64,000 nt of DNA, taken from contig NC_068569.1 in NCBI RefSeq assembly GCF_025698545.1, positions 9,982,001-10,046,000 on the forward strand, given 5' to 3'. The DNA comes from Gossypium raimondii (lineage: Eukaryota; Streptophyta; Magnoliopsida; Malvales; Malvaceae). Below, piece by piece: positions 1-64,000 of this stretch. The stretch's first letter is position 1, and the number at the start of each line of letters is the position of its first letter. The notes beneath the pieces are model-generated. The model worked only from the letters and a program-made list of their open reading frames with translations, made no database searches and was not told the DNA's origin. The position numbers were made by a program, and so were the translations under genes.

Positions 1-770
1 ATGAACCTACCTTTTATTGGGACAGACTTAACCGATTACCTTCTTACTGGACTTAAATTAAATATAATTTGCTGGTTTCCCTTTCGTTGCTCTTAGCTTT
101 TCAAATGCTAATATTTTATTTTATCCAAGAATACATGCATTTAACTTTTACAAGTACTGTATTAAAATGAAGAGACATTTCTCTCTAATAAAATAAAATT
201 TTAGTCATAACCGTGGACAAGTACAAAAGGTTAATGTTTTTATTTTCAATCTATGTTGTGCCAAATAAAACATGCCAAGAATTTGGACACAAAGTTTATA
301 TATTTTTTATAAATTTTGAAAAAAAAAGCATGTTTTAATAATGTATTTGTGTTTTTTTATCACAATCCAATTAGATTTTAAAAAATTAGTAATAATGAAC
401 AAAATTTTCAAGGAAAAAAGGAAAAGAAAAGTCGTAATTAGTACCAACCAGTCGCCAGTGCTTTTGAATGCATGCTATTCTGCATCTGATTTTGCTTCGT
501 TCCCTAAAACTATGTTTGGCAGGCTGCAGCTACAACTATCACTGTCAGTGCAGAAAGAGTTCCTAAGCAGCTTGCACACCCTTCAATCCCATAATATGTA
601 TATATACACATGCTTAACTATAAATAGGCCTACAAATATGAGAGCTATGACGTTAAAAAATATATTAGTAAACATGTTTAGCTATAATGATACCAATAAT
701 GATGATAAAAGCAGTAAAAATATCACAAGGTTAATTTAAGATGGGTTCATTTTTGTTAATCTACTTACAC
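1..770. other. AT-rich intergenic DNA, no gene recognised
   Basis: The stretch is AT-rich with no convincing coding sequence. A 132-codon open frame at 341-739 has low-complexity composition and no recognisable domain, so I do not call it a gene. An AG acceptor-like site just before 771 marks the beginning of recognisable SRP72 similarity. Confidence 0.5.
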
Positions 771-2086
771 AGAGATTATAATCCGAAATGCGGCTGATAA
801 ACCATCACTTGCAGTGGCAGTGAACAACCTTATTGCAGCGGAAGGTCCAAAAGATATATCTGATAGCTTAAAGAAGCTTGATCTGCTTAAATGAGAAAAA
901 ATCGAAGAAGTTTCAGCTGGAACATGCAATTAATTGACTTGAAGCTAACAAAGAGAGATAATACATGCAAATCCTGTTCTACTTCTTCATGCAAACAAGA
1001 TGGATCAGGTTTTCTATTTTGGGGTTCTGCATTTCTCACTTTTGATCTTTTGTTCTTTATTTGAGAACATAGACAGCCCGCTAATGAATTTGATGGTTCT
1101 CTTTATTTCTTCTGTTTGCTAGTGAAATTCTACAGGCTCGGAAACTTGCTGCTTTTTTGCCAGAGCTGTTTCCTGACAGCGTGCTGCCTGTACTAGCGAG
1201 AGAAAACAAGGCAGAGAAAGCCGAAGAAATGTTAGGTGAGCTAGCTAGGAAATTTCATTAAAAGAAGATCATCCTCTTAGCAGGGGCACAGATTGCTGCT
1301 GCTGGCCACCCTCAAATTGCGGCTGAATCCCTTTCTGAGGTGCCTGATATCCAGCACATGATCACCACAGGTTCTCTCAAAAGAGCGCTGGAGACAAAAA
1401 TGGTGCAGCTGCTGTGCTTAACTCTGCAATCAAATGGTGGAAAACTACCATGACTGAAGACGAGCAGCTCAATGTTATCATGCAAGAGGCATGGCAAGGA
1501 AGAGGATGTTGCTCATCTATTCAAGGAGCTTGTAAAAAGTCATGGAAGCATTAGCCGGGCTAATAACTACAGTTGCTCATGTGAATATTGACAAGGAATA
1601 TAGGAAGCAACTGAAGCCGTTGCCAGGTTTGAAGGGGGTTGATGTCGATGGTTAGGAGAAAACTTCTGTGGCAAAACATGTTGAAGGAGAGCACCTCGTG
1701 GTGGGCTAGCTGAAGCGCAAGTGGAAGGCAAGACTAAACGGAGGAAGTGAAAGCCAAGGTATCCCAACTGGTTTGACCCGGCAAATCTTGGTCCTCCACC
1801 CGAGCCTGAAAGATGGCTCCCAAAGAGAAAGGTCAAGTTACAGCCCGAAAGAAAGAATAAGAGAGCAGCTCAGGTTAGATCTCAACGTGCAGTAGCTAGG
1901 GATAAGAGTTAAGCTAGTACCTCAGCTAACAATTCTAATAGTTTTAACTTGAAATCAAACATGGCTAATGGTTCCACAGGAGTTCCACAGAATACCGAGC
2001 CATCCAAACCTCAATCTAAGTCATCAAGAAAGAAATCAAGAAAACAATTAGGAGGAAGAAACAATTTTTGGGACGGAAAGTTCTGA
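771..2086 (+). pseudogene. SRP72: SRP72 pseudogene (signal recognition particle 72 kDa subunit)
   Basis: SRP72 is the protein of the signal recognition particle that, with SRP68, binds 7S RNA in ER targeting. Translated pieces match the TPR region and C-terminal RNA-binding part of plant SRP72: 'GPKDISDSLKKLDLL' near 850, 'NKMDQ' near 1000, 'ELFPDSVLPVL' near 1165, 'HPQIAAESLSEVPDIQHM' near 1310, 'LKPLPGLKGVDVDG' near 1610-1650, and the signature 'PPPEPERWLPKR' near 1795-1830. The pieces fall in different frames and are broken by stops, for example TGA at 892-894 and TAA at 1910-1912. Between 'NKMDQ' and the next block an unspliced intron-like segment (about 1010-1131, GT...AG) remains, so this is not a processed copy. 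The N-terminal half is absent from the window. A basic Ser/Lys-rich tail follows to about 2086. Identification is confident; loss of function is inferred from the multiple breaks. Confidence 0.85.
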
Positions 2087-2250
2087 TTTGTTTTACATTT
2101 AACAATATATGTACTTCATTGATCTTGACAGACGTCCAACATAATTATAAACATGCAATAGCCTCTTCAATGCCGTTAAATAAATATTTGGTGGAAAATA
2201 AATAACAAATATGGCAAAAGTGCAATGACTAATGAGGTTCCAACTTAGGA

Positions 2251-3183
2251 TCATCTATAAAATTCAATATGACCTGCAATCTCCCTACATAACATCTTTG
2301 CTTCACTAGCTAATTTTATGCTCTTAGAAATTGCAAGCCCTGTTTGCTTGTGTGTGGATGAAGGTTCATATGTCTTGGCATCCTCTTCCTTGCCCAGTGA
2401 TAAGGCCTCCCTAGCAGGAATTACGTTTCCCCACCAAAATTCCCGCAGAATGCTGTGTATAAGATCCCAATAATTACGTTCTCTATGCACGCGGAATATC
2501 GTACTTCCATTTTGTGTCCAGCAATACAAATCAACCCATTCTCGGTCCATTATCTCCATTTGACCCTGAACCTGAGGCATGTAATAGAATGGCATGGTTG
2601 ACCATGGCAGAGCAGTTTCGGGTTTGCCTTTGTTGTAAGGACACTTCACTTCCAGGATGCCACCTCCAGGAAAGCAACCAAGAAGACCGTCCGGTGACGC
2701 ACCAAGCCAGTCAAACTTCTCCTTTGGATGGATAGCAAATCCTAAAGAGCTAACCTCACGACCTGTGATACTTCTGTACCTCTCAATAGCAGCTACTTCA
2801 TTGAGCACACCCCACTCCATAGCACACCTTTTAGAAGATTCGAGAACTTGTGTTTCCGATGCGAAAACTTTTTCGTGCCAGAGTTCAGAGCGGCGCTTTC
2901 CTTTCCAAAAACCCAAAGCAGTACTGAAGGTGCTTGTGGTCAGCTTGTTCCTACGAAGGGCAAACCATTCATCTGAGCGTTGAGGTGCATCAAATGGGGT
3001 AAGGTTCACAGCCAGAACTATCGATGTTGCGGCATGGACAGTAAGTGAAGTGTTTTGAGAGAAATGTGTAGTGCTGGTGGAAAGGGTTCTTTGACATCCA
3101 TTTCTCCACCTTCTGCTCATGGACCAGGGAACCATAGCTTTACAGTGAACAGCACGAAATCTAGTCATGTTGCAATTGCTCAT
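2251..3183 (-). CDS. YqaJ/RecB-like PD-(D/E)XK nuclease, probably organelle-targeted
   Basis: Single-exon open frame of 310 aa. The first ~55 residues are rich in Arg, Ser and Thr and nearly free of acidic residues, as in a mitochondrial or plastid presequence. The domain begins at 'RSDEWFALRRNKLTTS' (about 69-84), the entry motif of YqaJ/phage-exonuclease-type nucleases. Putative catalytic residues are Glu129 in 'MEWGVLNE', Asp165 in 'GASPDG', and Glu178 and Lys180 in 'LEVKCPY', followed by the Gln motif 'PQVQGQ' (203-208). All positions of a PD-(D/E)XK site are present, so it should be active on DNA ends; the biological substrate is unknown. Arabidopsis has a related protein annotated as type II restriction endonuclease-like (I recall At1g67660). 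An acceptor-like CTACAG just upstream of the ATG suggests a 5'UTR intron and a first exon near 5.3-5.4 kb. It lies tail-to-tail with the SRP72 pseudogene. Confidence 0.85.
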   Translation of the reverse strand: MSNCNMTRFRAVHCKAMVPWSMSRRWRNGCQRTLSTSTTHFSQNTSLTVHAATSIVLAVNLTPFDAPQRSDEWFALRRNKLTTSTFSTALGFWKGKRRSELWHEKVFASETQVLESSKRCAMEWGVLNEVAAIERYRSITGREVSSLGFAIHPKEKFDWLGASPDGLLGCFPGGGILEVKCPYNKGKPETALPWSTMPFYYMPQVQGQMEIMDREWVDLYCWTQNGSTIFRVHRERNYWDLIHSILREFWWGNVIPAREALSLGKEEDAKTYEPSSTHKQTGLAISKSIKLASEAKMLCREIAGHIEFYR

Positions 3184-5041
3184 TGTGAAGGAACTAAAAC
3201 TGTAGATAGCTGCTTTATTCTGACATAAGATCCAATAAAATCAATACAAATTTTAGACAGATTTCAGTTTCAGGACCAAATGAGAAAAAATAATTAGATA
3301 AGAATCCCTACATCAAGGTCTGTTTATTGTAAATATAGATGTAAATGTAAAGCATACAAAAAATCCATGTAAAAATCTTGTTCTAAAATGGTAAAGGTTA
3401 AGTTTGGTTACAAATCCATGGTGCAACAAACACTTCCAATGAAGTTTCAAACCGAATTCTTTTCTTGCAAGTTGTGATTAATATACAATATATTTTAGAA
3501 CGAGTTAAGGTGGTAAAAGTAACATGGAGGCCCTTGTAGTAGGAGTCTAATTGCATTTTGCCACCTCTACTAAAAAAATGGGCAAATTAGTCCCCATACG
3601 TTAGATCAAAGAGTAAATTGATCTTTTCTGTTAAATTAGAAAGGTAGATGTAAAATAAATATTTATCTTCAAACATACACATATACACAATGTCCAAAAA
3701 AACCAAATAAATCCTCATCATAAAAATAAAATAGAAAACGAAAATTTAAATAATATTAGACATGTATTTCTAAAAATAGAACTATAAGTGCAACATGTTT
3801 TCATACTTGTGAACATTGCCAGTATACCTGCTTTAATACATTATTTGCTTCTGAAGTATGCTCAATTATGACTTGAAATCATTGGCATAGGAATGCACAC
3901 AATGCCACACTAGATATTTCAATTCGTGTAACCACTGACCAACAAGATTAGGCAATTTATATATTAAACTATCTCACAATGAAAACAAATTTGACCCATT
4001 ATGTGGCTGTCATATTCAGAGCAAAGGAATTGCAGAAGCAATCAATTCCATATCATATCAAGAGCCATCTCAATTCTACAGTTTGATACAGAGTAAAAAT
4101 TTTTTTAAAAATTTAAAAACTTAAAAGTTGCTTATTTCTCTTTTGTACTCAACCAAAACTGCACTTGAAAATTCCATCTATGAACTTCTTCACTGCATCC
4201 AATTTTAATTCAATAACCACTACCGCCGACAAAATTAGCAACTACTTTTTCATTTAATTTTGAAACAACTCTTAAATAGACTAGTGCACATATCAATTGA
4301 AAAAGTGTAGTTGTAGCTCAATTCAAAAGAGACTCAATAGTTCTCACCATGATGCCTTTGGCAAATCATTACATAGATAGTTCAAAACCTAATTCCTTTA
4401 TGCTAAATAGAGACAACACAACATGACATACAAGATAAAACTCTAATAGCCCGAAGCATTAAACAAAAGTATAAACTAACCATGCCATTGCAATCAGCAT
4501 GGTAGACCTCACCATAGGAACTCACTCACAAGAAAAAAAAATTTAATAAGAATTAGAAACTTCCAAGAAAAGTCGAAAGTTCTTGCAAAGCAAGCATTAG
4601 AATACCTCACTGCATTTAAACTCCTAAGGTTTTCATGAAAAATAATAGGAGCTCTTGAATATTGAAAAAACGGAGAGAATTCCAAAATCATAAATGCAGT
4701 ATACAAGATTGGCGCCTAGGAGGACTGAAGGTTCAACAAGCTAATTGAAAGATTTCAGTTCATTTTCAAAACATGCACAAGTTAAAAGTAAAAACTAAAA
4801 CTGGAGAACATGTTTTGGAATAGAACTAACTGTAAGAACAAGGAAGTATGTAGCTCTAATATAACAAGAGAGCCAAAAAGCAATCAAGTGACTAGCAGTT
4901 ACTTACCTTACTAGTTTTGAATAACAATAACAATGTTAGAGAATCTGCAAAATGGTTGACAAATAAACATTAAAACCTTATTTCGCTAAACAAAAAATAG
5001 CCCTAATTAAGAAAATTATACTTGAAATTGAAACCCTAAAT
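3184..5041. other. probable 5'UTR intron or intergenic DNA with a transposon fragment
   Basis: No coding region is seen. If the nuclease transcript begins near 5.4 kb, this stretch is its long leader intron. Around 3500-3690 there is a fragment ('gcattttgccacctctac', then a gggcaaattagtcc motif) resembling one near 13.86-13.93 kb, probably from one dispersed non-autonomous element family. Confidence 0.35.
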
Positions 5042-5197
5042 TTACCAAATCAAATCCATTTTAAGATTTATAATTGATGGTATAAGAAGAATAACTGCGA
5101 AGGCAGCCTTTCGAAGACTCTTTTGAACAATGCGAATATCAACTGACGCGGGAGGGCATTTAATCTCGTGTTTGTGAGCTACTGAGATCCTCCCCAT
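5042..5197 (-). other. small ORF, 51 codons, in the putative leader of the nuclease gene
   Basis: A 51-aa open frame starts at an ATG at 5197-5195 and stops with TAA at 5044-5042. It begins MGRISVAHKHEIKCPP and has a hydrophobic segment (AFAVILLIPSII). It sits just downstream of a GC-richer stretch (about 5270-5400, minus strand) that looks like a promoter/leader. It could be an upstream ORF of the nuclease transcript, a separate micropeptide gene, or chance. I do not recognise it. Confidence 0.2.
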
Positions 5198-6239
5198 TCG
5201 CTAAAAAGAAAGAATATTCAAACCTTGAAAAAGAATAGACAAACTTAAAAGGTTACCGATTAAATCAATTCCTCAGACTGAAAATTGGTCGACTGATACC
5301 TCAATTATGAGCCTGCGGCGGTGATGGGTGGAGAAGGGGTGGTGGTAGGAGGAGCCTTAGAGCGGTCGTTACAGGAAAGGAAAGAACGGAATCCTTTTCC
5401 TTCTTTTAAAAACATTTTATCGTATAACTTTTCCATACCATATACCAATAAAAGCGAAGTCACCATCCTGATAATTTTTTAAATTTCCCGTATAAAATTA
5501 ATAGGATTCACTCACATGCTTAATGATAACTTGCGGTGAGATTAGGAGTCAGTTTATTTTTTAATTAAAAAATTACTTTTAAATTGTTGCATGAGGCTCA
5601 ATTTAATTGATATCTATATTATTATCAGAGCATTCGAGCGTGTTAAAATGCTTTTATACTATTTAAGGGTAGAAAATGAAATTAAAATTTTGATAAAATA
5701 TGGTTAACAGCGCTCAAATTTGTATTTTTTGGCTCTGAAAACAGTATTGAAATCAATCAAACTAAAAATTTAATTTCATTTATATAAATCATCAATACCT
5801 GTAAAATAAAAGCAAGTTAGTTTTAAACATACTCATTAGTATAAGTCTTTACATGTTGAATGTATATGATAATTGTTGGTTGCTTTTGGCAGAGAATGAT
5901 TTCTCATCTTTTGATCCAGATTCAGAGCATAATATATATAGTTATTGAAACTGACTTAACTTCAACCATATATCGAATTAAGTTGAGTGACGGCATCAAG
6001 TGAGTTTTATATCTCAACATCTATATCCTTTTTCTCATATCTTCGAGCCATCCTCTCCTTTATAACAAAATACAATAATGGATGTACGGAAATTTATACA
6101 TGCATCTATGCAAGTGCTTTTTCCAATATACAGAGCTGAAACCGCAGCTCCAATTCTGAGCAACTTAGAATGTTCAATTATTCAAAGGAAACCGGGGGCA
6201 CAAATTCTGAATATTCAAATCAATGTAAAATTAGAGATT

Positions 6240-9200
6240 TTACTGCACCAATCCATGTTTTACCAATTCTTCTAATCCTGTCTTCAGCCTCTGTGCAGCT
6301 GCTCTACAGTCATTTTCCATGAGCCCACCAAAGGAAATCCTCAAATGCCCCGGGGACCCACATGCACTCCCTGGGATCACAACCACCCCATGCCTGTGAG
6401 CAAGCCAGTGAACCACCTTCACATCATCCATGCATTTCTCTGGTAGCGTCGCCCATAAGTAAATTGCACCTTCTCCACCCAGCACAGCACCTTCACCCAA
6501 TGGTGACAGTGCTTCTATAACTATTTCTCGATTCTTCACGAGATCTTTGACTTGTTCGCGAACCCATTCAGGTCCCAATTCTAACGAGTGAAGAGCTAGT
6601 TGTTGAGAAATTAACGAAGCGCAGATTGGTATGTTGTCTTGAACCTTGAGAAGTTGAGTTGCAAGGCCCTCCACTTCTGTGGGGTATGCAATCTACATGC
6701 ATATTCATACACGCTTAGATGGATGGATACAAATATTTGATGGCAAACTATGAAGAATGTAACAGATACAAGATAAAACAAATTTGACAAACCAAACAAA
6801 GTCACTTACATATCCAACGCGCCATCCCATCATTCCATAGGCTTTGGAGAAAGAAAAGATGTTGACTATGTGATCTCCTTCCACGCACGAGTGTTTCAGA
6901 CCATCATACATAAAATACCTGCGTATGTGTTGTTACAGACAATATATACAGAATTACAGGTTTCCACACTGCGGACTCTGGGAAATAATCTACAAGCCTT
7001 GATTATCAAAATGCAAACAAAATTCATTATTACATAAACTGCTATTGTATCCTGTACCCATGGGAAAGGAGAAATAGGAAGGTCTGGTCCCCAAGATAAG
7101 ACTGCAAGCATATTTTCATTTCAAAGTTGTTTAAGCTAAAAGTGACATTACTCTAGCAGTAGAAAACAGAATTTTAAAGTAGGTTTGCTTAATCTAGTAT
7201 GACGCAATATCTTAATGTCGTGTTACATGTCATTTAAATGTTCAGCAGTGAGGGGAATAGTTCCTTACACTTTCATAGGAAACCTAAATCCTTAAAGAGC
7301 CTCAAAGTCCTATAGTTCAATTATTGGAATTCAACACCTTGATCAGGATACAAGGCCTTGGTGAAACAAAACAAAGGATCTATCACATGGAATGCATCTA
7401 TAACAGAAACAGGAGACACTTACTCATATGCATCTATCCTTACACTTTCATAGGAAACCTAAATCCTTAAAGAGCCTCAAAGTCCTATAGTTCAATTATT
7501 GGAATTCAACACCTTGATCAGGATACAAGGCCTTGGTGAAACAAAACAAAGGATCTATCACATGGAATGCATCTATAACAGAAACAGGAGACACTTACTC
7601 ATATGTATTATCTACAACCAGCCAGCAACCAGCATTTTTGCATATATCTGAGATCCTCTATTAAGAGAAAAAGAGAGGAGAAAAGAATTAAGAATCATAA
7701 AATGAAACAAGAAATAGAACCAGTTACTCCAAAAAGCATGACTAACAGAAGGAAGCTGTATATGTGTATGCATGTTTGCACACCCACTTACGCTGCCACA
7801 TGAAAACAGACACAAACACAGTGAGTAGAGAGCAAGTGAGAGACCTTAAGTAGCGGCTCGGGAATGTAGGTTCCAGATGGGTTGCCAGGATTAACAACAG
7901 TAACAAGCTTTGGGACAGGCTTGGTTTCCAGCAATGTCCTTTCCAACCAGTCTGAAAATTAAGACAATACTGATAAATAATCTAAAACAGTACACATGAT
8001 ATTCCTGGTCCAAATTATAACACATCATGTGCTTTGATAAATCATCTAAAACAGTACACATGATATTCCTGGTCCAAATTATAACACATTATGTGCTTTG
8101 TTATGCATGTAAACCTTTTGCCCTTATATTACCTAATTGTTGTAATGGTCACATAAGCTCTTCAATTGAAATCAACCAATTTTGTAACTACAAACATACA
8201 TACAATAAACAGGACCAGAACAACGGCAAACCCGTGGAACATAGGCTCTAACTCTAACTTGTGTTCTCTTTTCTCAAGACAAATAAAACTAACAGCAGCA
8301 AATCCAGAGCCGCAAGTGAACAAATAAAAATGACTCTTTCTAACCAGTAATCTTGGACAACATCATTAGACAACTTACTCCGCCCCTAAAATCAATGCAG
8401 CAGCTTTGATAAACAATTAAAGGGCTATCTAGTGAAAAGCTTATCATGACTTGTACCTGCATCTGGATAAAGAGTCTTTGGATAACCAGGACCTACTAAT
8501 ATCTTAGTGACACCTGTCATCTGGAAGGACATGTAGGCATTGAAATAGTATGGAGCAAACATGACAACCGAATCCCCCGCATCACACAGTGTTAGAACAA
8601 GATTCACAAATGCCTGTTACAAAGACCAAAAAAAAAGGATAGTTTGAGAAGTCCTGAGAGGTAATTCATACATTTGACTAATAAAAAGAAAGATAGCTTT
8701 ACATTTTACATTTTAAATCAGCAATAGAATGAAATTTTTATCCATTGTGAAATGGAGGCAGATCATGCATACAAGTTTATTATTGCAAACCCATCACTAG
8801 TTTTTATTCAAAAGGCTTAACCTATTCCACCAAGGATGCAACCAAAATTAGTTTTTATTGCAGAATCTCGTAAGAATAAGCAGCTTGCCAAATTTTATTC
8901 CAAAGTTATAACATTGACTTAAAAGCAGGATGCAACAAGCTAAATAGCAGATTGAGCTATATTGCTTTCCTCGAACTTCAAACAATTGTTCGTAACATCC
9001 AATTTGATCTCGAATCTGACCTTCCAAGGTGATACGTGTACATATCACCTACTAGGTCGCAATTTGTCTCTCTATACCTTCAATATAACGAACAAACTAG
9101 AAGGCACTACAGCTTTACCTGATTTGCTCCTGCAGTGACCATCACCGAAGACCTCTGCAAATTGTTCTCCTGACGTAACTGCATAAAAATACAGGGAACC

Positions 9201-11338
9201 ATTTTAGGGCATGCTTTTACTACCTTTTGGCTAAGATGAACACAGGGTCTATAAATTTCTACATCACGTTAATACCATAGTTGTTAACAATATATAAGAA
9301 ATAGGTGTCTACGATGACACTGACCACAAAAACATTACTAAGAGTCTAGACCAACATTTGAAAGTAATATGGGGGTAGTTGAAGAGGAAACTTGTGCAAA
9401 ACAGGGCCATTGATGAAAGTAACAACAAAAAAGGACAATTATGGCCAATTGAAATAATTGGGTCAATGCTTGATAGTCTTGAAAAGAATGACAGGTCAAT
9501 AAAATGAACCAAAGAAACAATACATTGTTCACAGATTGTAGAGACCTGGGCAAGTTGACAAAGACTCAACACATATCTAACAAGACAAGGCCAATAAGCT
9601 CAACTGGAGTTTTTAATATATCAGAGAGAAATTTAGGGCAGAGTCCAAAATCCAAACATATAAACACAGAAAGATTAAACAATGATAAAAAGTCATCTTT
9701 ATTGTGGCTTGCTTTTTAGGGCAATGTGTTCAAATCCAACCAGATTTTAATAAATACCTATAAAAAAAAAAAATCATCTTTGAGCTTTGTCTCTCTCTCC
9801 AAGAACTCATTGTCTAATTTATTTCCCTTACATTTCACAACATGCATCCAACTGTAAACATCACAGTCATGTTAAGTTAAAAAATATTATAATGATACAT
9901 ATAAAAGCAATGCAAAAATCATAAACTTGGGCTGTCCAGAGGCTAATCGGACAACTAGAATGACGCTCGGTTTGGCCATCAATCCAAGCCTACCAACCAA
10001 ATTTACAGCCCCTATGAGCTTTTCCAAAGTCTGGAGAGAGGGCTAAGTATCAACCTAGTGCACATGACACGCACTGCCATAACTGTCTGTTGGTACATAC
10101 AATGGCGGCAAAAAGCTCAGTCTACAGTGTCATGAAATTCTTCCACGGTTCGATAACAACCAAGAAAACCACAATTTTATGACAAATTCTTTAGAAACTA
10201 TACCTTTCTTATCAATGCTTCTCTAAGTTCAGGAAGACCTTCATCAGCACCATAACAACTAACTGAAGGCTCCTCTACAAGTGCTTTAACCTTATCCAAA
10301 GCCTGTTTGGGTGGTTTCCAGTAAACCACTCCCTACAATTATTTCAATGAAAGTTAGAAAGGTAGCACAATTAGCAGAACAGAATTTCCAGAAACAAATG
10401 AAACTCAGCCAAATGCAACTATAGACAAGTTAACATAATAACAAATGCAATCGAATCAAAGCTATAAAATTATCTAAATGAAAAAGTCCAGAAGTGAACC
10501 TAAAAGCATAAGCTGATTTTAAACTGCAGGCGCTTTCTATGTTACCCAGACTTGGAAGTGAGTGTTGGCTATGAATATGTGTCCAATACAGGTATGTGCA
10601 ACTTATGTCCAAATATGTGTCAATGACCGAACTGACAAGTATATATTTTGTATTATAATAGAAAAGTAAATATTTTGCCGAAAACTCTAGCCTCCACAAA
10701 CCCAAATTTGAAAAGACTAAGATTATTAACAATACAAAGGAGATAAAGAAAGAACAAAGGAACCATTTTACTAAAACCTGCAGCCAAACAAATCATATAG
10801 CTCAAGGTTAAAAAGCTGATCTCAGTTTCCAATGTCTTGTTCATTGTTATTTAACACCCACGCAATCCACCCCCCCCCCCCCAAAAAAAAAATACCAGAG
10901 AAACCTTTTTATAAAAAAAAATCCCATTTCTCATTTTTCAATACCACCACCATCCTCAAAACCGAAACAACACAACATGTTAAATGCACTAACATTGATT
11001 ACAAGAGGGTTTTTTCAATAAGACACAAAAGACATTGGTAAAAGAAAAGGCAAACCTGAGCGAGTGACACAGCATTTTTCGCTCCTCGGATCAATTGCTG
11101 TATCTGCAACAACACCAACGACCCTCTCAACATCATAAAAAATACCGGAAAAAAACTCTTTCAAAACACTTCACCGCCATACAAAACAAGTATAACATTA
11201 AAACTACAGGGATTGAGGCAGATTTATTGGGAAAAATAAACGAAGAAAACCCAGATTTGAAAATTGAAAGAATACCTGAACCATGATTGGCATTTCAGTC
11301 TCCACAATCCTTCTGGCAAGCATTCCATTAGAACCCAT
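6240..11338 (-). CDS. VAS1: VAS1/ISS1 aromatic aminotransferase (PLP-dependent), 9 exons
   Basis: Exons, 5' to 3': 11276-11338, 11056-11103, 10204-10332, 9119-9178, 8457-8613, 7845-7951, 7599-7657, 6810-6918, 6240-6692. All introns are GT-AG; total 1185 nt, 394 aa, the length I recall for Arabidopsis VAS1. In Arabidopsis, VAS1 uses methionine as amino donor and indole-3-pyruvate as acceptor, returning it to tryptophan and so lowering both auxin and ethylene precursor pools. The fold-type I site is intact: NPGNPSGT (173-180), Asp204 and Tyr207 in 'VDNTY', Schiff-base Lys233 in 'FSFSKAYGMMGWR'. The N-terminus 'MGSNGMLARR' closely matches Arabidopsis 'MGSFGMLARR', supporting the start. No transit peptide is evident, so it is probably cytosolic. 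The intron between exons 7 and 8 begins with a tandem duplication that copies the splice donor, and intron 5 holds a 64-bp tandem repeat. Confidence 0.95.
7262..7605. repeat. 169-bp tandem duplication spanning the exon 7 splice donor of VAS1
   Basis: 7262-7430 is repeated at 7437-7605 with a 6-bp spacer and no difference that I could see. The gene-proximal copy contains the last 7 nt of exon 7 and its GTAAGTG donor. The other copy carries the same 7 nt and donor inside the intron, as a decoy donor. Confidence 0.93.
7972..8099. repeat. 64-bp tandem duplication in VAS1 intron 5
   Basis: Two adjacent 64-bp copies, 7972-8035 and 8036-8099, differ at about two positions (aataatc/aatcatc and catcatg/cattatg). 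They sit wholly inside the intron between exons 5 and 6. Confidence 0.92.
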
Positions 11339-13600
11339 CTTCTGAAAACTCTTCTTCCCTCTCACTAAACAATCAAAACCCACCAAAATTAAGTCTTCGA
11401 ATTTGGGAACAAAAACATCAAAAAGTTTGACTCTTTCAAAGATATTAGCAAATAAAAGGTGCTTTTTTTTACAGGTGCAAGGTTGAATCAGGCACAAACT
11501 CAACAACCCCACGGCAACTAGTTATCTAAGACAGTATTATATTAGTGATAAAGTTGCAAATATTTAGAGAGAAAAAGGCCAACCAAGTCGCTTCTGAATC
11601 ACTCTTGAGAAGGAGAAAAAGACAAAAAGCCTAAAGGAAAAACGCTTTTCTTTACTTCTCCGCTTCTCCTACTAATACTAAGCTGCTTTTATGCGTTTCT
11701 TGACTTCTGCTTTTGTCTCTTTCACTGTTTTCACACTCTAACCAAACCAAACCAAAAATAAATAAATTCATTTTACTCTTCGGTTAAAATAAACTTTTTA
11801 ACTTTCTTTGAAGCTTCCCGCAATCACTGAAAACTATTTCCCATGTTCTAATGTTAACGACGTGAAATGATTGTGATAGATTTCTTCTTCTTTTTTCTGG
11901 GTTTTGTTGCTGTTGGAATCTCCACGAAGTACGTACTATTATTATAATAATTTATTGCCTATTTGTTAACCGCATATAGAATAAAATGGAACGTGACTTT
12001 ATAAAAAGAAAATTAAGCTTATTATTCGGATTAAATTATTCCAAAGTAACATGACCAAAAATATTTATCAGCCTAAGAAACGTTTCCACTTGAGATTCCT
12101 TTTTACGTGCCAATGAGTCGGCGGCATTATTCGCAGAGGCGCAAATCTTGTACAGATTTTTTTTAACATATTACCTAAAGATTTTTAGTTTTATTATTTG
12201 TTGTTTTCTAATCTAAATTACTCCTATCCTTCCTGTGATTAGACATTGTATTTGTCTCTAAAAATTTCATATCTTTTCACATTAAATTTAATCATGCTCC
12301 TCCATAAATGCTACTCTCCAACACTAAATCAAGAGCAAAGCGAGAAATAATTATAAGTTGACGGATATTTATGTAAAGTGGACGTTTTCAAAGTAACATT
12401 TGAAAATGTAATGTTTGTTAAATAATCTATTTCTACAAGATATTGTGATTATTTAAGCTTTTTTACCAAATTAATATTTAAATGTTGTTTTGTATTAATT
12501 TATCAAATTAAATTAAAAATATTGTCAAATACTTTTTACCAATATACTATTTTGTATTAATTTATTAAATTAAACTAAAAATGTTGTCAATTTTAATATA
12601 AAAAATTATTAAACTATGTAAAAGAAATCAAGCTACAAAATTTAGAAAACTTTCGAGGCAAACACAAATGGTTATGTTTTTTTAAATTTAATTATAATAT
12701 TAAAATTAAAAATTTTAAAAGGTTAAAATGAATATTTTAAAATACAGCTCCTTTAAATTCACCTTTGGATAAAAGAGAATGAGAACCCAACTACTCCATT
12801 ATTGTCTTTGATAACTCCCCGAGCAACAAATTCTCAGAGGCTTCCCATGTTATTGTGAGAACATCAAAGACACTTGTTTCTTTGATGGTTTCACAACAGC
12901 ATGGAATAAGATATGTATACAAGTGATTGTGGAGAGTGATAGATTAACATTGAAAATATATCGAACAAAACATATTTAGATGTATAAAGTATTGCCTACT
13001 GATAAGTATGAGAGATCCAACATGTTTACTGTATGCTAGAGTGAGCATGTTTGAGAAACTTCCATTTAAAAGGAGAAGTAGACTTCTGGAGATATATTAA
13101 GCCTAATTTATTTTTGGAATTGTACAACTTATTTAGGATTTAATGCTTACGTTACTCCTTCAACCTCTCCCCTCTAAAAAGGTAAAATATTTACGACATA
13201 TAAGACTTCTATTTATACTGTAGATTAAAAGGCTATATTGGTTAGATGACTATTCAAATTGTTCAACGACACCATCTATGAATCTTCTAGCCATTGTATA
13301 AAATACTCATTGGTTTTTTTTCTTAATCAAAATTGTGAATAAAAATAATGTTGATTTTATAGTTAACTATTTAAATTATCCAAATTATACATTTTAAATC
13401 CGAACCAAATTATTTAACTTGAATATGAGGCTTGAATTATTTATTTATCTATTTAAATTGACTAGAAATTTCTAATATATGATAATTAACGGGTTTTTAA
13501 AATGACGGGATTAGTTAAACGTGGTTACATTATAATTCATAGAAATTAATAAAATCTAGAAAAACATTTAAAAGGATGTTTTTCTCTCTTTTAATTATGA
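11339..13600. other. VAS1 upstream region and AT-rich spacer
   Basis: The first few hundred bases upstream of the VAS1 ATG contain its leader and presumed promoter, with pyrimidine-rich tracts on the gene strand, but I could not fix a TATA box. From 11.9 to 13.6 kb the DNA is AT-rich with no coding signal. The cyclin gene that lies between the VAS1 and GLYK orthologues in Arabidopsis (At1g80370, from memory) is not found here. Confidence 0.45.
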
Positions 13601-13617
13601 GAGTTGAGCGAATAATC

Positions 13618-13712
13618 TTTTGATCCAATGGCAAGAGTATCATGTTGTAGGCATGATAATTTGGATTCAATCTTAAGCAACCCTATTCCCCTCAATTAAA
13701 AAAGAAAGAAAG
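13618..13712 (+). mobile_element. possible tRNA-derived SINE fragment
   Basis: An A-box-like 'atggcaagagta' is followed about 30 bp later by a B-box-like 'ggattcaatct', then after ~25 bp by a purine tail of repeated aaag units. Order and spacing fit a plant SINE head and tail. Both boxes deviate from consensus and no target duplication was identified. Confidence 0.3.
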
Positions 13713-13984
13713 AATGGAAATAGGTTTAAAGTGAGAGACAACTGAGAAAATAAGTTAGGAATTTTCTTGGTTTGGGTATTGAATATATTTAATTTATGGT
13801 TCACAATGAAATTTTTATAAAAGTTTGACAATTTTCTTTATATTATATTTTTGGATTGCATTTTAGTTCCTTTATTAGAAAAAATTAGCTCCTATTCGAC
13901 GAGTGAGTAAAATAGCCCTTCCGTTAAAATTTGGTGTTTATATATAAGGTGTAATAACAAACTTAGTCTTCAACCATTACATAC

Positions 13985-14445
13985 TTATTCTATTTGACCT
14001 TGACTCTTTTATTATAAGTAAATTAGAATTATTTTGAAACTAATAAGGCTTAAGGGTTAAAAGGCCTTAATAATAAATTTAAAAATAAGTTAAACCTTTT
14101 AAAATTTAAAATTATTAAAAATAAAAAAACTATAAGCAAAATTTATAAAAAAATTATAAAATTTTTATTAAACAATAACAATGTAGTCCCATTAAAATCT
14201 AATGGTTATAAGATTAAAAAAAAATTGACCCTACACTCTTTTATTTGGTCAACAATGTTATTTTTAATAAAATTTTATAATTTTGTTTATAATTTTTCTG
14301 ATTTTATAATAATTTTAAATTTTAAAGGGCTTAATAGATTTTTTTAATTTGTTACTAAGGGTTTTTAACCCTTTTAGCCTTATTAGTTTAAAAATTTAAT
14401 TTATTTGCAATAAAAGAGCAAGGGTTAAATTGAATAAATGTGTAA
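13985..14445. mobile_element. hairpin-forming TIR element (MITE-like)
   Basis: The left arm (about 13985-14113) and right arm (about 14330-14445) are imperfect inverted copies. Paired blocks include 'aactaataaggctta...gggttaaaa' on the left against the reverse of 'aacccttttagccttattagtt' on the right, and 'gaccttgactcttttatt' against 'aataaaagagcaagggtt'. The centre is AT-rich and non-coding. Ends and target duplication were not resolved. Confidence 0.55.
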
Positions 14446-15131
14446 ATATTATTTTACGTAATTTATCTACTTTTCATAATAATAAAAAACTAAAATGGGA
14501 TCCGAGGGTTTTGTGGTAATTTTCACCATGAATTCAGACAATTGTTGTTGGATTTTGTGGGATAGATTAAAAGATGCTCTACCACTCAATTTTGGGTTAT
14601 ATAGTAAAAATGAATAAAAATGTAAAAACCGATGTCTCTTAAAAAAATATTTCGGAAATAATATTAAAAAACTTGTCTCTAATATAAAAATTCGATGTGT
14701 AATTTTATAATCTGCCGGACAACCAGAATTTAATAATTAAAAAGAAAAACTTTGCTAATATTTTATTTTATGGTTAATATATGCTTTCCCAGTTTCTTTT
14801 GTCCTTCTCTATCACAAAGTGACTCACTCGACCGGTTCAAGCAATACGATATGTGGACAACATTTGAGCTAAGAATTTCTTGGTTGGAGCTAAGACCAAA
14901 AAAAAAAAGTTCGTATCTAGTTGTTTTCTTACCCATTACTTTTTACAGGTTTTAATTAAAAATAACCTAAATAATATATAAACTCAATGTTATATATCAA
15001 TTTTAATTTGATATATTTTTATACTTTAAAACTTTAATTTTAATTTAATTTTCACATTGTACTAACCATGGTATCTATGTAGTATAATTTTTTATTAAAT
15101 CATACGTAAATTGTTAACATGACATTTTATT

Positions 15132-15609
15132 AGAGGTGATCATGGGTCGGGCCAAGTTCGGGCTGGGTCTAGACAAAATTTTAGGCCCATTTTCTAGGAC
15201 CGGACCCTGCTCGACCCAGAATATGGGCCTAAAATTTTGTCTAAGCCCGACCCAAAAGAAAATTGCTAAGCCCGAGCTCGGCCCAGCCCATATTAAATTT
15301 TGCAACACCAAAAGGACTTAGGGATTTTGAAGCTTGATTTTGGAATTGGGAAAAAAAGGTAGGGCACGATCTGATGACGAAAGTGAAAAAGTATATTTGA
15401 TTAAAAATAAAAAAAATATATTTAATATATAACTAGGGCCGGGTCGGGCTGGGCCTGGGCAAAAAATTTTACCCAAGACCTGGTCCATTTTCTAAACGGG
15501 CCTAATTTTTGCCTAATTCATATTTCGGACCTATATTTTTACCCGAATCCTCCCATTTTACGGGCGGGCTGTCGAGCCGGGTCGAATAGCCCAACCCATG
15601 ATCACCTCT
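15132..15609. mobile_element. GC-rich MITE with near-perfect 20-bp terminal inverted repeats
   Basis: The left end begins AGAGGTGATCATGGGTCGGG; the right end is its inverted copy with one mismatch, finishing at 15609. The 10-bp sequence acattttatt occurs immediately left (15122-15131) and again at 15616-15625, separated from the right end by a 6-bp duplicate (acctct). A 9-10-bp target duplication would point to a Mutator-like family. Short open frames on both strands here are by-products of internal inverted repeats. Confidence 0.75.
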
Positions 15610-16484
15610 ACCTCTACATTTTATTAGGTTAAAAATTAAATAAATTATTTTCATTTAGATTGAGAAAATAAATATACAAGGAAAAAGGATTTCTTATTTC
15701 TCCAGGAAATTTATTTTATTTTTAATCTAGATTAAAATAATTTAGCAATTTCCATATGAGTTAATATATATAAATACACAAAATTAAATTTGATGTATAA
15801 ATTACAAATTATATGAAAGTTAATAATAATTATGATATTTACGCTTGAATAAAATAATAAATTGAAAATTATTTCCTTTTAGATTCAACTAATCAACCGT
15901 AATTGTGTTAAAAACAAGAATTGATTTAATTATGAATCTAGAAGTGATTTTTATAATAAAATTGGACAAATTTCCTTTAAGCTATTAATAATTAAGATCA
16001 AGAACATTATCGGCAATATTATATTTACTTAATTAAAATTTTATACGAAGCAAAAGTAGTAATAATATCATTCGCAAATCTGTATTTTTCTTCGAAGTCT
16101 AGCAAATATAAAATCTATGGATCGATCCAAAGTCTTGAAAAATAGGGTGGAGAAGCCTAACTTTAACAAATATACATGATATTCCTATAAACAAATTTCC
16201 TTCTAACTTGATTTCCTCATTTAATGTCTAACTATTAATATTTCTACATTTTGTATTCAGATTATTCTTTTATTTTCTTCTTTTAATATGAGTGTAGCAT
16301 CACAATTTTTAATGAATTTTTTTGATATAATATTTAGAATTACCAACGTCTTTTTACCAATTGAATTAAGACTTAATCTACTTTGATATATTATTTTAAC
16401 ATTAATTTTTTAATTATCTAATTTATTATGGTCACATATCTTGGACCCCTAACTTTTTATACAAAAGTTATTGTATGGTATCAC
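15610..16484. other. AT-rich upstream region of GLYK
   Basis: No coding sequence or clear repeat was seen. It presumably contains distal promoter of the glycerate kinase gene. Confidence 0.4.
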
Positions 16485-16493
16485 TATATATAA
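16485..16493 (+). promoter_or_regulatory. TATA box of GLYK
   Basis: TATATATAA lies 90 nt before the GLYK start codon. Transcription would begin about 30 bp downstream (near 16515-16525), giving a 60-70-nt leader that includes a GA dinucleotide run at 16564-16580, common in plant 5'UTRs. Confidence 0.6.
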
Positions 16494-16582
16494 GGAGAAA
16501 AGCGTTAGCCGGAACCTAGGACGCCAGCCCAAGCCATCCATTATCCTTGATTGCTGCACCTAAGAGAGAGAGAGAGAGAGAA

Positions 16583-19500
16583 ATGGCGGCTTTCACTACG
16601 CATACGCCATGCCAAGCCACCCCCTTGCATCCTAATATTAAAATTTTAACTCAAAATGCGAATACGAAAACAGTTCATAAAGCTACGTCTTCTTTGCATC
16701 ATTATTCTTCTATTTCTTCTCTCTTTTCACAAACCAAATCAACTCTTTTCTCTAATTCAGGTCTTTCTCTCTCTCCCCCTTTCTTTTCTTTTCTATTTAT
16801 CCATGTTTATCTTTGCTTTCGTCGCAGTAATTTCTTTTTTTATGTTTTATTTCTCAATGGGTATTCAAAAAATTTGGGATGCTTGGCTCATAATTTAATC
16901 TTCCTATGTTTGTTTAATGATGGCTTCTGGGAAATGTGAGTATCAAAGGTTGAGTAAATTTTCTAGAAATCCAATCTACTGAGATTATATTATTAGTGGG
17001 AATTTTATCTACTTGGATGCCCAAATTGCTAAGTAAATTATATCTGTCACTCTAATCTTTGATTGCTTATCTGAAATGTTTTCGTGGTTGATATTGTCCT
17101 TGACCGATATTGTAGTCTTTACAACTTAGTACCAGAAAATTTCAGCATAGAGGAGTAAAAAAGAAAAGGTTGTTCTTTCCTTTGGATCCAAAAGAAGCCA
17201 CGGTAATATGAAATATCAAACAATATTCTCTTTTCACTGTGTTATTATTTTTGTTTGGGAATGACTTTCATCAGAAATTTAGCAACTCCAGTTGCTTTTT
17301 TTTTTTCTCTTTTACCCATGATGCTATTTTTCTTTCTTATTTTTTTTTTCATTGTTTCGTCAACACTTTTTAAGTATTTTTACTTTTATTGGACTTTTCT
17401 TTTTTCATTACAAATTTTATTATTTTAATATCTTATTAAACTTTTTATTTAATGTTTTCTTTCTTTTATTGGCATTATTATTTTAATATAATAAAATTAT
17501 TGTTTGACATAGATATAATTTATTTATTAATTTCATAAACATTGAATAAAATATAATTTCCATTATATATTTTTGTTTCAATAATAATTTCTTTAATGAT
17601 AATTTCTCTTTTCATTATAATTCAGATCATCGTAAATCATTACAATTAAAGTATTTCACTATCGTTTTAAATTCACCACTACAATTTCATTGGAGACGAT
17701 AGGTTGTAGAAACCAAAATTGAGAATATCTTATGTTAGGCACAAAAGTAATTTTCATGTGTTTTGGAGTTGTCTAATTGAAGTCAGTTTTTAGCTTTAGT
17801 TTTAGCATTTTTAATGGATTTTGATATAAAGTAAGGTTATTTTGGTTTCTTTCTCAAGTTACTTCCTGCTTTTGTTTCAAAAAGAAAAATAATTACTTCT
17901 TGTTTTACTCTTTGAGACCATCTCAGTTTAGCTCATAGTTTATCTCCATTCCTTTTGTGAATTCTTCCTGCAGGCAGTGGCAGCTCATGGTTGCGACATA
18001 ATCCCTTGCATGATGATGCGAGCAGTGGTAGTGGATCGAGGCAGGGTCCAATATATTCAGTTTTTCGCACGAAACCTGCTGAAGTTGCCTCCGTCGAGGA
18101 CCTCTTCGAGTTCATATGCTCTGGTCCTCTTGTCGACAAAATGGGACTGACCCAAGAAAAGGTGGCAGAGTCTATTGACAAGTGGTTGTTTTATGGCTCG
18201 AAGCTTTGTCGATTGTTTCAGCTGGATGAACTTTACCTTACTACTCCTCAGAAAGCAAGGTTTTATCACTACTACATACCAGTCTTTGTGTGGTGTGAAG
18301 ACCAGATATCACAGCATGCGTCCAAATTTAAAGACGGAGAAGAGATACCTCCGTTAGTGGTATGGATATAATCGTTGTGTGTGTTGGTGTTCTCATTCTT
18401 TGTGCACATTTCAGTAGTGTATTCTATTGGGTTTTGCTACCCTAAGGGCACTCTTTTAAGGTTATATATATAGTAATATCTTCACCCAATGCATTGAAAA
18501 TGTAGATGAAATTGTCAACCACTGCATCAATACAATGTTAGTACTACATATAACTAGTACATTAATGAACCTTAAAACAGTGCTGGGGCAGTGTTAGCAA
18601 AAAAGCCCTGTTACATTTCATTCCATTAGGATAGTGAAAGAGCAGTGCAGGTGGCATACTTGACCGGTTCTTTTAATCTTGTGGAAATGGCAGATTGGTT
18701 TCAGTGCACCACAGGGTTGTGGGAAGACCACACTTGTATTTGCTCTTGATTATCTTTTCAGGATCACTGGCAGGTAGCTTGAAGGGCATTGGAATTTATT
18801 AAGTAGAAGTAATTCGTATCTGGTTTAGTAACGTAAATCGAGCAAGTGGAAACAAATGAAATTACTAACATCCACCATAATCTCAGGAACTCTGCAACAT
18901 TATCTATAGATGATTTCTATTTGACAGCAGGAGGTCAGGTACTACTAATAATAATTTTTCCTAAAATGTTTTACATTTTTCTCATCATTTTCTGACACAG
19001 TGTGCAATTGATAATAGGCCGAATTGAGAGAACAGAACCCAGGAAATACTCTTTTAGAGGTGAGGTGACTAATGATTTCTTCATTGTATTTGCTTTTCAG
19101 ACTTAATGGGGGAGCAATTGTTTTGTTACTCACACAAGAATAAAATGGTTTTCTTATTTCAGTTGCGAGGAAATGCTGGGAGCCATGATCTTCCATTCTC
19201 CGTTGAAACACTGACAGCTCTGAGCAAGTTGACTAAAGAAGGTAGTGTTCAACACTCATCTTTCCATGTTACGGTTCATCATTTGTTCATCTCTTTGTTG
19301 TTGACTTGGTTTGAGTTAAACAGGCATGAAGATGAAGCTTCCTCGATATGATAAAGTAAGCACAATATCACCATTTTTACTGGCCGTTTCATTCCAATTG
19401 CGTACCAACAACATTGTTGTTTACAGTCTGCATATAGTGGGAGAGGTGACAGAGCTGATTCTTCGACATGGCCAGAAGTTGAGGGACCACTAACGGTAAG

Positions 19501-20434
19501 AGAATGTTGAGCTAGAGGTGGGGAATGGTGGGTACAGTTTGGTTGAAAGAGTAACGTGATCCATTATGTGAATGTATTGAAAATGATTTCCATAACATAA
19601 TTATGCTAGTATGAATTAGGCAAGATGTTCATTTCGTTGGCCTTCTTTAAATTCAATCAGGTTGTTCTGTATGAAGGCTGGATGCTTGGCTTCAAACCCC
19701 TTGCGAATGAAGTTGTTAAAGCTGTTGATCCACAGGTCAAGTGCGCTTTCGGTCTTGCTGCTACGGATTTAGTATTTATTTATGTTATTCTAACACCAAA
19801 CTGATTTTGGAGATGAAGCTGATGGTGATTGATGTTACAGCTGGAAATAGTGAACAAAAACCTAGAAGCATATTATGATGCATGGGACAAGTTCATTAAG
19901 GCTTGGATTGTGATCAAAATTCAGGACCCAAGTTGTGTGTACCAGTGGCGTCTGCAGGTTGGTTCTTATATTGAACTACTCTTATCAGTCACATTCCCTA
20001 TAGGCTATATAGCTATGTTACCCAGACCACATATGGACACGAATGCTTTAAGAAAAAGGATGAGTTAGTTTGGACAAACCTCCTTTTTAAGTGGTAGAAG
20101 CATAGATTTTTCTAATAGTATTGGTTGAAAATGATTTTGGGCAGGCTGAGATAGCCATGAGGCAGGCAGGAAAACCTGGAATGTCAGATGAGGAGGTGCA
20201 TATACATATTTACATTCACCAAAGTTTTATATATATATATAAATATATCCTTTTGATATCTAATTCAAAAACTGTGGGGGATATTGACAGGTGAAAGATT
20301 TTGTTTCACGTTACCTACCTGCTTATAAAGCTTACCTTCCAACCCTGTATTCTGAAGGACCAAATGGATCACATCCAAACCATCTCCTACTCATTGAAAT
20401 CGATGAAGCCAGAAATCCCATCTTTGGGATCTAA
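16583..20434 (+). CDS. GLYK: D-glycerate 3-kinase, chloroplastic (GLYK), 12 exons
   Basis: Exons: 16583-16760, 17974-18359, 18694-18773, 18887-18938, 19018-19059, 19163-19241, 19324-19355, 19427-19495, 19661-19735, 19841-19957, 20145-20195, 20291-20434. Total 1305 nt, 434 aa, slightly shorter than Arabidopsis GLYK. The enzyme phosphorylates D-glycerate to 3-phosphoglycerate with ATP, the last step of photorespiration, in the plastid stroma. Exon 1 encodes a Ser/Thr-rich transit peptide of about 60 aa. The P-loop 'SAPQGCGKTT' is at about 192-201 (Lys199), followed by 'SIDDFYLT', 'NAGSHD', 'YSGRGDRADSSTWPEVEGPL', 'EGWMLGFKP' and 'AYYDAWDKF', all typical of the plant kinase. The first intron is long (1213 bp) and separates the transit peptide from the catalytic part. 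All exons join in one frame and no damage is seen. Confidence 0.95.
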
Positions 20435-23400
20435 ATCATTTGTTGTTGTTGATGAATATCAGTTTCGGATCCAATTTTGATTTCTTGGATGTGTCGTGTG
20501 GTTTAACTACTTGTAAACTAATTATTTCATGATCCACCCATGTGTTTGCAATCAATTTGAGATTTGTAAATGAGAAATGTTTGAACTATGCCCGTCAGTC
20601 TAATATATACAGAACGGCCCACTGCTTGAAATCAAGCTGTCATTGGTATGAATGAATATATATTTTAATATGCTTTTGGGTGGCTGAAAATGCGTCGCAC
20701 AGTCGCTCTACTTCACTTGAATATTTGAAGCCAACTATAGAACCCTTCTTCAATTGATCGATTGTTGGTTCCAACATCTGTCAGCCTCCTGTTCCCCTTT
20801 CGTTCTAGTTTTAGTGCTAGTCTTAAATGAATGAATTTTCGCGGGCCAAAAAGAAAAACCAGACAAGGTTTCATTCACTCAATATGTACTATATTGGGCC
20901 AGCCCTTAGCTCGACATTCACGAATGGGTTGGGATCAGGGTATTCAAAAGCTATTGAATTTTGAGCCAATCTTAACTTTTTTAAGTGAAATTGGTTTAAT
21001 TTTGAGCTAAGCTTCAAATTTTCAATTTCAAGTTCAAGCGACCAAAGTTTCCAGTTTAATTGATCCTAAAAAGAAAAAAGAAAAAAGAGTTAATGATGCA
21101 TTGTTAAATAAAAATATAAATAATTATAGGAAGAATAAAATAAAATGCATGATTAAGAATCCGTATTACACCTTCTAATCCGGTTTTTTACTTGATAAAT
21201 CAAAGAGCAATCGTGCACGCTATAGATTTTTCCTCTTTGGGGCAAAGCTTGAGGTCCCTCTTTATTTATTATATTGAATCTTTCAAGCTTTATGCATACA
21301 ACTTATATTAGTGTAAATATGATTTATATTTATTTAACTATGTTAAATACATTGTTTGAAGATGTATATAGAAATATTGAGTTAATTTGAAATTTTATTG
21401 CATCTAGAAGATTTTAAATGTCTCAACCAAGTTATTTATTTTAAAATTGTAGTTTAAGCTATTTATATAAATTATTTAAATATATAAATACCTTTATAAT
21501 AAATTTTCGTGTTTCTTTTTAAGTTATTTTTCAATTAATTTCATCTAAAAAGTATAGATAATATGATACTAGGGAAATTAATTAGTCTTAGATTCAATCT
21601 CTCCCATTTACATCTTATAACTAAGAAATAAATTATATTAACAAGTCTCTAAGTTGTCTATCTATTTTTGAGGTAATAATTAGGTCTAACTCCTTGAACG
21701 AACAAAATTAATAGCTCAATATGCAAGAAAAATTCGAAAACAGAATCAGTGATGAGTTGCATGGTAAAAATGAGCTCTTAAGAATTTTAAATTTTTAAGT
21801 TTGAGTTTTCTCTTACTTACAAATGTAGGGTTTTTTTACATTTGAATTAATCATTTAATTATATTACTTTATTCTAATTGAAATTATTGATATAATAATG
21901 ATTAATTTTCCATTTCTCTAGGGAATCTGAGCAAATAACAAGGTGGCACTAAGGGTCCAACAAAGGCTACTCGATCGAAAGGAAAGTAAAAAGGACTCAG
22001 GTCCAAAAACCACTGTTGCTCGCGTTCATTCATCATGAAAAACTTTCTTTTTTTCTTTTGGGAGGAAAAAAGTTAATATATATCTCTATTTGAAAGGGGA
22101 AAAAAAAAGATGGTGGAAAAACCCGCAATCTAAAAGACGAATGAAAAGCAAAACCAGAGAACACCATGGAGCCAACCAGCAGCTAGAGAGAGAGAGAGAC
22201 CAAAGCCAACCTTATTTCGATGAAACCCAACGTTGTGGCAGTCCTCGTCTCGCATGTAGAGGGGGGACCTCTTATTATGTCGGAACAGAGACCAAAAAGC
22301 ATTAGAGAATGAAGAAAATAAATATATTTATAAAAAATCGAGAGCTTTAATTAAAATGATAAAATCGTAAAAAAAATTATGGTGTATTAAGTTTAAATCC
22401 ATTAAACATATTTATTTTAGATTTCATATTATTTGAAACGATAAAACTATCCTAGTAATGTTTATGATTTTGCAAAAGGAAATAATTTTAATAATTATTC
22501 AATATTTGAGTTGAGTTGAATTTAAAAGTAACGTCAATTCAATAAGTCATTTAAATATAGTAAATAAATTTACTTCTTTCTTTATACCTTATTCATGTTT
22601 CACCTTATACACAATACACCTCCATAAATATACATTTTGAAACCTCAACTTGGGTTAAAGATTCAGATTAAATTCAAAATGATTTTAATTTTTTGTCCTA
22701 GGCTTTTAAGGTTCAACATGATACCTACAATTTATTTTTGTCCCAATTAGACATCTAAATTTCACTTTTGGTTCAAATTGATATATGGACTTGTCTTTTG
22801 GTCCATATTAACACTTGATTATTTGAATTATGAAATTAAATTCAAGTATTTAATGGGATAAAATCTCTTAAATATCAATTTAAATATTAAAATTATCAAA
22901 AAATTATTTATCTTGATATTATTAGACTAAATCAAAAGTTTCATTGATTAAAAAATAAATAAAAATTTTAATTGATTACTAAAATAGTGCGGAAAACGAT
23001 TTTTGTTTTCTTTTTATAGAACAGTAAACGAAATTATAACTATCTTAGAAGCAACGACGGACGTGGCTGGTTTGTAGCACCAAGGGGACAGGTTTTTGGT
23101 TTTTGTTTTTTAACTATCGTTACATGAGAATTTCCCATTTTGTCCTTTTAAAGGAGTTATTTAACACAAAACATAGAATACTCAATAAACTTCAGTTCAT
23201 AATCATGACTGGAACACGATTTAGCAATGCAATCTGCTTCTCTGAAAACATGTCGGACTTTGACAATTAATATCATCTGTATTCTTTTTTTTATCCTTTG
23301 AATCAATCACACCCATAATATTATCTTTGAACAAATTAACTACAATTTTGTTATCACATAGGAATAACCTCTCAGAATAATGATTTTTTTTTTTTTAAGA

Positions 23401-24434
23401 AAGAGGTGAGAGCTTGTCTCACTAAACAAAAAATATTGTTTGATCACATTCAGCACTAAACAATATTCAACGATTCAAAAAACAAAAAACCCGGAAGGAC
23501 GGGCTAACTTCATAGAAATTATTTATTGTGTTAATATTTAAGTGCTTAATTGACTTAGTGTCACGAGTTAATTAGGCGCCAATTTAATTATAAAAATTAC
23601 GAAAAGGCCCCTCTGTAATTAAAATAAATTATTTTATTTAATAATATTTTATTAAAAAACAATAAAATGTTTAGATAAATAAAACATTATTATTACCATT
23701 AAATTACATCTTTTATTAATATACTATTTATCTTTTAATTTTATTATTTCCATCAATTGTATATTTTTATTTTAAATCCGCATATAATAGAATTTTTAGT
23801 ATTAATTATATTTCTTAACTTATGAAACATTTTTGAAGTTAAATATTATCGTCAACTTTGATACTTCACATCCAGATAAATCATTAATTTTTAAATTGTA
23901 TCAATTAAATATAGAAATAAAAAAAGATTAATTTATTTAGGTACAATACAAGTATATGGAAACTTGTGTAGAAAAAGGAAATAATTGATTAATTGTGGCC
24001 GGGAGGTGTTATTGGGGAATCTTTCTTTTTTTGGGTAGTAAATTGAGGATGATTTTTTTAATAATCTGTGATTGAAGTTCATTAAAAGGGCATAGACAAT
24101 CATGGTAATAAATGGGTTTTGGTTTGAAACATTTCATGATCAGAGTCATCAATTTCCAAAGTTTTGATGATTAAGTTTGAAATGAATCCTTTTATTAAGA
24201 AAAATGAAAACAAAGGAAGAAGAGATGATTAAGTAATGTGGAGAAAAAAGCCCACAACATCAATGCACTACAATTACAGCTTATTTAATTTATGTTTCTT
24301 GCAATTTGGCAGTCTATATCTTAGTCAAAAACCCTGCTCGCCAGGTAAAAAAAAGTTCAAACAAAGCAAAAAAGCCTCTGTACAATTCTTTATGATTTCT
24401 TTCTCGGATGCTTGAATTAAAAAGGCTTCTTTCT
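20435..24434. other. 4-kb AT-rich spacer between GLYK and IAA15
   Basis: After the GLYK 3'UTR there is no supported gene. Short degenerate transposon-like stretches occur around 20.88-21.07 kb and 22.64-22.87 kb ('ggttcaaattgatatatgg' style). The ORF at 22090-22305 is low-complexity with no domain. A possible SINE B-box ('agattcaatctctccc') lies near 21590. Confidence 0.4.
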
Positions 24435-25369
24435 TTAATTTGTGCTTGAGTATTTTGGACCTGTCGTTAGACCTAATCCAACTGCCTCTGAACTTTTCAT
24501 TAACCTTAAGCGTTTGCAAGATTCAACAAACATTCTGGAAAAAGAAATAAGAATAAAAAATTAGTAAAAAGTTTAGAAAAGAAAAACACTTGAGGAAGAG
24601 CAAATGAAAAAGTTCAATTTTAAGAGCTTACTGCCATGGTACATCTCCCACCAACATCCAATCTCCGTCCTTATCCTCATATGTAGGCATATACTCAATT
24701 CCATTCACTTGCTCTATTTTCTTCTCGTTCAAATAGTTTCCTGTAAAAGAAATCATCAATTTAATGACCAAATTTTATATATTACCATTAAAAGGGAAAA
24801 ATAAGGAGGAAAAAGAAAGACAAATGATATAATTGGTACTTACTTATGGTGAAACATGAAAACATGTCTTCAAGGGAGGTTAACAGCTGCTGATAACTAT
24901 TGTATATCTCGAGATCAACTTTCCTTAAATATGGAGCACCGTCCACCGCCACTTTTACATATTTGCAACTCTTCTTTCCTCTCTTTGCAAAGCCTCTCAC
25001 CGGCGGCCAACCCACCACTTGTGTCCTATAACATTTTTACAATCAAACCATTAAAATAAGCACTAAACTAACTATTACCAACCATTGAGATTCAGTCTAG
25101 AAAAAAAAAAAACCATGATGATATATGACTTACTTTGAAACAGGAGACTTAGCAGCTTCTTGGAGGGAGTGACCCAGCTTAACCTCTCGATTGTTGTCAC
25201 CCAACTTAAGATCAACGGTTTCGGAAAATCCACGTTTACTGCCCAACTTAGCTCCACCGTCCGATGTTACTCTAGGCTCTCCAGGTAACCCTAAAGTCAG
25301 CTCGGTAGCCTCAAAATTCAAGCCGCCGGCATCAGTTTCCAGCAACCTTTTCCCGTTCTCCGATGACAT
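24435..25369 (-). CDS. IAA15: Aux/IAA auxin-response repressor, IAA15-like, 4 exons
   Basis: Exons, 5' to 3': 25134-25369, 24844-25025, 24632-24740, 24435-24534; 627 nt, 208 aa. Domain I EAR motif 'ELTLGLPG' (23-30) recruits TOPLESS-type corepressors. Domain II degron 'VVGWPPV' (82-88) is the TIR1/AFB-auxin contact. The PB1 region has the basic face 'YVKVAVDG' (Lys103) and the acidic OPCA motif '[16 protein letters not shown]' (160-175), then '[12 protein letters not shown]'. Nuclear repressor of ARF transcription factors, degraded when auxin is present. 'SETVDLKLG' and 'APYLRKVDL' resemble Arabidopsis IAA15, and the position between GLYK and the RING/NAA15 genes supports orthology. It is intact with an unmodified degron. 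A second Aux/IAA lies upstream in the same orientation, about 8.7 kb away. Confidence 0.93.
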
Positions 25370-25495
25370 TTTCTGATTCCCTCAAAAAAAAATGTTTCCC
25401 AAAACAGGATGCTATACGAGAAAGCAGAAAAAAGAAGATGGTTTTTGCACTAAATTATTGGACCAACACATTCGGCTTGCTTTGGCCCTTCGGGG

Positions 25496-25503
25496 TTTAT
25501 ATA
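25496..25503 (-). promoter_or_regulatory. TATA box of the IAA15-like gene
   Basis: On the minus strand the sequence reads TATATAAA, about 127 nt upstream of the ATG at 25369. Farther upstream are a G-box CACGTG (25566-25571), overlapping a TGTCTT auxin-element-like core on the minus strand, and a 14-bp GC-rich palindrome (25692-25705). Confidence 0.55.
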
Positions 25504-25691
25504 AATAATAATAACTATGTAAAAGGAGGCGAAGAATCTGACAGGAAAATCCATTCACGAGAAGACACGTGTTCTTAAAAGAGCGGTTGTGATTTGTCCA
25601 TGTAGGTAGGTGACAGGAATTATATGACGGGAAGCGTGTGGGTGTTTGTGTTGTGTGTGATTTTGAGTGCTTTAAAGTCTGGGAGGTTGCC

Positions 25692-25705
25692 GGTCGGGCC
25701 CGACC
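25692..25705. promoter_or_regulatory. perfect 14-bp palindrome ggtcgggcccgacc in the IAA15-like promoter
   Basis: The sequence is self-complementary and stands out in AT-rich DNA, about 190 bp upstream of the predicted TATA box. It could bind a dimeric factor (GGGCCC is a TCP-like core), but no function is shown. Confidence 0.4.
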
Positions 25706-26759
25706 CCTTCACTTTCAGTCAGAGATTATTACTTTTTTCTTTCAGTGTTGCTGTTAGGACAATGAAGAGATATGCTATGATTGTGTGAATCCCGCAGTTT
25801 CATCATAAATCATAATATTATATTTCTGATATTTTAAATTTATAATATCATACTGCTTGCCGATTTTCTCTTTTCTTTTTTTCTTTTTGAATACCTCAAA
25901 ATTGTATTAGTAAAATTAGATAAAAATATCGATTCTATATGAATTTTAAGGATATAGGTTTTTTTCAAATTTAAATAAATAGGTCAATTTGGGTATAAGG
26001 AACAAAAATACACTCTTTAGAAAGCGTTTTATTTTAACTGAAAGCGTGTCTAACGGGATGCATTTTCCTCCTCTCTCTCATTACATCAACAAAAATACTA
26101 CATTAAAAAATGTTATTAATTTGAAATAAAATAGTTGTTTGATTAAATTTGATAGAAAAAAAAAACAGTTATTGATTTGGAATTTGAAAAAATCAAGAAA
26201 AATTTAATAACTTTTTAAATGACTCATGGGATAAAATTTACAATTCATCTCGTCTTTTCCATGACTGATTTTTCAGGTCATAAGAATATCCAAGAATTTT
26301 GGGAAGAAAACTTTTCAAAAAACACTTCTATCAAGAAGTTTTTTATTTATTTATCTATTTGTGAGTTATGTCCAATCTTTTCAACATTTTGAAAAATATT
26401 TCATATATGGTGATAGAATTTCCTATAAAATGAAGATTGAAATGAAGAGGTTCTCACAATTAAATTTCAAGTAGAAGATTGGCATATTGAGGAGAAGATT
26501 GTTGATGTTAAAATTTTGAAGTTGGAAAATCAACCTAACAAAGTAAGTTAGTTCAAGTAAATTTAGTGACGATGTTTGAATTTGGTTAATGAGTATTTTT
26601 TTTTTGTATAATGTTTTCGTTTTAATTTTTTATTGAACATGTGAAACAAGTTTTTTTTCCCCAAAGATGAGTAAACGAATTAGAGTAATTATTTATTACA
26701 ACGGTCAAATTTGTGACACATAAATTGGGGTCATTTCTATACCAGCCCAATCTATAGAA

Positions 26760-27400
26760 TTGACTTTCAACCGGAGCATAAAATTAAACAAGCTTCTATT
26801 AATAATTAAAAGGAAAGTTTTGAATTTAAGCGAGAGGAGAATTTTGAGTTTAAAATATACATATCTAATGTCAATGAACCCTATAAGATATGATACATTT
26901 GAGCTCAAAGGCGACATGGATGTCAAGTTAATACTTGATATGTGTTGTTCAACTAGAAATGTTATACTAGAGCTATATGCTCAATTTTTTCGATGTAGAG
27001 GAAGGTGGTTCGAATTTGACAATAATTCCAGTTAATTTGTTTCAAGAACAGGAAGTAAAAAGTTCAATCACACGGTTGTGCGGTGGTTTCACGAAAATAT
27101 GTTGAACAAATAAAAGGTAGACACATTTGGTGCGAGAAAGTGAGGAAAGATATGTCTGGAAATAAAACAATAGCAATCTTTATGATGGTAGCGTGTCACT
27201 TGCATCCAAATGAAATATTTCGGGTTACGGAGTTTCATAAACTAGACGAGGGTATCATCAGAGGATCATATATATCGTGTATACTTGAAACAAAGGACTT
27301 GCGACTATAAGAGATTTCAAACATTTCGTTTTCCATGCACACATACAATTGCTGCATGTGCCTCGACACATCTAACCGATTTTCTAACAGTTGGGATCCA
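26760..27400 (+). pseudogene. remnant of a Mutator-like (MULE) transposase
   Basis: Fragments in different frames match the MuDR-type transposase layout. An N-terminal piece at about 26890-27000 has 'YDTFELKGDMDVKLILD'. A later piece (27083-27300) has 'VSRKYVEQIKGRHIWCEKVR' and 'NEIFRVTEF'. The C-terminal SWIM zinc-finger piece (27290-27370) has 'CDYKRFQTFRFPCTH' then 'IAACA'. The first zinc ligand pair is broken (CDY for the expected C-x-C) and the DDE catalytic region is missing, so it is dead. No ends were identified; flanks from 25.9 to 26.7 kb are AT-rich and may belong to it. Confidence 0.6.
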
Positions 27401-30400
27401 TGGACTCATATTTATTTTTTTAATTTTTAATTTTTCTTTTGCAAGGTGTGTTTTTGCCTACATGGCCCCAGTTTTGAAAAAAAAAAGGGTCAATTTCCCT
27501 AATTTTCATTTAAAACTAACATTTTCCCCTAATGTTCCCATTATACATTCCCAAATGAATTCGATAAACAGATTTTTACTAATTTCGCTTAAATATTATT
27601 TAATTATTTGAATTTTTATTGAATTCAACCAAATTTATGCTACACCATGTTTGGTTGGGGGGTGGAATAACATTCCCCTCTTATTCATTGAATGGTAAAC
27701 CATTCTTTTGCTCGATTGAACGTAATACTCATTCAATGGAATGACCATTGCTTATTTATTATTTTTCCTCCTGTAATAGCTATTCTTTGGTGATACCTAT
27801 TCCATGCAACATTGAATAAAAGAACAAGATTAATTTCCATAATAGTCCTTTAAAACTTGGACTCAGAAAATATAAAAATAATATATTTGAAACAATACAA
27901 TTTAAAATATTTTATTTTAGGAGGTGAGGTCCTGTCAACCCCTAAATTCTCCCTTGTTATGATAAAGAAACTAACCTTATTTTCAGAAAAAGGGCATTTT
28001 CAGTTTTCTTCTTTAAGCTGTACACGATTGTTTTTTTTTGTTTGAATGATTTCATATGTTATTAACCAATAACCTTTTTAATATTAAACACCATTAATTT
28101 TCTATGAAAAAAATCAACTTTCCCACCAAAGCTATTAGGTAAGGTTTTCTTTTCTAATTTCCAGTCTAAATTAAAATAACCAAATAGTTGAAACAAATTG
28201 GGACATAGCATTATTCCAATTTCTACAATCTCATAATAGCAAGAAGATGCATGTGATAGATACTAAATAGAGGTAAAGGCATAGAATCAAAAAGCATGAA
28301 ATTGATGGGACCCACATGTTTGGGTTCTTGGAGTAAAAGTCAACTTTACGTGATAGAAGACCATCTCCTCTCTGGGTCCCATGCTTCCATGTGAACATGT
28401 TTCTTTGTCGGTAATTCAACTCCTCCTTTGCATTGTTTTTTTATTCTAAAACCCTTTTTTTTTAATATATTCCCTCATATTATCTTGTCTTAATTCTTTT
28501 TTTTTATATAAATTAATTAAAATAGTATTGTTTAAGCTGGAAAACATTTATTTTTGGATATAAATTACTGATTGTCCTTTTACATCCATTAATTGATCTC
28601 TCAAATTGAAAAGATGCTTAAATATAAAATATGCTATGAATTTTAATTGCAAATTCAATTATTGCAGAAAACTCAATTAAATGAAATTTATTTGATTGAA
28701 TAGGTTGTAGTAATTGGGGTATCAAACAAGCCTTAACCACTATTTTTTATGCTATTGCCTTTAACCTAATCAAATTACATCATGAGTATAGCTTTCCGTT
28801 TTGAATATTTGGAGGTTTTTTCAAGTGGTAACATTTTAAAATTCATTCACTCAAAATGCTAGTGATTATGACTTTATTTAGATAAATAATTCTTTAAAAA
28901 TTAAATTATTTTTATTTTATAAATTAAAAAATTATATTAAAATAAATAATATAAAAATTCAAGATGAATATCGTTAAATTTGTACAAGTTGATAAATATT
29001 TTAATAAATTTAAAATTATATTAATTAAAATTAAACCAAATTTTATAATTTTTATAATGGAATTGAGTGTATTAAATAAAATAAAATTATGAGTTTCGAA
29101 AAATTACATATTCATGATTTTTGAAAAGTAACATTCAACAACTCAAATCTCCTATTGAAATTCCTCACAAATTTATAAAAAATAAATTAATTTTTTGGGT
29201 TTTTGTGATAAAAACTTCTTTTTGAGTTGTGCAACTTTGATACAAATTAGATTTTTTTTTAAATATCTCGTTCTAACACATCCGAAGCCTCTATGATTAA
29301 TGATGTATTGATATTGTTGGTAAAGTTTGAAGAATTGGATCATTTAGTATCCAAATTCGAGTCTTGCTATGCACAATTAACATGTGTGAATCTCCAATCA
29401 AATCATATGTGGTTTTTATAAATAGATTTTATTTAATTTTTCCTTCATTTATTATATGTACTGATTTGATTTTATAATTCAGTAGATATGTAGTTATAAT
29501 TACTAAAAGAACTTAAATCTCTATTTATTATTATAATTTCTGGGTTGTTAAAAGTTTATTTTAAAATAGTAAAAAAACTTAGAAAATTAATTATTTTAAC
29601 GTTTAAACGAGAAATAATAAGGAAAAGAATTAAGTTATTTTTTGATTGTAAAATATATCAAGAATAAAGAGGGTGAATACGAAACATAAACGTGAGTTTC
29701 ACCACATGGATGATTTTACCAGATCCTTGATCCGCAGGTTCGTGCCCGTCGTTTCATCGTCGGGATACGCGAGTCACATTGCCTTTCCCAATAAATCATT
29801 TTCACCATAATCCTAACATTTTACAAACAAAAAATAGATTAACTAATATTAATGGTTCGATTTTAGTTAAAAACTCTCGTAATACAACTTGACGTCCACA
29901 AATTTCCTTCTTCTTCTTTATTTTTTTAGGAAAATTTTAATTTGTTAGCGACCATGAACCTTAACATTAAATTTTAGGAGTTCAATTAAAACTTTTAAGA
30001 TTTTAAGGGTTTTAGTGGAAGTTATTTAAAATTTTGGTAAATCTAATTAAAATTATAAAATTTTTAGATGTTTTATGAATATTTAAAAAATTTTGAAGAG
30101 TATAATTAAATTTCTTAAAAATTTCAAAGGCTTAACAAAAATTTTCAATTATTTAGGAGGGCCTAATTAAAAGTTTTAGAAATAAATTAAAGATATAATT
30201 ATAATTTTCAAAATTTTAAAAATTAAGACCCTGTTTTAAGTCCTAATAAAGATCCGCCTCTAATTATCTATGCAAGCTGCTACATGAAACTACTTTCATA
30301 TGAAAGTCAAGATATCTTTGGACACATATGAATATATAAGAAAAACTAAAACTGTTAGAGAACATTTTATAAAAATGTAATAAAAGTTTTGAAGTGTACA

Positions 30401-31059
30401 ATCATATTATTTTTGAAGTTTATATTTGTTATATAAGATTACGATGGTAAATATATGTATTAAAAATTCATTCTCTCTTAACCCAAAATTCTTGTATCCA
30501 AATTTGGACTTAAAATAGATATAAACTGAATATCTTTATTGTTGTTTTTTTTAAAAATATATTATATAATAATTAGATACGGTGTCCATTATTTTAAAGA
30601 GAAAAGGGGGATGAGAGAAGGATTGAATGGATGGAGAAAGTGCAATTATTTGACCATAAATCTTCCTGTTTCCAAAAGATCTTATTGGTAGACAAGAAGA
30701 GGTATATGAAACAAAATCAACAATACGACTTGAAATAGGGGATTGGTTCCTCCCTTCATGGCTTTCAACATTCCCCAGTATTACCTACTAATTTGTCAAT
30801 AATATCCAATGAAACTTGGATTCATTATCCAACACCTAATATTGCACACATGTGCTAATTAAAATTAACTATTAACATAACCATCTAATTCCACCAAATA
30901 AAAGATTCCAACCGCTTATATATATTTTGGGTATACGAGATGTTAAATAAAAGAGAAATTACTCTTCCACCACATCATTTATGACTTTTTCATTATTTAA
31001 TAATATTTCAGAAATTTATTTTTATATCATTGAATCTTAATTTTGATAAATTTTTATTC
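27401..31059. other. AT-rich transposon-derived spacer
   Basis: No gene is supported. 27.64-27.83 kb holds MITE-like sequence ('gtttggttggggggtgg') with related pieces near 28.09-28.22 and 28.70 kb. A GC-richer block at about 29.70-29.79 kb stands out. A SINE-like B-box ('aaattcgagtc') occurs near 29357. Confidence 0.35.
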
Positions 31060-31232
31060 CGGATCCTGAACTCTAAACCATGAGCCCCGAACCTTGAACC
31101 TTGAATTCAAAACCCAAACTCAAACCTTAAATCTTAAACTCGAGTTTAGGGTTCGGATTTAGGTTTAGAGTTTAAGGTTCAAGTTCACAATTTGATGTTT
31201 GGGGTTTTGGGTTTAGGATAAAAAAATCTATA
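31060..31232. repeat. degenerate telomere-like repeat with strand switch
   Basis: From 31060 to about 31138 the strand shows variants of aaccttaaa/aaacccaaa. From about 31143 the complementary type appears (gtttagggttcgg, ggtttagagtttaagg, ggggttttgggttta). The two halves form a loose hairpin centred on 'actcgagt' near 31140. Confidence 0.55.
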
Positions 31233-34085
31233 AAATAATTTCTCCAAGTAAAGAGTTCCCTTGTATATTTGATTATGTAGAATATTAATTAAAAAAATAA
31301 AAAGATGACAGTTGTTAACTGTTTGTGAGGTTAAAAATTGAAGAAAGAGCACCCGTGACTTAATTAGATATATGGAGCAAACATATAGTATATTTGCTGA
31401 AAGCCTCGTAATAATCTAATTCATCCAACACAACATGTGAATATGTACTTATTGCTTCCCTCTAATTTCGGACAGGAAAAAGAAAAAGAAATCCTCCTAG
31501 ATCTTCAACTCTTAACACATTTATTTTTCGATCAATTTCCCCACTTGAGTCGTCCTCACTCATAAAGTGACATCATCTTCTAATTTGGGATTACTTTAGT
31601 CTCCAGGAATCAAATCAAATTCTCTTATTACCAAACTTAACTCTGTCGACTACTCTCTTAATTATCAATTTGGCAGCATGGTTTACATACATAGGAAATG
31701 GAGAAATTAACTAACCCCCAAAGCTGCAGGTAATGTTATCTTAAGGCAGCAAGACAGCAAGCTTTAGATATATAAAATATTAATATTCTTCAACATTTAA
31801 ATATTCTGACTGCAATATGTCGGACATGATGTGAAAGATGTTAGGTTTGTTGGTTGAATTTAGAATTTCTAGTTAAGAGAGGATGTAGATTAGATTCTGT
31901 ATCAGGAATATTTAAGCTGGAGATCACAGTTGCTGCTAATCATGTGCATTTTTTTACATAAAAAAGAAATTATTATATTTATTGTGGGAGAAGTGTTTTA
32001 ATTTTAAAAACTACAAGTAGAATTAAGAACGTAATGCATGTTTTTTTTTTAATTAAAGGAGACATATTACTTAGGAAAGGATTATAATCCTAATGAAAAA
32101 AGTGAGACAAAAATTGAATATTCTAAACGTGAAAGGAATAAGATAACATGGGGTTTCACTTCTGAAAATTTCTGACGCATTTTCTCATAATTGTTGAGTT
32201 CACAGAATAATGAGTAAATAAAAAAAAGTGACCTAGGTTCAACGTACAACTTAACTTGGGTTTTCAATTTTTATATCCCAATTTGGCTTTTTAGGAATTT
32301 AGTCCCTCTTCTTCTATTAATCACTTGTTTGTATTAAACTATAAATAAAATTTTAAAGCTTAAAATATGTTTCTTTTAATTTGTATATATTTCACATATC
32401 TTAAATTTAATCTCTTTATTTTGAGTTCCAAGATTTAGTTCTACTCTCTTTTTTAACTTCAAAATTCGGATCCAGTTGTTATTATTGTTAAAATTTTTCT
32501 ATTAAATTAACCAATATAAAATTTTGATATCTAAAATATCACTTGATAGTCATGTAACAATAAGAAAACGTTGAAAATACATATGTAGATTTTTCTTAAA
32601 AACACTCATTTGGGCTCAATATGATAAAATAATTTTTTGTTGAAATATTATTCTTAAGAAAATTGATGTCAAAATTTTGATTGAAATAGTTTATAACATT
32701 AACTCTTTAGACCAACTAATGACATTATAAAAATAAAGGGCCAAATTATGTTAAAAATTAAAGTGTATAGATCAAATCTCAAGTTTCTGCACAATATAAT
32801 GGTCAAAACAAAAATTTGACCATTGTCTTATAATGTAAAAGAAGAAAATGCAAGGCAAGCCCAAAGAAAGGAGAGTCACATGCCAATCTTTAAGACCTTT
32901 AGGGATTCAAATTATATATAATCATGTAACATTTTAATCGAAAAGTTAAGAATATTAACTATTTGGACTAACTAATAACATCATAAAATATATAGAAATT
33001 AAATATCAAATTTAAGTAAAATATAGGGAACAAAATTGAAATATAACTAATTTTCTATAATGTATAAAAATAGCATTCCTTTTATATAGTTATATAAAGC
33101 ACAGGGACTAAAATTGAAAATTAACCATTATAGTCCCTCAAAACCATTGTTTGCTATTTGATAAAATATCTAAATTGGAGTGTGCCATGGGCAATTGTTT
33201 GATTTTCTTTTCTTAGTTTAGGTTTTGACAAATATAGAGACACTCACAATTTTAAATAATTAAATTTTATTTTATATTAACATTGATCTTTTTATAATTA
33301 AAATTGAAAATCAAATAGTCTAATTCATAAAATTTTTATTCAAAGTTCAACTAGTATCGACTAGACCAAGCAATAACCCACCTCTTTATAGGTTTAGTAT
33401 AAAAAATAAATCGATGGTCTAATCAATCGGATCAATAATTTTTGTTTGAACCGATTGAACGGTAGATTTAACATTAGTTAAATAAAAATTAAAAATACCA
33501 TAGAAAAAAAGAGTAAAATTAATAGGCATAAATTCTATAATTTGGTCAATAAATACGACTAAAAAACTACTCAAAATTATTTTTAAAATCGACTCATACA
33601 ATTTTTAGCAAATCTTTTCTTGTTATTGGTTTTTTATTGGTTCGAAACAAATCTCTATTTTTTGTTACATGCCATCGGTTGAATCAGTTAAACTCTTAAT
33701 TCTCACTCTAATCCGATTAGATTCTAACAACCTTTTATTATAAATCTAAAACAACAATACTTAATTATATTAATTCAAAAACACTCACAAATACCAAATA
33801 ACACATAACAATTTGAAATTGATGACGAGGAAGCAAATTATGCCCTATCAATTAGGGGTTCTAGTCCCAAATACACTATAACATAATATGCCTTGAACAT
33901 CGACAATAAGCTAAAAAAAAAGAGTAGATTTCAAGTAGTATTGTCACATAAAGCAAGAAATATTGTCTCCTTAATTAATCAAAAGTAGCTAATAACCATC
34001 ATTAACATTTTAACAAAGTATCAAAGAAACTTTAGTTAAGCAATTCTTCAACTAGGGCATTAATTCGTGCATGCGGCTTTTCTAG
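31233..34085. other. AT-rich spacer downstream of the IAA19-like gene
   Basis: No coding sequence is recognised. Dispersed-repeat signatures occur at 32.28-32.46, 32.94-33.14 and around 33.84-33.88 kb (a B-box-like 'ggggttctagtccc'). Confidence 0.35.
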
Positions 34086-35272
34086 TCACTCCTTCAAAGT
34101 TCCATTGAGAGCTTCCCTCGATTGCAGTACTCCGAATCCCTTGGCATCCGCTTTTTTCATGATTCTCAACCTCTTACACGATTCAATAAACATCCTGTAA
34201 ATAATCAATTGATTATTAGTTATGGTATCAAAATATGTACTCCTCTGTTCATACCCTACCTATAATCCTTTGGAAATTTTAAGTTAAACCTAGCACTAGA
34301 TCTGAGGAATTCGTGGTGGGCAACTTTAATCTTTTCTCACTAATAATTACAGGGCTTGACGGGGTTTATTATTTGAGAATCCTGGTCAAACCGACATCAT
34401 CATATGGATTTCGGTGTATTATGGATCCAAACTCGTGGAACCCAATTAGTAAGGTATAAAGTCGCAAATTGATGGAAATCTATAAAAAGAAAGTATAATT
34501 TAACTACAGGTAGATGAAACAAGGATGTGATGGTAGAGGAGCATATTCCAGCCGGGGAGAACTGAAAAAAAAGTTTGGGAATTCTAACCCATCAAATTTC
34601 AAGGGAATATTAGCATTTAAATTCATGACTAATTGATTTTTTGAAATAATAAATGACTGGGAAAATATAATGGTAGTTGAAAGAATAGACTTACTCCCAA
34701 GGAACGTCCCCCGCTAACATCCAGTCTCCATCTTTGTCCTCATATATGGGAACGAACTCACAGCTCTCTGCATCCCTTAACGCCTCTCCTGTTATATTAT
34801 TCATATCCAAATAGTATTATAGCCTCTTTTTTTGTCCCTTTTGATAACACAAAGAAATGGTTTCATATTACATATAAAATAATTAAAAAGATGTGATAAA
34901 TTCTAAAGGCAGATGAAAACACTCACCAAACAGCTTCTCCAAAGCCTTAGCAAGATCAGAGTAACCTTTGTGCAATGCAAGATCGATTTTGCGAAGAAAA
35001 GGAGCTCCATCCATGCTGACTTTGACGTAAAATTTTGATGTTTTAGACCCATCTTTATCGCCGAAACTGTTCTTTTTCCTATACGAACATACCGGCGGCC
35101 ACCCCACCACTTGACTCTTGCTTTGCAACTCCGGCGGCCCATTGCTCTTCTCATTTTCCTCCTCCTCTGAAATCTCTGAGAACACTCTTTTCTTCTCATT
35201 TTTTTCAGTGCCGCCTCCAGGGAGACCCAACCTCAGCTCCGTGATTTCCAACCCCAGTCCTTCCTTAGCCAT
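34086..35272 (-). CDS. Aux/IAA auxin-response repressor, IAA19-like, 3 exons
   Basis: Exons, 5' to 3': 34927-35272, 34695-34788, 34086-34194; 549 nt, 182 aa. The N-terminus '[20 protein letters not shown]' carries the LRLGL EAR motif (13-17) and is typical of the IAA5/6/19 (AUX22) group. The degron 'VVGWPPV' is at 55-61, followed by 'CSYRKKNS'. PB1 features are '[18 protein letters not shown]' and '[16 protein letters not shown]', then '[13 protein letters not shown]'. Domains I, II and the start of PB1 share one exon, whereas the IAA15-like neighbour splits them. It should act as a short-lived nuclear repressor of ARFs. It lies in the same orientation, upstream of IAA15, as expected for an old tandem Aux/IAA pair. 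The gene is intact. Confidence 0.93.
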
Positions 35273-35338
35273 TTTTGTTTCTGTTTTCCTCCACCAATGC
35301 TTTGCACTTGTTCCTTTTCAGTTGTGGTTTTAAAGATG

Positions 35339-35346
35339 ATATATAG
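35339..35346 (-). promoter_or_regulatory. TATA box of the IAA19-like gene
   Basis: The minus strand reads CTATATAT about 70 nt upstream of the ATG, giving a short leader of about 35-40 nt. Confidence 0.5.
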
Positions 35347-38300
35347 GTTTTTATTAGCAAATTAGAAATGGGAAATGAAAGACTAGTTTTTATACAAAGG
35401 TAGGGGAGAAAGAGAGGAGAATAGTGGGAGCAATTACAGGTCAACTTAATTTGGCGTAGTGGTCGGTCACATGAGAGGCAAAAGTGGGGGACTTTACCGG
35501 CACCATAAGTTGGACATGGGGACATCATCCTCAATGCTGTCTAATTTCAGGTGGTGTTATTCGATTTGGTGGGAATTGATCCTGGCCATCTGATTTAGTG
35601 AATTTGGAACAAGTCCATGTGATATCATATCATGCATGCCCCCATGATTTTTTTTTTCTTTTTTGCAATAAATTATGGAAAGACCGCCCAAAAACAGCAG
35701 CATGATATAGGGGGCAGCTATGTTCTTAGCAAACATGTATGTATACTTTAGTTACCCATGTATTGTAATGCTGCGCATCATTCATAGCCGGCAATGCCAT
35801 CCTTCATTTAGAAATCCCATCCGTGTACTGTACACTTTTCTTTAAAGCTTTGAAATTAAGTAAACAACTACATGTCCTTTGTAAAAAAGAAAACACGATC
35901 ATTTAAAAAGGCATGCATTTGTCTAAGATAATCAACTTTTACGACTTAAATTAGTTTTAGTTAATAAAATTTAATCAAATCTTAAAATTGTATAATATTA
36001 GAAATGAAACGTGCAAGGCTACATTGAATTCACATCTTTAATACTTTCCTATAATATTAGAAGGATACATATTTTTACCCTATATGACTTGCATACTTAT
36101 CCATTACGGATTTTCATCTTATATTATGTTTAATACGTTCATCATTTATACATAATACAAAATTTATGATGCTACTTTTTAGAATAAAAATATCCATATT
36201 TGTTTGTAAAATAACTAATCATGAGTTGGTATCATTTTATTCACTATAGCATGGTGTGGACATATACATTGTTTGTGAATAAATCACTCTTCTGTTTCAA
36301 TTTAGAATTCATATGTTAGGACTAAGTGCATATATACACATACATAAATTAGTAAATTTTAGATGATTATATATTTTAAGAAGTTCAAATTAAAAAAATC
36401 ATAGCTATTTCAAATTTAATACAAACCATGTAAGGTTGGCATTTGAAATATTGATAGTGGACTATTTTAACTCCGTCAGCAAAATTTAAAAATTATTATG
36501 TGTGTCACTATTTTTATATATTTAATTTTTTTTGTACTATATCCTATAATCACAAATCATTTTTGTGTGTAGAGGTTTTAAACTCTACTAGTGATGTATA
36601 AAATAATTTTTCATCTATAAACCATTTTAAAATTAAAATCTATTTTGATAATGAGTCATTGGTTGAAATAGTAAGGTTAAGACTTAGGGATCTTGAGCAC
36701 ACAAGTTAAGTGTCACCTGGGTAAATCATGCGTGAGTGTGATTTGAACTGAATTATTTTTACTCCAACACTAATTTTTTTATAACATGAAATTTAAATTA
36801 TGGACAATTGAAATGAATAGAAATAAAAAAAGGTAGGAGTGAATAGAAAAGTTTCAATTAAAGTTGGGATTAGGGATAAATTTTTGGGTTAGTGATTGGA
36901 AATGGGATTTACAATTTCTTTTAGTAAAATGATTATAAATAATAAGATAACGTTAAATTAAATGATTGAAATTTGATATATAATAACATAGTGTAACAGT
37001 TTCATAGAATCCTTCTAGGATCACATACTAATTAATTTGTTTTCATTTGTTGCATACAAACACAAAACATTGTTCCAAGCTTTTGATCCTTGATATCAAA
37101 TACAGGATTATGCAGCAGATTTGAAGTACTAACAACACAAACAATGGGCTATCATCAAGATTTGCTCTAATGAATTATGAGAAACATGTATGATTGCATA
37201 TCTTTGATGCTATTGGGGGGTGCATAAATGATTAGTCAAATATTTTTGATACTTAAGAACATGTTCGATATGTTTTGAAAAGAAAACAAAAGAGAGTTCA
37301 AATAATATTGCACACCATTGTATTTAACATGGACGAGGAAACCGATGGGGCATGTATGCATGGCCATGATCATCATGAAGAATTATATAGCTTGTGTATA
37401 TGCTGTCATCATTAACATCGGATATCGACATATGACAACATAGTTGAATTTGATCGGTTGAAACTCTGGAATTACATGCATAAGAAAACGATGTGATTTT
37501 CATCAATTCATTTTAAAAATGAAATATGAAAAATTATTTTGGTTCCCCCCCCAAAAAAAAAAACAATTAGTAATTTGAGCCCGAGTTAAGGAGAAGAGAA
37601 GAAATGATGGAGGCAAGTAGGACCTGACGCGAAGTTTCTGGTAAGGGAACTTCCGGCAGAGTCAACTCCATTTTATGAATTTCAGGGTCCTATTGCCCAT
37701 TACCGCGTCAAGATTGTTGTCTAGGTTATCTGCCAGCAGTGGTAATCTAGCTGGAAAGTGCTTCTACAATTTTCAAACTTGAACAATTTCTTTCTCTTGT
37801 GAAATTGATTTCAATGAAAAACAAGTAATATATACTTTTTCCCCCTTATTTTTGTAATTAAAAAATAGCTTCCGTTAGAAAGTGGAAATTAAGCAAAATT
37901 ACAGAAATTTCCTGTTAGGACAAATAGCAAGGAACAAGATCACTATACCAACTTACGAAACTAAAAAATTTAATCAAGTAGTCCATAATTTTTTTGTTGA
38001 GCAAAATGTTTAGAGATTCCAGAGACAACAAAGAAAGAATCTGTAAGGGGAAGTGCAACTTGGTAAACACAGGATCCATTTGATTCCTTATTGATATATA
38101 TGAAGGATTTACAATCTAGAAATGGTCCCTGAAGAACCTTATTTAAATTCGGGGTGCCTAGCAGATAGTATCACTATTATTGATACGTTTAAGTTACAAA
38201 CATAATCATGGAGGAATCTATTCTTAGCATCGCGTAACTGATCCTCTGAGTTTAGGAGAATTCTAACGACAAACAAAATACTTCACTTCCAAGTTTAGAT

Positions 38301-41300
38301 AATAGAAATCTGGGTACATATATTTCTTAATGTTGTTGGGAGGATACAAAATTAAAATAAAGTTGAGTTGGTGCATGCACATGACATTTGCCGCCATACA
38401 TGGGCACCAAACCACGCATCTTTCCATATTTGACTCGTATCATAGGCTTAATCACTTTAAATAGACTTGAAACAACCGAGTTGGTAATTAAAAAAAAATG
38501 TGTCTTATTGTTAGGGTTACTATAACTGACGAACAAGACAGTGTCCTTCCATTGGGATCAGTGCAACTGACACATACTGTTTTTTTTTCTTAATCATTTA
38601 TTGTTATTATTTTTAGAAAAATCATAGTTTAATTAGCTTAGGAAAAACAATGGGGTTTGAATTTCAGATTTACTGAATATATAAATTGGATTAAGCGAGC
38701 GTTATCATTGTAAGCTTTAAATTGTGCTTATTTATGCATAACCTGTGTGTTGATCAGAGTATATTAAAATTGTTGATGATGGGATGGAATATTAAGGAAT
38801 TTCGGACAAGCTGGACAGAGGTAACATCTGGTAGGACCTCAAGGTCCTTTTCACAAGGTGAGTCTCCAAACAATTTTAACAACTACCAAGATATATATAT
38901 ATTGATTCAATAATATATCCAATTGCACTCTCATGTCTCAGTGGAGGGAACCACATAAATGAAGTTAACAGCTATTAGGGCCAATGCCGCATTCCTTTAT
39001 CTTTAACTGTACTTCTTTTGGTAATATGAAAAATGTGAGGTAAATTCTTAACAATCCCCTTAATCCATATGTAAAGTTTGAAGGTACTTTTACCGCAATC
39101 TATGGAGAATGAAGGAATTTGTGAACACCGGATTTCGCTCGGAATGACTTTTGTATTTTGCATATAAAGTATGCATCCTTGATTTTAAAGCTTTCCTTTC
39201 TAATAACTAATTTATACAAGTGATTTTTTTACCTTCCAAAAGGAGAAAAAAATGGGAAAAGAATTCAGGAGTCAGATCTAGTTTTCTTTAATGGAATTGA
39301 GTGATGAGGATGCACTTATGGTTCAATGAATTATGAACATTATTAGAACATGTTCATTTGCTGAAAAAACAGAAAATTTGGAAGTAATTTAAAGTTTGTG
39401 GTGCTTTGTGCTATTCAGAGTTACATGCATTGCATTTGCATCGTTGTCTACATAATTAATGGTATTTAGTGCTTTCCCCTTACATAATTATCAAATCTGG
39501 TTTCAATTTTTTCCCCTTAAAGTCATTGCCAGCTTTTCACTTTTAATGTCAAACATTTGCCCATAGTTTTTAACAATTATTAATTATACTATACAATTCA
39601 ATATTTAATTTTTTACCTTATTGATTTTTTAAAGTAAATTTACAATTTACAATTATAATTTAAGTCACTATAATACCGCAATATCAAATTCAATTAATAC
39701 AATGGTACAAATGAATGAACTGATAATTAGTAAGTACTAGATGCAGTACTACGACATATTTAACTCTCAAAGAAGGAAAATAAGTTCAAACCTTAAAAAT
39801 AATATTATTGAGAGACACAACCATAAACCCTGAAAATGAATAATACCCAAAATGAATGGACTGATATATCATAAGGCCTCGCTCTTTACCAAGTTTATCA
39901 ATGCATCATTGTCAATTTCATTGATTTTCCCCTCTGGAAAACACTTTCTCTGCTCATTCCTTCAACAATATGTGTCTAAAATATTAGTACAAGCTCTATT
40001 AACTTGGGTGTGTTTGATAAATCATTGAAAAATTTTCGTTTTATTAAAATTAAAAATTTTCAACATTAAATGTTTTAAAATATGTTTGGAAGTTAAATTT
40101 GTAGTTTTCACCAAGATTTTCATCGAAAAACCAAAAAACGATCGCAACAACATGCCTAGCCTTCATTTAATACTAACTTTGACCTACATCTACGTGAGAA
40201 ACCCAAACAAATCAAATCCGAATTTCTGAATATCGCAGATTTGGGTGATCAAACCTTTGATATTTTCGAACTGCTGCTTTAGTAAATTAATCAAAGTGAA
40301 TCATGGAAAATACTAATTTTAATAAGGTATAGATATCAACTAAAGTAATGATGATCGTTAAAAAGGATAATGAATCTTCAAAGTAATAATATTAATTACA
40401 CCAAACCAAAACGAAGCCGTGGATATTTAGTTTGTTTAATAAAGATGTAAATAAATGGTGTTATATATGAGTAGGTTGCAACAGCAACATACAATATTCA
40501 GCAGGATAGTTTACAATGTCATGTAATTATACACTTCAGACATGATCAGCTTGCAAATTCATCAAATTTATATTTTATGTGAAATGTTTCTTGGCAACCG
40601 AGCATATGTTTCCTTAGGGTTGGACAAAGACAATGAGATTCATTGAAGGGGTCCTACAAAAAAGGGCACATGTGATTAGAGTGACCCGCAGAGCACTGTA
40701 TCAGTCTTCTGTCTTTAAAGACTAATCATGGTTAGGGGTTTGGTTAGACAATGTAACCCACATCATATATTAAAGATTTTACGCCTTAGCCCTACTACTG
40801 CTAAATGGTAGGCTGCGTTGGGATCACCAAATCAATTTACCACATTGCTCGTCGCGTGCTTCATTTCTAACCATTGATCACTATACGTGCGGACTTGAAA
40901 CACAACTACTACTTTCACACGTTGTAAATACTTTTTATATTAACATATAATATGTAGAATGACTATAGTATTTGAAAATAATATGAATGTATGGATTATT
41001 AAGTAAGTGAATAACTTAAATTTTTTGTAAAAAGGAAAAATGGAATTGTGAATGAGTCCATATTACTTCATTGTATCGAATATTGTCAAATTTTAATAAA
41101 AAATAAATTTAGTACACCCCCCCAAGAAAAAAGGATTTCCCCTTTGAGGTGATTGAGAGGAGTTGTAACTGTTAGGATGCCGATCTGCTAACTAGACAAT
41201 AGAAAAAGGAAGCACTTTTCAAATAAGCTAAGAAAGAACTAAAGAATCTACGCAAAACTTGGATTTCATTTCTTTCGGTTTACAAGCTGAGTAAAATGAA

Positions 41301-42383
41301 TGATGCATAGGATAACAACGGAGAGAATCAACTAAAATTTATTAGTTTTATTATGTTTGGCTTTTAGAAAAAAAATGTCAAGAAAGTCAAGAGGAAAGAG
41401 AATAATTATTTGAACAAGATATTTTGCCATTGAAAAAGATATATGGAAACCTCGGAATCTTTGGGTCTTTCCTACCCTTTATTTTTAGGATGGATCTTGA
41501 TTTAATAGCATTTATGGAAGGCCTAAGATTGTTTTAGAGTAATGAAAAGGTATTATAGTTTAGCAAATTATGATTAAGAGTCCAAATTTGTAGGCTGGTG
41601 AGGCAGAAATATGTTTGGCCCACATCGCTAATGTGATCCATTTGTGATAATATCGACTGTTTCCTTTCTCCACCAAATCAACAATCAAGATATTCTGGGG
41701 ATGAAATACTTCAAACCACTGGTTTAGATCCAATACGAGTGGCTCTTCGACCGACACGCTTTTGGTTTTGGCCATAGATTCTCAAAATAGACCTGTGTTT
41801 TTGTAATTTTCTTTACAGTTGTTTGAAAGCTGGGCGGATCAAGTGTACATGAAATGACTGATGGGCCACACCGGGTTTTATCTGTCACTAGTAATGGGTT
41901 AGGCCCATTTCTCCCTCTAGTTTTTATGTTTGTGCTATGCCTTCAACTTGAATTAGGGATTTGCAGGTATGTTTAGTAGAAAAGTTCATCTTTTGCATGG
42001 GCTCTTTTATTTATTTATTATGAATATCCAATCCATTTTAGCTATTCCTATGTATTCATTTTACTTCTAAGTGTAATATTTTTCCATGGAGTTTACAGGT
42101 ATAATAGTAACTATAAGTACATCTAGATTTAGGCAAAAAATATCTTATTATATGAAATTTGCATATAATGAGCTAAAGCTTCAACTTTTATCAATAATAC
42201 CTTTTAGAGATGGTTCATAGGCGGATTCCAGTTCGGCTTAAACATAATATTAATATATTTTACATTTTCTCAAGTCCATCCTAATTTAAAATGGTTAACC
42301 TTAATCAATTTTAGGCCTGCTCATATATTTTTAATTCTTTTGTAAAATATTTATATTCTTTCATATACTAAAATTTTATATAT
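35347..42383. other. 7-kb AT-rich intergenic region
   Basis: The first few hundred bases are the IAA19-like promoter. The remainder has no gene I can support. Small open frames here lack domains. Two C-run/A-run junctions occur (37546-37563 and near 41117). Confidence 0.4.
41560..41775 (-). other. unrecognised 71-codon open frame
   Basis: The frame starts MAKTKSVSVEEPLVLDLNQW and has balanced composition (acidic, basic and aromatic residues), unlike the AT-driven frames nearby. It ends in a short hydrophobic stretch (FGLLIIIC). I do not recognise the family and see no continuing exon. It may be a relic exon or chance. Confidence 0.2.
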
Positions 42384-43392
42384 AACAACTTAATTAGTCA
42401 CAAAATTTTTTCCATGATTCTGTTTTTTAGTCACTATGCTCTTAAGTATGAACCAACTAGATGGCATAGTTGTTTATTTCTCAGATAAACTACTTCAATG
42501 GTCCCTCAACTATAAATTTTTTTCGATTTAGTCATTAAAGTTTTTGAAATTAGATTTTTAGTCACCATGCTGTTAAGTTGATAACGAAAGTTTGACGCAA
42601 CATTTTCTTTTGTTGGCTTAATAACAAAATTTCCTTCAATATTTATATATTTTATTAATTTAGTTCTAATTTTAATAAAAATTAATAAATTTAATCCTAA
42701 ACATTCTTACTAATATTTAGCGCTAGAATTGGTTTTATAATTTTTTAAAAATTATATAAAAAAACTTTTCAACGAATTATGATCTTTCTTGCGCTGCAAA
42801 CTAAAAACGTTTGAGACTTTCCATGTTGGAGTAGCACTATTTTAATGTAAAGTGTTAAAAAATTTTAGTAAGAATTTATGATCTTTTTGGTATAGGAAAC
42901 TAGAAACCTTTGAGTTTTCTTACGCTAACTCATACCGGATTAGAGCATAAAAGAATAGGAAGAGAGAAAAAAAGGGATAATAATTAGGATTAAATTGACA
43001 ACTTTTGTAAATGTTGAGGGCTAAAATAATGATTTTTTAAGAATTAGAGCTAAATTAATTGAATGTACAAATATTAAGGGCTAAATTTATTATTAGACAA
43101 TAAATGGTCACATCAAACTTTTGTTATCAACTTAACGACGTTGTGACTAAATTTTTTTTCAAAAATTTTAGTGACTAAATTGAAAAAAAACTTAATTGGG
43201 AACTCTCATAGCTAAGTGGCCATTTATGTAATTTATCCGAGAAATAAACAACCATGTCATCTAAGCTATTTTAGGCTTAATAACATGGTGACTAAAAACA
43301 AATTCGAATAGTTTAGTGATTAAATTAAAATTTTCATAATTGGGTTACCAAAATAGAATCATGGTAAAAATATAGTGACTAATTAGGTTGTT
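42384..43392. mobile_element. TIR element with ~300-bp inverted arms
   Basis: The left end begins aacaacttaattagtcac and continues with 'ccatgattctg'; the right end, inverted, reads aacaacctaattagtcac with 'ccatgattcta'. Similarity continues inward with blocks such as 'agataaactacttcaatggtc' (left) against 'gccatttatgtaatttatc' (right) and a shared motif 'aacttaacgac/gttgataacg'. The ~300-bp interior is non-coding. Long TIRs and lack of a gene suggest a non-autonomous Mutator-like or foldback element. No target duplication was resolved. Confidence 0.7.
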
Positions 43393-43869
43393 TACGTAAT
43401 TTTTATAATATGTTTACATTATAATATTATATATTGTTATAAATTTAATTTTTATATGTTATATATTACATAATATAAAAATATTAAAAAAACCAAGATG
43501 AGTCGGGCTTGGAGCTTGAGTGCTTAAGCCTAAGCTCGAAACATATTTTGAATAAGATTAATTTTGTACCTAAAATTACTTTTTGAATCTAATGTTTTTA
43601 TCCAAACTCTCTTAAATTTCAACTATGACTCAATAAATAATTTGAATATTCAACAAGCCTAACACTAACTACATGTTTAAAAGGCGTAAAGTGTAAAATT
43701 AAAATTAAAATATACTTTCCATAAAAAATATATGTATACCATAGAATTGAAGCAAAATTCTTCAAAAACAAAAGGCTAAACCACGTAATTTATTGATTGA
43801 AGAATTACACTCATAACTTTTAATTATTTTAAAAGTTGTGACTTATTTTAATAAATTATTTAAGAAAAC

Positions 43870-46195
43870 TGTAACACCCCAAACCCGGTCTAAATGTTAT
43901 GACTGAATCTGGCGATGTCATATTGTAGCACCCCTTACCCGTATTCGACGCCGGAATAGGGCACGAGGTCTTACTAGAAGACATACATTTGCATACGTAT
44001 TAAACTGAGTTACAAAATTTCATCCGAATTAAAACTTTTAAATTAGTAACGTGCTTTTATAATTCTTTACAACATATCCTCGAAATATTATATTCATAAC
44101 AAATAGGGCCTACGAGACCCGATATTTATTCATGTAATTCAAAGCTTTATTTCCATTTCATTCAATTCACAATTTCTCATGTTCACAATTCAAATCAATT
44201 TCTCAATCCAATATATATATATTTCAATCATCTAAGAATATAATTCAAGTTACACGAACTTACCAGGCTAAATTGCAGAAATACCAAAATTCAGGGACAT
44301 TTTGGTAATTTTCTATTTTCCTCGAATTTTCACCCAATCTTGATATAAATTAATATTTCATTCAATTTAGAAATTTAAATAATAAAACAATTCATTTCAT
44401 GCAATTTGGTCACTTTTGACATTTTACCAATTTACCCTTAAAATATTACTTTTATTCAATTTAGTCCTTGAACCTAAAACATGCAAATTGGTCATTTTAA
44501 TGAGAACTCATGCTAGTTGAATAATCAATTATTTTCATCCTCGTCCTCTCTATTCCACATTCTTAATGTATAATATGCTTATATGTAACATTATCTATAA
44601 TTCCACCATTTATTTATATATTAATTCAAAGTTGTCCACTTGAGTCATAGCCACTAAATTATTTATATATTGAGCTACGGAACTCCAAATTAAGATCCGA
44701 TAAATTTCTATGAAACTAGACTCACATATCTTTTTACCATAAGATTTTCAGAATTTTGGTTTAGCCAATAAGTACAGTTTATTTTTAAAGTTTCCCTGTT
44801 TCACTATTTGACAGTTCTAACCCTCTTCACTAAAAATTAATTATATCTTTGTACATAATTTTGATGATGTTTCCGTTTGTTTATTTTGAAAATAGACTCA
44901 TTCATAATTTTAAACATATAAATTTAAGCCTCTAATTATTTTTATTCAATTTTTGATGATTTTCCAAAGTCAGAACAGGGGAACCCAAATTCATTCTGAC
45001 CTTGTCTCACAAAATTTATTATATCTCATGATTTAAAATTACTTTACTTACACCATTTCTTCCATGATAAACTAGACTTAATAATATTTAATTCCATATT
45101 TTTTATCCTTTAATTCGATTTCCACAATTTATGGGGATTTTTCAAAGTTAACCTACTGCTGCTGTCCAAAACTGTTTTAGTGCAATATGTTGATTACTAA
45201 GTTTATAACTCCCTAATTCCCTTTCTCTATAATATTTCCCCTCATTTTCACTTATTTTCCTTCACTAATATATCAAGAACATAAGACTTTATTTAAGAAA
45301 ACTCTACTATAACATCATTTCCATGCTTTTTCAACAATAACAAACTTAAAAATATATTGAAATCTTGATGTTCTTACCTTGTGCTATTGATTTCAATCTT
45401 TAACTTGATTTTCTCTCTCCTCCAGCTTCTATTTCTTGAATCTAACTTGACATTCTAGCTCTCCGTTGTCTCCTTATTATTTTTCTCTCTTGGAAGCTAT
45501 GAAAATTCTTTTGATTTCTAGGTGAAAATAGTGAATTTTTGGTGAAAAGACCAAATTGTAAAGAAAGCAAAACTTTCTTTCTTCTCTTCTCTTCTCTTCT
45601 AACGTTGGCTGCATGGAAAGATGATAATTTTTTTCATCATCTTTCCTCCCTTTTATATTAATCGTTTAATAATAAAATAATACTAAAAATCTTAATAAAA
45701 TATTAATTAAATAACATTTATCTAATTAATTAATTAAAAATATCACAAACATCATCATCACCTTCTAGAATTCTCTCTCTCTCTCTCTATTTTACCATTT
45801 TGCCCTTTATAATCTTTTGAAATTCCATCCTGAGTCGGCACTTAATTTGGTAAAATTGCAATTTAGTCCCTCAAAATTCTTCACATTTTCAATTTGGTCC
45901 TAATTCATCCATTTTCCTTAGTTTCTAGATTATTCCACCTTTAAAATATTTACACTATTGGTCCTTCAATTTTTTGTATTTACACTTTAACTCCTCAAAT
46001 TTTTAGTATTTACTCTTGGGCAACAAAATTTTTCTTACTTTTGCAATTTAATCCTTTCTTGAATTAATATGTCATAATATACTTCCCAATATTGACATAA
46101 CTCAATATTATCCTTTTTATCACTTTATTTCCTTATTTTACTATATCAAGGATATTATCTTATTTTCTTACTGTAGTAATTTTCGGGGTATTACA
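43870..46195. mobile_element. solo LTR of an LTR retrotransposon with 5-bp target duplication
   Basis: The element begins TGTAACACCCC at 43870 and ends GGGGTATTACA at 46195; the ends are inverted copies with one mismatch, starting TG and ending CA. It is flanked by a perfect 5-bp duplication AAAAC (43865-43869 and 46196-46200). No gag or pol and no second LTR are present, so internal recombination probably left this 2.3-kb LTR. A second LTR-start-like sequence TGTAGCACCCC at 43924 suggests a chimeric or nested start. A CT microsatellite lies near 45776-45789. Confidence 0.85.
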
Positions 46196-46223
46196 AAAAC
46201 AAAAGATAAAAAGTATGATAAAG

Positions 46224-47865
46224 CTAGAATATGATTTTCATGCTGTTGATGCCCCTGCAGGAGTGGGAATTAGTCCGCCAAACAGTCCTGGCCCTTAAAA
46301 CTTGGTGTCCACTCTCCAGACGAAGGACATGCTCCACTTCAATCTCTCTATTCTTTTCATTGCTCGGTACCACTCTCGATAATGATTGGATCACATCATC
46401 TTTCAAGCACTCTTTCCGGTACTCAAAATTCATTTTCCAAAGTTCATGCCTATCCCTAATTGAGTCTGGAGTGCTCTGACAATTATTACTTGTAATTCTT
46501 AATTAGTAAATCATGAAAACTGACATTATTTTATATCTATCAAAGCTACGTAGTAGTTGGTAATTAAAATAAAAAGGTAAAATAAAACATCCGAGTTACC
46601 TCCAAAATCCAATCAAGGTACTTGGCATTGTTCACATGGTAATTGACATCTAAATCATTCCATCCAGGCTGCATGTAAAGAAAAAGACTTAGCATATGAG
46701 TTGAGCCAACTGATTCTGATTATATATGTACATACCGTCAATCCAGTTTTGATGTGATCCATTGCCTCAGTTTGGGGACATGAATATTTGAACGCTTCGA
46801 CAATGGGCTCAACATCCTCCCTAAGATAAGCTTTTATCTCGTCTTTCACTTCCTCCGGTAACTTGCATGTCTTTCTTGTGTTCTTATTCATCATCACAGC
46901 TAAGCTGCACATTCCCCGCAATGAACTCAATTATAATACCATATATATAAACACGCCGCAGGTGATTAAAGGGTAACATAACAAATTTTAACCATGAAGC
47001 TCGAACTAGAGTTTCGCCTGTGTTGATGTCATTGATAGTCCAATCAAAACGTACACCGGTCCTTCCGGATGCACAAGTCCAGTGGAGTATCTGAACAACC
47101 TCTCCCCTTCAAAACCACAAACACTCTTTGATTCATTTTTCCACATAGTAACTCAATCATATACAGTAATAAAAAACTAATTTGCAAATTAATAATGTTT
47201 TATTGACAAGTTTTAACTTACCAACAAGGATATCGATCCACCTCGATATGCATGCCTCGAAAGACCCATACCAAGTCCATTTTACGCATTCCCGGTGTTA
47301 TACCGAAACGTGTATCGATTGTCAGACCTAATTTCTTGGCATAGTTCAGCGATGCTTCCTGTTATATATACCAACAAATAATCAGATACAATCAAATTGA
47401 TTTTATAGATCAGCTGATGTAAACAAAAGATGATGATTTGAACGTAAACCTGTAAATAATTCATTATAGCCTTTGTTGACATTTTATATTCAGAGTCGAT
47501 CTCGAATGATCTTACACTAACATTCTGCTGGAAAACCGGTCCACCTTTTACCAGTCTTCCTGCCACTGTCAAAGGTTGCAACAAACGTAAGACTCTTATC
47601 TTTCATCATGTTAAGAAGAAGAAGTTGTCGTACCGGATGGTGAAGTGATCTCCTCATTTTCCATTTCTTTTATCACTGAGGGTACTCGAATCTCATCATT
47701 AAGGGCTGGTTGAGCGTGATTGATCTTCAAACTACAGTTAATAACACTAAACCTAACTGTCTTTTGGATCGCATTTGAAGTTATGTTGACTCGTTGCAAG
47801 GAAACCTTGGATTTATTCCATGTTGAAGCAAAGGGTGGCATATTGAAGAATATAGACGTTGCCAT
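46224..47865 (-). CDS. FatB-like acyl-ACP thioesterase, plastidial, 7 exons
   Basis: Exons, 5' to 3': 47634-47865, 47450-47565, 47222-47358, 46993-47106, 46736-46904, 46600-46668, 46224-46475; 1089 nt, 362 aa. The family hydrolyses acyl-ACP in the plastid stroma to release free fatty acids. The first ~75 residues are a Ser/Thr/Asn-rich transit peptide. The two hot-dog domains follow, with 'VSVRSFEI', 'WTCASGRTGVRFDW' and 'MMNKNTRKTCKLPEEV'. Catalytic positions are conserved: Asp263, Asn265 and His267 in 'DVNYHVNN', and Glu301/Cys302 in 'EYRKEC'. The sequence is closer to FatB than FatA but divergent ('KYLDWILES' for the usual KYIGWILES), and the FatB N-terminal hydrophobic anchor is not evident, so specificity cannot be assigned. 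The first intron is only 68 bp. The stop codon is 28 bp from the solo LTR. Confidence 0.88.
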
Positions 47866-48609
47866 TATATATTTAGATGGAAAACAGTGATCTTTGATGA
47901 ATATTGGAGGAAGCAAATGTGACCAAACCTTTGAGTTTGAAGGACAACTATACATCACATATATATATATATACATAATAATTTATAAAAAAAGGAAACA
48001 AGCAATTTGCAATATTAAATTTAAATAATACTCTACTTCAGTGATTACAAGATCTATAGAATATCCCCTATGTTAGTTTTCTAACTTTGATACTGATTTT
48101 ATAATTATTTAAACTTGAATTCAATAAATTAATATTATCAATTTAAATATTATTTTTATTTTAAATTATTTTATGGAAAGCACGTACATACCTCTAAAAA
48201 TATTGCTTTTAATATTATAAATTTGAATTTAAATATAATGATTAAAAATTATTCAAAGTAATTATATTCAAACAAATAAAATACAGTCAATTTTAATTAT
48301 AAAAATAGTTTTATTTGTCATCTAATATACACACAAAAATATTTTGAATGTCACGCAAATGAGTAGAAATATATTCACACATGTAAATACTTTAATATTT
48401 TCAAATAGGTAATTTTTTAATTTAACAAAATCCAACTTCTTTTACCTTGATTTTTAAATAATTGTCATAATTTGACCTAAATTAGAACTTAAGTTTTCAA
48501 TTTTGTGTAAACCTGTAATTATAACTAATTTTTATAATGGAGGCATATTATAAATACAAAAACAAAAACGAGATAAAAAATTTTAAGCATCAAAATATAA
48601 AAATAAATG
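47866..48609. other. thioesterase upstream region and AT-rich spacer
   Basis: The presumed promoter of the thioesterase is here; a TA dinucleotide run lies at about 47959-47975. The rest is AT-rich with no gene. Confidence 0.4.
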
Positions 48610-49395
48610 TAGTTAACGACATAAATCAATTTTATATATTAGCTTTAATATTGGAGCATTAATATTTGGTATTGTTTATATATATTTAAAGTAATTTCAG
48701 TAGCAACATGGAGGTTGTAGACTCTATTATGAAGCTTCTTTAGTTGGATTGTAGCACCGGGAAGAATTTATGATAGTAAAAATGTAAAACGCTTAAAGAT
48801 GCCAAAGTAATCTATATATTAATTAGCCGAAGAGATAAGATGGGATAAATAACCTGCCTTCCCTACATTGTTCTGCCCCTAAATCATTCTCACGCAAAAT
48901 TTAAATTTTCGCTTCATATAGGAAACCAGTGATACGGCTGCCGTATTAACTAAAACAGGTGTGGATCGTTTTAATTAATGTGCATGCTTATAGATTAGAC
49001 TAAAATTAATTTTCTTTTATATGTTTTCTATGTATTAATTAAATTATATTTAGTTATTTTTATAAATTTTATAAATTTTATTTATGTTACGATTAAGGAA
49101 TTAAAATATAATAATATATAATTTTAATTTTAAACGTGAGTTTAAATAATATAAGTATAAATAAATAATGTTCTTACGATTAAACGTGAGTTTTATTACA
49201 CAGTGCGTGTTATTTTTTGAATCTAAAATTTCAAATGCAAACTCTATTAAAATTTTTTTTTTTAAATCCAAGGGAGCGAAGAAATAAACTTTGTGCCTTA
49301 TTTTTCTTCACTATCGTTACTACCAAGATATATATATATATATATATAAAATGTGTGCCAAAACCAAACCCTTTTCTCCTAGTTTTACCAAACTT
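48610..49395. repeat. direct repeat copy A (~786 bp) left of the mobile-domain insertion
   Basis: This segment is nearly identical to 53734-54512, starting at 'cgacataaatcaattt' and ending at 'tagttttaccaaactt'. Differences are scattered substitutions and small indels, a few percent by eye. It has no TG...CA ends, so it is not an LTR. Its right edge is further amplified: the 'tttgtgccttatttttcttcacta' block recurs near 49285, 49400 and 49492. Confidence 0.9.
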
Positions 49396-49671
49396 ACCAA
49401 ACTTTGTGCCTTATTTTTCTTCACTATTACTACCAATATATATATATAATGTGTGCCAAAACCAAACCCTTTTCTCCTAGTTTTACCAAACTTTGTGCCT
49501 TATTTTTCTTCACTATCGAGTTGATGTTTCTGATAAAATAGTTGAATGTAATTGTAAAAAAATTAACTTTGTGCAATTATTAATTGATAAATTGTATTAA
49601 CTCAAAAATTGTATTAATTATCTAACATTATGTGAATGTAAAATTATTAACAAGCAAAAATTGTATTAATG

Positions 49672-50030
49672 GTTAGTAAAATTATCAAATTATATAAAAT
49701 TATTAATTGTTACTACCAATCAAAAATTGTATTAATTGTATTAATAGTTAGTAAAATTATCAAATTATATAAAATTATTAATTGTTACTACCGGTCAAAA
49801 AATTGTATTAATTGTATTAATAGTTAGTAAAATTATCAAATTATATAAAATTATTAATTGTTACTACCGGTCAAAAAATTGTATTAATTGTATTAATAGT
49901 TAGTAAAATTATCAAATTATATAAAATTATTAATTGTTACTACCAAAAAAAATTGTATTAATTGTATTAATGATTAGTAAAATTATCAAATTATATAAAA
50001 TTATTAATGGTTAGTAAAATTATTAAATTA
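49672..50030. repeat. ~76-bp AT-rich tandem repeat, 4-5 copies
   Basis: The unit begins gttagtaaaattatcaaatt and includes 'attgttactacc'. Unit starts are at 49672, 49747, 49823, 49899 and 49972, then a shortened copy at 50010, so the period is 73-76 bp. It passes directly into the TTAGGG-type repeat. Confidence 0.85.
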
Positions 50031-51090
50031 GGTTAGGGTTAGGGTTTTAATCAAATTAGGTTAGGGTATGGTTTTTACTTAAATTAGGCTAGGGTTAGGG
50101 TTAGAGTTTTTAATTAAATTAGGTTAGGGTTATGATTTTAATCAAATTAGGTTAGGGTTAAGATTTTTAATTAAATTAGGTTAGGGTTAGGGTTTTTAAT
50201 CAAATTAGGTTAGGGGTAGGGTTTTTAATCAAATTAGTTTAGGGTTAGGGTTTTTAATTCAATTAAGTTAGAGTTAGGGTTTTTAATTAAATTAGGTTAG
50301 GGTTTTTAATCAAATTAGGTTAGGGGTAGGGTTTTTAATCCAATTAGGTTAGGGGTAGGGTTTTTAATCCAATTAGGTTAGGGGTAGGGTTTTTAATTAA
50401 ATTAGGTTAGGGATACGGTTTAGGGGTAGGGTTTTTAATCAAATTAGGTTAGGGATACGGTTTTTAATTAAATTAGGTTAGGGGTAGGTTTTTAATCAAA
50501 TTAGGTTAGGGGTACGATTTTTAATCAAATTAGGTTAGGGTTAGGGTTATTAATCAAATTAGGTTAGGGTTAGAGTTTTTAATCAAATTAGGTTAGGGTT
50601 AGGGTTTTTAATTAAATTCGATTAGGGTTAGGGTTTTTAATCAAATTCAGTTAGGGTTAAGGTTTTTAATCAAATTAGGTTAGTTAGGGTTAGGGTTTTT
50701 AATCAAATTAGGTTAGGGGTACGGTTTTTACCTAAATTAGGTTAGAGTTAAGGTTTTTAATTAAATTAGGTTAGGGTTAGGGTTAGGGTTTTTAATTAAA
50801 TTAGGTTAGGGTTAGGGTTTTTAATCGAATTAGGTTAGGGTTAGGGTTTTTAATGAAATTAGGTTAGGGGTAGGGATTTTAATCAAATTAGGTTAGGGTT
50901 AGGGTTTTTAATTAAATTAGGTTAGGGTTTTTAATCAAATTAGGTTAGGGTTAGGGTTTTTAATCAAATTAGGTTAGGGTTAGGGTTTTTAATCAAATTA
51001 GGTTAGGGTTAGGGCTTTTAATCAAATTAGTTTAGGGTTAAGGTTTTAATCAAATTAGGTTAGGGTTTGGGGTTTTAGGGTTTATGGTTT
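50026..51090. repeat. TTAGGG-containing minisatellite, ~29-bp unit
   Basis: About 1.06 kb of repeats of the form aaattaggttagggttagggtttttaatc, with variants (ggggtaggg, ggatacgg, ggttaagg). The core TTAGGG resembles vertebrate-type telomere repeat rather than the usual plant TTTAGGG; a few TTTAGGG units appear only at the right edge (51080-51100). Confidence 0.9.
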
Positions 51091-53260
51091 AGGGTTTAGA
51101 ATTCAGTGTCACATGGCGGCCTTCGACGGTTACGCGTTGGATTCCTCCTTTCTCTAGCTTCCGGCGGCGGTTGTTGTTTCTCCGGTGGGGATTCTGGTTC
51201 TTCCGGTTCGGTATCTGGTTGTCGAACTTGGGATGATGATCCACTTTCAAAGAATAGTGTGGTGGAGGTGTTTGCATCAGGAACGGCGACGGTGTTTGAA
51301 ACTCATACGTTGGTGGGGATTGGTAAAAAGAAGAGCTCCCCGACGGCCCCCCTTGCGATCCCTCGTGCGCCGTTGGCCTATACATCGGCAGTCCGCTCGG
51401 CATAATAGAAAATGGAGCTGAACCGGGCATTTGGCTCCTACCTGCCATAGGACTCGGAAAAGGATACATATAAGGGTTAGGGTACATATAAGGGCTAGGA
51501 AACGCATCTGGCATCATCTGAAAAGGCGGTTGCGTGGGTATCATCGGTTGTACTGCTGCGTCGGGTGACTGCGTCGGTGCTCTCGTTGGGCCTGGTGATT
51601 GCATGGCCGCTGATGATAGGCCGGGTGAATGTTTGGGCCTCGTTGAGGGGCTGCCTTCGTTGTCTTGTTGTCTTGGATTTAGAGGCCCGCACCTTTCCCT
51701 TTCGCGACGTATTTGTCACTGCCTCTCTACTGGCGTCAGTAAATATGGCTTGCTATGGATCCTAAACCATGACATGTATTCTGGAACGCACGCTAACTCC
51801 GGAACGATGATTGGTTCCCGAGTAGGTAGATATTCATACCGATCTTCCCACATTTCCATGTACTCAGACTAGTATCTCGTCCAATCCGTATTCAATTGCC
51901 GAAGGTCGACTTTGTGTTGCTCGTCAAACACCTCAGGATCCACCGGAATCGGTTGTCTACATCCAAACTATAGTAGCACTCTGTCTGTCTGGTGCGGCTC
52001 CACGATTGCGTAGTTGATCAACACGACTTTCACGTGCCAAAGTTGTGGATTTTGTAAAAACTCTTTCGGGATTACTGCCCGAATTGCCGGATCCTCGTAT
52101 GGTGTCTATTGAAACTATATGAACATGATAGAAATATTAGTTATATTTATAATACTAAATACTAAATATCAATCGACTAGCGAATGTATAGAAATATCTA
52201 TTTTCAATAATACTTACTTCTGCTTCCGACCATTGGTCCAATAGAAGCCGTATATCTTCAAGTGAGGACGGTAATCGAGCATAACTTGCCGGATGGTTCC
52301 ACCTAAGTAAATAAATTTTTAGCATACTTTTATTTTTAAAAATCTACATAATAATTGTAAAATGTAATATAAAATTTGCCTCGTTATGAGTGGGAATGTA
52401 TACGGGTGGTTCACCCGAGGACGTAGAAATAGAAAGCGAAACCGTGCCCATGACTGCAGTAGTGATAGGTAACCTCCGATGTTTGCTCTCCTCGGTCGCG
52501 TCGCGCCGCACATCTCCCGATATAATGTTGCCTAGACAGTAGACCCCCAACTAAATTCACCGACTGCTCTAAAATCAGCGAGTTTCATCAGCCATCTTAG
52601 ATGTACGCGGCTCCGTGACATGTCGGGCATCAGATAACCTCCAATTATTTGTAGAATGTATGCCCGAGCATATCGGATTCTTTTAATTTCGGTTGAATCT
52701 TCATTCGGATCAGGGAATGTGTCACGTAACCAGCCCATCTCGACCTTACCTCCCTCCATTTTCTCCGGAATAGCGTCCAGAAGCTTGTAGCACACCGCCT
52801 CCCAATTGCTAGATTGGGCAGACCCGATAACTGGGCACCTGTCCACCCGCAATCCTAATTGCAGATGGACATCTTCTAGAGTGATAGTGTACTCTCCACA
52901 TGGAGGATGGAATGTGTGCGTCTCGGGTCTCCACCTCTCGATCAACGCACTGATCAGTTTCGGGTCCAACTTGCATCCCCGGCCTACCGTCGCCACGTGC
53001 CAAAAACCAGCTTCCTACAGGTAGTTCTTTACCAACGGTGATGGAAGAGCATGCATATTCCGGATTGCATTCCAATACCTGATCTACAGACTTTTATAAC
53101 AAATAATAAATTAATAATTATCTAAAAATGCATAAATAAAAAATTCTTAAATAATATTTAAAAATTAAATTTAACACTTACCATTTTCATTTGTTCCACC
53201 GATATGTGATGATTATCAAGACGAGTCAATGATCCGGCTATTGATGAAATCGTACAAATT
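51089..53260 (-). pseudogene. plant mobile domain (MAIN-like, 'PP7 long form') transposon gene, broken
   Basis: Plant mobile domain proteins occur as cellular MAIN/MAIL proteins and inside plant transposons. A first exon (about 53182-53260) has 'GSLTRLDNHHISVEQMKM'. After an intron (53091-53181) come 'GFWHVATVGRGCKLD', 'RWRPETHTFHPPCGEYTITL', 'MGWLRDTFPDP', 'RYARAYILQIIGGYLMPD' and 'LQSWARFRF', then a second intron, 'LEDIRLLLDQWSEAE', and a last exon (about 52116-51089) ending in a Pro/Met/Ser-rich tail. Six in-frame stops interrupt it: 53015-53017, 52532-52534, 52106-52108, 51968-51970, 51869-51871, 51716-51718; there is also a frameshift near 53070. The last four are in one otherwise continuous frame. 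The final codons run into the minisatellite, so the true C-terminus may be lost. Function is unknown even for intact copies. Confidence 0.88.
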
Positions 53261-53559
53261 TTTACGATTTATAAAAATATAAAAAAAATTTAAAATTATT
53301 TTAAAAAAGGAAATTGAGAGCAAATTGAAATTAAATATGGATTTGAGAGAATTTTGGAAGGAAATTGAGAGGAATTTGAAATTAAATATGGATTTGAGAG
53401 AATTTTGAAAGGAAATTGAGAGGAATTGAGAGGAAATATGAGAGGATTTGTTTGTGAAAAAAAAGGGGTGGGAGTATTTATCGTTTTTTTTTTTACCGTT
53501 GGGGGGGGCAACGGTCAAATTTTTGACCGTTGGGTACTGTTCACACGCGGGTGAAAATC

Positions 53560-53636
53560 GCGTCCACGTCAGCAACTCGAGCTGACGTGGACGCGGTTTA
53601 CTGGCGTGTACCCTTACATCGCGCTGACGTGGACGC
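53560..53636. repeat. three copies of GCGTCCACGTCAGC, two forming a perfect hairpin
   Basis: gcgtccacgtcagc (53560-53573) is followed after 7 bp by its exact inverse (53581-53594), and the inverse form recurs at 53623-53636. They lie about 300-375 bp upstream of the mobile-domain reading frame, where its promoter should be. Each contains CACGTCAGC, a bZIP-like ACGT core. Confidence 0.8.
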
Positions 53637-53733
53637 GATTTCGCAGAAAATGGACCATTCCGGTAAATAATTAAATAATGGGCCCATTTCGATAATTTTT
53701 GAAAAAAATGGGCTTTTATTGGTAAATTGCCCA

Positions 53734-54512
53734 TAGTTCACGACATAAATCAATTTTTATATATTAGCTTTAATATTGGAGCATTAATATTTGGTATTGT
53801 TTATATATATTTAAAGTAATTTCAGTAGCAACATGGAGGTTGTAGACTCTATTATGAAGCTACTTTAGTTGGATTGTAGCACCGGGAAGAATTTATGATA
53901 GTAAAAATGTAAAACGCTTAAAGATGCCAAAGTAATCTATATATTGGTTAGCCGAAGAGATAAGATGGGATAAATAATCTGCCTTCCCTACATTGTTCTG
54001 CCCCTAAATCATTCTCACGTAAATTTTAAATTTCCGTTTCGTATAGGAAACCAGTGATACGGCTGCCGTATTAACTAAAACAGGTGTGGACCGTTTTAAT
54101 TAATGTGCATGCTTATAGATTAGACTAAAATTAATTTTCTTTTATATGTTATCTATGTATTAATTAAATTATATTTAGTTATTTTTATAAATTTTATAAT
54201 TTTTATTTATGTTACGATTAAGGAATTAAAATATAATAATATATAATTTTAATTTTAAATGTGAGTTTAAATAATATAAGTATTAATAAATAATGTTCTT
54301 ACGATTAAACGTGAGGTTTATTACACAGTGCGTGTTATTTTTGAATCTAAAATTTCAAATGCAAACTCTATTAAGGATTTTTTAAAATCCAAGGAGCGAA
54401 GAAATAAACTTTGTGCCTTATTTTTCTTCACTATCGTTACTACCAATATATATATATATATATATATATGTGTGCCAAAACCAAACCCTTTTCTCCTAGT
54501 TTTACCAAACTT
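53734..54512. repeat. direct repeat copy B (~779 bp) right of the mobile-domain insertion
   Basis: Counterpart of 48610-49395 in the same orientation. Past its right end (54513 on) the sequence continues into the unique DNA leading to the RING exon, so this copy probably retains the original junction. Confidence 0.9.
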
Positions 54513-54868
54513 CTACGAGTCCACATTAAATTTGGTGGTAAATAATACAAATATAACTATATTTTACCCATTTTTTATATTTTACATTTTAAGTAAAAAA
54601 TGTAAAATAATCTGTGTAAAAAATATACTAGAAATTCAATCACACGCATGTGTATTAAGACAATGTATTTAAAGCACAAAGGTGAATTTGAAAGTAACAT
54701 AGGATAATATTCAACCAAAGTTGGCATAAGTATTTCTCTTTATTCAGATGGTTTACAATTTATAAGTAGAATACATACAGATAGACTCCTGAGGTGGTTA
54801 TATGAGATTTGATTTTTGCCTGTACTAGGATTTTAGTAATACAGCATACAGAATTGAGGTGTTGACAG

Positions 54869-55066
54869 GTATGTTGTATTTGCTTGGCAAAATATGCAGA
54901 CAATGATGAGCTGAGGGAGCTGCCATGCATCCATTTCTTCCATGCGGAGTGTGTAAATAAGTGGGTGAAATTCAATGCCTCTTGTCCCTTATGTAAAAGC
55001 GATGTTGGTGGGAGCAGCACTGCTTCACCATTAGCTTGGGAAAGCGATGGACGAGAAACCAGTTGA
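54869..55066 (+). pseudogene. orphan terminal exon of a RING-H2 zinc-finger gene
   Basis: A GACAG acceptor at 54868 is followed by a frame reading 'VCCICLAKYADNDELRELPC', then 'IHFFHAECVNKW' and 'CPLCKSDVG', ending in TGA at 55064-55066. The zinc ligands C-x2-C, C-x-H, x2-H-x2-C and C-P-L-C form a complete RING-H2 domain, the E2-binding module of ubiquitin ligases. In Arabidopsis the gene before NAA15 (I recall At1g80400) encodes a membrane RING protein with this domain at its C-terminus. No upstream exons were found between 54513 and 54868 or left of the insertion, so I treat it as a decapitated relic. It could still be a real last exon if the 5' part lies in DNA I failed to recognise. Confidence 0.6.
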
Positions 55067-56118
55067 AGATGGCACAATGTCTGAACGTTTCTCAACTTTT
55101 GCTGCTTGTTTTTTGTAGCATAGCTGGGTCTCTATATATACATTTATTGTTTTTTCTTGCCACGTAATTATTTAGATCGGACTTCCCTTTACCAGGAAAT
55201 TTTCAACTAAATTTGAAACAGGCGTTAATAATCAGATCAAATTCTAAGTTAATATGTATGATATGTTTTTTAGTCCTCAATCAATCCTGTTAATGTACAC
55301 ACTTCAACATTTTGATATTTCAAAAAATATCGACCTCAACTTTGCATCTAGCTCCGACTTTTGCCGTTTTGACATCAATACAAGTCCGTTAAATAAATAA
55401 AAAGATCAACAAGGGTAGGGAAAATATTACCATCTGAAAGCTAATTATACTTTTTACCTATACTCTCCTGCATTTCGCATGATGAATCATAATAATTAAG
55501 AATGAATAATTTAATTGCAATTCAAAATTTAATGATAAAATCACGCAGCAACCACAAGGGCAACAAAACTAGTAATTTAATGATCAGCGCCACTCATTTC
55601 GACTCCATTGGCAAAATTTTCCACGTTTATGTATTAACAAATACTACATTTATGATGTGACTGACTGACTGACCAAGTTATGAAATGGGCAAAGTACAAC
55701 ATGCTTCAAACATTCGCCTCCCTTCTACGTTCACCTCAATACTCCTTTACCAAACAAAACTTTCTATAGCGCCTCAAAGTTTGTGGCAAACCATGGAGCC
55801 CAGCTCTAAGGATCGCTCAACCAAATGGTAAGCAATTTTAAAGCGATAATATTTTTTATATATATTATACATATACTCAACCCTAGAATCATTAATGAAA
55901 AAAAAAAATTATACACATTTGCAAAAGGAATGCATTTCATAATCAATAAAGGCAAAGAGAAATCTGATCTCACAGGATAGCCGTGGCTTTGCATAACTTC
56001 TAAGATACTCTCCTCTTTCCACGCCTGCCAAGGGCAATCATCCTTTGGTCTGCCATTCCATGCACATTTGAGTTTGAGCTCTGAACGTCAGTTGATGCAA
56101 ACAAGCAAAGCGTCACCT
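55067..56118. other. convergent spacer between the RING exon and NAA15
   Basis: It contains the former RING 3'UTR and the NAA15 3'UTR (approaching from the right). No gene or notable repeat is seen. Confidence 0.45.
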
Positions 56119-59100
56119 TCAAATTTTAAGGTTTTTAAATGCTTCTAGCTTTCCATTTGATGTAAAGGCGTTTCCACTTTGAATGATATCAGGACCGTTT
56201 GCACCCCCATTCAAGGGAGTTTCAGTATCCAGATTGTTCAAGGAGTTGTTCACAGCAGAGCTACGACTACCTTCAAAGTAGATAGAGTAAGGGAAGTACT
56301 CTGCACATCTCACTTTCCATCCTGCGGTATAAGACAATTATCAGACCAATGGCGTTAATTCCTTCGGCTTGAGCAATCTTTACCATAGACAATTAGCCTT
56401 TCCAGAAGAGTAGAAAGCATTATCAATAGCAACTGACATGCATATTTCCACTATTTGCAGGATAAATTTCCCGCATATACTCAAAAAGGTTTTGGAACCC
56501 CTGCAATAGCTGAGTGCTATATAAAACAGACCAAAACATAAGACAGCAAATGAGAACAAAAATTTGAATAACGAAAGTCTTAAGCACAAATATATCCCTT
56601 CAAATTGTCTACAGGTTACAGAATTGTAATTCAATTACCTATAAGACACCTACCAACTAAAGCAGCCATTTCTCAAGTAATTTGGTCACCATAACAAGAA
56701 TTGAATAATCAGTGATAAATAGGAGTAAAAACTGATCATGAAGTCCAACTTTCTTTAAGATGCAAACAATATCACAACATCCACATTTTGAAGATTAAAG
56801 ACCGTGTACTAACAAAAAACAAAAAGCCATCAGAGCTCGTAAGATTTACAGAAAATCATCGATTGATGTTGAAACCATAATTTTCTCTATATTTTTTTAA
56901 AGAATCCGAATATAGTGTAGTTCTTTGGGTAACTAATCTACAACATTTGATAACAGAATGATGATATTTAATATCATCGAAATTCTTACTAAAACACCTG
57001 TAAAAGTAATTCATTTCCTAAGAAGTTAATGGAGTTAAATTCAAAATTTTTTAGTCAGCATAAATTTATGTGGAGAACTGTAACTTACTCAAAGCAGCAT
57101 CTGTATCAATAAGAACATTGTCTAAGAGTTTATGGACTGCAATACAGTCCTTGAGTTTCCACTCCATTACCAATCCAAGTGCTCCATTCCTGGATAATAG
57201 AAACAGAAAGGGGCAATTAACCTCGAGAGAAAGTTGAGATGCATGGAATACATATCACACAGCAGAAACTTATTACGTTGGCACAACTTTATTGGATGAA
57301 TCTTCGATTATCTTAACAGCCTCAAGTTTCTTGGTGGGGTCCAAGGTATATAACATTTCTGCGACTGCTGCTCTATGCATCAAGGAATCTGAAGAACAGA
57401 AAAGTGAAACATTATATCACTATACCACCTACCTCAAGAAGCCCAAAATGCATCTAGTTAAATAAGCTCAGAAATACCTTCATGATTACCAAGGAAAATT
57501 TTGTTTGCCTCACTAAGAGTTTTCTCCTGCAATTGACTGGAGAAAGAGAAAAAAACAAAAGGGAATTAACGCATCTGGGATCAAACAAATAATAACAGTA
57601 ATACAACGAACTCCCACTTGGAGGAATAACTATCACAAAGCCATTTCTAGAAAAACCTGATGGAGGGACGCTCAGCTTCCAAGACACTCCACACAAGTTT
57701 TTCTGCACCAGACACCGGAGCGGGCATTGAGCTCACTTTATGGAAAAATTTGATCTGCATTACATAAAATTCAAAGGAGCCATGTAAAGACTAGATGACT
57801 TTGTATCTATGTACAAAAAAAGAAGGTACTTGTACTTTTGCAAGATGGTGCACAATATAGCAAGACAGATTTTACATACCAAGCAGCAATGTGAATCCGG
57901 ATTATCAGCATCCAACCTTAGCAGTTGCTTTACAGCCTTTAGGAAAAAGGAACAAAAACAAGACAAACATATTATTATGAGATCATGAAATAATAGAAGT
58001 ACAAGTGAGCAAAACCATTCTATGGGTACTTCAAATTCACCATTAAATAAGATTCAACAGATCCATGAATTTTAAAACAATCAAGAGTCAATTTTCAAGT
58101 GTTTTATCACATAATTTACACTAAATCCAAAATCCAAAATTCCTTCTTTTAAATTCAAGTTACAAACACAAGATAAGGCAAAGATGTTTGGTTTTAATGA
58201 TGCAGTTTCATTACTCCAACCAAGTATCAAGGCAGCAAGTGAAAATGAGACGAGGGGGATTCCTAACAGAGTAAACTGATCCAAATTCTTAATCCACTTG
58301 GTTACATTTAAAAATCAGTTCTAGTTGGTCAAAGACAGAGAGAAGAAACACAATCATGTTCAATGCAAATATAAATACCTGAAAGGCAAGCAAAATCTTC
58401 GGCTTTCTCATATTTACTTCAAAAGAAAGCAAGTGTGTCTCCAAAGAATCAGATGAGTTCTTCTGAAGCAACTTCAAGTACTTTGTTGCTTCCGACAAGG
58501 GATCATCAGTCTATAAAATATATAACATTAAACAGAGACCTAGCTTAATAGGCATTAGAGACATTTTTACAGAAAAAGAGGACTTCAATCAGGAATCTAA
58601 TGCATATATATTAAGAAGAAAGACAAATCTAGATAACCTTCAATAAATTTTCTCCATAAGGATCTGGATCTACAGGTTTAATGTGTCGTTTCCCAGACTT
58701 AGACGTTCCGCAAGCACTTGATCCTTCAATTTTCTCCTCTGCCTCCTAAAATAAAGCACAGCATTAGATTAAATCATCAAAGAAATGTTATCCAAGAATC
58801 ATCAAATAAAGCTGATATACTTTCTTAGCTCGTTCTGCCTTCCTCTGCTTTTTCATTTTCTTTTTTTGAGTAGCCTTTGAAGTGTTGTCCTCTACTTCAG
58901 CTGGTGAGTTCAAAGGAGAATCGTACAACTTTAGGTAGCATCTGTACTTCAAAAATAAGTTAGGAGTTGAGGCACTCATCAATTTTGAGCAAAGGTTTTC
59001 TGAAAAAAGAGATACCACATGGGAGCCAGACAATGATTCAATCACAATAACTATTAACCCAATTTATGGTCTATCACAGTATCATCCACTCCCGTTCCAC

Positions 59101-62100
59101 CATACAATCATTAAGAATCAATGCAGAAGTGCTAAATCAACAAATAATTTTTGCTACAGTAAAGTACAACTCTCTATCCTTAACCCAACAGAAATCCAGG
59201 AACCATCTTCGTCTCATTAAACCAGCCACAATCTCAAATTGCAACTTGCCCACAAAATAATTGCTTCTAATATTATCATAATAAAGGAACAAAAATTACC
59301 TTCAAGAAAATTTTCATACAGCAAGGTTCAGACAATGCATTGTTGCAACTTTCAACTAACACATAATGAATGCACCTGAAATGCAATCATCCCCCCATTC
59401 CCCAGAAGGTTAAAGCAAAAAGAGGCAAAGACTGACAACGATGGAGTCTGAATTTTAGAAATAGGAGATAAAAAATAAAATTGAAGAAGGTTTTAAGCTT
59501 GCAAGAGGAAAACCATAAAAAGCAGGAAAAAGAATTTCATAAAAGGATGAAGGTATACAAAGTTCAAACAACAAGATCAACAAGACGCAGGAACCGGCAA
59601 CTGGAAGATCATCGAATCAACTTCTCATCAATAATGCAGGTAAGTTTTTTTTTTTTCTGTCACAAATGGTAGCTACATTCTTACCATTTGGTGTTGAAAA
59701 ACTAGTTTGGTCTTATATTTAGGAAAGATTATCACAAATGTAGAAGACAAGGTCACCAAAAATCAAGCGCAGCTTTGCTACCACAGGCGCACTTCATTAC
59801 AACCTCACTTACAATTCTTTATGTGCAAGAAGAAAAAATGCAATCAAAATGATCAATAATTCGGGGCAGTTTTCAAATCAAAATTCAAGCCCAGTGTAGG
59901 AAAAAAGAAAAAATCAAGCCCGGATAAACCTTAATTGATTAAAAAAGTAAGGAATCAATCACTCAAGATCGATCTTCTTTGATTCAAAGTGAGGAATCAG
60001 AGACGCAAGAAAACAAGATGCATAGAAGCAATAAAAAATGTCACAGATAATCAAACAGAATAAGTCTACTATGAATCCCTGAAAAGCTAGCAGATCAAAC
60101 AAAATGCTTCACCTGATGGCACCAGCTGCTGCTTTGTGAAAATAAGCATGGGAATGCAACCGATCTTGAAGTCTTAGCATATCAACATATGCACGCAGTG
60201 TCATTTTCCGTAAACAATAAGAATGAAAATCAAATTGATCTTCAGTAATATCAGCATAGTGCTTCTCCACAGCTAAAAATTTCTTTAGGGCCCGTCCAAG
60301 ATCACCTTGTCGAAAGTAGCTTTCACCAGAAGCAAGTTCATACCTTCAAAACATGAACAACACTCAGTAGATGTATTCAGATTATAATAAGAGACAGCAA
60401 TATGCCCAAGGCAATAAACAAAAACAAACCACATGCACTGCATGTCATGAAGGTTGTTGTGCTGGTCTCCATCTTTTGTGAACAATACAACAATTTTTTC
60501 TGCCAAAGCCACCTATAAGAGTACAAAAAGCTTGTTGAGTGTACAATAATAGCGATAGAGACAAATATCAAATACAAAAGAAAAAAAGATGGGGGGGGGG
60601 GGGCAGCTTCAGAACCTGATCAGCCTGCAACATACGCTTGACAGATTCACTGTTTATGTAGCGGTCTGCAAGATCCATACACCTAGCTTCATCTGCCAAT
60701 GAAGCCGCAGCTACCAAATCACCAGCATGTTTCAATATCCGGCTCTGTGATCAAAGCAGAAGCAACTAATATACACCTACAGCCAGCTTCAAGAAAATTC
60801 CAAGAACTTTTCTAGAAGACAGTAAAAGAAAAAGGCTCATAAAGAAGCTATAGCCATGTGGCCAAAACCCTATAAGCAATAAAACCCCCAAAATCCTAAG
60901 AAAAGAGGTCATATACTTGGCTCATGCCCATTAAGATTTATTTTCCTCAAGAAAAACTTGTGTCCATTTTATATAAATATGTACAGCAACTTCGCACAAT
61001 TTAGTGCACAACAAATAGACAATCAAGTTCAGCATCATGGTAAGTGACAAGTCTAACAAGCAAGTAATAAGTCCAAGGAAATATCTTGAAGAGTTCTCAA
61101 GCAATGATATGCCTCATGAAATGTGAGCCGCATCAGGCAAAACAAAGTCAAATACAGGAATACTGAAATTTTTTTAAATGATCCACCTGAAAAAAAAAAT
61201 TAAAAACAGGCAGATGAAGAATGCAAAAATTTTAAGGTTGATGACAAGAACAGACCTTGACAGAGTATAAATCAATTCCAGTTGGCGTGTGCTGTATAGC
61301 CTCATCAATTTTTGAAAGAGCAATGTCATACTGTCCTCTTCTGTCATAATGCTGCATCAATAACTCTGAAGTTATTCAAAGGAAAACGCAAAAGAGAGCA
61401 CCAGATATTTATTGCAAAGAAACTGACCATGGCCCATGGAGTGAGGAAAGCAGATGGTTACCTACCTGAGCCAAAAAGAACAAAATCCATAAAAGTGTTG
61501 AAGGGGGCTCCTTCTCAGTCCTGACATCAATATGAAACACAAGAGAGCAAATGACTCAGCATAATACCAAATGTGTGCTTGTGCATAAGCAAACAAACAA
61601 AAAACATATAGGACTTCACACACAACCATGTAAAATAACCATTATGTACACATTTAACAGAAGGAATAAACAACTGAGAGAGGACTTGACTAAACAATTG
61701 GCTGTAATAGATAAATAGCACTGGACCAAACCCAATATCTAAACATTTTAAAACTCTTAAGACTTGCTACAATATCACACAACCACCTGAAATTATATAT
61801 TAACTCTAAGGGTAGCAAATCCAAGTATTTATTTGCTTTAAAGACGTATTATACTATTACACATGGGTTGAAAGCATATAATACCTATCAGGGTATCTCC
61901 CGTCCCCACTAATTGAATGCTCCAGCTCAAGAATAAGTTGCTCCAATATGTCTGCCTGTAGAAGTGTCAAAAAAGCGAGACATTAGTCTTAATATCATGT
62001 ACCCTACTAGTTGGCAAGTAGTGTAGGCTAATATTTAAAATCTTAATTTTAACTTTTAAATGCAAGGAAACTTACCTTGCCGGGTTGATCATACAAAGGA

Positions 62101-62285
62101 GAAAGATCTGAGAATAAAGAAGGAACACCCTGAGAGAATAGAGAAAATATATCATTATTTCACCCAATAAGGTATAAACGGCAGTAAAAACTCATCTGCA
62201 TACATACCTTTGTTAGAAGGGGCTTAATATAATTAGCTGCAGCTGCACAGAACTTGTCTCCTTGCAAAAAATCAAGTGGTATCCT
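56119..62285 (-). CDS. NAA15: NAA15, auxiliary subunit of N-terminal acetyltransferase A (3' part, 17 exons)
   Basis: Exons, 5' to 3': 62208-62285, 62076-62129, 61885-61955, 61466-61520, 61256-61351, 60616-60744, 60430-60512, 60113-60343, 58821-58941, 58638-58745, 58379-58510, 57880-57936, 57657-57754, 57478-57536, 57277-57388, 57089-57189, 56119-56321. They total 1788 nt, encoding the last 595 aa; roughly 300 N-terminal residues lie past the window. NAA15 is the TPR scaffold that binds the catalytic NAA10 and anchors NatA to the ribosome. Matching blocks include 'IPLDFLQGDKF', 'KGVPSLFSDL', 'HYDRRGQYDIAL', 'FTKDGDQHNNLHDMQCMW', 'GDLGRALKKFLAVEKHY', 'FDFHSYCLRKMTLRAYVDML', a Lys-rich segment (KKKMKKQRKAERAKK) and 'SLETHLLSFEVNMRK'. 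The C-terminus 'GKLEAFKNLKI' resembles the Arabidopsis end. Phases join without a break, so the gene looks functional. Confidence 0.95.
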
Positions 62286-62821
62286 CTAAAAAACAGAGTT
62301 CGAATATATGTAAGTACTGTAAAATTCATCAAACATCATAAAGAAAATAGGCATTGCATGGTGTCACAGCAACAAATAGAATTGTCATGCATTAATACAT
62401 AACAAATGTGAGTTTACAAGAAGAAAACTATTCAATTACATCCTCACTGAGAGCGCCAAATTCTAAAAGCTCTAAAATTTGACAATTTATTTTATCCATG
62501 CAGTAAGGAGGCCATGTCAACTCATGGTTGTGTACCCACCCTTAAAAACGCAGCTTAACTAAAAGAAGAAAACAAAGATAGTCCTTGCTAAAAAGAATTA
62601 ACTCTTGAATTTGTGATGCTGCCATGTCACCTTCTAAGGGTTGACGGTAGCATTTTAACCATCTAGAGTTCTTACTGTTGTCACATCAAGACATCAATTT
62701 ACTAACATGGCAAAAAATACAAACATCTTTTTTAATATTATTTCAGCATATCACAAGTCAATGAATGGACTCAATCTTTGGTAGAAGCAAGTCACCGGAT
62801 TCTTCTCATCACATTATTTCA
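62286..62821. other. start of an NAA15 intron
   Basis: Intron sequence 5' of exon 62208-62285 on the gene strand, with no coding signal. It continues into the TIR element. Confidence 0.5.
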
Positions 62822-63235
62822 TAGGTTTAACCTATAAATTGGTACCTAAACTATAACATTTTTCCCATTTTGATACCTAAACTTTTTTTTGGTCACAAGT
62901 GATATGTAAACTACTTTTTTTTTCTCATGTTGGTACCTCTATTAGTTCAACCATTAGTCAAACCGTTAAGTCTATTTTTAAAAAAGGCTTAACCCATAAA
63001 TTAGCACCTAAACTATACCATTTTTCCCAAGTTGGTACCTAAACTTTTTTTTGGTTAAAAATGATACCTAAACTATTTTTCTATTACCCATTTTATAACC
63101 AAAATATTATATCCATTAAAAAATTCTAACCAATATTAGACAGCCACTTCATATATACTTTAAAAATATTTTTTAATTCTTCTATTTTATTTTTTTCTTT
63201 TACATTATTTTTTCTTTATTCTTCTTTTATAATGT

Positions 63236-63355
63236 CTAGTAATGCCAGTAATGCTCGAAATTTGCTCTCCCGAGATTGAGATGCTGGTGATTAATTCTGT
63301 TTTCGAACTTCACCGCCTGCTTACCCAACCTAACGGATCGAAAAAGTTCTTTCAT
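63236..63355 (-). other. 39-codon ORF inside the TIR element, possibly captured DNA
   Basis: ATG at 63355-63353 to TAG at 63238-63236, starting MKELFRSVRLGKQAVKFENR. It is GC-richer than the rest of the element. I do not recognise it; it may be a captured gene fragment or chance. Confidence 0.2.
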
Positions 63356-63367
63356 CGATCAAAACCA

Positions 63368-63597
63368 GTGTTTTAAAAACCGGCTAGGGTACCGGTCCAG
63401 AAATAAAGGTTGAACCAATTAACCCATAAACCGATATAGACCGGTTGAACCAAGCTAAAACAAATTGGTTGAACTGGTTTTCTCTATTTTTTAAATGTAT
63501 ATTTTTATTTTTTATGAATTTTTTAATAATTTATTTAATCAAACCAAGAACTGATGGCCCAGCCAGTTTAACCATCAGTCTGATTCTAAAACCTTGA
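63368..63597. mobile_element. 230-bp nested MITE with perfect 9-bp target duplication
   Basis: The 9-bp sequence TCAAAACCA flanks the insert at 63359-63367 and 63598-63606. The ends begin gtgttttaaaaaccgg and finish gattctaaaaccttga (weak inverted similarity). A 9-bp duplication is characteristic of Mutator-type transposition. It is nested in the larger TIR element, so it is younger. Confidence 0.8.
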
Positions 63598-64000
63598 TCA
63601 AAACCATTTAGCCTAAAATGCGGACACTTGTAAAAGAAGCCCAAGATGGGAGGAAGAAGAAAGAAAAAAATATAAAGTGAAAAGCAACAATATATATACA
63701 TATATATATAGAGAGAGAGAGAGAGAATAATATTTTTTGCCTTTTTTTAGCCACATGATAATTTTTAATTGGTTATCCTTTTTTAAATAGATTTAAAGGG
63801 TTTGAATAACAGGTAAACTAACAGAGGTGCCGACTTGAGAAAAAAATTGTTTAGGTACCAAAACGGGGAAAGGAGCATAGTTTAGGTACCAATTTGTAGG
63901 TTAAGCCTTTTTTTTAAATACGGTTTGACTAATGGAGGTGCCAACTTGAGAAAAAAAATAGTTTAGGTACACAACTTGAGAAAAAAGTTTAGGTACCAAT

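Follow-up and report, generated by a model that had tools for sequence, protein, structure and literature searches.

A left-truncated Mutator-like element between two copies of its flank in Gossypium raimondii: probable duplication by break repair

The window analysed here is a stretch of 64,000 nucleotides from Gossypium raimondii (G000:C5:9982001-10046000 in a 750.8-Mb assembly; all coordinates below are window positions), in which an insert lies between two near-identical direct copies of a host segment, called A-left and A-right (Table 1). Judged by comparison with other loci in the genome, this insert is one copy of a dispersed family of Mutator-like elements (MULEs) that carry a plant-mobile-domain (PMD) gene. 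The arrangement probably originated by ordinary insertion of the element at the left edge of A, after which a break at the left end of the element was repaired by copying A, with template switching. It appears to illustrate clearly an event of an already known kind and not a new genetic system, unusual as it is in its details. The original prediction had attributed the structure to repair of a staggered or resected break that captured foreign DNA and duplicated the flanks on an unusually long scale, or to a tandem duplication followed by insertion between the copies. Break repair is indeed the likely cause, whereas capture of foreign DNA does not fit an insert that is a copy of a dispersed family, the other copies of which have 9-bp target duplications. 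Since the insert belongs to a MULE family with such ordinary duplications, there is no need to invoke a staggered break of unusual length or an insertion between pre-existing tandem copies.

Table 1 Features of the duplicated segment A and of the MULE copy between its two copies
Feature	Position	Strand	Remarks
A-left (left copy of duplicated flank)	48610..49395	+	786 nt; contiguous with left flank, resembling an empty site; 96% identical to 53734-54512
Local re-copies of the A end (last ~100 bp)	49396..49518	+	One near-full unit, then a truncated third unit
27-bp fragment of MULE left subterminal repeat	49516..49542	+	27/27 identical to L045 (C8 copy, offset 327 from left terminus)
MULE body, left-truncated and internally deleted	49537..53732	- (strand of PMD gene)	Aligned with L041-L045 and L047
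76-bp AT-rich minisatellite	49659..50013	+	Part of element
29-bp telomere-like minisatellite (AAATTAGGTTAGGGTTAGGGTTTTTAATC)	50025..51077	+	Part of element
Decayed PMD gene	51101..53216 (outer limits approximate)	-	PF10536, E 1.3e-32 at 52532-53011
Right terminal inverted repeat, ending GGTAAATTGCCC	53563..53732	-	Inverted match to left ends of L044 and L045
Putative right target-site duplication ATAGTTCAC	53733..53741	+	Position deduced from the 9-bp rule of the family
A-right (right copy)	53734..54512	+	779 nt; continues into other DNA

The near-identity of the two copies of A, noticed at the outset, was confirmed by alignment, which gave 758 identical columns, 19 substitutions (10 transitions and 9 transversions) and 11 gap columns. 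The substitution divergence is 19/777, or 0.025 by the Jukes-Cantor formula. The homology ends sharply, with 12/49 matching bases upstream and 16/50 downstream of the edges, and the copies are 5.1 kb apart. A genome search with A listed 42 matches (40 of 67 candidates scored), among which A-left and A-right, at 96% identity, are the only full-length ones; no third full-length A, for example on a separate haplotig, was among the matches listed from these scored candidates of the 281-contig assembly. Two of the others are partial copies in the immediate neighbourhood (49399-49493 and 49488-49518); the remaining 38 are confined to parts of approximately A positions 394-567, with 71-89% identity. 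A positions of about 417-567 (window 49026-49176) are what remains of an old dispersed repeat that is AT-rich, several copies of which are homologous beyond the portion retained in A. This old repeat (A positions of about 394-567) was also considered as the cause of the duplication and rejected.

Direct copies that surround a gene call to mind a transposon with long terminal repeats, and A could be regarded as the terminal repeat of an LTR-like or terminal-direct-repeat element. However, the family to which the insert belongs is bounded by inverted ends of its own, and we give this view next to no chance. Both an LTR retrotransposon and a terminal-direct-repeat transposon were rejected, as among the matches listed full-length A occurs only at the window locus and other family copies are without A; the earlier observation that the repeats lack LTR ends is borne out. 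Assembly error is another explanation for a repeated flank. In a false haplotype join, an empty haplotype (flank and A) would have been pasted to a filled one (broken MULE and A), which gives the observed order of parts, and the divergence of 2.4% could be allelic. Nevertheless, there are no Ns in the window, the third full-length A mentioned above is missing from the matches listed, and an overlap of contigs would not be expected to leave the microhomology joins, re-copied units and 27-bp fragment described below, and we consider such a join quite unlikely.

The identity of the insert follows from its relatives elsewhere in the genome. A query of 301 bases covering the right end (53440-53740) gave 2593 first-look candidates, 40 of which were scored including the window copy; query base 293, which is window position 53732, is the precise endpoint of 17 of the 39 other matches, and 36 end within query bases 289-297 (window 53728-53736). 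With the PMD body as query (51070-53300) there were 1620 first-look candidates, and the matches among the 40 scored, the window copy excluded, show 88-94% identity. A random sample of 20 stretches of 10 kb contained two PMD relics (L031, L032) and short low-complexity matches. Four family copies from the right-end list were read (L041-L044, of which L042 is the copy on C3); two more were read in their left parts and at their right ends (L045-L048), with the PMD body of L045 and L047 placed by an adjoining PMD-body match. In each of the six copies in which this region could be compared (L041-L045 and L047), homologues of the AT-rich and then of the telomere-like minisatellite precede the PMD gene in conserved order, and both minisatellites thus belong to the MULE. 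The two minisatellites and the dead PMD gene are all present as originally described, but the minisatellites are related to the gene instead of being unrelated to it. Recurrence of a complete repeat-minisatellite-gene-repeat unit at many loci had been named as the mark of an ordinary transposon with terminal direct repeats; these six copies do show the series minisatellite-minisatellite-gene, but the matches listed include no further full-length 780-bp repeat. A third tandem array, with a period of about 125 bp, lies just inside the left terminal repeat (L044, around 332-711), and further units of it adjoin many left ends among the listed left-end matches.

Searching other mobile-domain copies for the ends of the element, as had been suggested, was rewarding and revealed terminal inverted repeats and 9-bp target duplications. 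L044 is complete: its terminal inverted repeats measure about 115 bp, and outside them stands CATTCTGTG, a perfectly duplicated 9-bp target. In the C8 copy the terminal inverted repeats measure about 170 bp, and each flank bears CTTAAGCAA. A left-end search (2912 candidates, 40 scored) allowed pairing of the ends of seven further copies, picked for having both ends in the right-end and left-end listings. Six of these have perfect 9-bp duplications flush with the ends. The seventh, at 20.2 Mb on C11, was counted with a duplication of 7/9 flush with the ends (8/9 when the register is moved by one base). Consequently, all nine other copies read at both ends possess 9-bp target duplications, eight perfect and one 7/9. 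L041, L043 and L047 were omitted from this count because the stretch read yielded no left terminal repeat, which either lies beyond it or is missing. Long direct repeats in flanks of about 800 bp were found in none of the seven other copies tested; a single 23-bp match in the flanks of the C10 copy (E 0.002) was taken as chance. These data bear on the idea of a staggered or resected break in which the 780 bp would be a giant target duplication. Such an origin formally matches the order of A, insert and A, yet it is at odds with the 9-bp duplications in 9/9 other copies and with the fact that the element end facing A-left is broken and is not a terminal repeat, which makes it very improbable.

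The PMD gene of the window copy, recognizable by Pfam PF10536, is a relic with 15 stops in one frame of 51101-53200 on the minus strand. PMD proteins are related to silencing. More can be learned from the longer C3 copy (G000:C3:13964625-13971983; L042, L063), in which about 7.4 kb lies between paired ends. On the strand opposite the PMD gene this copy has a SWIM zinc finger above the cut-off (PF04434, E 1.3e-7) and, in this one longer copy examined, a sub-threshold match to a MULE transposase (PF10551, E 0.027); because of these two matches, the family likely includes a transposase. The SWIM/transposase stretch is located to the left of the AATAGTTGAATG point and is absent from the window copy. 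The two genes of the C3 copy are apparently convergent, with the minisatellites between them.

The family shares with MULEs its 9-bp target duplication of variable sequence, long terminal inverted repeats and the PMD gene aboard, as well as the SWIM zinc finger and weak transposase match of the longer copy. A variable 9-bp target duplication is listed for Mutator elements in the part of the literature considered (PMC4423477). PMD genes in MULEs are reported from rice, several grasses and Amborella, and PMDs fused to MULE transposases from grasses and Amborella, in the portions of PMC5418596 used here; unlike the MULE-PMD elements presented there, the window family has its PMD gene separate and on the opposite strand, and the window copy has lost its left end. 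PMDs are not restricted to MULEs, being carried by 57% of Ogre elements according to the relevant part of PMC6317226. An Ogre/Tat retrotransposon origin of the PMD gene was ruled out, since the inverted ends and 9-bp target duplications indicate a MULE.

Of the two ends of the element, the right one is preserved in the window. Its terminal repeat matches the left end of L044 over 115 bp (90%) and that of L045 over 171 columns (85%). The right terminus is intact to 53732, and homology of A-right starts within 1 bp of it; the start of A-right is set by the transposon end. A left terminal repeat of the MULE was not detected in the window at E 0.001, and the window copy thus keeps the right one only. 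A target duplication at this site can be judged solely against the empty-site counterpart at 48609-48617, GTAGTTAAC, which agrees with ATAGTTCAC at 7/9 positions; this is more mismatch than the 2.2% divergence of the rest predicts (binomial P of about 0.016), a point against the origin proposed below. We infer, from the 9-bp rule of the family, that a 9-bp duplication was made here; the left target copy beside the element has been lost. If the MULE entered a site at which left flank and A were single-copy, and A-right starts at the MULE end, the present junction of left flank and A-left is the uninterrupted site, without a breakpoint at 48610. The alternative that A was first duplicated in tandem and that the MULE inserted between the copies afterwards would give A, MULE and A too. 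However, coincidence of the A boundary with the MULE terminus to within 1 bp would then be due to chance only, and a further event would be required for the missing left end and the extra joins, so that we regard this sequence of events as distinctly improbable.

Every abnormal join falls between 49395 and 49542, where the end of the element is missing. A-left ends in ACCAAACTT, after which the sequence falls back about 100 bp into the re-copied end of A, in accordance with the amplified inner edge that the original prediction had pointed out. The re-copy joins share 6 bp (AAACTT), and the first join has an extra 9-bp ACCAAACTT repeat. The join between A and the 27-bp fragment at 49516 has a 3-bp microhomology, TCG, and the join between this fragment and the element interior at 49537-49542 has one of 6 bp, AATAGT. 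The latter join has one occurrence genome-wide when up to 2 mismatches are allowed, and the left neighbour at the AATAGT point differs in 6/6 other copies read. Given the base composition, a random join would share a run of 6 bp or more with a probability of about 0.0025, and one of 3 bp or more with a probability of about 0.07, because of which the TCG join alone proves little. The internal deletion marked by the AATAGT join could be older than the duplication.

Since the boundary between A-left and the element is then the only abnormal one, a single repair event at the left end would explain why the element is truncated and A duplicated, and would account for the partial re-copies and the 27-bp fragment as well. 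The most probable course of events would start with insertion of a PMD-carrying MULE exactly at the left edge of A, with a normal 9-bp target duplication. The left end of the MULE would later have been broken or lost, and repair would have lengthened the left flank by copying A. The template may have been an element-free allele or sister chromatid; alternatively, A may have been copied in cis, if the 9-bp target sequence paired with its twin beyond the element, and the sequence fits either template. The new strand would then have slipped back by some 100 bp onto the end of A, switched into the left subterminal repeat of the element for 27 bp, and finally switched into the element interior. The expected outcome is a left-truncated, internally deleted MULE flanked by two copies of A. 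A different route to the same order of parts, with a single A-to-element join, would be a local tandem duplication running from inside the element to the end of A (MULE remnant together with A), after which the first MULE copy, being complete, was lost precisely. Such a complete copy could presumably still excise, unlike a left-truncated one. Nonetheless, excision must leave no extra target copy, and none is seen at 48600-48620, while the 27-bp fragment and the second join stay unexplained; we find this route unlikely. Within the preferred scheme of insertion followed by break repair, it can be envisaged that the 9-bp target duplication acted as the primer from which 780 bp of host DNA was copied, once the left flank had paired with the twin target sequence beyond the element. 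This is a tentative proposal, and a rather doubtful one, to which we would give less credence than to break repair as such. If the primer reading is true, any MULE that is failing at one end can duplicate host DNA adjoining its good end, without transposing.

Various repair processes leave products of this type. Serial joins and short templated filler, as well as internal deletions at short direct repeats, are features of abortive gap repair at MuDR and Ds and of microhomology-mediated break-induced replication; the window case differs from both in that a 780-bp host segment was apparently copied as well. Tandem duplications at breaks were reportedly also observed by Vaughn and Bennetzen in 2014 and by Schiml et al. 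in 2016. These resemble the present case as direct duplications at a repaired break, but here 780 bp is involved and a transposon lies between the copies. The experimental complementary overhangs that gave tandem duplications in the part of PMC8355091 considered were 43 and 50 bp. Among the literature considered, the nearest published process is gap filling at TIR transposons. Gap-filling duplications of this kind, called Pack-TIRs, are described in animals, with 160/281 fillers within 15 kb of their source and 190/281 having microhomology at one or more breakpoints (PMC8277862, in the sections considered). As far as that account goes, the similarities are a nearby source copy (here at 5.1 kb), microhomology at the joins (here 6, 3 and 6 bp), a break in or at a transposon, and a product that is single-copy. 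A Pack-TIR filler as presented there is located inside the element, whereas in the window the filler corresponds to the flank on the right of the element itself and one terminal repeat is lost. Because the filler is not between both ends of one TIR element, the window case, which works in the manner of gap filling, is not classed as a Pack-TIR.

The locus offers a well-preserved example of a DNA transposon that may duplicate adjacent host DNA by repair and not by transposition, and it illustrates that inserts can be flanked by long direct repeats which are neither target duplications nor terminal repeats. The size of the family, judged from the first-look candidates for the PMD body and the right end, permits a scan for one-ended copies with a duplicated flank, from which the frequency of such events may be obtained. 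As to the surroundings, open pieces on the minus strand at 46658-47108 have weak, sub-threshold matches to acyl-ACP thioesterases (PF01643, E 0.002 and 0.06), and for that reason A may be situated upstream of a thioesterase-like gene or relic. About 350 bp to the right of A-right, an open frame on the plus strand (54866-55063) encodes a RING-H2 domain (PF13639, E 3.9e-14), which may represent either a fragment or one of the exons of a larger gene. Elsewhere in the window, two short tandem duplications occur close together, at 7262-7612 (two units of 175 bp, 98%) and at 7971-8100 (two units of 64 bp, 96%).
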